A program made the position numbers and the translations under genes. From assembly GCA_937930025.1 (NCBI GenBank), contig CALGJW010000045.1, positions 1 through 43,596 on the forward strand: 43,596 nt of DNA. The letters are read 5' to 3'. Source of the stretch: an uncultured Saprospiraceae bacterium. GTDB lineage: Bacteria; Bacteroidota; Bacteroidia; Chitinophagales; Saprospiraceae. Numbering within the stretch: position 1 is the first letter of the stretch; the number at the start of each line of letters is the position of its first letter. A model generated the notes under the pieces. It made no database searches. It was not told the origin of the DNA and saw nothing but the letters and a program-made list of their open reading frames with translations. Below, in pieces: positions 1 through 43,596 of the stretch.

Positions 1-113
1 ATTTAATTCTTAATAAATTATTGATTACCGAACAAAATTAACCAATATTGCATAAGAATGCCGAATATCCGGTTACTACAAGACTACCCAGAGAGGAAGC
101 CATCATAGGAATA

Positions 114-3047
114 ATGCAATTTGTCGTGAAAGTACTACGTCAAGTCTACTACAAGACTGAAAAGCAAGTTTTGGCACATTGTAGCCCTAGTGCAGTATTG
201 AAGTTATTGTATTCTTTTTGCCTATTTTTTTGGCTCAGCCCTCTTATCGGTCAGCACAACAACCTAAGTAGCCCATTTGTAGCAAATTTCTCAAAAACGG
301 CTTACTCGGGTGGTTCCCAAAATTTTAATATTCAGCAGGCAAGGAATGGCATGATGTATTTTGCCAATAATGAAGGATTGCTCACCTTCGATGGCACAGA
401 CTGGGAATTGTTCCCATTGCCTAACAAAACCAGAGTAAGGTCTATTTATTTAGTAGAAGACAGGATTTATACGGGTGGGCAAGGTGAGATAGGATACTTT
501 CAACCTAACCAACATGGCATACTGAATTACCATAGTCTAGTAGACAAATTAGATGCTAATAATCGCCAATTTTCAGACGTTTGGGATATTTTTTTCATAG
601 ACGGGATTGAATATTTTAGAACGGAAAAAGAAATCTATAAGATTGATGGTGGTTCAGTTTCAAAACTTACCTCTCCGGCCACTATCAGTTTTACTGTTGT
701 CTACCAAGATACTATTTACGCCATGTTACGTGATTTGGGATTATATCGAGTTGAGCAAGAACGTTTCGTTCCCATTGTGGAAGAAATACAATTTCAGCAA
801 GATCAGCTAATAACCCAAGCAACTAACGACAAAGGGCTATTTATTCTTAGTCAAAAAGAAGGCATCTGGCAATTGAAAAGAGATAAGCTAATTCGTTGGA
901 CCACTTTAGCCGACGAATATTTCCAAGAACATAGGATTAGATCTGCTGCTTTTCTTAAAAACGGTTTATTAGCCATTGGGACTGAAACCGGGGGGGTGGT
1001 TTTGTTGGATAAAAGCGGAAGGCCTATGCAGATAATAAATAAAGATAATGGACTTCAAAATAATTTCATTCTTTCCATTAAGGAAGATAGACGAGGTCAG
1101 ATTTGGCTAGGTTTGGACAATGGGATTTCCCAGCTTTTGACAAGTCAGGACTTTGGGTCTATTGTTCCAGATGGCAATCTTGAAGGAAAAGCTTTTGCCG
1201 CCTGTCTTTTCAAAGGGCACTTATACTTAGGCACAACCAATGGACTTTATGTCAAGCCTTGGCTTCCTTACTACACCCCGCTAAAAGACCTTTCTTTTGA
1301 ATTAATCCCAGGAACGGAAGGTCAAGTTTGGGGATTAAATGTAGTCGGTGATAATTTATGGTTAGCGCACAACAATGGAGCTATTTTAATTGAGGGAAAA
1401 ATGGCATGGAACATTTGGGACAAGCGTGGAACTTGGAAATATGTCCCTATGCAAAATAAAATTATTGTTGGAACCTACCAGGGAATCATTACACTGGAAG
1501 AAAAAAACGGTAACTGGATTGCTAATTCTTTTGTTGATGAGTTTAACGAATCCTCAAGAATTTTAGAAGTCGCTTCTTCCAATGAAATTTGGATCTCCCA
1601 CCCCTATCGCGGAGTTTTCAAAATTAGTTTTGACAATCAACTTGAAAACATTTTATCTCTCAATAAATACGGTGCAGAAAAAGGGGTCAGCCTTGAATTA
1701 AACAACTATATTTTTTCTATCTATAATAATTTTCTGATCGGGACTGAATCTGGAATTCTTAAATATAACAAAGACAAAGACTCGTTCGAACCATTCAACG
1801 AATACAGTGAATATTTGGAAAGTGACAGTTGGATACAGCGATTGTATGAAGATCGAAAGGGGAATATTTGGTATGTTAAAAACAACATTCCAGGCTTGCT
1901 TAGAATTACTGATGTTGGGCTAGATAAAAAAGTTGAACAAATCGAATTTTCGGACTTGAAACAAGACTTGGTTGGTGGTTTTGAACTCATCTACCCATTG
2001 GACAACAACAATACTTTTATAGGAACAGAGAAGGGATTTGTTCATTTGGATCCAAGTAAAACTAGCTTAACAGATACAGCTGCAGAGGTTGCTATCTACC
2101 ATGTGACGATAAACGACTCTCTCGTTTATTCCAATAAATATCACACGGCTTTTTCAAACAACGATGAAGCATACAGTTTTTCATCCTCTTCCGAAACCGC
2201 TTATTTCAATTTTGGATCAATAAACCTACTTCCTTCCAATAAAATTTCATACCGGCATCAATTAAAAGGAACTAGAGCGGGATGGTCCAACTGGAATAAC
2301 AAAAGAGAAAAAGAATTTACAAATCTATCACATGGTAGCTATGAATTTATGGTTCAAGCAAAAGACGAAAAAGGAAATATAAGTTCAACAGCAAAATATT
2401 TATTTGAGATCGAAGCCCCTTGGTATGCTAGCACTATGGCAAAAGTGTTCTATACCCTTTTGTTTCTTTTAGCCCTTTCTGGATTAATCCTTGTCCCAAG
2501 ATCTAGATTTGAAAAAGAAAAAGCGCAAATGGAAACTGCCTATAACTCGGAAATAGAAAAAACACAGGCCGAACTTATTATACTACAAAACGAAAAATTA
2601 GAGTCCGATCTAAAATTCAAAAATAAAGAGCTAGCCTCCGCAACCATGCATTGGGCGCAAAAAGGGGAAATGCTGCGAGGTATAAAAAACCATTTGGATA
2701 AGATTATATCTGATAAGCCAGATAACAGTCTAGTATTTAAGAGCCTTAGAGCTTTAGTTCGAAGTATTGAACGAGATACACAGTTAGATGATTCTTGGGA
2801 TCAGTTTTCCAAACATTTTGACGAAGTCCATTCAAACTTCCTAAAACGCTTAAGGGAGGCCCATCCTGCGATTAGCAATAATGACCTTAAACTTTGTGCC
2901 TATTTGAAAATGAATCTTAGCACCAAGGAGATAGCACCCTTGCTAAATATATCTATTCGAGGAGTAGAGGCCAGCAGGTATCGACTGCGAAAAAAAATGA
3001 ACTTGAGCAAAGAGGTCAATTTAACCGATTATATCATTGGTTTTTAA
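114..3047 (+). CDS. Membrane-bound propeller/Y_Y_Y sensor with C-terminal LuxR-type HTH
   Basis: This is a one-component regulator of the Bacteroidota 'two-component regulator propeller + triple-tyrosine + HTH' type. An N-terminal signal/anchor segment (about residues 25-48, ending SPLIGQ) precedes a long stretch with repeated blades (e.g. WLGLDNGISQL, FIGTEKGFVHL), typical of a periplasmic beta-propeller. A Y_Y_Y-like beta-sandwich follows at about 690-765, one membrane helix at about 775-797, a coiled coil, and a C-terminal HTH at about 915-977 (LSTKEIAPLLNIS, then GVEASRYRLRKKM). Relatives sense extracellular glycans or other signals and control nearby genes; the ligand here is unknown. 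The frame stays open upstream to a TTG at 48, but I prefer ATG 114 because it directly precedes the hydrophobic leader. It lacks kinase and receiver domains, so it is not a full hybrid two-component protein. Confidence 0.85.
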   Translation: MQFVVKVLRQVYYKTEKQVLAHCSPSAVLKLLYSFCLFFWLSPLIGQHNNLSSPFVANFSKTAYSGGSQNFNIQQARNGMMYFANNEGLLTFDGTDWELFPLPNKTRVRSIYLVEDRIYTGGQGEIGYFQPNQHGILNYHSLVDKLDANNRQFSDVWDIFFIDGIEYFRTEKEIYKIDGGSVSKLTSPATISFTVVYQDTIYAMLRDLGLYRVEQERFVPIVEEIQFQQDQLITQATNDKGLFILSQKEGIWQLKRDKLIRWTTLADEYFQEHRIRSAAFLKNGLLAIGTETGGVVLLDKSGRPMQIINKDNGLQNNFILSIKEDRRGQIWLGLDNGISQLLTSQDFGSIVPDGNLEGKAFAACLFKGHLYLGTTNGLYVKPWLPYYTPLKDLSFELIPGTEGQVWGLNVVGDNLWLAHNNGAILIEGKMAWNIWDKRGTWKYVPMQNKIIVGTYQGIITLEEKNGNWIANSFVDEFNESSRILEVASSNEIWISHPYRGVFKISFDNQLENILSLNKYGAEKGVSLELNNYIFSIYNNFLIGTESGILKYNKDKDSFEPFNEYSEYLESDSWIQRLYEDRKGNIWYVKNNIPGLLRITDVGLDKKVEQIEFSDLKQDLVGGFELIYPLDNNNTFIGTEKGFVHLDPSKTSLTDTAAEVAIYHVTINDSLVYSNKYHTAFSNNDEAYSFSSSSETAYFNFGSINLLPSNKISYRHQLKGTRAGWSNWNNKREKEFTNLSHGSYEFMVQAKDEKGNISSTAKYLFEIEAPWYASTMAKVFYTLLFLLALSGLILVPRSRFEKEKAQMETAYNSEIEKTQAELIILQNEKLESDLKFKNKELASATMHWAQKGEMLRGIKNHLDKIISDKPDNSLVFKSLRALVRSIERDTQLDDSWDQFSKHFDEVHSNFLKRLREAHPAISNNDLKLCAYLKMNLSTKEIAPLLNISIRGVEASRYRLRKKMNLSKEVNLTDYIIGF

Positions 3048-3588
3048 GCAAATCAAATATTTCTCGACTACTCTCATTCCAACTATAGAAAAATAAAAAA
3101 GCAGCTCAACCAAAGATCGAGCTGCATTCAAATATTACCTAAGTTAAATCTAATATTTTTGAGCGCTGAATTTCTAACTCATCGTTCAAAAATCCAATGG
3201 ACAGTTAAGACTTGCTTTACGGCTGTTTCTAAAGGGTTGGAATTTAGGATCAGTGGAAAATTGAATTCGAGATTTAAAATTCAATTCCTATTTTTGGTAG
3301 TGACAAGGTACTCGGTAAAGTGATTTTATGTCTTTGGTATTCTTTCAAACTTCTATAATTTCCGTTCAATACAACTTTTCTGCTAAGTGTTTTCCCTTAA
3401 AAAAACCAAAAAATTGAACCTTACCGATCACATAATAGTCTAATAGCTAAATTGTTTTTTAATCTTTTACCATTAAGCTATATCCCAATGGTCTCCTTAT
3501 ATTGGAAAATTATTACATGCATATTGTACTGATATGCTTTAATCAATTGTTTAGTATACGTTAGACTTGCTGCTGTCTATTTTTAATA
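3048..3588. other. Intergenic region without a gene, with two inverted repeats and one operator-like half-site
   Basis: No open frame worth calling. It holds the hairpin at 3101-3125, an AT-rich perfect 9-bp inverted repeat (AATTGAATT at 3259-3267 and AATTCAATT at 3278-3286), and at 3466-3476 an 11-base string TTTACCATTAA that also forms the arm of the long inverted repeat at 7737-7770. The last part must carry the promoter of the LytTR gene at 3589, but I see no convincing TAnnTTTG box close to that start. Confidence 0.6.
3086..3125. terminator. Hairpin with a 5' A-tract downstream of the propeller regulator
   Basis: GCAGCTC (3101-3107) pairs perfectly with GAGCTGC (3119-3125) across an 11-base loop. 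An A-rich tract precedes it at about 3091-3100, but no T-run follows. Read on the plus strand it is a stem-loop 53 bases after the stop of the regulator; read on the minus strand it has the canonical stem plus U-run of an intrinsic terminator. Which strand it serves is unresolved. Confidence 0.45.
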
Positions 3589-4350
3589 ATGAATAAGTTA
3601 AATACCAGTTTTAAACCTCATTTCTTACTATCGTTGTTCCTATCTGTTTGGTTGGTGGTTTTTCTAATATTTATAGCGCCCTTTGACACCTCCGATTTAA
3701 GCTTAGAAATTCGAATAAAGCTAATGCCTGCCTATGGGTTAATTTTGCTCGTTTGCTATTCTATCTTGATACCCATCCAGAAATGGCTATATAATTTTTT
3801 TAAAGGATGGAATTTTTTCTTGGAGATGGGAATAATCCTACTTCTTTTCACCCTTACCCTATTTGCGAATTTCGCATACTATCGAACACCCATGGTAAAT
3901 GGAACCGCAGATTTCGTTCAATTTGCGCAAAGTATATTCTCTCCCATTTTCTTCCTCATTGTAGGAATAATAATATTTGCTCGATGGTTGCTGTATAAAC
4001 TTTTACCACCCAAAGTATCTTCTGATAAAATACTACTGCTTGGCACAAACAAACTAGATAGTCTTCAAGTATCTACTAGTCAAATTGTATGTGCTTTGGG
4101 TGCTCAAAACTATGTAGAAGTGCATTACCTCCTCCAAGGAAAAATGAACAAAAAGTTGCTGAGGACCACTTTGAAGGAAATAAAGCAGGCGGTTCCAGAT
4201 TTGATTCAAGTCCATCGCTCAAATCTTATCAATAAAGAGCATTTTTCTCATTGGATTGGTTCAAATTCCATAAGCCTGCTAGGTCTTGAAATTCCAGTTT
4301 CGAAAAATTATCGCGAAATTTTGAAATCCCAACTTGAAACTCGTCCCTAG
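3589..4350 (+). CDS. Membrane-anchored LytTR-family DNA-binding regulator
   Basis: Four hydrophobic helices (about residues 12-32, 46-64, 76-98 and 115-138) are followed by a LytTR DNA-binding domain at about 150-248, recognisable from ALGAQNYVEVHYLL, LKEIKQAVPDLIQVHRSNLIN and the final IPVSKNYREILK. There is no receiver domain, so this is a one-component membrane regulator rather than a response regulator. LytTR domains bind pairs of short direct repeats. The gene stands alone, 541 bases after the previous gene and 107 before the LACTB-like gene, which it may regulate (inference from position only). ATG at 3589 fits the start of the first helix. Confidence 0.85.
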   Translation: MNKLNTSFKPHFLLSLFLSVWLVVFLIFIAPFDTSDLSLEIRIKLMPAYGLILLVCYSILIPIQKWLYNFFKGWNFFLEMGIILLLFTLTLFANFAYYRTPMVNGTADFVQFAQSIFSPIFFLIVGIIIFARWLLYKLLPPKVSSDKILLLGTNKLDSLQVSTSQIVCALGAQNYVEVHYLLQGKMNKKLLRTTLKEIKQAVPDLIQVHRSNLINKEHFSHWIGSNSISLLGLEIPVSKNYREILKSQLETRP

Positions 4351-4397
4351 GAAACCGATTTTCGTCCCAAACCCGTTATTTACTATAGCTTTTGAAG

Positions 4398-4432
4398 GAG
4401 TTATCTCGTTAATTAGCAAAGAGAATTAACTC
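4398..4432. promoter_or_regulatory. Overlapping inverted repeats upstream of the LACTB-like gene
   Basis: GAGTTA (4398-4403) can pair with TAACTC (4427-4432), and TCTC with GAGA inside it, leaving a two-base bulge. The same right arm can instead pair as AATTAAC (4424-4430) with GTTAATT (4408-4414), a perfect 7-bp repeat. The region ends 25 bases before the start codon at 4458. It may be an operator or leader structure, or simply AT-rich chance pairing. Confidence 0.25.
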
Positions 4433-4457
4433 TATTATCAAGCTAAAATAATTTCCA

Positions 4458-5534
4458 ATGAGAATTTCAATGTTCGTTTTGACCCTATTATTCGCCTTAC
4501 AGCTGACCGCTCAGGACAATTCTTCTAACCAACGTTCAGAGGCCTTACTTGAAGAAGCTGTTAACAAAGACCATTGTGTCGGAATCGCGGCTACCTATTC
4601 TATCAAAGGAGAAACGATCTGGGAAAGTGCCACTGGTTTGGCCAACACTGAAAACGGCACTCCCTATCAATTAAACACAAGGAACAGAATTGCCTCTATC
4701 TGCAAACCAATGACGGCAGTTGCTATTATGCAACTGGTTGAAAATGGAAAACTGGTTTTAGATGATAAAGTGGTAGAATACCTACCCAAATTCCCGGTAA
4801 CCAATATCACTATAAGACACGTGCTAAATCATAGTTCTGGAATCGGCGCCTATAAGAATGGTAAGGAAAGAGAAAATTACACCAATTACAAAAGCTTCCA
4901 AGATGCTATAGATATTTTCATTGAACGAGATCTTTTGTTTGAACCTGGAACTGCTTTTGGATATTCAAGTTATGCCTACAACGTTCTTGGATTGATTATC
5001 GAAAAGGTCACAGAATTGTCCTTCGAATCCTACATGCAAGAAAATATCTGGAAACCTGCAGGAATGCTCGATACTGGAATTGACAGATTCGGGGAAAAAG
5101 GAATGGAAAAATCTAAGTTGTACCACAAGAATAGCAAAGGAAAAATTAAGTCCGCGAAAGAAACAAACCTTAGCGACCGTATTCCTGCAGGTGGTTGTTA
5201 TTCTACAACGCCCGATATTCTAAAATTTGGTAACGCTGTATTAAATGGCACTTTAATTTCTATCGAAAGCGTCTTACTGATGCAAGAAAATTTGGGCCTC
5301 AAGAAAGAAGGCAACGGCTACGGCTTAGGCTGGTACCTATATGGAGATAATAATAAACTAGGAGTTATCTTTGGCCACAATGGAGCTCAATTAGGCACTT
5401 CTTCTTGGCTTTTATTAATCCCTGAAAAAGAAGCCGTTGTCGTTGTGATTTCCAATACTTCCGGAGCGCTAAATGAAACTTTCGCTATTGCGATGGGGCT
5501 TTTCAAGGAAATAAACTTAGCCGTAAATAAATGA
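4458..5534 (+). CDS. LACTB-like serine beta-lactamase-family hydrolase, exported
   Basis: A secreted serine hydrolase of the class C beta-lactamase/penicillin-binding fold. A signal peptide covers about residues 1-18 (ends LQLTAQ). The nucleophile motif SxxK is S80-I-C-K83. The second motif is Y169-S-S171 rather than the usual YxN, a form I associate with LACTB relatives. The third motif HxG is H-N-G near residue 308. PAGGCYSTTPDILKFGNAVL also resembles the LACTB family. Substrate is unknown: candidates are peptidoglycan peptides, D-amino-acid peptides or esters, and antibiotic resistance is not implied. The stop overlaps the next start by 4 bases (ATGA), so the two are probably co-translated. 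Confidence 0.85.
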   Translation: MRISMFVLTLLFALQLTAQDNSSNQRSEALLEEAVNKDHCVGIAATYSIKGETIWESATGLANTENGTPYQLNTRNRIASICKPMTAVAIMQLVENGKLVLDDKVVEYLPKFPVTNITIRHVLNHSSGIGAYKNGKERENYTNYKSFQDAIDIFIERDLLFEPGTAFGYSSYAYNVLGLIIEKVTELSFESYMQENIWKPAGMLDTGIDRFGEKGMEKSKLYHKNSKGKIKSAKETNLSDRIPAGGCYSTTPDILKFGNAVLNGTLISIESVLLMQENLGLKKEGNGYGLGWYLYGDNNKLGVIFGHNGAQLGTSSWLLLIPEKEAVVVVISNTSGALNETFAIAMGLFKEINLAVNK

Positions 5535-5974
5535 AGCAAAAAATTTTCAATCGCATCATTCAGCTATTAGATCAACAAATTCAAACTGCTGAATCTGCTA
5601 TCGCTTCTGCGATTGAATCCCGGGACAATGAAACCAAAAGTTCGGTAGGCGATAAATACGAGACAGGGCGAGCGATGATGCAATTGGAACAACAAAAAGG
5701 AGAGGTGCAATTAGCAAAGGCAATTACCTTAAAAAAAACCGTTGAACAAATTAATCTTGAACAAAATTTTGATGCCGCCCGTTTCGGCGCACTCGTTCAC
5801 ACAACTAACGGAATTTTCTTTTTATCTATAGGAATGGGGAAGGTGAAAGTCGCTGAAGAGGTTATTTTAGTGATTTCTATGAGCTCACCAATAGGACAAT
5901 TAATATTGGGTAAAAGAAAAGGAGAGCAATTCATTTTTCAAAAACGAGAGATCACAATTTTAGCGATTATTTAA
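5531..5974 (+). CDS. GreA/GreB-like C-terminal-domain protein
   Basis: A 147-aa protein with a predicted N-terminal helical region (about 1-75: LLDQQIQTAESAIASAIES, METGRAMMQ-like pattern) and a C-terminal beta-rich half. The SSPIGQLILGKRKGEQFIF segment near residues 117-135 resembles the C-terminal domain of Gre factors (SPIA...GKKxGD), which binds RNA polymerase. Such proteins are common in Bacteroidota, and Gre factors act in the RNA polymerase secondary channel. Whether this one does is unproven: the N-terminal part is shorter than the Gre coiled coil and I cannot align its acidic tip. It overlaps the LACTB-like gene by 4 bases and a stem-loop follows 21 bases after its stop. Confidence 0.65.
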   Translation: MKQKIFNRIIQLLDQQIQTAESAIASAIESRDNETKSSVGDKYETGRAMMQLEQQKGEVQLAKAITLKKTVEQINLEQNFDAARFGALVHTTNGIFFLSIGMGKVKVAEEVILVISMSSPIGQLILGKRKGEQFIFQKREITILAII

Positions 5975-5987
5975 GATTTATTCCGGC

Positions 5988-6023
5988 AAAAAAATGACCG
6001 AGTGAATTTATATTCACCCGGTC
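5988..6023. terminator. Strong stem-loop with a 5' A-tract
   Basis: GACCGAGTGAAT (5996-6007) pairs with ATTCACCCGGTC (6012-6023), 12 positions with one A-C mismatch, around a 4-base loop. Seven A bases precede it at about 5988-5994 and no T-run follows. It lies just past the Gre-like gene (+) and about 210 bases past the 487-aa gene (-). The U-run is present only in the minus-strand reading, so it may terminate the minus gene, or both. Confidence 0.6.
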
Positions 6024-6232
6024 AATCAGGCATAGTATTTTGTCTTAACAAATGGAAAATCCGATCTTTGTGGAAGAAAGAATATTTCACCAAACTTTCG
6101 AAAGAGAAGTAAATCTACGATCAATTAATAAATGATTTGCTGCAAGTTGCAAATGAATGCCTATAAATTAATCATAGACAATCATATGCTTCTCGTTCTC
6201 ACTTAACATTGCTGGAAATTAAAGGCATTCCT

Positions 6233-7696
6233 TTATTGACGCAAAGCAATTATTTTTTCAACCCGCGCTTTAACCCAATTTGCCGCTTGCATTGATTCGT
6301 ATTTATTCAAAATATCATTCATCTCGCTCTTAATAAAATTTGGAGAAATAAATTTTTTCATCAACGTTCTACTGGCCCGTATCAAATTAGCAATTGCCAG
6401 TTTTTTATATTTGGATTGCCCTGATAATCGAGCAGTCCATTTCTCAAATGAGTCAAAGTAATTAAACAATAAGGATTGATAAGTTTTATCTATTAGCGCT
6501 AAGTCAAAATAGATCTGCATATTTAGAATGCGGCCCATAACTCGAAAGTGAGCAGACTTAAATTCATATTTAGAAAATAAATCAAGGCAGAATAACAACT
6601 TTTTTTGATAATAGGATGTATGAATCTTTGCCCAGCCTAAAGCATCGGTCCGGAAACTTTCAGAAAGATTACTACTATATTTATTTATAACCAAGTTGGA
6701 AAATTCGAAGTCACCAACAGAATTGCTCACCGCAATAATTCCGCTAAACGTGACATGCGTCAAAATTCCTTCATGTATTAGCAAACCTGTTTCTAATCCA
6801 AATTTATAATGAGGTAACATCTCTTTCAAATCCAAGCGTTTGGATTTCGCGAGAAAAGAAAAATCATTTAGAAATAAGTGATAATGAATTTTCCTTTCTT
6901 TATGATTAAGATGATTACACTTTTCATAAAAATATTCTAAACATTCCTTAAAAGCATGAGTCATATTCTTGCGCGTATAACTAAATCGCCGACGATATAA
7001 TTCAATTGACGGATGGGAATTTCCCTCAGCCATGGCTTTCCAATTTTCTAATTCCTTGGAATTATCTATAGGGTTATTTCTTAAAATTCGATTTCGAATT
7101 ATTGCATCAGAAATCAAATAAGCCTTTTCCACCAGAAAGATTGTGTCCAAATGATTTTTCATTTCTTCCACATAATTTGATTCCCCTAAGTATCTCGTGG
7201 CTTCTATAGGGTGTTGATAAACCCTCCGATTCATTTGATAAAGGAAGAATTGTTCTTCTAAGTTTGGCCTTTCATTTTTGTTGACGGACCCAAGGGCTTT
7301 TATGGCGCTTTTATAAAACCAATTATCTAAGCTTCGGGATTGGAATTCAATTGAAAGTCGTTCTTGATGAAGTATTTTGTCTTTAGCGAAATTGTTATAA
7401 ACAAGAAATTGTTCTGCAGCTAAATATCCTTCTGACAAGATATTATTCATACGGCGATCACTGTATTTTCCTTTTGGCTGAATTTTGCCAAACAGTTTTT
7501 CTTTTGTTAAGTTGGGCTGATCAAAATCAGGATGGTATTTAAGAGACTTACTTATAAGCGGAATTAGCGTCCTATTAGTGTTAAACCAAGGGGATTTTAG
7601 CCATACCTCAAAGCTATCCAGCTCTTCTGCGGAAAATGTCTTCAACAATCTAAAGAATTTTAGATTAGAAAGGATAGGTTTTTTGATGGTAATCAC
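6233..7696 (-). CDS. Uncharacterised 487-aa cytoplasmic protein
   Basis: I do not recognise the family. The sequence is rich in Lys, Phe, Tyr and Leu, looks almost wholly alpha-helical, and has no signal peptide or convincing membrane segment. The N-terminus (FFRLLKTFSAEELDSFEVWL, then a PWFNTN segment) resembles large hypothetical proteins I associate with Saprospiraceae-like genomes, but no function is known to me. The only start in the right place is GTG at 7694-7696. A TATATTTG promoter-like box and a 12-bp perfect inverted repeat lie immediately upstream. It is divergent from a tiny AraC-type HTH ORF. A helical-repeat scaffold is possible but not shown. Confidence 0.7.
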   Translation of the reverse strand: MITIKKPILSNLKFFRLLKTFSAEELDSFEVWLKSPWFNTNRTLIPLISKSLKYHPDFDQPNLTKEKLFGKIQPKGKYSDRRMNNILSEGYLAAEQFLVYNNFAKDKILHQERLSIEFQSRSLDNWFYKSAIKALGSVNKNERPNLEEQFFLYQMNRRVYQHPIEATRYLGESNYVEEMKNHLDTIFLVEKAYLISDAIIRNRILRNNPIDNSKELENWKAMAEGNSHPSIELYRRRFSYTRKNMTHAFKECLEYFYEKCNHLNHKERKIHYHLFLNDFSFLAKSKRLDLKEMLPHYKFGLETGLLIHEGILTHVTFSGIIAVSNSVGDFEFSNLVINKYSSNLSESFRTDALGWAKIHTSYYQKKLLFCLDLFSKYEFKSAHFRVMGRILNMQIYFDLALIDKTYQSLLFNYFDSFEKWTARLSGQSKYKKLAIANLIRASRTLMKKFISPNFIKSEMNDILNKYESMQAANWVKARVEKIIALRQ

Positions 7697-7722
7697 TTAA
7701 CAATAGAGTATTGATTATCAAT

Positions 7723-7730
7723 CAAATATA
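7723..7730 (-). promoter_or_regulatory. Candidate -7 box (TATATTTG) for the 487-aa gene
   Basis: On the minus strand this reads TATATTTG, matching the Bacteroidota TAnnTTTG -7 element, 26 bases upstream of the GTG start. No TTG is present at the expected -33 distance. That region falls inside the long inverted repeat at 7737-7770, which would fit a regulated promoter. Confidence 0.4.
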
Positions 7731-7736
7731 ATCTAT

Positions 7737-7770
7737 TTTACCATTAAATATTATATTTTTTAATGGTAAA
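7737..7770. promoter_or_regulatory. 12-bp perfect inverted repeat (candidate operator) in a divergent promoter region
   Basis: TTTACCATTAAA (7737-7748) and TTTAATGGTAAA (7759-7770) are exact reverse complements separated by 10 bases, giving 22-bp centre-to-centre spacing. The repeat lies 40 bases from the start of the minus-strand 487-aa gene and 71 from the ATG of the plus-strand mini-HTH ORF. It overlaps the spacer/-33 region expected for the TATATTTG box. It has no GC-rich stem or T-run, so a DNA-binding site is more likely than a terminator. Confidence 0.55.
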
Positions 7771-7841
7771 GTCTCAATATTGTACTTGTTGAAATCAAGG
7801 TATTATTGACATTTTTGAGACATAAATTTATTGCCCAAGTA

Positions 7842-7997
7842 ATGATTCACGCAATGGATTTTATTAAATTAGGGAAATATCCAACAGTCAATGGCTTATC
7901 AAAGGCTGTAGGTATATCTACAGTCAGTTATTTTATTAGGCAATTTGAAAAAGAATTTGGCCAAAAGCCAATGCATTTTTTAAGGGAGAAAGGCTGA
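7842..7997 (+). CDS. Mini AraC-type helix-turn-helix ORF (51 aa), possible remnant
   Basis: The peptide is essentially one AraC/XylS helix-turn-helix subdomain: a lead helix (AMDFIKLGKYPTVN), LSKAVGIS, then SYFIRQFEKEFGQKPMHFL, matching the usual SYFxRxFKKxFGxTPxxYR pattern. Normal AraC proteins carry two such units plus a sensor domain, and neither is present here. The frame extends back to TTG 7806, but ATG 7842 begins at the domain edge. It could be a genuine stand-alone DNA-binding peptide or a relic of a lost regulator. The motif residues are intact, which argues weakly against decay. It is divergent from the 487-aa gene across the 12-bp inverted repeat. Confidence 0.5.
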   Translation: MIHAMDFIKLGKYPTVNGLSKAVGISTVSYFIRQFEKEFGQKPMHFLREKG

Positions 7998-8176
7998 CTT
8001 TAAACAATTTTTATTACTCAGAACTATACGTAGCATGAAATAATTTGAATACATTCGCCTCTAGAAATCTAGGTTAGATCATAACCACCTCACAAATACT
8101 CACAAATAAATATTTACTGTAAAATTGCCTATTCAGTTTTACGAAAATTCAATGCTGCTCCCCAAGCTTAATATGC

Positions 8177-8188
8177 ATTGTATACAAT
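8177..8188. promoter_or_regulatory. Perfect 12-bp palindrome upstream of the TPR kinase
   Basis: ATTGTATACAAT is its own reverse complement and ends 18 bases before the kinase start codon at 8207. Such a site could bind a dimeric regulator or influence the leader, but a self-complementary AT-rich 12-mer can occur by chance. The rest of the 7998-8206 interval shows no gene and no clear TAnnTTTG box. Confidence 0.3.
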
Positions 8189-8206
8189 CTAAGAAACCAA
8201 AAAATC

Positions 8207-10015
8207 ATGAAATTAGCATTGGCTAATCAGGTATTGCTTGTCTTCTGTTGTCTTGCTTTGTCACCTACAGATTTATTGGCAAACTCCGCTCCTAACGAAT
8301 CAATGGGTAAACGTCTAGTTGAAGCAGAAAGACACCTAAATGCATTCAACAACGATAGCGCCAATATTGTATTAACTGAGCTAGTGGTTGAATTAGAAAA
8401 CAAAAAACAGCTTGACAGTCCGTTTGGAATAGAAGTTCAGTTAAGGCTTGCAGAAGCAATTGAAAAAGACGATCAGGATGAAATAGCCATTCAAAAATTA
8501 TTGGGCTTAATAAAAATTGCAGAAAAGAATAAGCAATGGTCCGCCTTGATCGAAACGCATCTCTCCCTTGCAAGGTTGTATGAAAAAATTAATCGCCCTG
8601 AACAATGCCTTGAACATCTGAGGCATTCTCGGAATTTAATAAAACGGAAAAATGTTGATCAATTGTATCCTCGTTTTGCAGTACGCATCTCTTCTTATCA
8701 TCGCATCTATGATAATCGAGATTCTTCTATTTTCTATGCAGAAGAAGTATTAAGAACGGCACCAATTTACGAAGAGCATAATCATGAGGCTGTGGGTCAT
8801 ATGCTATTAGGTATGCTGAAGAGCCAAGATTACAAAAAGTCTGTAGAACTTTTCCAAAAAGCAGGAAATACATTCACCGCTATCGGAGATTTTGCAGGCG
8901 CCAGTTATATTCACAATAATTTAATGCGTTTGCATTTTGAAAACCAAGCATTTGACCTTGCTTTAGCTGAAAGTAATTTAACCATCAAGGCTGCTCAAAA
9001 AGCCATCAAAAATGGCCATGAAGATGATCACGCCATTTCCGGTGCTTACAAATATCGTGGGAATATTTATCATCAACTTGGACAATCCGATTCTGCATGG
9101 ACTTACATCAACAAAGCCCATAAAATGGAAATGGAAAACATTGCTTCAATTAACCATTCAAAAGTTGTTGAAATAGATGCTCGCTACAACGATGAATTAA
9201 AAGAGCAACAAATAAAAGAGCAACAACTTATTATTCAAAAAGAACAGGAACGAAAAAGTAAAATTATTGCCTTTGTTTTGTTGATTTTGTGCTTTTCTGG
9301 GATTCTATTTTACTATTACTTGAGATTAAAAAAAGCGAACGAATTAACTTTACAACAAGCAGATCAAATTTCTAAAACTAACGAAGAACTTTCTTTTTCT
9401 CTTGAACAACAAATCATGTTGCAAGGAGAAGTACACCATCGTGTAAAAAACAACCTACAAGTCATTGTTAGTTTGCTCGAACTTCAAAAAGAAGACATAG
9501 AAGATGAAAATGCCAAAGCGAGCTTAGACACTATGGCTAACCGAATTTACAGCATGGCAGCCATTCATGAAATATTGTATCAGAAAAAAGGAGATGAATT
9601 GGTCAACCTACTGGATTACGCGCGGAACCTATGTAATCATTTTAAATCTTTTTCTGAAGCACAAAAGCAACCGATTTTTCAAATCGATATAGATGAAAAA
9701 TATTTTAACCTAGCTACTTTAATGCCGCTGGGAATCATTCTAAATGAATTATTAACTAACAGCTTAAAATATGCGGGTTCCATCACTGAGCAATTAAAAA
9801 TCAACCTTTCATTGACGAACGATGAAGACGGTTTTTGCTTAAGTTATCGTGATAATGGACCAGGGTTTCCTGCTGGAGTGATTGTAGAACGTGAAGGCGG
9901 ACTTGGAACCTATCTGCTAAAAAGCATGAGCAGGCAGCTCAGCGGAAGATTGGAAACCATTAACGATCGAGGGGCTGTTAGTCACATTTATTTTAAAGAA
10001 AAAAATAATTTTTAA
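8207..10015 (+). CDS. TPR-containing membrane histidine kinase (HisKA_2 type)
   Basis: A signal peptide (residues 1-25, ends DLLANS) is followed by a periplasmic helical-repeat region with TPR character (about 30-335), one membrane helix (about 352-372), a short coiled coil and a HisKA_2-type dimerisation domain with motif EVHHRVKNNLQVI. The phosphoacceptor is likely H410 or H411. The ATPase domain shows an N box (LNELLTNSLKYA, about 511), a G1 box (DNGPGFP, about 548) and a G2-like GGLGTYLL. The kinase is expected to phosphorylate the LytTR response regulator whose ATG immediately follows this TAA, with no bases between. The signal sensed through the TPR part is unknown. Length and layout match LytTR-paired kinases common in Bacteroidota. 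Confidence 0.88.
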   Translation: MKLALANQVLLVFCCLALSPTDLLANSAPNESMGKRLVEAERHLNAFNNDSANIVLTELVVELENKKQLDSPFGIEVQLRLAEAIEKDDQDEIAIQKLLGLIKIAEKNKQWSALIETHLSLARLYEKINRPEQCLEHLRHSRNLIKRKNVDQLYPRFAVRISSYHRIYDNRDSSIFYAEEVLRTAPIYEEHNHEAVGHMLLGMLKSQDYKKSVELFQKAGNTFTAIGDFAGASYIHNNLMRLHFENQAFDLALAESNLTIKAAQKAIKNGHEDDHAISGAYKYRGNIYHQLGQSDSAWTYINKAHKMEMENIASINHSKVVEIDARYNDELKEQQIKEQQLIIQKEQERKSKIIAFVLLILCFSGILFYYYLRLKKANELTLQQADQISKTNEELSFSLEQQIMLQGEVHHRVKNNLQVIVSLLELQKEDIEDENAKASLDTMANRIYSMAAIHEILYQKKGDELVNLLDYARNLCNHFKSFSEAQKQPIFQIDIDEKYFNLATLMPLGIILNELLTNSLKYAGSITEQLKINLSLTNDEDGFCLSYRDNGPGFPAGVIVEREGGLGTYLLKSMSRQLSGRLETINDRGAVSHIYFKEKNNF

Positions 10016-10717
10016 ATGCCATATAAGATATTAATAGTTGAAGACGAGGTTTTAATTGCTGACACAATCCAGCGTTATCTAGAAAGCAAAGGACATGAGG
10101 TCGCTGGTACTGCAATCAGCTTTGAAGAAGCCATAGAACAATATCATCAAAACAAACCAGATTTGGCCTTGCTGGATATTCGATTAAGCGGAACGAAAAA
10201 TGGAATAGACCTAGCTCATTTTTTAAATTCGCAAAAAATTCCAGTCCCTTACATTTTTCTTACCTCACAGATGGACACTTATTTCATTGACCGCGCCAAA
10301 GAAACTTACCCCTTGGGCTATCTTTCAAAACCAATACAAAAATATTCTCTTCTGTCTACGATTGAAATTTCAATGCACAATCTCATGGCATCCAAAACTA
10401 TAGAACCTACAATAAACTTAAATATTGGCTTTGAAAATCGAATGATAAAAATTAAAGACATTCTTTTCATTAAAGCGGATCATATTTATGTGAAAATCTA
10501 TCTAAGTGGTGGCGAAGAAGTCATGCTGCGTAGTTCAATAAAGGAAATTCTCGAAAAACTACCAGAGAAACAATTCGTGCAAACACATAGAAGTTTTGCC
10601 ATAAACACCAACCAAGTTGGCCAATGGGATAACGATGAAATTCAAATTCAAGGAAATTTCATTCCGTTGAGTAGATCAAGAAGAAAAATAGTACAGGAAT
10701 ATTTAACTTCCAACTAA
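10016..10717 (+). CDS. Response regulator, receiver + LytTR DNA-binding domain
   Basis: A receiver domain (about 1-125) has acidic residues E9-D10-E11, phosphoacceptor D54 (LLDIRLSGT), T83 and K105 (SKP). A LytTR domain follows at about 135-230 (IKDILFIKADHIYVKIYL, then QFVQTHRSFAINTNQVGQW, ending PLSRSRRKIV). The gene starts directly after the kinase stop, so the two form one unit. LytTR regulators bind two short direct repeats about 21 bp apart. Such a pair occurs at 11395-11425 ahead of the T9SS gene downstream, making that gene a candidate target. The gene ends 6 bases from a convergent neighbour with no visible terminator between. Confidence 0.9.
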   Translation: MPYKILIVEDEVLIADTIQRYLESKGHEVAGTAISFEEAIEQYHQNKPDLALLDIRLSGTKNGIDLAHFLNSQKIPVPYIFLTSQMDTYFIDRAKETYPLGYLSKPIQKYSLLSTIEISMHNLMASKTIEPTINLNIGFENRMIKIKDILFIKADHIYVKIYLSGGEEVMLRSSIKEILEKLPEKQFVQTHRSFAINTNQVGQWDNDEIQIQGNFIPLSRSRRKIVQEYLTSN

Positions 10718-10723
10718 CAACTT

Positions 10724-11266
10724 TTAAATAGATTTATCATAGGCCTCTTTCAACCAACCTACTAATTCTTTGTCTACTTGGTTTACGTTTGTGAGTTGCA
10801 CGCGATGGCTGCACATCGTTCCAAAGGGGCCAGAGTTTTCTAAGCGTCCAGCTGTTGGTTTATCTTTAATTTTTAAACCCAAATCAATTCTTGTTTTTGT
10901 GGCTGGCTTAACTAATGCAAATTGTCTTTTGCGTATGAAACTAACGCTCGTTTTTTTAGGCGTTACGATTACGTCTTTTCCAAACTTTTTCATTGATTTA
11001 AGAAGCTTCTCATAGATTGGGAGTAAAAGTTCTTTACCCTTATATTGACTTACTACCAAATCATTTGGTTCCTGCTTTTCTTCTTTGGATAAAGAAACAA
11101 TAGTGTTTGCAAAGCCATGGGTCACTCCATGCTCAGTTTTTAAAAACTTAACTCCCTCCCCATGTTTGGCAAAGTTTTTTTTCGCTAATATATTTTTCCA
11201 TTCGGCTAATGACTTGCCAGTTTTCTCTGGCATATTGTCAATCATTGTTTGCAATGCTTTTTCCAT
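10724..11266 (-). CDS. DUF4287/DUF5655 domain protein
   Basis: A 180-aa soluble protein. The N-terminal ~60 residues (TGKSLAEWKNILAK, then HGEGVKFLKTEHGVTHGFAN) match the small helical DUF4287 pattern. The C-terminal ~110 residues (LLLPIYEKLLKSMKKFG, then FIRKRQFALVKPATKTRIDLGL) match DUF5655. This combination is widespread in bacteria and has no established function; DUF5655 has been suggested to relate to DNA- or nucleic-acid-associated folds, but I would not assign a role. There is no signal peptide. Its start is 270 bases from the divergent T9SS gene. Confidence 0.75.
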   Translation of the reverse strand: MEKALQTMIDNMPEKTGKSLAEWKNILAKKNFAKHGEGVKFLKTEHGVTHGFANTIVSLSKEEKQEPNDLVVSQYKGKELLLPIYEKLLKSMKKFGKDVIVTPKKTSVSFIRKRQFALVKPATKTRIDLGLKIKDKPTAGRLENSGPFGTMCSHRVQLTNVNQVDKELVGWLKEAYDKSI

Positions 11267-11394
11267 TTTTAAAGGTATGATATGAATAAATGAATTTGAA
11301 AGTTAATGAGAAAGCAGAGTATTTAGGAATGCTACTATAGATTTAATTTTTTGATATATTCGACATTATTTATGTGTTATATAAAATTTATGAT

Positions 11395-11425
11395 TTGAAA
11401 CGATCTTAAAGATTATTGAAACGAT
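11395..11425. promoter_or_regulatory. Two identical 10-bp direct repeats, 21 bp apart (LytTR-like site)
   Basis: TTGAAACGAT occurs at 11395-11404 and again at 11416-11425, exactly two helical turns apart, with similar following bases. LytTR-domain regulators typically recognise two ~9-10 bp direct repeats with 21-22 bp periodicity. The site lies 112 bases upstream of the T9SS gene at 11537 and about 700 bases past a LytTR response regulator gene. The binding protein is inferred, not shown. The match to the published AgrA-type consensus is only partial. Confidence 0.45.
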
Positions 11426-11536
11426 TTTTAAGCTCTAACAGCATTTTGGTTACTACCTTGTGATTCTACCCCATCTATGCCTATAAGCAATTCAACCTAT
11501 TCCTAGATTAGAAAAACACTTTAAAATACTCAAATC

Positions 11537-14122
11537 ATGAATTACAAAACTAAACTTCTGAACACCTTTCTGGTCACCTTGCTTTTTACCAATGTAATAC
11601 TGGCAAGTGGCACCTTGACAGGAAGCAAGAGTAATTTTTCTGACATCAAATTGCACTCAAATTCCGAGTTACTGGTGATGGAAGTAGACTTAGAAATGAG
11701 CATTTCCCAGTCAACAGAAAATCCTTCAATTTGGAATACTTATTCCGTTACTGCTACAATTACTAATACTGGTTCAGCAACCGCAACCGGTATAACCGTT
11801 GGATTCGTTAAGCCGGCTGGTGTTGTTTATTCAGGAGGAAATGAATATTCGGCCAGCCAAGGAAGCTTTAAACCATATGGTAATGAAGAATGGACTGTTG
11901 GTTCGATAGCCGCTGGTAACAGTGCAACAATAACTTTTAATCTTTTCTCTAAGGTGACAAATGCTGGAGCAAGTTACGTTCAAGTTTTGTCAGCCGACCA
12001 AGACGATCCAGATTCCACTCCAAGAAATGGTACGCCTCCTACGCCGAACGAAGATGATGAGGCAAGCACTTCCGAAGGTCCTCCTTCAGGACAATTCGCC
12101 GACCTTAAATTAGCAGATTTTCAAGGTGATTTTGACGCTAATCCTGGCGATGTCAATGAATTCGTTTTTGTGCTAATAAATAGTGGTAACACCACAGCAA
12201 CTGGAGACTATGATATCACTTTTTATTTAAGCGATGATTCCCAATTAAGTGGCGATGATCTTGAAGTTGGGAATATTATTACTGGTAACACGCCAGTTGG
12301 TCAAATTCAAGGAGTGCAAGCAGCAATTACAGTTCCTGGCAATATGACTACAGGTAATTACCAACTCATTGGATTTGTAGATAGTGAAAATGCAATTGTA
12401 GAATCGAATGAAACTAACAATCTTTATCTAAGAAATTTCTCAATCGAAGTGCCGCCCACCAGTAGTCCTGACGACTGTAGTTTCGAAACCGACCCTTTTG
12501 ATTACGGCCCACAGTCCTATACTATTTTTAATGGATACAATAGGTTCTCGGGGTATTCCTTTGAAAAACAGACAACCAACAACACTGGCCTTGGTGTTAG
12601 CAATGATTTCCTTACCGTCAATTATGATTTCGAAGGAGAAGTTATACAAGTCGATAACGTGACCCGACAATCTCGCAAATCTGCCTTCAGTTATTCATCT
12701 GATGGACCTGTTGTTACAATAACAGAAACACGTTATACCGGTGACATTAACTGGACAACAGAATTTGCAATCCAAACGACTGGTCAATTTGACCAATTGG
12801 TTAATTTGGCCACTTATACATCAGGGTCTTCAGGCTACTTCGTTATTGGAAGCTATCGAAATTCAGATTCAGGCAACTTTATCTTTTTCACTTTAGAATT
12901 GAACCAAAACGGAAATATTTTAAAAGAAGTCTACGACCAACTACCTTCAATCAATGTTGACTACCCAGGATTCGGAGCATTCTTTCAAGCTAGGGATAAT
13001 TATATAGTTGATCTGTTTCCTAGTAATGGTTGTCTAGCCTTTTTGGGGTTTTCAAAAGATGATATTACCTTAAATTGGTCAGTAAATCACGCCTGCGACT
13101 TGCCTTCAAATGATGTAGCTGACATCCAAATTAGCAAAGATGGTAACTATATTTATGCGGCCCATCGAAACAACTCCCAAGCACTGCTTACTAAGTTTGA
13201 TGCTACGACTGGTGACATTGCCTTTGATGTTAATTTGAGTAGACTATATACTGCCAACAACGATTTTTTTGTCACTTCCTTCTTCAAACAAATTCTGCAG
13301 TTACAAGATGGCAGTATTGTAACTGGACATGCTTATAGAGATTTCAATCAAGGAGGTGAATATTTTTTCGCTTTTGGAAAAATCACTGCTTCCGGTGATT
13401 TGGTTTGGTATAATACTATTCCTGGATTTAGGACTTTTCGGCCACAACTAGAATCACCTGAGGGAGGAATTGTTTTTTCAGAAGATTCTAGAGATCAATT
13501 CAACTCCAATGGTAATGAAATTAGTTTGCTAAAAGTAACTTCAACAGGTCAACTTAATCCGGAATGCGGTGGAACCCCTCCTGGTGGAAATCCATTAGGT
13601 TGTGATTTTGAATATACCTTTTCAAATGGAACATTGACGATCACAGGAGCAGGTTTTGACAACCCCCATTATAAGATAAAAGTATACAGCCCGTCCTGGT
13701 CATTGGTTACGCAGTGCACGGACAACTGTTCCAATCCTTTTGTAATAAATGACCTAAATCAATCCGGTAATTATCATGTGGAAGTTTATGCCATCAATGA
13801 AAATTGGGTAACGACTTGTAACAACATCACAGATGTCTCAGATGACAGTTCAATTGATCGTCTACAAACTGAAGAGGATAAACTTGTCCTTTTTCCAAAC
13901 CCGGCAATTGAGTATTTAAATATTGCCATTTCAGATTTGGAAGGTGTGGAATCATTTTTCATTCAAAACGGAATGGGGCAAAACATCTATCAAATGAAAA
14001 AGAATCAATTGGAGCGAAATTTTGAAATTCCTATTAGCCATCTAAATGCAGGAATGCATATAGTTGGATTACTTTATGACAATGGAAAAGTTGTTGCAAA
14101 GAAATTTATTAAAGTGGATTAA
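11537..14122 (+). CDS. Secreted T9SS cargo protein with CARDB-like repeats
   Basis: A signal peptide (about 1-24, ends VILASG) is followed by a beta-sandwich module of DUF11/CARDB type (about 52-150: YSVTATITNTGSATATG), a CARDB-like module (about 186-300: FVFVLINSGNTTATG, then ESNETNNLYLRNF), a long central region with beta-propeller character, and a second beta domain near 690-760. The C-terminal ~75 residues (LVLFPNPAIEYLNI through VVAKKFIKVD) form a type A T9SS sorting domain, so the mature protein should cross the outer membrane via T9SS. The final function (adhesin, binding protein) is unknown. A strong terminator follows 25 bases after the stop. The putative LytTR site lies upstream. 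Confidence 0.88.
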   Translation: MNYKTKLLNTFLVTLLFTNVILASGTLTGSKSNFSDIKLHSNSELLVMEVDLEMSISQSTENPSIWNTYSVTATITNTGSATATGITVGFVKPAGVVYSGGNEYSASQGSFKPYGNEEWTVGSIAAGNSATITFNLFSKVTNAGASYVQVLSADQDDPDSTPRNGTPPTPNEDDEASTSEGPPSGQFADLKLADFQGDFDANPGDVNEFVFVLINSGNTTATGDYDITFYLSDDSQLSGDDLEVGNIITGNTPVGQIQGVQAAITVPGNMTTGNYQLIGFVDSENAIVESNETNNLYLRNFSIEVPPTSSPDDCSFETDPFDYGPQSYTIFNGYNRFSGYSFEKQTTNNTGLGVSNDFLTVNYDFEGEVIQVDNVTRQSRKSAFSYSSDGPVVTITETRYTGDINWTTEFAIQTTGQFDQLVNLATYTSGSSGYFVIGSYRNSDSGNFIFFTLELNQNGNILKEVYDQLPSINVDYPGFGAFFQARDNYIVDLFPSNGCLAFLGFSKDDITLNWSVNHACDLPSNDVADIQISKDGNYIYAAHRNNSQALLTKFDATTGDIAFDVNLSRLYTANNDFFVTSFFKQILQLQDGSIVTGHAYRDFNQGGEYFFAFGKITASGDLVWYNTIPGFRTFRPQLESPEGGIVFSEDSRDQFNSNGNEISLLKVTSTGQLNPECGGTPPGGNPLGCDFEYTFSNGTLTITGAGFDNPHYKIKVYSPSWSLVTQCTDNCSNPFVINDLNQSGNYHVEVYAINENWVTTCNNITDVSDDSSIDRLQTEEDKLVLFPNPAIEYLNIAISDLEGVESFFIQNGMGQNIYQMKKNQLERNFEIPISHLNAGMHIVGLLYDNGKVVAKKFIKVD

Positions 14123-14147
14123 AGTAATCCTAAAAATAAATTAAAGA

Positions 14148-14180
14148 AGGTGCTGCCGAGTGATTGGTGGCACCTTTTTT
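14148..14180 (+). terminator. Rho-independent terminator of the T9SS gene
   Basis: AGGTGCTGCC (14148-14157) pairs with GGTGGCACCT (14166-14175), 10 bp including two G-U pairs, around an 8-base loop, followed by a T-run to 14180. It begins 25 bases after the stop at 14122. Confidence 0.9.
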
Positions 14181-14335
14181 ATAGAGGAAAGTGAAGAAAA
14201 AATATGGCCTTTTACCAATTATTTGTTGCTTTCAAGTACTTAAAAAAAGATACCTTGCTTATAGCTAAAAGCAACCCTCTTTTTTTATCTGTGTCTATCA
14301 ATCGGACATCATTCTTAACCTTAACTTAGAATACA

Positions 14336-15526
14336 ATGCACCTCTCTCTCAAAGCTTTATTATTCGCTGCCATTTTCCTATCACAGTTCAATTTATCTGG
14401 CCAAAACTATACAGACAGCTTAGATCTTGTCCTCACCGAAGTGGCCAAGAGTGAATCCCTCACTGGCTTTTCAGTTTGTATCATCAGAGACCAAGAAGTA
14501 AAATACAGCAAAGGATTTGGCTTGGCTGATGAAAAAAGTGGAAGAAAGTATACAACTCAAACCATTCAGAACATTGCATCCATTAGTAAAACTTTTATTG
14601 GCGTTTCGTTAATGAAGGCTCAGGAAATGAATCTTTTAAATTTAGATGATCCCATCGAAAAATATTTACCCTACAAGATTATCAACCCTAAATTTCCAAA
14701 TAATAAAATTACTATTCGTCATTTGGCCACCCATACCAGTTCGCTAAAAGATCCCGAAGACTACGAACGCGCTTATATTTTTGAAGAAAAAATTGTACTT
14801 GAAAAAGAGGTGAAACTTAAGGGCTTAGATAAAATGATCGAACTATACAATAGTAATGTTCGAGTTGGTCTTGATGACTTTATAAAAAGTATTTTTCATG
14901 TCGACGGAAAATATTACAGCAAGAAAAATTTCTTAAAGAAAGCACCGGGGGAAAAATTTTCTTATTCCAATATTGGCGCTGGGATGGCCGCCAGGATTAT
15001 TGAATTAGCCTCAGGGATGTCCTTCAGTGCGTTTACCCAGAAGCACATCTTTGATCCTTTGGAAATGAATAACTCAACCTGGGAATTAGCCAAAGCGGAT
15101 CGTTCCATGAAAGCCACCGGGTATTTAGTTCCAGGCGTTCCGCTTCCACACTATGAGCTGATCACCTTTGCAGACGGCGGATTAATAACCAGTATTGACG
15201 ATCTTGGTAAATTTGCGCTAGAAATGATGAATTGCTATGCAGGAAAAGGAACTATTTTGTCAGAAGTACAAGCCAAAGAAATGATGACTCCTTATCTAAA
15301 AGACGCAAAAGAAAAATATGGCATCTTTTGGGCGATATCTTCTTCAGGACTAAGTAGGGGACATAGTGGCGGCGATCCAGGAACAATGACCCAGATGTAT
15401 TTTCAGCCTAAGACGGGAATAGCCAAGGTGATGTTTATGAATTGCCCTCCGATAGACAAATCATCCGGTGAAGCAATAAACAGGGCTTGGAAGACTATGA
15501 AGAAGTTTGAAAAATTGGTGGAATAA
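14336..15526 (+). CDS. Exported beta-lactamase-family serine hydrolase
   Basis: A second class C beta-lactamase/PBP-fold hydrolase. A signal peptide covers about residues 1-23 (ends LSGQNYT). The catalytic motifs are complete: S82-I-S-K85, Y210-S-N212 and H-S-G near residue 343. It differs clearly from the LACTB-like protein at 4458 and carries an insertion between about 140 and 200 (FEEKIVLEKEVKLKGLDKM). Likely targets are peptidoglycan or D-amino-acid peptides or esters; the substrate cannot be read from the sequence. The gene stands alone after a terminator, and a convergent HD-domain gene begins 35 bases past its stop. Confidence 0.87.
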   Translation: MHLSLKALLFAAIFLSQFNLSGQNYTDSLDLVLTEVAKSESLTGFSVCIIRDQEVKYSKGFGLADEKSGRKYTTQTIQNIASISKTFIGVSLMKAQEMNLLNLDDPIEKYLPYKIINPKFPNNKITIRHLATHTSSLKDPEDYERAYIFEEKIVLEKEVKLKGLDKMIELYNSNVRVGLDDFIKSIFHVDGKYYSKKNFLKKAPGEKFSYSNIGAGMAARIIELASGMSFSAFTQKHIFDPLEMNNSTWELAKADRSMKATGYLVPGVPLPHYELITFADGGLITSIDDLGKFALEMMNCYAGKGTILSEVQAKEMMTPYLKDAKEKYGIFWAISSSGLSRGHSGGDPGTMTQMYFQPKTGIAKVMFMNCPPIDKSSGEAINRAWKTMKKFEKLVE

Positions 15527-15561
15527 AACGCATTGCTTTTGAAAACTTACGGAAGGTAATC

Positions 15562-16146
15562 CTACAACTTCACTTTTTCAATCTCGCAAAAAGCTTCTTC
15601 GAACCACTTTAAGGGAGTTTGATTCTTATCTCCTGTTCTGGTATCACATTTAAAAAAAAGATAATACAACTGGAACCTATCGTTAAAGGCCGACTTGATT
15701 TTATCTATTCCTGCAAATCCTTTTTCAGTTTGCGAATAAAGGTAAATATTCCGCCAAGCGAAGTAGGCCTCATCGTGCATCTCGATAAGGTCGAGCACAA
15801 ATGGATCTTGAATATATTGTTCGGAGAAATTCCGAGCTAATTTAGCATGATTTTGATTCCAACTCCTTGGTGTAGCAAAAAGTTCTTCTTGAAATTTAAA
15901 AGTATCGTGTAGATAGGCGACTTGACGTAAGATGCTTCTATCTTCTGGATTGAGTTCCAGTCGGTCTATATTTGCTAAAACTTCTTTTACGTGATATAGT
16001 ACTTTTCCTTCAGGATGTCCAAACCTTGGTTTTCCCCACATCAAGCCTTCTTGAAATTCGGTAGTGGCGAGCAATCTTATTTCTAACTCCGTTTCAGGTC
16101 GAAGTTGACTATGAAAATCCATCTGCTGCGCTGTTGACGGGCTCAT
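15562..16146 (-). CDS. HD-domain phosphohydrolase-like protein
   Basis: A 194-aa soluble helical protein with the HD superfamily metal-site pattern: H52 (YHVKEVL), H80-D81 (YLHDTFKF), H100 (NHAKLA), H124-D125 (EMHDEAYF) and D168 (CDTRTGD). HD proteins are metal-dependent phosphohydrolases acting on nucleotides or phosphorylated small molecules. The substrate is unknown, and the sequence shows no RelA-, GGDEF- or tRNA-specific add-on. The ATG at 16144-16146 is 192 bases from the divergent HtrA-type gene. A perfect 10-bp palindrome, TTACCGGTAA, sits at 16155-16164 just upstream of this start, possibly an operator. Confidence 0.75.
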   Translation of the reverse strand: MSPSTAQQMDFHSQLRPETELEIRLLATTEFQEGLMWGKPRFGHPEGKVLYHVKEVLANIDRLELNPEDRSILRQVAYLHDTFKFQEELFATPRSWNQNHAKLARNFSEQYIQDPFVLDLIEMHDEAYFAWRNIYLYSQTEKGFAGIDKIKSAFNDRFQLYYLFFKCDTRTGDKNQTPLKWFEEAFCEIEKVKL

Positions 16147-16338
16147 ATGTTGGGTTACCGGTAATACGAAGGTACAATTTTCCTTTCGTTAAATACCTGT
16201 TAAAGTAATTTATCCACTAAAACTAACCCTGCGATTTTTCGTTTCTTATTCACTGCAATATTCGGAAGGAAATACAACCAAATTTCTTCGAATAAGCACC
16301 CTTAATCGTACTAGTTAACCTATAAAAAAGTAAAACCA

Positions 16339-17490
16339 ATGCTGAAAAGAGTATTACCACTTATCATCGCCGGGATGTTTGGTGGACTTGTAACGGTTCT
16401 AAGCTTTCAATTATTGAACCAAAATGAAAAAGCCTATGCTCCGCAGACGGAAACATTGGCACAAAAAGTTAATATTTCAAATCTTCCTGCGGCCAATCTG
16501 GATTTCAGAATGGCGGCGAAAAAGTCAATGCCAGTTGTAGTTCATATCACCGCCAGCGAAAGTCAAGATTTAGCCAATAAAAGACGACAAAACACCCCTA
16601 GAGGTATGCAAGATTGGTTTTTTGGCTCTCCCTTCGAGACGCCCTTCCAATTAAAGAAAGGCTCTGGTTCAGGAGTTATTTATTCTCATGATGGATATAT
16701 AGTCACTAACAATCACGTTGTTGATTTTGCAGATGAAGTCTTAGTAACCTTATCAGATAATAGACAGTACACCGCAAAAGTGATTGGGAAGGATCCCAAA
16801 TCGGATTTAGCAGTGCTTAAAATAGAAGCAGATGGCCTGCCAGTTTTGGAATTTGCCGATTCCGATAATGCTGAAGTCGGCGAATGGGTTTTGGCCGTTG
16901 GCAATCCATTCGACCTAACCTCTACCGTTACAGCCGGAATTATTTCCGCAAAAGGAAGAGATATTGATATTATGGAAAAAGCAGGAAGAGATGCCATAGA
17001 GGCATTTATACAGACCGATGCAGCGGTTAACCCTGGGAATTCTGGAGGCGCTTTAGTTAGTGCTCAAGGACAATTATTAGGGATAAATACGGCGATAGCA
17101 ACTAGAACAGGGAGTTTCCAGGGCTACAGTTTTGCCATTCCTATTAACATAGTAACCAGAATAGTAAATGATATTATTGAATTTGGTTCTTACCAAAGAG
17201 GTTATTTGGGAATAAATATTTCAGACCTAGACAACCAATCAGCCCAAGAACTCGGTCTTAGTATCACACAAGGTGTTGTTGTCGAAGGATTAGCAGATGG
17301 TGGTGCCGCGCAATATGCCGGTGTACTACCAAAAGATGTGATTGTTTCTCTCAATGGAGAAGAAGTAAACACCGCCCCTGAACTACAAGAAAAAGTGGGG
17401 CAATCAAAAGTAGGAGAAGTACTTACACTCACTGTGAATCGGAGAGGTAAGTTTCAAGATATAGATGTGAAATTGAAAGGGCTGGATTAA
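16339..17490 (+). CDS. HtrA/DegP-family periplasmic serine protease
   Basis: An N-terminal membrane/signal segment (about 5-25: LPLIIAGMFGGLVTVLSF) precedes a trypsin-like protease domain with the full catalytic triad: H126 (TNNHVVDF), D156 (SDLAVLKI) and S235 (NPGNSGGAL). One PDZ domain follows at about 287-380 (RGYLGINISDL, then DGGAAQYAGVLPKDVIVSLNG). With 383 residues and a single PDZ it has the layout of DegS or short DegQ-type proteases rather than DegP with two PDZ domains. Its role is envelope protein quality control or a stress-signalling cleavage. No family-specific stress promoter is obvious. A strong terminator lies at 17604-17636. Confidence 0.9.
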   Translation: MLKRVLPLIIAGMFGGLVTVLSFQLLNQNEKAYAPQTETLAQKVNISNLPAANLDFRMAAKKSMPVVVHITASESQDLANKRRQNTPRGMQDWFFGSPFETPFQLKKGSGSGVIYSHDGYIVTNNHVVDFADEVLVTLSDNRQYTAKVIGKDPKSDLAVLKIEADGLPVLEFADSDNAEVGEWVLAVGNPFDLTSTVTAGIISAKGRDIDIMEKAGRDAIEAFIQTDAAVNPGNSGGALVSAQGQLLGINTAIATRTGSFQGYSFAIPINIVTRIVNDIIEFGSYQRGYLGINISDLDNQSAQELGLSITQGVVVEGLADGGAAQYAGVLPKDVIVSLNGEEVNTAPELQEKVGQSKVGEVLTLTVNRRGKFQDIDVKLKGLD

Positions 17491-17603
17491 CAAGCCATTA
17501 AAATTTCCTTAACATTTACTGAGCAACTTTTAGGCTCGCCTAATTGTTAGTTTAGTATTAAGCAAGAAACTTGTTTAAAGTTGGTTTTTCGTTTTGTTTT
17601 GAT

Positions 17604-17636
17604 ACGTCTCGGCTCTTTGCCGGGACGTTTTTTTTT
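17604..17636 (+). terminator. Rho-independent terminator downstream of the HtrA-type protease
   Basis: ACGTCTCGGC (17604-17613) pairs with GCCGGGACGT (17619-17628), 10 bp with one G-U pair, around a TCTTT loop, followed by a run of T bases. It starts 113 bases past the protease stop. The rest of the 17491-17799 interval holds no gene; its second half must contain the comF promoter, which I cannot place. Confidence 0.9.
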
Positions 17637-17799
17637 GAACTCTTTCCTCTTCCTAGAAAATTAAGATTAACCCTTTCTTTGTATATCTCTAAAAATGATG
17701 CATTTATTTTCTACTTTTAAAAAACAACTATTAGACTTTTGATTGTTTTAATGACAAAATAACTATCAAAAATTATCAGAATTAAACGCTCCTCGCGCG

Positions 17800-18498
17800 A
17801 TGCTCAAAACTATGTATCAAAGTTTAGTGGATCTTGTTTTTCCACATTTGTGTCTCTCTTGTGGCCGAGATACGATTCCGAATGAAGATATTCTTTGTTT
17901 GAGTTGCGCGTACGAATTACCCAAGTCCAAACAACATTTCTATGCTGACAATCGATTTACTGATCGATTCTGGGGAAGAATAAATATTCATTCGGCTGGA
18001 GCGTATATGTATTTCAAAAAGCAGGGGACTGCGCAAAAATTAATGTCCAAACTTAAATACCAAGGGCATTGGCAAATCGGATTTGAATTGGGTCGGAAGT
18101 ATGGAAAAATTCTAACGCATGCAGAATTGTTTGCAGGCATCGATTTAATTATTCCTATACCCTTACACAGCAGTAAACTCAAAACACGTGGGTTTAATCA
18201 AAGCGAAGTTTTTGCCCGAGGGCTTAGCGAAGTGATGGATATTCCAAATAGATCTGCTTGGATGAAAAGAATCATTAAGACGCCTACACAGACGACCAAA
18301 ACTCGTATGGAGCGCTTTGCTAACGTGGAACATGCTTTTCGAATTACCAAACCAAATCAACTCAAAGGAAAGCATATTCTCTTGGTGGATGACGTATTGA
18401 CAACTGGAGCGACCTTAGAGGCCGCTGGTAAAAAGATATTAGAAATCCCAGGGACTAAATTAAGCATGGCATGTATCGCCATGGCAGAGCATATTTAA
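17800..18498 (+). CDS. comF: ComF-family phosphoribosyltransferase-like protein
   Basis: This 232-aa protein has an N-terminal zinc-ribbon-like pair of Cys motifs (C18-x2-C21 and C33-x2-C36) and a C-terminal phosphoribosyltransferase domain with the PRPP motif ILLVDDVLTTGATLEAA at about 191-207. IPIPLHSSKLKTRGFNQSEV is also typical of ComF/GntX. ComF is needed for natural transformation in several bacteria, probably in DNA uptake or processing; no other competence genes are in this window. A second Met at residue 5 is an alternative start. It converges with the beta-helix gene, leaving 8 bases between the stops. Confidence 0.85.
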   Translation: MLKTMYQSLVDLVFPHLCLSCGRDTIPNEDILCLSCAYELPKSKQHFYADNRFTDRFWGRINIHSAGAYMYFKKQGTAQKLMSKLKYQGHWQIGFELGRKYGKILTHAELFAGIDLIIPIPLHSSKLKTRGFNQSEVFARGLSEVMDIPNRSAWMKRIIKTPTQTTKTRMERFANVEHAFRITKPNQLKGKHILLVDDVLTTGATLEAAGKKILEIPGTKLSMACIAMAEHI

Positions 18499-18506
18499 AA
18501 ACTTTG

Positions 18507-20528
18507 CTAGTCTATCACTTCAAACAAATTGCTCTCCCCGAATACAGAAACTGTTGTAGCATCATTCAAAGTCAAGGATTTTATTTTTACAGCTGAATTG
18601 ATTACTGGATAGTTGGGAGATCCTGTTGCAATGATCACATTCGATAGTTTATTCGGCACACCGCAGGGGGACCAATTCTCTGGAGTAAACCACCCTTCTC
18701 CCTCAGCACCCATCCATGTCATAGCTGACAAATCAGAATAACTGCAGACGGAACTAAAGTCGTGGCCGTAGTTGGGAGCATTCGTGCCGTCTTCAATTGC
18801 ACCTACATCCGGATTACCATCGAAGACATAGGGAAGGTCTAAGTTGTTGATAGGAAGTCCGGCATTTTGTAAGGTAGAACCTGAACTGGGATGAATGTTT
18901 GTCGCAGAAGGGTCGACTTCAGTGGTAAATGGAGTCGGGATAAAAACATTTTCAAAATCAGAAAATTCTATTGCCAAGCCATCTGTCTCGATAGTAGTAT
19001 TATTGGCCAAGTCTGAGACGTTATTATATTTGATGTTGTTCCACTTAAACCAAGGTTCCCCTGCTGTACCAGCTCGTGTAGATTTATAACCATTGTTATT
19101 CCAATCGTCTATACTACCTACTACTAATCCGTATTCCTCAAAACAATATCTCGAACAAACAATAGCATTGTTTTTAAGAAAAGTATTTTGCCAACCGGCT
19201 GGACTGCTTAATCCATTCAAATCAGATACAATGGTATTATTAACCACATAAAGTCCGGCTGGACTTCGATTCATTTTGATTCCAGAAAATTCTAAGTTGT
19301 AAAAAACATTGCGAAAAATATAAACAGGTCCTCCGAATACAGGCGCTACGCTCACTCCTGCCCTACCATTATAACATTGGTTATTGTATATGCGCGTATT
19401 AGAAATCATTCCATCCACTTCTATCAAATCATCTACAACTCGAGTAATGTTATTATTATAAATATCCAATGAGTAGGATGTTTCATAAGCTGCTCCGTCC
19501 GTAGAAACACCATCGCCAAAATCACTAATAGTATTATGACTTACCACATTATTATTTCCTCGGATATCAATTCCTCTTTCTCCTGGAATTCCAGTTAAGG
19601 GCCACACCGTAGTACCAATGATCCAATTATTGTCGATCCATTGATTATGCTCCCAACCATTTTCACGACGGTTGACAATGCCATACTCAACATTATTAAT
19701 TTTATTATTCCTAACAGTTAGGTGCTGTGTATTTTGAGCATCTACTCCCCAAGCTCCATTAGTAATTTCAAATCCATCTAGGATTACATGCTGCGTAGAA
19801 TCATTGAAATTTCCGATAGTTACTATCCCACTGCCAATTCCTCCGCCATCAATTATTGCTTCATGCAAGACTTCAGATTGTATGGTGATCGGTTGATTGA
19901 CAATGCCATCAGTTTCTATGGAAAACGAACTATAGGTTCCAGGAGTCACATTGATGATATCCCCAGGTTGCGCCATATCTACTGCAGTCTGAATTCCTAA
20001 ATATGGATTGGCTTGAGAACCTGCACCTCCTCCGTTTCCCGGGGCAACATAAAGAATGTTACCATCTATATAAGATACAGGATATATATTTGTCCTGATA
20101 GTTGTATCAATCACAGCGCTTCCTCCATCAATGTCATCCAAGGAAAGTTTTAATTCATATTTGGAATTAGGCTGTAAAAAAAGCACACTACCAGCATGGA
20201 AATTTTTATTCAATGGATTCCCGTCAACAATCATTGCAGGATGGGCCCGCATGGCATCCGCACCAGGGAGAAAATTTGTAGTTCCTTTCAGTCGATATTG
20301 AATCGTCAATTCGCTGTTTAGATTTACATCCCCAGCAATATCTATATGAACGGAAATATGCTCAAAAGTCGCATTAAGTTTTATTTGAAAAGAAGTGATA
20401 TCATTAGTAGTGAATTCCGAGGCATCGCAGAGAGGACTGTTCACAACTGTTATTGCCTCGCAATTTCCTTGAATTGGAATTGTGGATAGTAGAATAAAAA
20501 TGATGCTCGAATAAAACCTTGAAATCAT
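18507..20528 (-). CDS. Secreted right-handed parallel beta-helix protein
   Basis: A signal peptide (about 1-25, ends QGNCEA) precedes a beta-sandwich-like N-terminal part (about 40-150), a DUF1565-like entry (GSQANPYLGIQTAVDMAQPG, about 180) and a long parallel beta-helix with N-rich rungs (about 200-480: NNKINNVEYG, NNNVVSHNTI, NNTIVSDLNG). The C-terminal ~75 residues start with a Trp-rich WMGAEGEGWFTPENW and a GVPN motif of the kind that normally precedes a sorting domain in Bacteroidota surface proteins. The protein ends there (LFEVID), with no recognisable T9SS domain. The fold suggests carbohydrate binding or lyase activity, unproven. It follows the 98-aa gene by 59 bases in the same direction. 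Confidence 0.82.
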   Translation of the reverse strand: MISRFYSSIIFILLSTIPIQGNCEAITVVNSPLCDASEFTTNDITSFQIKLNATFEHISVHIDIAGDVNLNSELTIQYRLKGTTNFLPGADAMRAHPAMIVDGNPLNKNFHAGSVLFLQPNSKYELKLSLDDIDGGSAVIDTTIRTNIYPVSYIDGNILYVAPGNGGGAGSQANPYLGIQTAVDMAQPGDIINVTPGTYSSFSIETDGIVNQPITIQSEVLHEAIIDGGGIGSGIVTIGNFNDSTQHVILDGFEITNGAWGVDAQNTQHLTVRNNKINNVEYGIVNRRENGWEHNQWIDNNWIIGTTVWPLTGIPGERGIDIRGNNNVVSHNTISDFGDGVSTDGAAYETSYSLDIYNNNITRVVDDLIEVDGMISNTRIYNNQCYNGRAGVSVAPVFGGPVYIFRNVFYNLEFSGIKMNRSPAGLYVVNNTIVSDLNGLSSPAGWQNTFLKNNAIVCSRYCFEEYGLVVGSIDDWNNNGYKSTRAGTAGEPWFKWNNIKYNNVSDLANNTTIETDGLAIEFSDFENVFIPTPFTTEVDPSATNIHPSSGSTLQNAGLPINNLDLPYVFDGNPDVGAIEDGTNAPNYGHDFSSVCSYSDLSAMTWMGAEGEGWFTPENWSPCGVPNKLSNVIIATGSPNYPVINSAVKIKSLTLNDATTVSVFGESNLFEVID

Positions 20529-20587
20529 GATAAGCTAAAATACCATAAAATAGCCACAGAAATGAATGGCGGATGTTTATTCTATTC

Positions 20588-20884
20588 TTAATCCTTTGGA
20601 AGTTTGGCAAGCCATTGGCTCAAGGCAGCAAGTACTGTATCAAAAGTATCAGACCATAGTTCTTCTTTCTCCGAACCAAATTGAAAACTCGATTGTTTTT
20701 CCCACTGCCTAGATTCGTTGAGCACTGTTTCTGTTTTTCTATGGAAAAAAAATGTTTGGGAATTTTCGGTATGGATTATGTTTAGACGGCCACGTTTTTT
20801 CACAAAAGAAAATTCCTGTTCTTCAAAGCCATTCTTTTTAATAACTTCAATGATTGGCTTGTATTCTGATTGGAGAAAACGCAT
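20588..20884 (-). CDS. Small uncharacterised protein (98 aa)
   Basis: No recognised domain. The product is charged and hydrophilic, with a predicted helical C-terminus (TFDTVLAALSQWLAKLPKD), no signal peptide and no Cys. It lies between two secreted-protein genes on the same strand, 17 bases after the T9SS gene stop and 59 before the beta-helix gene, so it is probably part of one transcript. Spacing and an ATG start support a real gene. The overlapping plus-strand frame at 20718-20912 looks like a shadow. Confidence 0.6.
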   Translation of the reverse strand: MRFLQSEYKPIIEVIKKNGFEEQEFSFVKKRGRLNIIHTENSQTFFFHRKTETVLNESRQWEKQSSFQFGSEKEELWSDTFDTVLAALSQWLAKLPKD

Positions 20885-20901
20885 AGCTAAAGATACGCAT
20901 T

Positions 20902-22152
20902 CTACATTTTAGAAAACTGCTTATACCAATATCGCTCTCCTTTGAAATGCATAATCAAGTAGTAATTTCCAGCTGATAAGTTAGAAACATCAAGCTGTAT
21001 GTTTTTGCCATTGTTCGAATGCTCCACAGATAATCTTTCTCGGCCCATAACATCTACAATTTGAATTTGTTCTGGAGAATCTTCTTCCCAAGTTACATTC
21101 AGTTCTGAGGATATCGGATTTGGGAATAATTCCAAATCCCCTCGCTTTACAAGGGTATAGGAGGAGGGCAAAAGTTCTAATCTGATGAGGGCTAAAAGTT
21201 GATTACCATTTGGGTCATAAATTAATTTCTCTGGTGCATGACGTTCCATGAAGTAGGGATCCGTGGGAGGGTTTTGGTAGTCATTAATATAAAGTACCTC
21301 CGCAGTCTTCGCATCTATGGTGAAAAGCTTGGTTTCATTTTGGGTATTAAATCCAATGACATGATACAATTCGTTTTCATGATCGTAGGCAATAGTTCCT
21401 GCTCCAGGTGTCAAATTTGCTATCGTATTTTTTAAACCATCAATAATTCTTGGGTTACTGAATTCCAAAGTAACCGGATCGATATCTACTAGCGATACTA
21501 GTTGATCTGTGTCGTACTTAGCCAATCCGACCATTTTATCTTGATCGACATTATAGTCTATATGTCTTAAAGAAATATTGGAATCGTAATTCGTTTCTGT
21601 AATTATTGATCCATCAACAGTTGAGCAACTTAATATTTTGCGATCGAAAAATGTTGATAGATAGTAGGTATTCGACGAAGGATTCAAAGTACTATGCAAA
21701 CTATTCCAATCAAGGAATCCCGAAATAGATTCGATTACCGAATAGTTGCCAGTGGAGATAGAAAAGTTGGCTAGTTGTACTGGGTCGTCAATACCTGTTC
21801 CTGGTATTATCGTATAAACCAATTCCTCCGCTGGGTCAAATTCAAAAGTGGGTTGTCCTTGTGCATTATTGAAGGACGCTATCGCTCTTTCTGATACGGC
21901 GCCATCATCCAAATCGACACTAAATAATGCAAAGTCATTTGTTCCACTTGCTTGCGCGGTAAAGTAATAAACGTTATTGACGGGGTCAAAAGTATACTCT
22001 CGATCGGGCCAGATTGAATTTGGAATTGTAGCCAGGAGTTCAAGTGCTCCATTGTTTTCATAGTCAATGGATACCAATTGCTGAACAAATGGTTGCGCGA
22101 ATAATCCTACTTGGGAAAAGGAAAGGGAAAAAACAATGAGTAAAAAACGCAT
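20902..22152 (-). CDS. Secreted T9SS cargo protein, beta-propeller-like
   Basis: A signal peptide (about 1-19, ends GLFAQP) is followed by a ~320-residue region of repeated beta-rich units (e.g. VNNVYYFTAQASG, SNTYYLSTFFDRK, ENELYHVIGFN) suggesting a beta-propeller. A C-terminal T9SS type A sorting domain covers about 340-416 (LELFPNPISSELNVTWEE, then LSAGNYYLIMHFKG). The product is exported through T9SS and either anchored or released; its role is unknown. It heads a minus-strand run with the 98-aa and beta-helix genes and is separated from pyrH by 90 bases. Confidence 0.82.
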   Translation of the reverse strand: MRFLLIVFSLSFSQVGLFAQPFVQQLVSIDYENNGALELLATIPNSIWPDREYTFDPVNNVYYFTAQASGTNDFALFSVDLDDGAVSERAIASFNNAQGQPTFEFDPAEELVYTIIPGTGIDDPVQLANFSISTGNYSVIESISGFLDWNSLHSTLNPSSNTYYLSTFFDRKILSCSTVDGSIITETNYDSNISLRHIDYNVDQDKMVGLAKYDTDQLVSLVDIDPVTLEFSNPRIIDGLKNTIANLTPGAGTIAYDHENELYHVIGFNTQNETKLFTIDAKTAEVLYINDYQNPPTDPYFMERHAPEKLIYDPNGNQLLALIRLELLPSSYTLVKRGDLELFPNPISSELNVTWEEDSPEQIQIVDVMGRERLSVEHSNNGKNIQLDVSNLSAGNYYLIMHFKGERYWYKQFSKM

Positions 22153-22242
22153 AGCAATACTTTTGATTTTATAGTCTCTAACTATAACGTCTGAAAAGTA
22201 AGGCTTGTTCCAATATTGTTGCTAATGAAATCACATAAGATT

Positions 22243-22956
22243 TTAGCCCTGCACCAAGGTCCCAACTTTTTCCCCATCAATAATTCGAATCAAATTACCG
22301 TGATCATTTATGTCAAATACAATGATTGGTAAATTATTCTCTTGACATAAGGTGAAAGCTGTCATGTCCATGACGGAAAGTCCTAGGCTAATTACTTGAG
22401 CAAAGGAAATGTCATCGAACTTTTTGGCGGCTGGATCTTTCTCAGGATCGGAAGTATAAATTCCATCTACTCTAGTTCCTTTGAGAATTACATCTGCATT
22501 GATTTCATTTGCACGAAGAGCAGCTGCGGAATCGGTCGTAAAGTATGGACTTCCAGTTCCAGCTGAAAATATTACAACCCTTCCTTTTTCTAAATGTCTT
22601 ATTGCTTTTCTTCTGATATAAGGTTCGGCTATTTCCTTCATTTCGATTGCGGAAATCAATCTGGTATAGATTCCATTCCCTTCCATGGCTGACTGAAGGG
22701 CCATGGCATTGATTACGGTGGCCATCATTCCCATGTAGTCCCCTGTTACTCTTTCTATTCCTGAGTCCGCTGCCTGTAACCCACGGAAAATATTTCCACC
22801 TCCAATTACAATAGCTACTTCTACTCCTCTTTCTACCAGTGCTTTTACTTGGTGCGAATAATGTTGTAGCATATCAGGATCAATTCCATAACTTTTAGAT
22901 CCCATCAAACTTTCCCCACTTAATTTAAGTAAAACTCTTTTGTATTTGGTTGCCAT
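22243..22956 (-). CDS. pyrH: UMP kinase
   Basis: Phosphorylates UMP to UDP in pyrimidine nucleotide synthesis; the bacterial enzyme is a hexamer of the amino-acid-kinase fold. Family motifs are clear: KLSGESLMG at the N-terminus, [26 protein letters not shown], and [20 protein letters not shown]. The 237-aa length is normal. It lies 100 bases downstream of tsf but past the tsf terminator, so it is probably expressed separately or by read-through. The rpsB-tsf-pyrH order is common, usually followed by frr, which is absent here. Confidence 0.97.
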
Positions 22957-23012
22957 CAGAAGCTCGTTTTTGCTTTAAAAAATAGTTGGTTTTAGAGGCT
23001 CAGACTAGACAC

Positions 23013-23048
23013 AAAAAAAGCGAATTATAATTAAATAATCCGCTTTTT
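23013..23048 (-). terminator. Terminator at the end of the rplM-rpsI-rpsB-tsf operon
   Basis: On the minus strand a stem with GCG ends and an AT-rich body (one mismatch), formed by 23020-23028 and 23035-23043, is flanked by A bases before and T bases after. It starts 8 bases past the tsf stop. Because both flanks are homopolymeric it could work in both directions. Confidence 0.8.
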
Positions 23049-23056
23049 ATTATTTG

Positions 23057-23899
23057 TTATCCTAGCGCAACATGCTTGAAGTCTGTAACGGTCAAATTGC
23101 CGTCTAGTGACTTCAGATATTGATCTATGCTTTGCTTGTTATCCTTCACGTAGGATTGAGCTAGCAATGTATTTTCTTTGAAAAACTTATTAAGCTTTCC
23201 TTTCGCAATTTTTTCAAGCATTGCTTCCGGCTTTCCTGCCTGACGCGCTTGATCCATTCCGATTTCGATTTCTTTTTCAATAACAGAAGAATCAACTCCC
23301 TCTTGATTTAGAGCGATAGGCTTCATTGCAGCTACTTGCATTGCAACATTCTTGCCTGGCTCAACGAATTGAGGTCCTTCCAAGTTCAAAGCAACCAAAA
23401 CACCCGCACGGTATCCCATGTGTATATAAGGTAGCACTTGTCCCTGTCCAGCGACAGTTTCGATTTTCTCGTAAGAAGCTACTTCCACTTTTTCTCCAAT
23501 CACTCCTACTTGCTCAGTTACTTTCTCTCCAACAGATAATTCATTGTTGTAAGGTAATGCAAGCAATGCATCTTTATTCTCTGGCAAATTTTTCAAAGCG
23601 ATCTCTGCAATCTCCTTTGCGAAATTAATGAATCCTTCTCCTTTTGATACGAAGTCAGTTTCACTACTCAATCTAACAATTACTCCGTTATTTCTGTTTC
23701 CAGAAGTCAACGCAATAACTACCCCTTCTTTGGCATCTCTATCCGCTCTTTTAGCAGACATTTTTTGACCGTTTTTACGAAGGATAGATACTGCTTCTTC
23801 GAAGTCACCATTGGACTCGGTAAGCGCTTTTTTACAATCCATCATTCCGGCACCCGTAGTGTCTCGGAGTTTTTTTACATCTGAAGCTGTTATAGCCAT
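23057..23899 (-). CDS. tsf: Translation elongation factor Ts
   Basis: Guanine nucleotide exchange factor for EF-Tu. The N-terminal UBA-like domain carries the signature LRDTTGAGMMDCKKAL. The dimerisation/core domains follow (SSETDFVSKGEGFINFAKEI, then MQVAAMKP), and LAQSYVKD near the end is typical. At 280 residues it is full length. It follows rpsB by 53 bases and the operon terminator lies immediately downstream. Confidence 0.97.
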   Translation of the reverse strand: MAITASDVKKLRDTTGAGMMDCKKALTESNGDFEEAVSILRKNGQKMSAKRADRDAKEGVVIALTSGNRNNGVIVRLSSETDFVSKGEGFINFAKEIAEIALKNLPENKDALLALPYNNELSVGEKVTEQVGVIGEKVEVASYEKIETVAGQGQVLPYIHMGYRAGVLVALNLEGPQFVEPGKNVAMQVAAMKPIALNQEGVDSSVIEKEIEIGMDQARQAGKPEAMLEKIAKGKLNKFFKENTLLAQSYVKDNKQSIDQYLKSLDGNLTVTDFKHVALG

Positions 23900-23952
23900 T
23901 TTGTATTATGAGTTTATAATGTTCAAATAATAAGATCCCAACGTAGCTAATA

Positions 23953-24717
23953 CTACTTAGTTGGAGCCTCTGCTTTCTTTGCGTCTGCTTTCTTATCGTC
24001 CGCTTTTTTATTAGCGTTAGCGTTATCTCTGTTTCTATCTTCCAATCCTTGTTTTACTGCCTCTGCGATATAATCAGTGATTAATTTGATCGACTTAGAA
24101 GCATCATCATTTGATGGAATCGGGAAATCCACAGTTGTTGGATCAGAATTAGTATCTACCATTCCTAGTGTTCTCAAGCCTAATTTCTTGGCTTCAGAAA
24201 GAGCGATATGCTCATGGTGAATATCCACGATAAATAAAGCAGCAGGAAGTCTATTGATAGTTGCGATACCACCTAATACTTTTTCCAACTTATTACGTTC
24301 TCTAGATAAGGTCAATTTTTCCTTCTTAGTTACAGAAGTCAATGAACCATCCGCCAACATTTTGTCGATGGTGTTCATTTTCTTAATTGAACGTTTGATG
24401 GTAGAAAAGTTAGTCATCATTCCTCCCAACCAACGCTCGGTAACGAAAGGCATGTTAACTTCTCTTGCAGCTTTAGCAACGATTTCTCTTGCTTGTTTTT
24501 TTGTAGCCACAAATAATATTTTTCTGCCAGACTTAGCAATTGCTCTAGCCGCGTTAGCTGCAGTATCAAGACACTCACTAGTTCTATTTAAGTCAATCAA
24601 ATGGATGCCTTTGTGCTCCATAAAGATGTATGACTGCATTTTTGGATTCCACTTCTTTTTCATGTGTCCAAAGTGAACACCAGCGGAAAGCATTTCTTTA
24701 TATGTAGGTTTAGCCAT
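23953..24717 (-). CDS. rpsB: 30S ribosomal protein S2
   Basis: Conserved S2 sequence: GVHFGHMKKKWNPKMQSYIF, FVATKKQAREIV, RWLGGMMTNFSTI, and the DTNSDPTTVDFPIPSNDDA region. The C-terminal ~25 residues are a Lys/Ala/Asp-rich tail (KKADDKKADAKK), a common feature of Bacteroidota S2 and probably disordered. It lies 90 bases after rpsI and 53 before tsf in the same direction. The antisense 140-residue frame at 24254-24676 is a shadow. Confidence 0.97.
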   Translation of the reverse strand: MAKPTYKEMLSAGVHFGHMKKKWNPKMQSYIFMEHKGIHLIDLNRTSECLDTAANAARAIAKSGRKILFVATKKQAREIVAKAAREVNMPFVTERWLGGMMTNFSTIKRSIKKMNTIDKMLADGSLTSVTKKEKLTLSRERNKLEKVLGGIATINRLPAALFIVDIHHEHIALSEAKKLGLRTLGMVDTNSDPTTVDFPIPSNDDASKSIKLITDYIAEAVKQGLEDRNRDNANANKKADDKKADAKKAEAPTK

Positions 24718-24807
24718 TTTAAATTTAATTTTTCAATCAATAATAAAAATTGAAGGATTCCGATTCGATTGGCTATGCAGCCATTCTTCTCGGAGTTGCC
24801 ACAGTTC

Positions 24808-25203
24808 TTAACGCTTTGAGAACTGGAAGCTCTTTCTTGCCTTTGGTCGACCGAATTTCTTTCGTTCCACTACTCTTGCATCTCTCATCAAGAATTTTCT
24901 TGCTTTAAGTGGTCCTCTGAAATCTTCGTTCAACTTTATAAGGGCTCGAGAAATTCCCAATCTTATGGCTTGTGATTGACCGTTGAATCCACCTCCTTTA
25001 ACATTCACCTTTAGATCGTAAAGGTTTAATGCTTCCACTGTCGCAAAAGGATCAGTAAGGAAATGCTGAATATGCTTTTGAGGGAAATATTCTTTGTAAT
25101 CTTTTCCGTTCACGATGATTTTACCTTCCCCTTTGGTCATGTAAACTCTTGCGACAGAAGCTTTTCTACGCCCAATGGCGTTTATCATTTCAGTTGTACT
25201 CAT
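24808..25203 (-). CDS. rpsI: 30S ribosomal protein S9
   Basis: Canonical S9 with a start close to AIGRRKASVARVYM, NVKGGGFNGQSQAIRLG, and the invariant basic C-terminus ending FSKR, which reaches into the P site. Length 131 aa is normal. Its ATG (25201-25203) overlaps the rplM stop by one base, the usual coupled arrangement of L13 and S9. Confidence 0.97.
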   Translation of the reverse strand: MSTTEMINAIGRRKASVARVYMTKGEGKIIVNGKDYKEYFPQKHIQHFLTDPFATVEALNLYDLKVNVKGGGFNGQSQAIRLGISRALIKLNEDFRGPLKARKFLMRDARVVERKKFGRPKARKSFQFSKR

Positions 25204-25646
25204 TATGCATTAAGAGGCTGTGGTTTTTGAGCCCCATGAGGGTGCTCATCACCTGTGTACAAAAATAATTTTTTCATTTGTGCTCGACCAAGCTTAGTCT
25301 TAGGAAGCATCCCTCTGACGGCATTTTCCAAGATTGCAGTTGGTCTTTTTGCCATAAGCTCTTTGGCCTTAGTACTTTTCTGTCCTCCAGGATATCCAGA
25401 GTAAGTCAAGTACACTTTCTGGTCCATTTTAGCACCAGAAAATCTTATCTTATCTGCATTCAATACTATGATGTAATCACCAGCGTCAAAATGAGGCGTA
25501 TAAGTTGGCTTATGCTTTCCACGTAGAACACTGGCAATCTTAGTTGACAGACGACCTACCTTTTCATTTGCCGCATCTACTACAAACCACTCCCTTTTAA
25601 TAGAAGCTTCATTAGCAGATTGCGTCTTGTAACTTAATGTATTCAC
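25203..25646 (-). CDS. rplM: 50S ribosomal protein L13
   Basis: L13 is recognised from EWFVVDAANEKVGRLST, RGKHKPTYTPHFDAGD, YSGYPGGQ and GMLPKTKLGRAQ. The open frame extends to a TTG at 25668-25670, but GTG at 25644-25646 gives an N-terminus of MNTLSYKT, which matches the MDTLSYKT start I know from other Bacteroidota, so I place the start there (147 aa). It is the first gene of rplM-rpsI-rpsB-tsf, with a good promoter and a hairpin in the leader. Confidence 0.95.
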   Translation of the reverse strand: MNTLSYKTQSANEASIKREWFVVDAANEKVGRLSTKIASVLRGKHKPTYTPHFDAGDYIIVLNADKIRFSGAKMDQKVYLTYSGYPGGQKSTKAKELMAKRPTAILENAVRGMLPKTKLGRAQMKKLFLYTGDEHPHGAQKPQPLNA

Positions 25647-25677
25647 TATCGGAATATTTAATTTTTTCAATATTGAT

Positions 25678-25700
25678 CAAGGTTCATATTCTGAGCCTTG
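25678..25700 (-). promoter_or_regulatory. Leader hairpin of the rplM operon
   Basis: On the minus strand CAAGGCTCA and TGAACCTTG pair over 9 positions (one wobble) around a 5-base loop, 31 bases upstream of the proposed rplM GTG and just inside the predicted transcript start (about 25708). L13 operons in some bacteria are controlled by binding of a ribosomal protein to a leader structure. Whether this hairpin does so is inference. Confidence 0.45.
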
Positions 25701-25714
25701 TTTCAAACGCGGGG

Positions 25715-25745
25715 CAAAGGTATGTCTCTTTCCTAGATGAAACAA
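25715..25745 (-). promoter_or_regulatory. Promoter of the rplM operon, Bacteroidota type
   Basis: The minus strand carries TTG (25743-25745), a 20-base spacer, then TACCTTTG (25715-25722). This matches the Bacteroidota housekeeping pattern (-33 TTTG, -7 TAnnTTTG) with near-ideal spacing, about 70 bases upstream of the rplM start. Confidence 0.75.
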
Positions 25746-26083
25746 GCTTTTGAGGTACTTTTTTTCAAGCTCTTGCTCATAAAAAGCTGATAATCAGTAC
25801 AAATTTCGCACTTATTTTTTAGAGCTTGACAAAAAAGGAATGGATATTACTAGGCAAAAGGCAAAAAGTCGACTATTATTGGCCGGCATCTGGGAAGTAA
25901 TTTGAGCCATTAACAGTGAACAAATTGGTAAAATGAAAGCAAATGCTGGTAGAACAAGGCCTTCTGAAACGTCCGGCCCCGTAAGTGAACCCTTGACTTA
26001 AGATAACCAGTCAGTGGAGTTTCGGGGAATATTGATTTTTCCCCGAATTGATCAATTGGATAGAAAAAGTTGCCGAGGACGAT
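25746..26083. other. Intergenic region between rplM promoter and the RRM gene
   Basis: Contains a small perfect palindrome CTGATAATCAG (25787-25797), which may be chance, and the GC-rich inverted repeat at 26021-26047. No ORF longer than about 22 codons and no tRNA or recognised RNA family is visible. Confidence 0.5.
26021..26047 (-). terminator. GC-containing perfect inverted repeat downstream of the RRM gene
   Basis: TTCGGGGAA (26021-26029) and TTCCCCGAA (26039-26047) pair perfectly around a 9-base loop, starting 36 bases past the RRM gene stop on the minus strand. No T-run follows, so this is a weak intrinsic terminator or an mRNA-stabilising 3' hairpin. Confidence 0.45.
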
Positions 26084-26350
26084 CTAAAATCGAATCTTGA
26101 ACTTCTTAGAACGATCCTCTGCTTCAGAGACCTCTATGACATGCCCTCCAAGGGTACTTTCATTCAAAGCCTCGATGGCTTTCTTTGCTTCCTCCTCATT
26201 TGGCATTTCTATGAAAGCCGTTCCTTTAGATTCATTTGTATGGCGGTCGTAAATAACTCGGGCAGACTCAACAGTTCCAAAATTGGCGAAAACACTCTCG
26301 ATGATGAACTCATTGGTTTCCGGTGACATTTTCTTAACAACGATAGTCAT
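26084..26350 (-). CDS. RRM-domain RNA-binding protein (88 aa)
   Basis: A single RNA-recognition motif. A beta1 strand (TIVVKKM) stands where RNP2 lies, a helix follows, then SKGTAFIEM at the RNP1 position, EEAKKAIEAL, and a basic tail. Bacterial single-RRM proteins are small cold- or RNA-related factors. The usual aromatic RNA-stacking residues are partly missing: RNP2 lacks its aromatic and RNP1 has Thr at the first aromatic position, keeping only F at the second. No glycine-rich tail is present. The start ATG (26348-26350) is 134 bases from the divergent kinase gene. Confidence 0.82.
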   Translation of the reverse strand: MTIVVKKMSPETNEFIIESVFANFGTVESARVIYDRHTNESKGTAFIEMPNEEEAKKAIEALNESTLGGHVIEVSEAEDRSKKFKIRF

Positions 26351-26484
26351 GACATAAACTTTAGATGAATTGTAAAAGTAAAAAGGTTCCTTATTATAGA
26401 AAACAGTTGAGAATAAAAATTTGCTGTTAATGAGTAGTTAATCAGATTTCAATTGTGTAAAAAAGAAGCTAATTTGCAAGACTA

Positions 26485-27816
26485 GTGACGAATAGTACTA
26501 TCACACGTGTTATCCTGTTGGGAGCCATTGCAGTTATTGCTGTGATGGGTATACAAACCTATTGGGTGTTTCAAACTTTAGATATTCGCAAAAAGGAATT
26601 CAATCAAACAGTCACTACAGCCCTAATTGATGTCGCCAAAGAAATAGCAGCATACAATGGTTCAGTCCTTCCGAGCCATGATTTGGTCTCTCAGCGTTCG
26701 TCTAACTACTTTATTGTAAATATCAATGATGAGATCGATGCCAACCTTCTTGAATTTTATTTAAAAAAGCAATTTGAAATTCGTGCGCTGAATACAAACT
26801 TTGAATATGGCATCTACGATTGTTCTGATGATGTCATGGTGTATGGCGAACTAATTACCTATGCCAATGATAAACAAAACCTACAAGGGGAGGATTTACC
26901 GAAGTATGGAGACCTGGATTATTACTTTGGAGTTCGATTTCCGGATCGAGGAAGTTATCTATTAAGTGGCATGGGATTCATTTTGTTTTTTTCTGCCATC
27001 TTGTTACTAACGATTGCGTTTTTCATTTATTCCATGATGGTGATATTGCGCCAGCGAAGATTATCAGAAATGCAAAAGGACTTCATCAACAATATGACGC
27101 ATGAATTCAAAACACCGATTTCTACGATAAAAATATCTGCCGAAGTTTTTGAAAATCACGAAAAAATAAAAAAAGATCCCCGACTACTCCGATACGCAGA
27201 AATTATAACGGAACAAAATCAACGATTAAATAATCAGGTGGAAAAAGTATTGCAGTTAGCTAGGATTGAAAAAAACAATTTTCAATTAAATTTAGAACAG
27301 GTCAACTTGAATGACTTGCTAGTCGAGTTAATCAAAAATACTGAACCTAAGTTAGAAGAATTGGGTGGAAAACTATTATTGTCTTTACCAGATCACCATA
27401 CGATCATAGAAGCCGACGAAACACATTTGAAAAACATCATTTACAATTTGATTGACAACGCCATAAAGTATGCGGAAAAAGCACCAATCATAAATGTTGG
27501 TTTGTTTTCTGGAGCTGATCGAATTGCAATAAGTGTAAAAGACAATGGAATTGGAATCGCAAAGGATTACCAAAACAAAGTCTTCGACAAATTTTATCGG
27601 ATTCCAACCGGAAATATTCACAATGTTAAAGGGTTTGGCCTTGGGCTTTTTTACATAAAAAATATTTGCAAAGCACATGGCTGGCAGATTGATTTAATCA
27701 GCGAGGAACAAAAAGGAACGACGATGACTATATCCATGAAACAAAAAGTCGAAAAGGAAAAGAAGACTTTTTGGCAATGGTTTCAAAAGTTGGAGCCTGC
27801 CAAAACTTTAGATTAA
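26485..27816 (+). CDS. Membrane sensor histidine kinase (HisKA/HATPase)
   Basis: Two membrane helices (about 8-27 and 160-186) bracket a ~130-residue periplasmic sensor region. A HisKA domain carries the phosphoacceptor H206 (NNMTHEFKTPIST). The HATPase domain has an N box (NIIYNLIDNAIKYA), G1 (VKDNGIGIA), an F box (FDKFYRIPTGN) and G2 (GFGLGLFYIK). The start is GTG, since no ATG lies near the N-terminal hydrophobic stretch. Order and sequence resemble the RprX/RprY type of Bacteroidota. It is followed by its OmpR-family regulator after 15 bases. The signal is unknown. Confidence 0.9.
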   Translation: MTNSTITRVILLGAIAVIAVMGIQTYWVFQTLDIRKKEFNQTVTTALIDVAKEIAAYNGSVLPSHDLVSQRSSNYFIVNINDEIDANLLEFYLKKQFEIRALNTNFEYGIYDCSDDVMVYGELITYANDKQNLQGEDLPKYGDLDYYFGVRFPDRGSYLLSGMGFILFFSAILLLTIAFFIYSMMVILRQRRLSEMQKDFINNMTHEFKTPISTIKISAEVFENHEKIKKDPRLLRYAEIITEQNQRLNNQVEKVLQLARIEKNNFQLNLEQVNLNDLLVELIKNTEPKLEELGGKLLLSLPDHHTIIEADETHLKNIIYNLIDNAIKYAEKAPIINVGLFSGADRIAISVKDNGIGIAKDYQNKVFDKFYRIPTGNIHNVKGFGLGLFYIKNICKAHGWQIDLISEEQKGTTMTISMKQKVEKEKKTFWQWFQKLEPAKTLD

Positions 27817-27831
27817 TAAATACCAAAACGA

Positions 27832-28512
27832 ATGAAAGCTAAAATCTTATATGTAGAGGATGATGAAAGCCTGAGCTTTGTAACCCGGGACAATCTAGAA
27901 CTAAAAGGATACGATATCACGCATTGCGCAGATGGAAACAAAGCCATTGAAATTATTGACAATGATACTTTCGACCTTTGTATTCTCGATGTGATGCTTC
28001 CAGGTGTGGACGGTTTTACTATTGCGGAGCATATTCGTAAATTTAACCAAGAGGTCCCCATTATTTTCCTTACAGCCAAATCACTTAAGGAAGATAAAAT
28101 CCATGGTTTGAAACTTGGAGGCGATGATTACCTCACAAAACCATTTAGTATTGAAGAATTGATATTAAAAATTGAAATCTTTTTACGTCGTTCAAAATTC
28201 AGTTCGCCAAATACTCCCGAAAAATTTCATCTTGGTAATTATACTTTTGACTTTAAAAATTTATCGCTGTCTATTAATGGAGAAGAAAAAATGTTAACTC
28301 AGAGAGAAGCGGATCTTTTGCAATACCTTTGTAAAAACCAGGGAGAAATCATGAAGCGCTCAGCCATCCTTACTGCGGTATGGGGCGATGATGATTATTT
28401 TCTTGGAAGAAGCCTTGATGTTTTTATTTCTAGATTACGAAAATATTTGAGCGCCGACGATGCTGTTAATATTGAGAATATACATGGGGTAGGCTTTCGG
28501 ATGAAAGTGTGA
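27832..28512 (+). CDS. OmpR-family response regulator (RprY-like)
   Basis: The receiver domain (about 1-120) shows D10-D11, phosphoacceptor D53 (LCILDVMLPGVDG), T81 and K103 (TKP). The winged-helix DNA-binding domain occupies about 130-226 (LTQREADLLQYLCKNQGEI, then VWGDDDYFLGRSLDVFIS). It is the partner of the kinase 15 bases upstream. The resemblance to RprY of Bacteroides is by pattern and I have not confirmed it; the regulon is unknown. It ends 27 bases before a convergent T9SS gene. Confidence 0.9.
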   Translation: MKAKILYVEDDESLSFVTRDNLELKGYDITHCADGNKAIEIIDNDTFDLCILDVMLPGVDGFTIAEHIRKFNQEVPIIFLTAKSLKEDKIHGLKLGGDDYLTKPFSIEELILKIEIFLRRSKFSSPNTPEKFHLGNYTFDFKNLSLSINGEEKMLTQREADLLQYLCKNQGEIMKRSAILTAVWGDDDYFLGRSLDVFISRLRKYLSADDAVNIENIHGVGFRMKV

Positions 28513-28539
28513 GAAATCCGTTTAAATCGATTAGTCCAA

Positions 28540-30963
28540 TTATAATTTTATTACTGATTTCGCCACTATTCCATTTTCCGAAATCATCTGGACATAATAA
28601 GTTCCAGATGGAACTTCATTTATATTCATTTCATATTTTCCAGAGGTACCAGTCAAGTTTGTTGAAAATAGTTTGATGCCAGCGGCATTATAGAAATTCA
28701 ATTGGCTAAATTTCACTTCACTTTCCCATTCAATAAATAGTTGACCGGAATTCGTTGGATTTGGAAACAGATTAATTTTATTATCAATTCCTAGATCATT
28801 TGTTTTTGTAATTACGGCTACAAAATAAGTGGTTGTATGGAGGCATCCCGAGCCTAACCCAACGGATTCTGTAAGCATAGTATCGTTTGTAATCAAGACA
28901 TCCAGAAAGGTTTCCCCTGATGTCAATCCGACATACATAGTATCAAATAATTCTCCAACCGGAATCAGCTCAGCAGCAATTACTTTTTCACAATTGAACT
29001 CATCAGAAACGACTACAAAAATCGTATCAGATGAATTGTACCAAACATCGTTTAGAAGAATGCTATCTTGCTCACAAAAATGAATAACGCTGTCAATGGC
29101 AGTAATCGTTTCGTAATTTGAATAAAGCGGCGTGCGATACACCCCATGGTTTCCACCAAGTGCGTACAAATAAGCTTCATCAGTTGAGAATCCAAATTTA
29201 ACCAGACCCATAGCTTGTTGACCACCACAGGACCATTCCCATCCTACAGGATCAAAAGCCGCCACATCAGGAACTTGAAAATTATCCCAAGAGATTCCAG
29301 CATCTAATGAAACCACTCCGTAGCGATCACATTGCTCAACGCTTTTCCCGATTAGTAATTCTCTTTTCTTACTCCATGCATTTAATTCTATTTCAGGCGC
29401 ACCGAATTCAACAAAATTTTCTCCACCATCCTCACTAAAATAAAAGGAAGACCCAAAAATTCCAATTCCACTTTCATCAACATAAAAGTCATGGATGCTA
29501 TAATGACTAAAAAGTTCCGTTTCAAAATAGAGTGAGTTAAGTCGATTAAAACCATCACCTCTGATCGTGTACATAATTCCGTTATAAGATTTTGCCTTAT
29601 CTGCATTAAAAAAATTGGAAACAGTAGAGGTGCTAACATTTTCAATATCAATTTTCTCCAAACGATTCCCGTAAGCAAATAATTCATTTTCATGAACTAA
29701 AAAACCAACCAGACTGACATCCGCCGGAAAATTAGTCATTTTAATGCCGGGGGTGTTACTACCAAAAAATGCAAAAACATCATCATCAATAAGTTGTAAG
29801 ATCACCCCATCAAAAATGATTGTTTCGTTATTCAAGTCTATCGTAGAAGGAAAAAACTGAACGTCACAATCACTATAATAGTTTTTATTATGGTTCTTGA
29901 AAATAATTTCATCATCCAATCTTTTCAATTGACTTACGAAATCAAGTCCTTCCGGATAATACAACTCCCATGTTATTCCTCCATCCATGGTCAAGGCCAA
30001 CTTCCCTTCGGCGTTTCTTCCTAAAACCCATTCTGGAGTCACCACCAATATTTTGAAATTATTGTTATTGCTAGCCAAACGCAACTCTGCTGTTTCTGAA
30101 ATTAATAAATCTACATGAAAGATTTGTTGCCCTAACAGCAATTGTAGAATATTATCACTGGTAAGAGCTGCGTTTGATATTTCATTATTCAAATCAATTT
30201 CACCTGAAAGCATATTCAAAGAATTGGCATCAAGAATATCGTACCTGCCGTCTCTATTCAAAATTAATATATGTTCTGGATATACAAGAAGTATATCGGA
30301 AGTTAAATTAGGGCTAATTTGAATCACCTCATTGGAATAAAGACTATCCAAAAGAAAATAAGTATTTGAAGTTTTCCAAAGAAAGCGATCTCCAACTCTT
30401 CCTAAAAATTGTTCTGCCGGTTTGTCATCTACTTCAATTACAGTATGACTAATGCCGTCAAATATTCGATAATAATATTTATCAGGAACACCCATTTCTG
30501 TATGTCGAGATGTTATTGCGGAGGACCCATTAAATCCATACGATTGAGAGGATGAATTCGATGTGCAGCAAAAATTATAAGAATTTGCATAACTATTCAA
30601 CAAACTCCTTTCCCCATTTTCATTTATTAAAATTTGGCTGACTTTAGGAGAAGTATAGGCATCCGGAATAGTACTCTTTTTTGTGATATACATTCCGTCA
30701 TTGTTAACCACTATTTTATTCGAAGGCACGTCCACATTCGGATGAAATTCATATTCCAATTGCCAGGATTTGCCTTGATCTATGGAAGTAAAAACACCCT
30801 TTGTAGGCTGCAATGTCACCAATTTATCATTCTTGAAATAAACCTCTCCTAACGACTTTCCGTCAAAACTGATCCGCTCCCAATTGGTAAAGTGACTGGA
30901 TTGTCCAAATAGAAATTCAGAAAAAATGAAACTTGAAAGAATTAAAAGTAGTAAAGTACGCAT
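28540..30963 (-). CDS. Secreted T9SS cargo protein with Asp-box repeats
   Basis: Translation from the ATG at 30961-30963 begins MRTLLLLILSSFIFSEFLFGQ, a clear signal peptide; an upstream frame to 31068 adds a non-signal extension and is less likely. The mature part has several BNR/Asp-box-like units (SIDQGKSW, TMDGGITW, SEDGGENF, SLDAGISW) typical of beta-propellers of the sortilin/sialidase type. An Ig-like stretch (ILLNDVWYNSSDTIFVVV) follows, and a C-terminal T9SS sorting domain covers about 733-807 (INLFPNPTNSGQLFIEW, then VPSGTYYVQM). The expected location is the cell surface or outside the cell. No enzyme signature was seen. Confidence 0.85.
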   Translation of the reverse strand: MRTLLLLILSSFIFSEFLFGQSSHFTNWERISFDGKSLGEVYFKNDKLVTLQPTKGVFTSIDQGKSWQLEYEFHPNVDVPSNKIVVNNDGMYITKKSTIPDAYTSPKVSQILINENGERSLLNSYANSYNFCCTSNSSSQSYGFNGSSAITSRHTEMGVPDKYYYRIFDGISHTVIEVDDKPAEQFLGRVGDRFLWKTSNTYFLLDSLYSNEVIQISPNLTSDILLVYPEHILILNRDGRYDILDANSLNMLSGEIDLNNEISNAALTSDNILQLLLGQQIFHVDLLISETAELRLASNNNNFKILVVTPEWVLGRNAEGKLALTMDGGITWELYYPEGLDFVSQLKRLDDEIIFKNHNKNYYSDCDVQFFPSTIDLNNETIIFDGVILQLIDDDVFAFFGSNTPGIKMTNFPADVSLVGFLVHENELFAYGNRLEKIDIENVSTSTVSNFFNADKAKSYNGIMYTIRGDGFNRLNSLYFETELFSHYSIHDFYVDESGIGIFGSSFYFSEDGGENFVEFGAPEIELNAWSKKRELLIGKSVEQCDRYGVVSLDAGISWDNFQVPDVAAFDPVGWEWSCGGQQAMGLVKFGFSTDEAYLYALGGNHGVYRTPLYSNYETITAIDSVIHFCEQDSILLNDVWYNSSDTIFVVVSDEFNCEKVIAAELIPVGELFDTMYVGLTSGETFLDVLITNDTMLTESVGLGSGCLHTTTYFVAVITKTNDLGIDNKINLFPNPTNSGQLFIEWESEVKFSQLNFYNAAGIKLFSTNLTGTSGKYEMNINEVPSGTYYVQMISENGIVAKSVIKL

Positions 30964-31113
30964 GGGTTTTAGTTTTAGCTTGTGGAAAGTTACAAAATCT
31001 ACCCAAACAAACAACATATAGACGATTACTTTTTCATGAAATCTAGTTGATGATTTCCACCAAACCATCAGTTTTGACGATATGTTAACTTGGTAAAGCC
31101 AATAAATTTTTGC

Positions 31114-33012
31114 CTATTCTAGCACCAGCCTTTCCTTCTTCGGATACTTCACTTCATAATCAAACTCCAATTTTTTATTCGTATTACTTTGGATATCCAA
31201 CTCCCAGGTTAAAATGCCCGTTTTATCATCCAGTGTTGCGCCAGCATATTTCCCTTGCTTCACTTCAATTTTTTCATTGGTAGAAATTGGGAATTGATCT
31301 TCTACGATGAGATGGATGGATTGTTTTTTCTTATTGCGAATGTCAATCTCCCAAGCTCGACTTTCGGACTTATTGGTTCCGATGAATTGTCGTTTGGAAA
31401 AATCTTTTACTCTTTTTCGATCGATCACTATATTTCTATCCCGACCTAAAGAAAGCGCCAATGTATCTTCCACTGCATAAACATCCAAGTAGGATTTCCC
31501 AAGGTAAGTTCCTTCAAAAAACAAATTAGCCTCTCCACTTAAAAAATCATACTCTTCCCAACCAGTTACATTAGCAGTTAAGAATGCATCCGGATCTAAT
31601 TTCGGAATGGCGAAATATTCGTAGCTCGCTGGCAGTTCGTATGCTTTTATTTTAACCAAGGTTTGCTTGCCGGTGGAATTAATCGTGTAAGGAATATCAA
31701 TGATAAAATTAACTGTTGTGGCTTTGGCCTCTTTCGTTGTTTCAAGGGGAATAGATGCGGTTGCTTTTTGTTTTTTCTGTCTTTTATCCTTCGATTTACC
31801 ACGCAGGCGTACTCCGGCAAGTCTGCCTCCCATTCCTGTAACAACCACTTCTTCAAGGACAGCCCCTTCTGAAAGAACGACATTCATATTTGCACCGCTG
31901 ATTGGAACTTCCGCGGATTCGAAACCCACGTAGGACACAATAATAGACTTCGCATTTGGCGGAAGTTCTAATGAGTATTTCCCATCAACATCGGCCATAG
32001 TCCCATTGGACGTACCCCTAACAATGATATTCGCTCCAATAAGCGGCTCACCATATTCATCCGTTACCATGCCTGTTACCTGATTGACACCTTGAGCGCG
32101 CACTCCATCAATTGCATATCCATAGGTCTGTCCGCGACTACCGCGAACAAAACTTTGCGCAAAGGCTAATCTCCAAGCTTCCAGTTTAGGTTTTGTTCCT
32201 GACTCAAAAGGATTTCCCGTGGACAAGGTCAGATTGATTTTATCCCAGTCTTCTCCGGTGGATTGAAAAACTGAAGCTCTATAATCCAAGGAAACATTTG
32301 AGGCCACATCCTTCACTCGGATATCATAGTTTGGAAACCAACCTGCATTTTTCACCACATAGCTAATTTTAAAATCTCCTTTGACAGCGGACTTAGCATT
32401 TACCTTTACTAAGATATCCACGGTATACTTTCCCACTTCTGCGGTTAGATTCTTTCGTTGTCCTTGCAAGGCCTTTTGTTCTTCCTGTAATTTTGCCACC
32501 CGACGATTTATTGCCAGTTTTTCTTTTTTAAGTTCTAAACTTCTTTGCCCAAAGTAAGTTGCACCAGCTTTTAATTCGTTTGTGGTAATCCCAGAATTCG
32601 CACCTCCGATAGATCGATTAGCTTTCAGAAACTCCTCTTCTTCTTTTATTGCTTGTAATAAAATCCCTTCATCTTCGACCTGCAATTGAAGCATTTTGAT
32701 CTGAGCATCCAACGCGGCAACAGATTCTCCGAGGTCAGGTTTTTCTTCATAGTTAGCTTCGTGCTGCACGCCAATGATTGTAAAATTACCTTCGCCTTTT
32801 ACTTGGATAGACTTCGTGTCCATGTTTGGCGTAAGGCCAATAAATCTTATAAGTGATTCTCCGTTTGGGATATTGGCGGCCGCTGTTCGGTTGACCTGCG
32901 CACCTGACAAGAAAACAGTTGCTGATTTAATAGTTGAGGTTACTTTTACTTCTGGTTCATTTGCCAGCAATAAGATTGGAGAAAGGAATAGGAGGAGTAG
33001 GATTCGTAGCAT
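31114..33012 (-). CDS. MuiA/DUF4139-family exported protein with inserted carboxypeptidase-regulatory-like domain
   Basis: An exported protein (signal peptide ends LLLAN, about 17). DUF4140 covers about 20-110 (SATVFLSGAQVNRTA), a helical coiled-coil region follows to about 190, then DUF4139 (KISYVVKNAGWFPNYDIRV, DYRASVFQSTGEDW). A domain of CarboxypepD_reg type is inserted at about 310-395 (GMVTDEYGEPLIGANIIVRG, ending EEVVVTGMG). That insert is the usual N-terminal part of SusC-like TonB receptors, including the plug-entry phrase. The C-terminal DUF4139 continues to VLE at the end. The MuiA family was named from mucoidy inhibition; its biochemical role is unknown. Confidence 0.82.
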   Translation of the reverse strand: MLRILLLLFLSPILLLANEPEVKVTSTIKSATVFLSGAQVNRTAAANIPNGESLIRFIGLTPNMDTKSIQVKGEGNFTIIGVQHEANYEEKPDLGESVAALDAQIKMLQLQVEDEGILLQAIKEEEEFLKANRSIGGANSGITTNELKAGATYFGQRSLELKKEKLAINRRVAKLQEEQKALQGQRKNLTAEVGKYTVDILVKVNAKSAVKGDFKISYVVKNAGWFPNYDIRVKDVASNVSLDYRASVFQSTGEDWDKINLTLSTGNPFESGTKPKLEAWRLAFAQSFVRGSRGQTYGYAIDGVRAQGVNQVTGMVTDEYGEPLIGANIIVRGTSNGTMADVDGKYSLELPPNAKSIIVSYVGFESAEVPISGANMNVVLSEGAVLEEVVVTGMGGRLAGVRLRGKSKDKRQKKQKATASIPLETTKEAKATTVNFIIDIPYTINSTGKQTLVKIKAYELPASYEYFAIPKLDPDAFLTANVTGWEEYDFLSGEANLFFEGTYLGKSYLDVYAVEDTLALSLGRDRNIVIDRKRVKDFSKRQFIGTNKSESRAWEIDIRNKKKQSIHLIVEDQFPISTNEKIEVKQGKYAGATLDDKTGILTWELDIQSNTNKKLEFDYEVKYPKKERLVLE

Positions 33013-33063
33013 AGCCTTTTGTTTTTTTTAATAACGTTTCGGGGTGGGCATTTGTGGCGCATA

Positions 33064-33170
33064 GGAGGCCACGAAGGCACTAAGACACTAGGTCAAAAAC
33101 GTGTGTAGTTGACACGAAGCAACAATGTCGAATAACGTGCCGATCCGGCATATTTACTTCAATAAAGCTT
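33064..33170. repeat. Direct repeat, copy 1 (~107 bp)
   Basis: Starts GGAGGCCACGAAGGCACTA, then has about 10 extra bases relative to copy 2, shares an identical ~26-base block containing GTGTGTAGTTGACAC, and continues with about 75-80% identity to AATAAAGCTT. Lies between the MuiA gene and copy 2; start-to-start distance to copy 2 is 148 bases. The block contains the small inverted repeat CGTGT...ACACG. Confidence 0.8.
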
Positions 33171-33211
33171 GCTTCCATAGCAACGAATTTTTACTGCTTC
33201 TAAATCGCATT

Positions 33212-33309
33212 GGAGGCCACGAAGGCACTAAATCAAAAACGTGTGTAGTTGACACGAAGATACATAGTCGAATAACGTATCGATCCAGTGTATTTATTTC
33301 AATGAAGCT
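33212..33309. repeat. Direct repeat, copy 2 (~98 bp), overlapping the DUF4105 gene 3' end
   Basis: Begins with the same GGAGGCCACGAAGGCACTA and carries the same conserved block. Its final 16 bases include the last codons and TAA stop of the DUF4105 gene on the minus strand. Copy 1 keeps a similar TTTATTGAAGTAA there, so copy 1 may derive from a 3' end of the same sort. This looks like a tandem duplication or a dispersed intergenic element, with no transposase visible. Confidence 0.8.
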
Positions 33310-34466
33310 CTTCCCTTCTCCCCATTAACTAATTCACGAAATGCTATTAGTAATCCCATCCCCATCAAAGGCAAAAAAGCCGGGTTAAAATCCTGCGGCC
33401 AAAAGTACCAACCAAAGATAGTTGCAATAAGTAATGCTCCGTAACACAACTTATATTTTCGAATGAATAGACCTTTTGTAAAAACTAAAAAGGAGGCGAA
33501 TATATTTAATGGGAATGCCCATAGCATATTCCAATTTTGAAAGCAAGCTTGGTGATCGGTACCTAGCCACATGAAAAGAAATAGACAGCCAGAAAGGCCT
33601 GTAAGGAAAAGAATTAGGAAGTCGAAAATTTTCCATGCTTTTGCTTTGCTAAACTTCCAACTTAAAAAAAGTAATCCTACAAACAATAGGCTTAATAAAA
33701 ACCAAGGGCGCTTATAAAAAGGAACGCTAGATAAAACATGGGGGAAATCAATCACGCGGCTGCTTGGACCTAAAAGCGACACTGCGGTTCCATTGCGATT
33801 GACGGTTCCGTTGCCCATGTTTTCCTTTAAGAAGTCTGGCAAAAACATTTGTTGTCTAAAATCAGCCTTATCATAAGTTGGTTTGCCTAAGATCAAATCT
33901 ATTCCGAAATCATTCCAAGGGCTATCGACCAAATAAATATTTAACAAATCATCGAAAGTTGGTTGCGCTGCTTTTTCATCTGACCAAACCAATTGATTAC
34001 CCAATACGGATTCTAACACATCTCTAATTCTGGTAGAACAATTATCAAAGAAAAAATCGTATTTATAAAATCGATTGGCCTTGCGAAGATTTACATTTAG
34101 AAATTGAATTACTTTTCGTTTTTCTTCTGATGTAAGTAATAATTCGTTTTCAATGACTGCTCTTTCTTCTCGTTGATATCCATACACGAACCTTTCGAAG
34201 GTTGTTTTACCTAGCCAATAATTCAATTTTCCACGCACAAATTTGGTGTAAAAATTAGGTGCACTAAAACTAAACATCCCATAGTTATAGACCTCATCTA
34301 GGCCAGTCTGAGGATTTTGAATCCGAATAGCGCTGTGGCCAAATATGGAATAGAGTTCCTCGCCGGGGGCACAGGTGAGTAAGGATAATTTCAAACCAGT
34401 ACTATCCTGCGCAAATGAAACCTGAGCAGCAAAAAGCAAAAGAAGAACGGCAATGTTTTTTTTCAT
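33294..34466 (-). CDS. DUF4105-domain membrane protein
   Basis: Starting at ATG 34464-34466 gives a signal peptide (MKKNIAVLLLLFAAQVSFAQ); a longer frame to 34523 would put 19 extra residues before it and overlap the preceding gene. DUF4105 (Lnb N-terminal periplasmic domain) is recognised at about 25-235 from SLLTCAPGEELYSIFGHSAI and FDNCSTRIRDVLESVLG, the latter with a Cys typical of the fold. The C-terminal ~140 residues contain several membrane helices (RPWFLLSLLFVGLLFLSW, then IFDFLILFLTG, and others). Family function is unknown. One base separates its start from the DJ-1-like gene stop, so it belongs to that operon. Confidence 0.82.
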   Translation of the reverse strand: MKKNIAVLLLLFAAQVSFAQDSTGLKLSLLTCAPGEELYSIFGHSAIRIQNPQTGLDEVYNYGMFSFSAPNFYTKFVRGKLNYWLGKTTFERFVYGYQREERAVIENELLLTSEEKRKVIQFLNVNLRKANRFYKYDFFFDNCSTRIRDVLESVLGNQLVWSDEKAAQPTFDDLLNIYLVDSPWNDFGIDLILGKPTYDKADFRQQMFLPDFLKENMGNGTVNRNGTAVSLLGPSSRVIDFPHVLSSVPFYKRPWFLLSLLFVGLLFLSWKFSKAKAWKIFDFLILFLTGLSGCLFLFMWLGTDHQACFQNWNMLWAFPLNIFASFLVFTKGLFIRKYKLCYGALLIATIFGWYFWPQDFNPAFLPLMGMGLLIAFRELVNGEKGRASLK

Positions 34467-34467
34467 A

Positions 34468-35199
34468 CTAATCAATAACGGTATGCGGCACTTTAGATAA
34501 ATCCCAGTCGATGACCAATCCACCAGCTAAACTTCGAGCTATCTCAGCTCCATATAGATGTTCACAAAGATACAGCGCAGCTTCAAAAGATTTTGCTCCA
34601 CCGGCAGAGGTGATAAACTTTCTGTCATGAACAAACAATACAGAATCCCGGACCTCCAAATTGGGAAACATCTTTTTGTATTGATCAATGTCTGACGGAA
34701 AAGTAGTTGACACATGTCCCTCCAAAACACCAGCTTTAGCTAAAACAAATGCCCCATCGCAATGGGAGGTTACGAACTTTGCTGACTTACTAGTGGTTTT
34801 TACAAAGTTTATCAAAACTTCATTTTCTAAGTCTGAATCTAAATGATGTTCCGCGCTAGGAACAACTAAGATATCAATTTTCGGAAGGCCAGGCTTTAAA
34901 TAGTTATAATCCGGTAGCATGCGAATTCCTTCGAAACTAGTGATGGGATCCATTGTGTTGGCCACCATAAAAGTATTCATGGCTTTTATTCCTTTGCGAA
35001 AAACGGTGTGTTGGAAAATATCATAAGGCGCAGTTAACTCTGTATTATATACTCCATCCATAATTAAAAAAGCCACATTGTATCTCGAAGGATCCAATTC
35101 TAATTGTCGGTCAAAAGTTGGCGGTTTTTCTGAAGCCGTATTTTGTTGACAAGAAAACAAGACTGTTGAAACCAAAAACAATATTAACAGCTTTTCCAT
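34468..35199 (-). CDS. DJ-1/PfpI-family lipoprotein
   Basis: A 243-aa protein with a lipoprotein signal (VSTVLFSC, acceptor C17) and a DJ-1/PfpI domain at about 35-235. The nucleophile-elbow Cys is C147 (FVTSHCDGAFVL), and E54 (NTELTAPYDIF) is positioned as in this family. Relatives include glutamine amidotransferase-like regulators, chaperones and GATase1-like enzymes, so the activity is not assigned. ATG at 35197-35199 is chosen over the longer frame to 35244 because it begins directly with the lipoprotein leader and leaves a one-base gap after the MutS-like stop. Export of a DJ-1 fold is unusual but seen in Bacteroidota. Confidence 0.8.
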   Translation of the reverse strand: MEKLLILFLVSTVLFSCQQNTASEKPPTFDRQLELDPSRYNVAFLIMDGVYNTELTAPYDIFQHTVFRKGIKAMNTFMVANTMDPITSFEGIRMLPDYNYLKPGLPKIDILVVPSAEHHLDSDLENEVLINFVKTTSKSAKFVTSHCDGAFVLAKAGVLEGHVSTTFPSDIDQYKKMFPNLEVRDSVLFVHDRKFITSAGGAKSFEAALYLCEHLYGAEIARSLAGGLVIDWDLSKVPHTVID

Positions 35200-35200
35200 T

Positions 35201-37036
35201 CTATAAATTTTTGATTCCCATTTCTCGCATAAGTTGAGTTGCATTAAAACTTTTGCTGACTCCTTTTCTTAACTTAAAATCAAAAACGAGTTTCCCGTTT
35301 TCAACTTCAACTTCGATACATAAATTTTCTATTGCACCATTAGCGGAAGCTTCTAGCTTTCCTAAATCCAAATCATGCGTGGCAATTATTCCTGAGGCTT
35401 TTTCGTCGATCAGTTGCTCGATCAATGCTTTACTACCTGTGTGTCGATCTACAGAATTGGTTCCTTTTAAAATTTCGTCCAGTAAAAAGAAAGGTTGATT
35501 TCCTTCTCCTGTGGTATTATGTTTTTCCACTGCTTCCAAGATCATCTTTAGTCGCTTTAGCTCTGCATAGAAAGAAGAAGTACTTTCATGCAAAGCGTCC
35601 TGTGTTCGCATACTAGTGAATACATCTAACTGCGGCAACTTCATCTTATCTGCTGCGACCGGAGCTCCACTTAAGCCAAGCACTATATTTAATCCTACGG
35701 TTCGCAGGAAAGTACTTTTACCAGCCATGTTCGATCCCGTCAATAATTTAAGATGAGCAGAAGCGGGAATTGCCAAATCATTGCCGACCACTTCTTCTTG
35801 AGGAATCAATGGATGTTTTAAGTTTTTTGCATCGAATGTTCCCTGCTTGATGAGTGTAGGAAATATCCAGTGTTTTTGATTGTAATGTAGTCCTCCAAAT
35901 GAAACCAACCCTTCGAATTCCCCGAAGGCATCGAACCAAGGTTGAATCTTATTCTTGTATTTCCCTTTCCAATTTTCTAATCTATACACCCAATATAGAT
36001 CCCATAGTCCAATAATATTCAACACGACCACAAAGACATTATTTCGCACATCCAATTGAGAAACGATATAACTTAGTTTTTTAACAACTTGAGAGGCCAA
36101 TTCTTCTTCCTTTCGCAACTGATTTTTTAACCCTTGCAATTTATCAGCTTCAAAAGGCTCCTCTTCGATCGCATGCATTAGTAAAGAATAATCTTTCAAG
36201 ATCGCACCGGCCTTACTTGTCTTTCGGTGAGTTTCATTAATCCGTATGACAAACTTCCGGAGAATCAGCATAGGAACAGCCCAAAAAAGTAAAATCGCAG
36301 GTAACGGCAAGTAATTGGAACAAAGATAAAACCCAACTAAAAAGAATACAGGCATCACAAAAAATATGGCAGGTATCCATGAAACCGTTCTCACGTAATC
36401 TTCCTCGTCTAACAGCAATTTGAGTAGTTTTAAATCTTGGTCATTTTTCTTTTGATCAATTCCTAGCGCCAAATAATCCTGTCGCCAATCTAATTTTTGA
36501 GACAACTCCTTAATCGCATCTTGTCTAGAAAGTATTTCTGGTTCTTCTGCGGGATGCAAAAGATATTCGGCGAATGCCTTTTGACCCAAAGCCGTTTTTC
36601 CTCTATTGTAGTATTGGAAAAAAGAATAAGGCCCGAACAAATCTAAATCTAGTGCATAGGGATGACCTGGTTCCAAAAGCGCAGCACCATCGTCAAAGGA
36701 GCTTAGTTTTTTTTCAAAAATCAAAAGTTCATTGAGATTGACTTGTTCCAAGGCATTTAGGTACTTAGTTTTCGCCATTATCTTAGCATGAAATCGAATG
36801 ATGAAAGCAAAGGTTATCAAACCAAACAATGCGAGTAGCGCGCCAAGCCCTATGCTTTTTGTGAAGCAAAATCCTGTAAGACCAATTATTCCCAAAAAAT
36901 AGATCAATCGGTAGATCGACACACGGGTTGCGTATGCTGTATTGACAATAGCTTTTTCTTGAAAGTCCGCCGTTCTTTCAGCATATAGTTTTTGTAAATG
37001 CTCTTTTTGCCTTAAAATTTCTCTAGAATCAATCAT
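35201..37036 (-). CDS. MutS-like ATPase with membrane helices
   Basis: The C-terminal third is a MutS domain V ATPase: Walker A GSNMAGKSTFLRT (about 430), Walker B FFLLDEILKGTNSVDR (about 515) and ATHDLDLGKLE. The N-terminal part has two hydrophobic segments at about 45-85 and a further pair near 220-255, with coiled coils between, and lacks the mismatch-recognition domain I of MutS1. This is the membrane-associated MutS-related family seen in Bacteroidota, whose role is not established; it should not be read as the main mismatch repair MutS. It starts the trio with the DJ-1 and DUF4105 genes, sharing one-base gaps (TAG-A-ATG, TAG-T-ATG), and diverges from the XRE gene. Confidence 0.88.
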   Translation of the reverse strand: MIDSREILRQKEHLQKLYAERTADFQEKAIVNTAYATRVSIYRLIYFLGIIGLTGFCFTKSIGLGALLALFGLITFAFIIRFHAKIMAKTKYLNALEQVNLNELLIFEKKLSSFDDGAALLEPGHPYALDLDLFGPYSFFQYYNRGKTALGQKAFAEYLLHPAEEPEILSRQDAIKELSQKLDWRQDYLALGIDQKKNDQDLKLLKLLLDEEDYVRTVSWIPAIFFVMPVFFLVGFYLCSNYLPLPAILLFWAVPMLILRKFVIRINETHRKTSKAGAILKDYSLLMHAIEEEPFEADKLQGLKNQLRKEEELASQVVKKLSYIVSQLDVRNNVFVVVLNIIGLWDLYWVYRLENWKGKYKNKIQPWFDAFGEFEGLVSFGGLHYNQKHWIFPTLIKQGTFDAKNLKHPLIPQEEVVGNDLAIPASAHLKLLTGSNMAGKSTFLRTVGLNIVLGLSGAPVAADKMKLPQLDVFTSMRTQDALHESTSSFYAELKRLKMILEAVEKHNTTGEGNQPFFLLDEILKGTNSVDRHTGSKALIEQLIDEKASGIIATHDLDLGKLEASANGAIENLCIEVEVENGKLVFDFKLRKGVSKSFNATQLMREMGIKNL

Positions 37037-37100
37037 TAAAATATTCTATTTGTATGTCATCCCTTTTAGGAGCCGGAAAATAGTATTTTAGCTCCACTTT

Positions 37101-38588
37101 ATGAGCGTAAAATCACTCAACCATAAAATCCTATTTGGACTAAAGGTTAAACAGCTTCGGTTGGAACAAAGTCTTTCCTTTTCAGATTTGGCGAAAAGCA
37201 GTGGGCTTTCTGTCTCCTATTTAAACGAAATTGAAAAAGGAAAAAAGTTTCCTAAGCCCGACAAGATAGAAGATTTGTCCCAAGCTTTGGGTATTCCTAC
37301 TGCTGAATTGACCTCAGCGGAACTCCCTCAGTCATTAGCACCAATTGCTGAATTGCTCCAATCAAATTTCTTGAACGAACTTCCATTAGATTTATTTGGG
37401 ATAGAATTAATAAAAGTGGTCGATATCATCGCCAATGCGCCAACCAGAGTGGGTGCATTTATTTCGACCTTGGTAGAAATAAGCAGAAATTACGCACTTC
37501 GCGAAGATCATTTTTATTTCGCGGCGCTGAGGTCCTATCAGGAATTAAACTACAACTACTTTGAAGAAATTGAGCAAGCGGCACTAAAATTTGCTGAGGC
37601 GAATAAATTACCCCTTGACGGATCGGTCCCAGTTGAGAAATTAGAAAAAATCTTGAAGAAAAAATTCAGGTATAATATAGTGGAAGATGGACTCAAAGAA
37701 TACCCTGAGTTCAAAAATATGCGTTCGATTTATATTCCTAAAAACAGAAAACTTCTATTAAACGAGTCTATTAACAAGGCCCAAAAGGCATTTCAATTTG
37801 GAAAAGAAATCGGCTATCATTCTCTCGATTTAAAAGATCGTTCTCTTAGCTCCTCTCTTATTCAAGTTAAAAGTTTTGATACGGTATTGACTCATGCCAA
37901 AGCGGCCTATTTCTCTGTGGCACTCTTGATCAACAAAACTTCCTTTATAGAAGGTTTGCAGAAAGTATTTGACCGAACCACTTGGAATGGACAAGTCTTA
38001 ATGGAATTGGCAGAAAAATATACGGCTGCGACAGAGATGTTTTTTCAGCGTTTGACCAATGTCATTCCACAGCACTTTGGAATAAAAAAATTGTTCCTCT
38101 TGCGCTTCCTTCATGACCCAAAGGGGGACTACTTTAAGATCGACAAGGAATTGCATATGCATAAAAAACATCATCCACATAGCAATGGCTTGCGTGAACA
38201 CTATTGCAGAAGATGGATGTCCTTGACCCTGTTGCAAGATTTAAATAAAATGCAGCAAACTGGAAAGTATTCAGATACTATTGTCGGTGTCCAGCGCTCA
38301 AAGTATTACGGAACGGAAGATGAATATTTATGCATCACTTTTGCCAGACCAGCGAACCCGCACTCGAATTATAATGTTTGTGTAACCCTTGGAATGCTCA
38401 TTGACGATGACCTCAGATCTAAGATTAAATTTGTTGACGATCCGGCAATTCTATCCCGTGAGGTCAGTACAACTTGTGAGCGATGTTTGATTGAGAATTG
38501 TTCTGAAAGAGTGATTGAGCCTATCGTCATAGAAAAAAAGAATCGCCGAAAGCAAATGACAAAACGCCTTCGCGAATTGGAACGTTAA
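37101..38588 (+). CDS. XRE-family regulator with catalytically dead IrrE-like domain
   Basis: An N-terminal HTH_3 (about 9-66: VKQLRLEQSLSFSDLAKSSG, then YLNEIEKGKKFP) is followed by a long C-terminal part of the RamB/PccR-like XRE class. A COG3800-type metallopeptidase-like segment is visible around 235-300: FGKEIGYHS where active relatives have HExGH, then AKAAYFSVALLI. The metal ligands are therefore absent. A Cys cluster near the C-terminus (C458-x2-C461-x4-C466) resembles the tail of these regulators. RamB-type relatives regulate acetate/propionate metabolism; the target here is unknown. It diverges from the MutS-like gene over 64 bases, and a 53-aa ORF follows 25 bases later. Confidence 0.85.
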   Translation: MSVKSLNHKILFGLKVKQLRLEQSLSFSDLAKSSGLSVSYLNEIEKGKKFPKPDKIEDLSQALGIPTAELTSAELPQSLAPIAELLQSNFLNELPLDLFGIELIKVVDIIANAPTRVGAFISTLVEISRNYALREDHFYFAALRSYQELNYNYFEEIEQAALKFAEANKLPLDGSVPVEKLEKILKKKFRYNIVEDGLKEYPEFKNMRSIYIPKNRKLLLNESINKAQKAFQFGKEIGYHSLDLKDRSLSSSLIQVKSFDTVLTHAKAAYFSVALLINKTSFIEGLQKVFDRTTWNGQVLMELAEKYTAATEMFFQRLTNVIPQHFGIKKLFLLRFLHDPKGDYFKIDKELHMHKKHHPHSNGLREHYCRRWMSLTLLQDLNKMQQTGKYSDTIVGVQRSKYYGTEDEYLCITFARPANPHSNYNVCVTLGMLIDDDLRSKIKFVDDPAILSREVSTTCERCLIENCSERVIEPIVIEKKNRRKQMTKRLRELER

Positions 38589-38613
38589 ATACCTATTGCC
38601 AAATACAATTACG

Positions 38614-38775
38614 ATGAGTGAACTAACAAACATTTCGGATGAATTAAGAGAAAGAGTAATCGAGTTTTCTGATCAGAAAATCATTAACGTAATCAAACAA
38701 GCCAACTTATACCCAAAGGATATGGTAAATGGCGCTAAGGTTATCGCGGGAGAAAGAGGATGGTTTTCATTATAG
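38614..38775 (+). CDS. Small ORF (53 aa) behind the XRE regulator
   Basis: A continuous ATG-to-TAG frame. The product begins MSELTNISDELRERVIEFSD and ends VIAGERGWFSL. It is acidic/basic mixed, has no signal peptide or Cys, and would form one or two helices. I do not recognise it. It starts 25 bases past the regulator stop in the same direction. Codon usage looks like its neighbours and a gene is plausible, but short frames can arise by chance and it does not match a family I know. The strand switches to lpd afterwards. Confidence 0.5.
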   Translation: MSELTNISDELRERVIEFSDQKIINVIKQANLYPKDMVNGAKVIAGERGWFSL

Positions 38776-38846
38776 TTAAATGGATACTCCGCTACGCGAG
38801 TAACAATTAAACCACTTCGTAAACTTTTATTTAAACGGAAATTGAT

Positions 38847-40250
38847 TTAGATATTCAAGGCTCTTTTTCCAGTGGCCATTAAAGCAGCTTCCTTCAATGC
38901 TTCGGAATAGGTTGGATGAGCATGACTCATTCTTCCAGCATCTTCTGCCGATGCTCTGAACTCCATGAGTGCTACCGCTTCACCAATAATATCTGCTACA
39001 CGGGCACCTACCATGTGTACGCCAAGAATCTCATCAGTGGTTTCATCCGCTAACACTTTTATCATTCCGTCTACGTCCATGGAAGCACGAGCACGTCCCA
39101 ATGCTTTAAAAGGAAATTTTCCTGCTTTGTAAGCTATTCCTGCGTCTTTTAATTCTTGTTCTGTTTTTCCTACTGCTGCAACTTCTGGCCAAGTATAGAC
39201 AACTCCGGGAATTAGATTATAATCAATATGTGGTTTTTGGCCAGCAATGTACTCGGCAGTAACTACTCCTTCTTCTTCTGCCTTGTGTGCTAACATCGCT
39301 CCACGAACAACATCTCCGAGAGCAAAAATTCCTGATACATTTGTTTCCAGATGTTCATTCACATCGATTCTACCACGATCGTCAGTTTGAATTCCCACTT
39401 TTTCTAATCCCAAATTATCGGTATAAGCTCTACGTCCAATTGCCACCAAACAATAATCTGCTTTAATTTCAAAGCCTTCGCCACCATCCCTTTGCTCAAC
39501 ATTTACGGTGACTGATTTTGCTGTAGATTTTACTGTGGTTACTTTATGTTTAAGGTGAAATTTCATTCCCAATTTTTTCAAGGAACGTCTCAACTCCTTT
39601 CCACAATCTTTATCCATCGTGGGAAGAATACTATCTTGGAATTCAACAACTTCCACTTCCGTTCCTAACCGTGCCCAAACGGAACCTAATTCTAGGCCAA
39701 TAACCCCACCACCTATGACTACAACTTTCTTTGGTAGCTTATCTATGTTAAGTGCTTCGGTAGAAGTGATCACTCTTTTTTTATCGTAATTAAATGCTGC
39801 TGGGGTAATAGGTTTTGAACCAGTAGCAATGATGGTCTTTCCAGTTTCTATTTCTTCAATTGTACCATCAGATTTTGTGATATGAATTTTATTAGTGGTG
39901 TGAAAACTACCGTGACCATGAAACACAGTGATCTTATTTTTTTTCATCAAGAATTCAATCCCTTGAGTTGTTTGGGCAACCACCTCATTTTTCCGCTTTA
40001 TCATTTGCTTCATGTTCAAAGTCAGTTTGGAAAGTCCAATTCCGTGTTCTTCGAATCGATGTTCTGCGTTATGGTAATGTTCTGAGGAGTCCAATAAGGC
40101 CTTAGAAGGAATACAGCCAACATTTAGGCAAGTTCCTCCAAGTGTGTCATAGCGCTCAATAATAGCCACGTTCATTCCTAATTGCGCAGCTCTAATAGCA
40201 GCAATGTATCCTCCAGGTCCTGAGCCAATAACGGTTAAATCAAACTTCAT
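38847..40250 (-). CDS. lpd: Dihydrolipoyl dehydrogenase
   Basis: The E3 component of pyruvate, 2-oxoglutarate and branched-chain oxoacid dehydrogenases and of the glycine cleavage system; reoxidises lipoamide with FAD and NAD+. Motifs: FAD-binding GSGPGGYIAAIRAAQLG, redox-active pair C41-LNVG-C46, NAD-binding VVIGGGVIGLELGSVWA, FAD contact FALGDVVRG, and the catalytic H445/E450 pair in HAHPTYSEAL. Length 467 is normal. The gene stands alone here, with no E1 or E2 nearby. A TAAATTTG promoter-like box lies 23-30 bases upstream. Confidence 0.97.
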   Translation of the reverse strand: MKFDLTVIGSGPGGYIAAIRAAQLGMNVAIIERYDTLGGTCLNVGCIPSKALLDSSEHYHNAEHRFEEHGIGLSKLTLNMKQMIKRKNEVVAQTTQGIEFLMKKNKITVFHGHGSFHTTNKIHITKSDGTIEEIETGKTIIATGSKPITPAAFNYDKKRVITSTEALNIDKLPKKVVVIGGGVIGLELGSVWARLGTEVEVVEFQDSILPTMDKDCGKELRRSLKKLGMKFHLKHKVTTVKSTAKSVTVNVEQRDGGEGFEIKADYCLVAIGRRAYTDNLGLEKVGIQTDDRGRIDVNEHLETNVSGIFALGDVVRGAMLAHKAEEEGVVTAEYIAGQKPHIDYNLIPGVVYTWPEVAAVGKTEQELKDAGIAYKAGKFPFKALGRARASMDVDGMIKVLADETTDEILGVHMVGARVADIIGEAVALMEFRASAEDAGRMSHAHPTYSEALKEAALMATGKRALNI

Positions 40251-40272
40251 ATAGCCTTTAAATTTTGGATGG

Positions 40273-40280
40273 CAAATTTA
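40273..40280 (-). promoter_or_regulatory. Candidate -7 box for lpd
   Basis: On the minus strand TAAATTTG matches TAnnTTTG, and it is followed by GCC as in the rplM promoter. It sits 23 bases upstream of the lpd ATG. The -33 TTG is not evident at 19-21 bases further up, so the call rests on the -7 motif alone. Confidence 0.35.
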
Positions 40281-40458
40281 GAAATTATAACGTATTCATA
40301 CTCTTTTGGTTCCAGTAAATCATTCTGAATTGAAAAGAAATCGGGCCATATTTGCTTAGCCCTTGCTCAGCAGATTGTTTGCGGACTTAACTTGATAAGC
40401 TTACATTTGACAAGCGAAGAAAATTTTGGACTTGAATTAGCTTTATTGATACAACTAG

Positions 40459-41370
40459 ATGCGCTGGCAAAAAAATATTTTACTCCTTTTACTTAGTCTT
40501 TCCATAGGAATACTGTCAGCACAGCAGGGAAACAATCCTTTTGACCAAGGGGCTGAGGTCAATGATTCTTTGAGCCAATCAAATACTAATCCATTCGATT
40601 TGGATCACCGTAGTGCAAATAGAAAAAATAACTACAATCCATTTGATGTCTCTAGACCTAAACAAAGAAATCTAAACCGACTTGAAGACATCTCTAGAAG
40701 TCCAATTGCTACAAAGCCATTGAATGTAGATTTGTCAAATTTCAACTTCATTCTATTCAGTGGCATACTCATATTGTTTACATTTCTATTTACCCTTTAT
40801 CAGCCCCTTTTGAGTCAGATTTACAAATCTGTGCGAAATGAAAATATTTTAAAGCTTTTACATCGGGAACAAATTGGAATAGTAAAAGCGCCATATATTA
40901 TTTGGTATCTATTCTTTTTTATTTCACTCGCAGCATTTATCCTACAATTGGTTTTGGCGTTTTACCCAGAAGTTCAAGCCAATTTATGGGGCTTATACCT
41001 AAGGATTGTAATTTCAATCGCTGGCATATTTTTTCTAAAACACCTAGTTTTATTACTGCTAGGGCTTGTTTTTCCAGTAAAAAAAGAGCTAGGACTCTAT
41101 AGTTTCACAATTATAATATTTAACATTATTGTTGGATTAGCGCTGATTCCTATCAATCTCATACTAGCTTTTGGGCCTGTTTTAGTCTATAAGTCCTTTA
41201 TTTTCATAGGCTTAGGAATTATAGTTATTCTTATTGCTTTGGGAGTACTTCGTATTCTTCTTATGACGCTTAATAAATGGACACAATTTATTTTTCATTT
41301 TTTTATATACCTTTGTGCCGTCGAAATTGCCCCTATCATCGTATTGCTTAAACTTGTAATAAGTTCATAA
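40459..41370 (+). CDS. DUF4271 membrane protein with NPFD-rich N-terminus
   Basis: A 303-aa protein with a signal peptide (about 1-21, ends GILSAQQG), a ~70-residue polar N-terminal segment carrying three NPFD motifs (26-29, 44-47 and 60-63), then six predicted membrane helices (about 94-115, 145-168, 175-204, 213-238, 242-270 and 277-301) of DUF4271. The function of DUF4271 is unknown. In Bacteroidota it commonly precedes hemD, as here with a 49-base gap. ATG at 40459 opens the signal peptide. Confidence 0.8.
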   Translation: MRWQKNILLLLLSLSIGILSAQQGNNPFDQGAEVNDSLSQSNTNPFDLDHRSANRKNNYNPFDVSRPKQRNLNRLEDISRSPIATKPLNVDLSNFNFILFSGILILFTFLFTLYQPLLSQIYKSVRNENILKLLHREQIGIVKAPYIIWYLFFFISLAAFILQLVLAFYPEVQANLWGLYLRIVISIAGIFFLKHLVLLLLGLVFPVKKELGLYSFTIIIFNIIVGLALIPINLILAFGPVLVYKSFIFIGLGIIVILIALGVLRILLMTLNKWTQFIFHFFIYLCAVEIAPIIVLLKLVISS

Positions 41371-41419
41371 TCATACTTTAATCAGGGCCGTTGAAGTTTC
41401 ATTCACCAAACAAATATGA

Positions 41420-42196
41420 ATGTCTGGAACTGGAAAAGTAGAGGAAGGAACTTATCGCGAGATCAAGACCATCCTCATATCTCAACCTAAGCCTGAAAGA
41501 TCCCCTTATTACCAAATAGAGCAAAAATATGGCGTCAAGATAGATTGGCGCCCCTTCATTCACGTGGAGGGAGTTGAAGAAAAAGAGTTTAGAAAAAAAC
41601 GGGTTTATCCTAATGATTTCTCAGCTGTGATCTTTACTTCCAAAACTTCGATTGATCATTTTTTTAGGCTTTGTGAGGAAATGAGAATCAAAATGTCTCA
41701 GGACACAAAGTATTTTTGTCTTTCTGAGGCCATCTCGAATTATCTCCAAAAATTCATCGTTTATAGAAAACGAAAGGTTTTTGCTGGAAAGCGATCCATA
41801 CTGGACTTAAAACCCTATTTGATGAAACACAAGGCGAAAGAAAATTTCTTTTTGCCTGTTTCTAATCTAGGTGCCAAGCAAGTTACCGCCTTCTTGAACG
41901 AACATGAATTTAACTGGAAAGATGGAATGATGCATCGAACAGTTTGTTCTGATCTTTCTGATTTGAGTGATGTCACTTATGATGTCTTGGTTTTCTTTAG
42001 TCCATTGGGAATAAATTCTCTTTACGAGAACTTCCCGACTTTTAAACAGAACCATACTCGGATGGCAGTTTATGGAAATTCCACAAAGCAATCCGTTTTG
42101 GATCATGGCCTAGACATAAATATTATGGCTCCCGCACCGGGGATCACTAGTATGGCTATGGCGTTGGAGGCATATCTGAAAAAATCTAACAAGTAA
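41420..42196 (+). CDS. hemD: Uroporphyrinogen-III synthase
   Basis: HemD closes hydroxymethylbilane to uroporphyrinogen III in haem and corrin synthesis. The Bacteroidota form is recognised from ILISQPKPERSPYYQIEQKY, VEGVEEKEFRKKR, FSAVIFTSKTSIDHFFRLC, LQKFIVYRKRKVFAGKR and YDVLVFFSPLGINSLYENFP. Length 258 is normal for this version. It follows the DUF4271 gene, and a strong terminator lies 20 bases past its stop. Other haem genes are not in the window. Confidence 0.92.
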   Translation: MSGTGKVEEGTYREIKTILISQPKPERSPYYQIEQKYGVKIDWRPFIHVEGVEEKEFRKKRVYPNDFSAVIFTSKTSIDHFFRLCEEMRIKMSQDTKYFCLSEAISNYLQKFIVYRKRKVFAGKRSILDLKPYLMKHKAKENFFLPVSNLGAKQVTAFLNEHEFNWKDGMMHRTVCSDLSDLSDVTYDVLVFFSPLGINSLYENFPTFKQNHTRMAVYGNSTKQSVLDHGLDINIMAPAPGITSMAMALEAYLKKSNK

Positions 42197-42215
42197 AATA
42201 AATTAACACTTCTTA

Positions 42216-42245
42216 AAAGCTCTGATAACTCAGAGCTTTTTTTTT
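42216..42245 (+). terminator. Rho-independent terminator of the DUF4271-hemD unit
   Basis: AAAGCTCTGA (42216-42225) pairs perfectly with TCAGAGCTTT (42230-42239) around TAAC, followed by a T-run to 42245. It begins 20 bases after the hemD stop. Confidence 0.95.
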
Positions 42246-42291
42246 GCTTCGCGGATACAACATATGCTGATAGGGACTGTTAATTATTTCT

Positions 42292-42918
42292 ATGGATGCT
42301 ATTTTACAACGAATAAGAAAATCATTTGATCAACCTCTGCCGGGTAGAGCAGCTCAGTATGAAATGGCTCATGCTTTCAGAGGGACCTACCCCGAGTTTA
42401 CTAAGGACGCACGAAAGGCTGGAGTATTAATTTTACTTTATCCTAAAAACAACGACTGGCATGTAGTTTTCATCCAACGTCCTGGAAAAAATCCAAATGA
42501 TAGACATGCAGGGCAACTTTCCTTTCCTGGAGGAAAATTTGAAATCATCGATACTAATTTACAACAAACCGCATTAAGAGAAACAGCTGAGGAAGTCGGT
42601 GCAGACACTAGTAACATTGAAATACTTGGTGCGCTCACTCCGTTATTTATACCAGTTTCAAATTTTCTTGTATCTCCATTTGTTGGATTCACTACTCAAT
42701 CTCCTTCTTGGACGCCTCAAGAATCTGAGGTTGAAGAAATAATTGAGTTTTCGCTAGCATCCTTCTTTAAGCCGGAAACAAAAGGTTTGACTGAGATAAA
42801 GATTCGTAAAAACATTAGGCTTCAACAAGTTCCTTTTTTTGACCTAAATGGAAAAAAATTGTGGGGAGCAACAGCAATGATGATGAATGAATTTTTAATG
42901 ATGGATTGGAGCGTCTAA
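42292..42918 (+). CDS. CoA pyrophosphatase-type Nudix hydrolase
   Basis: A 208-aa Nudix protein. The Nudix box runs from G80 to G103 with R96-E97, E100 and E101 (TALRETAEEVG), and GQLSFPGGKFEIIDTN before it is the longer motif found in CoA diphosphatases (NudL/YeaB type). Likely reaction: cleavage of CoA, or CoA derivatives, to phosphopantetheine and 3',5'-ADP. It stands alone after the hemD terminator. I see no terminator immediately downstream. Confidence 0.85.
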   Translation: MDAILQRIRKSFDQPLPGRAAQYEMAHAFRGTYPEFTKDARKAGVLILLYPKNNDWHVVFIQRPGKNPNDRHAGQLSFPGGKFEIIDTNLQQTALRETAEEVGADTSNIEILGALTPLFIPVSNFLVSPFVGFTTQSPSWTPQESEVEEIIEFSLASFFKPETKGLTEIKIRKNIRLQQVPFFDLNGKKLWGATAMMMNEFLMMDWSV

Positions 42919-43596
42919 TCAAAAATAACAATCGTACATTTTTTCCTCGCTGAACCATCAAGGTCTCTTTTTCAGAATCAATCATATAAAAATATATTCC
43001 AAGGGACAGAGACAGTTGACCTAACTAGCATTCTAAATTTGACAAGTAATACTAGAAAACTAATTCTCCGTTCAACGTATTAAACCGCATGGTAAAATCT
43101 CCATCTACTACCTTGATTAGCATCCATATTAATCTTTGCAATCCTAGGTTTAAGATAAATGGAAAACAAAAAATTGGATGGAGTAATTTCTATTTTCAAA
43201 CACTTTACATCAAATTTAAAACCATAGTCTTTATTGTTTAATTTGCAATTATTGGCTCATTAAATTAGAAGTTGTAAATAATTTTCATTTATGGTTCTTT
43301 CGTAATAAATTAGATTCAAACAATGGAATAGGAATGTTATTTTATTGATTTCAAAGCTGAAAAATTTGTATTATAACTTTAATTCTATATATTAGCTGTA
43401 TACGTCATTAAGGTCATATGTCACAAGACTAGCAATTAGGGTTATAATTTTAAAAAGCGCAACTGGCGCTAACAATTCAATTAGAAAATTCTTGATTTAA
43501 GCGGGTAGTTTATGCAGCAGTATTGTGCTGTGTTTTAGTAGCCATGTATATAGGATAATTACCCTATTGAAATTAAACATTTTTAACCTTAAAAAA
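42919..43596. other. AT-rich 678-base stretch without a recognisable gene
   Basis: No frame of useful length on either strand and no tRNA-like clover leaf. Two minor pairings: AGCGC/GCGCT around AACTG near 43456-43470, and CAGCA/TGCTG around 43516-43531. Neither matches a known RNA or site. The window ends inside this stretch, so regulatory DNA for a gene beyond the edge may be included. Confidence 0.5.

Follow-up and report, generated by a model that had tools for sequence, protein, structure and literature searches.

The 63-aa open reading frame (ORF) on the plus strand of the window, the whole stretch of 43,596 nucleotides analysed here, is the relic of a stand-alone AraC-type regulator of about 113 aa, from which a deletion took the start codon and the first helix-turn-helix (HTH). 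Facing away from it on the minus strand is a 487-aa gene of an unnamed Saprospiraceae family, and the two together would represent a decayed two-gene divergon made up of the family gene and the former AraC gene. The striking palindrome between the two genes and the mini-gene itself are products of decay; what carries the functional signal is a direct repeat, with which the palindrome shares part of its sequence. The features of the locus are given below in window coordinates, R1 being the model of the conserved promoter element.

6233 to 7696, minus strand: 487-aa gene of the unnamed Saprospiraceae family, with an uncertain start (GTG 7696 adjoins the start-proximal box)
7686 to 7692, plus strand: start-proximal box copy ATGGTAA, read from the sequence and overlapping a weak R1 match at 7679 to 7704 (E 0.13)
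7723 to 7730, minus strand: candidate −7 box TATATTTG of the 487-aa gene, from the sequence and the consensus in PMC6847099
7737 to 7748, plus strand: left arm of the inverted repeat, TTTACCATTAAA, not found in relatives
7753 to 7820, plus strand: degraded copy of the conserved promoter element (R1 match, 26.3 bits)
7759 to 7770, plus strand: right arm of the inverted repeat, TTTAATGGTAAA, containing the promoter-proximal box ATGGTAA (7763 to 7769)
7781 to 7788, plus strand: −33-like region TGTACTTG, where relatives have TGTCTTTG
7810 to 7817, plus strand: CATTTTTG, a −7-like box left from the araC promoter, read from the sequence and matched in relatives
7824 to 7997, plus strand: surviving 3′ part of the stand-alone AraC-type gene, covering the linker and second HTH, from alignment with relatives

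A truncated AraC-type gene

Both ORFs named in the preliminary description exist, the 487-aa one on the minus strand (6233 to 7696) and the small one on the plus strand (7806 to 7997). The 63-aa product of the latter matches HTH_18 over profile positions 33 to 79 of 80 (E 5e-4, 20.6 bits against a Pfam cut-off of 33.6), and the first of the two HTHs that make up the AraC DNA-binding domain of about 100 aa is missing from the alignment. Because the first HTH is absent and the match is to the second, the mini-ORF does not encode an intact AraC DNA-binding domain; what had been described as a single intact AraC HTH subdomain is AraC-like, as claimed, but consists of the second HTH only. Thirty further loci holding relatives of the 487-aa gene were searched over the 1.5 kb fetched, and 11 of them have a full-length stand-alone AraC-type gene of about 113 aa in divergent orientation; several of the loci in which none was found lie near contig ends or belong to more distant relatives. 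The divergent gene is sometimes not adjacent, standing about 1 kb away in L042, L080 and L088. All eleven proteins align over about 113 aa with both HTHs (that of L088 is cut by the end of the locus), and the two that were scanned both match AraC-type NCBIfam models. These relatives are like the stand-alone two-HTH domains of the AraC/XylS family, the size class of MarA and SoxS; the window copy, with its second HTH only and without the C-terminal Trp-Arg, is unlike them.

Alignment with the 11 relatives shows that the window peptide has lost its N-terminus together with the entire first HTH, a residue of the linker and two residues at the C-terminal end, the Trp of the final Trp-Arg now being a stop. 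In the window 6 nt lie between the −7 box and the first retained codon; in the relatives this distance is 182 to 480 nt, measured in the 10 of 11 whose −7 box was matched. The reading frame is kept over the retained half, as are nine of the 10 residues that are invariant in the relatives, so that the loss of AraC looks recent. The −7-like box CATTTTTG comes after the listed start of the ORF, TTG 7806, and a transcript from that promoter would therefore begin near 7822. The first in-frame ATG after the promoter would be 7842, giving a product of 51 aa, if the locus follows the promoter pattern published for Bacteroidetes, as set out in PMC6847099, which also supplied the −7 consensus. A 75-aa open frame upstream of 7806, into which the tblastn match of one relative extends, initially looked as if it could be aligned with the first HTH; this reading was dropped because the same stretch lines up with the promoter element.

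Although the retained half keeps its frame and nine invariant residues and the promoter boxes are partly kept, it is very improbable that the 51-aa product is a functional minimal DNA-binding protein with the palindrome as its operator. Both HTHs of AraC proteins normally contribute to DNA binding, all 11 AraC genes near relatives of the 487-aa gene are of the longer form, the C-terminal Trp-Arg is gone and the left arm is unconserved; moreover, two genomes of the same genus (G001 and G002) have an ortholog of neither AraC nor the 487-aa gene at the thresholds used. The preliminary description had offered a tiny dedicated DNA-binding protein or the relic of a larger regulator, and it is the relic that stands: relatives have a full-length AraC at the locus, an outcome that the description had itself named as refuting, and this goes against the tiny protein.

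A profile built from the 11 AraC proteins, with 11 candidates scored per genome, recovered 16 copies at or above 160 bits in 15 of 398 family genomes, the next score being 108 bits. Fourteen of these 15 genomes fall among the 38 that have a match to the 487-aa protein at E 1e-35; in three (G315, G366 and G205) the AraC copy and the 487 match are on different contigs. When 60 relatives were searched with the 63-aa peptide, the best matches, in G016 and G003, lay close to matches of the 487-aa protein. The same search also returned short open frames, for example one of 73 aa in G019.

The palindrome and the conserved promoter element

The two arms, TTTACCATTAAA and TTTAATGGTAAA, are exact reverse complements separated by a spacer of 10 nt, as first described, and the 34-bp repeat that they form (7737 to 7770) is the longest perfect inverted repeat of the window with spacers of up to 30 considered, which agrees with its having been singled out as the best palindrome there. 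An arm of at least 12 appeared once in 20 first-order Markov simulations of the whole window. The promoter-like box that was said to overlap the palindrome does not do so: TATATTTG occupies 7723 to 7730, and the palindrome begins only at 7737. As to the conservation of the arms among relatives, the right arm lies within a conserved element, but when the 45 bp to the left were searched for the box in inverted form, it appeared in none of 20 relatives, the window alone having it. The right arm is the promoter-proximal box of a family unit, the left arm is an inverted copy of that box peculiar to the window, and the palindrome is not the operator of the mini-ORF. That the left arm, and with it the inverted repeat as such, arose by chance in AT-rich sequence is possible, if somewhat improbable; its absence from the 20 relatives and the composition of the surrounding 109-bp intergenic region (19% GC) are what such an origin would predict, but an arm of 12 was reached in just 0.3% of 5000 Markov simulations of this region and the right arm forms part of a conserved element.

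This element has the consensus GTGGTAA-N11-TGTCTTTGGCA-N-TATTTATGGCATCTTTG. A sequence-only model, R1, built from 26 elements with the window left out of training, matches the window at 7753 to 7820, and this is the sole match at E<=0.01 in the window's own genome (12 candidates scored); when the window is taken alone, two weaker matches of 14.1 and 7.9 bits are also found. At E 0.01, 20 of the 26 ortholog loci match R1, seven of these lying outside the training set; in the other six (L082, L084, L086, L087, L089 and L090) it detects no element. Matches above 40 bits occur in 17 of 398 genomes, several of which donated training sequences; 13 of the 17 have an AraC ortholog and 16 have an ortholog of AraC or of the 487-aa gene. 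One genome, G219, has seven matches to the element and neither ortholog at the thresholds used. Several copies of the element in a few genomes, away from the divergon, suggest a small regulon.

It is unlikely that the stand-alone AraC itself binds GTGGTAA-N11-TGTCTTTGGCA, autoregulating and driving such a regulon. The element does precede araC in all 11 loci that carry it, L100 having an altered GTGGTAA part, and in a few genomes it is present at further loci upstream of secreted proteins; however, GTGGTAA and TGTCTTTG are kept in orthologs that have no AraC neighbour (L041, L091, L085 and L094), parts of the element are also kept in G032, where an AraC ortholog was not found, and another clade of the family has the same geometry with a different word. 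GGCA repeats near the −33 and −7 boxes were considered, from the sequences, as AraC half-sites and were not adopted; the GGCA motifs are lost in the window element and, judged by eye, in orthologs without AraC. Copies of GTGGTAA-N11-TGTCTTTGG away from the divergon are found at L131 to L145 (in G016, G267, G032 and G003), and several of these precede genes whose starts resemble signal peptides.

Box pairs and their spacing

The box of the right arm is one member of a direct repeat. In the window ATGGTAA is found at 7686 to 7692 and again at 7763 to 7769, 77 bp apart, the pair matching at 7 of 8, and the promoter-proximal copy lies 18 bp before TGTA at 7781. In nine relatives (L076, L040, L041, L078, L085, L245, L083, L075 and L096) GTGGTA or ATGGTA stands 3 to 7 bp before the start of the 487-like gene. 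Among 100 distinct members arranged in tree order, two clades present one geometry with different words, GTGGTAA in the window clade and TCAACAAA in the other; in both the word is located 18 bp before TGTCTTTG, and many members repeat it in the same orientation near the start of the family gene.

Such pairs occur in excess. Of 39 loci with the motif, 16 repeat the box near the gene's own start at 7/8 or better (permuted mean 4.5, maximum 11 in 1000), compared with 0 to 9 of 39 for control words taken from other offsets; with a looser motif 21 of 54 loci do so. A further 60 loci yielded the strict motif TGTCNTTG in only six, two of them with a pair, and the looser motif in 28, seven with a pair (permuted mean 1.2, maximum 5 in 2000). 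A motif-free test found an exact 8-mer pair in 40 of 158 loci, against a mean of 7.5 and a maximum of 14 in a crossed control in which start regions were paired with the upstream regions of different loci; the remaining 118 loci have no exact 8-mer pair.

The spacings of the pairs also cluster, lying within 1 bp of a multiple of 11 in 28 of the 158 loci (control mean 2.2, maximum 7). Grouped by word, 17 of 24 box groups fall near a multiple of 11 (p 1e-5), and if the two of these that lie at exactly half are excluded, 15 of 24 do so (p 3e-4). In the set of 60 loci taken alone, seven of 14 exact pairs come within 1 bp of such a multiple (p 0.06) and strict motifs are few, so that support for the spacing rule comes mainly from the first set. 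The best-fitting period is poorly defined, being 11.0 to 11.1, 11.25 to 11.5 or, with one spacing per group, 11.5 to 12, depending on the counting method; a helical spacing of 10.5 bp was a poorer fit than 11 to 11.5. A test on cluster representatives gave a non-significant R (P 0.80); as single linkage had merged 137 of the 158 loci, it was replaced by the grouping on box words. Taking the longest shared word per locus with at least three G/C had a mixed outcome. The small uncharacterised regulatory unit of the preliminary description can thus be retained as the 487-aa gene, the promoter element and, in part of the family, the direct-repeat pair, but not as a palindrome.

Divergent partners and type IX secretion

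Divergence from the upstream neighbour is usual among the family members studied, being observed in 39 of 40 compared with 59 of 212 other ORFs (41 members had flanking sequence, 40 of them with an upstream neighbour of at least 110 aa), and in 36 of 41 when neighbours down to 70 aa are counted. The entry for the window in this count is the sensor kinase at 8207, because the relic ORF is too short for the gene caller. The divergent partners are commonly cargo of the type IX secretion system (T9SS): the type A sorting domain (TIGR04183) is found at E<=0.01 in 23 of 33 complete partner tails, two of which are AraC proteins, versus eight of 60 control tails drawn from 148 eligible ORFs (Fisher p 8e-8). 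Most partners of family units share the C-terminal type A domain with T9SS cargo; the window unit has no such partner, its divergent gene being a relic, and 11 relatives of the window gene have a divergent AraC. In the window clade the divergent gene is AraC in many genomes, and the partner in G032 is a secreted protein whose tail is of the T9SS type; from this distribution we infer that AraC replaced the cargo.

Several other arrangements were observed around these genes. In the window (8207 to 10717) the TPR sensor histidine kinase (HisKA_2) is directly followed by a 233-aa ORF resembling its response regulator, and a perfect 11-nt inverted repeat with a 4-nt loop (42215 to 42240), terminator-like, lies just past an ORF ending at 42196. 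In L040, L041, L085, L086, L098 and L099 a convergent gene of AraC-type HTH is located downstream of the 487-like gene; in L040 this HTH is the end of a response-regulator-like ORF.

The 487-aa protein and its family

The window protein has no NCBIfam match and a single Pfam match, which at 13 bits stays below the cut-off of 21, and the commonest Pfam or NCBIfam domain matches among 40 family members are weak TPR-type ones, in at most eight members. A family profile from these 40 members identifies 15 copies in the window's genome. At E 1e-5, single-sequence searches detected the family in 48 of 60 relatives, and a thin draw across the phylum, with up to six candidates scored per genome, found a member at E 1e-15 in 10 of 247 genomes, including the window's own; a comparison of the 487-aa protein with plasmids gave no match. 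Named relatives include Saprospiraceae metagenome-assembled genomes, Lewinella, Phaeodactylibacter and the laboratory-grown Flavilitoribacter nigricans DSM 23189 (locus L254). A search of the literature on AraC, T9SS, RRNPP and promoters, in which few subscription papers were covered, returned nothing on the family.

The start of the 487-aa gene (region 7666 to 7696) is uncertain in the window because the position of the relatives' ATG is not an ATG here, and the listed upstream start is GTG 7696 beside the box. Given this loss of the ATG and the position of the GTG, the 487-aa gene in the window may also be decaying. In one relative (L072:7442-7909, G025) a 146-aa ORF has 52% identity over its first 91 residues; the middle of the protein is missing there and the element is still upstream.

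The predicted model of the full 487-aa protein has a mean pLDDT of 88.6. In a structural comparison of the whole protein the first five matches are Rap proteins (Z 12.4 to 13.7), with CNOT10 (12.0), NprR (11.8, seventh), separase (11.1) and AimR (10.7, from rank 14) following, Z values that helical repeats reach by arrangement alone. A profile search of solved structures matches consensus TPR proteins to positions 331 to 371. The predicted TPR-like solenoid may resemble that of the RRNPP receptors (Rap, NprR and AimR), but the hosts of the 487-aa family, in contrast to those of RRNPP proteins, are Gram-negative, and the eukaryotic solenoids CNOT10 and separase rank among the RRNPP matches.

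Folded alone, the N-terminal 152 residues give a pLDDT of 81.5 and a model without strands. For residues 20 to 102 DNA-binding domains account for eight of the first nine matches (281 chains aligned, best Z 5.1), namely CadC (5.1), Fur (4.8), AdeR (4.8), PhoB (4.6), SaeR (4.5), region 4 of SigA (twice) and SP_1288, the ninth being DOCK10. The matches to the CadC, AdeR, PhoB and SaeR domains suggest a likeness to the winged helix of the OmpR/PhoB type, from which the modelled domain differs in that Z is only 4.5 to 5.1, strands are lacking, the profile match is weak and Pfam gives no match. Foldseek returned nothing below E 0.001 for either the whole protein or the N-terminus, and its own ordering for the N-terminus places haemoglobins first, at E 1.6 and worse. 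Compared by hhalign with 12 OmpR-type domains recovered by pattern from 30 loci, the N-terminal profile gave p 0.0023 and a probability of 12% (controls p 0.2 and 0.27). No HTH family was recognized in the N-terminus by sequence or in Pfam, and a winged HTH at the level of sequence was set aside on this and on the 12% profile probability. The models nevertheless hint at a winged-helix-like N-terminus followed by a TPR solenoid, an architecture comparable to that of the SARP regulators (winged HTH plus TPR), and the structural matches would fit a DNA-binding N-terminus.

These features bear on what reads the boxes. It is doubtful that some other factor, such as a host regulator or sigma factor, does so and that the 487-like protein is a TPR protein that does not bind DNA, for example a chaperone, an anti-activator or a dosage partner of the secreted cargo. 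Such a role would agree with the failure of sequence searches to find an HTH in the family and with its TPR signal by profile, solenoids being commonly protein-binding; against it, eight of the first nine N-terminal structural matches are DNA-binding domains, and the words vary between groups of units with a constant geometry in the two clearest clades, whereas a lone host factor should have retained the same word throughout.

A proposed family of private switches

As the 487-like gene is common to all units, its product is the candidate binder of the boxes. We give about an even chance to the reading that 487-like proteins are self-contained regulators with private operators, a role in which binding itself is predicted. 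Each unit would comprise a regulator gene and a target gene facing apart, with two private copies of a box where these are seen; in part of the family one box lies near the start codon of the family gene and the same word is repeated upstream in the same orientation. The 487-like protein would use its N-terminal domain to bind its own pair of boxes from one side of the double helix, and cooperative or looped binding is suggested by two boxes that face the same way and are 6 to 10 turns apart. Once bound, it may activate, or loop off, the divergent promoter, usually that of a T9SS cargo gene. Binding at the box near the regulator's start codon would limit expression of the 487-like gene itself, and the target-side box is placed where an activator of a −33/−7 promoter would sit. 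The TPR-like domain might sense a ligand or a partner. In the window clade AraC would have taken the place of the cargo, and in the window it was later broken.

Extended to the whole genome, the proposal is more tentative and falls somewhat short of even likelihood: up to about 20 mutually insulated paralogous regulators per Saprospiraceae genome, each combining a winged-helix-like and a TPR sensor domain with a private pair of boxes set in whole steps of about 11 bp and controlling one divergent T9SS cargo, one of these having been swapped for an AraC that leads to a small regulon.

Bacteroidota have many proteins secreted by the type IX system, and the way in which they select those to be produced is, to our knowledge, a largely open question. 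If the proposed mechanism is correct, there would be a readable code between regulator and cargo, in which the N-terminus of the 487-like protein corresponds to the word of the box. The 487-aa family would then be a natural set of orthogonal regulators, and its units would provide orthogonal single-gene switches for the cell surface of Saprospiraceae.
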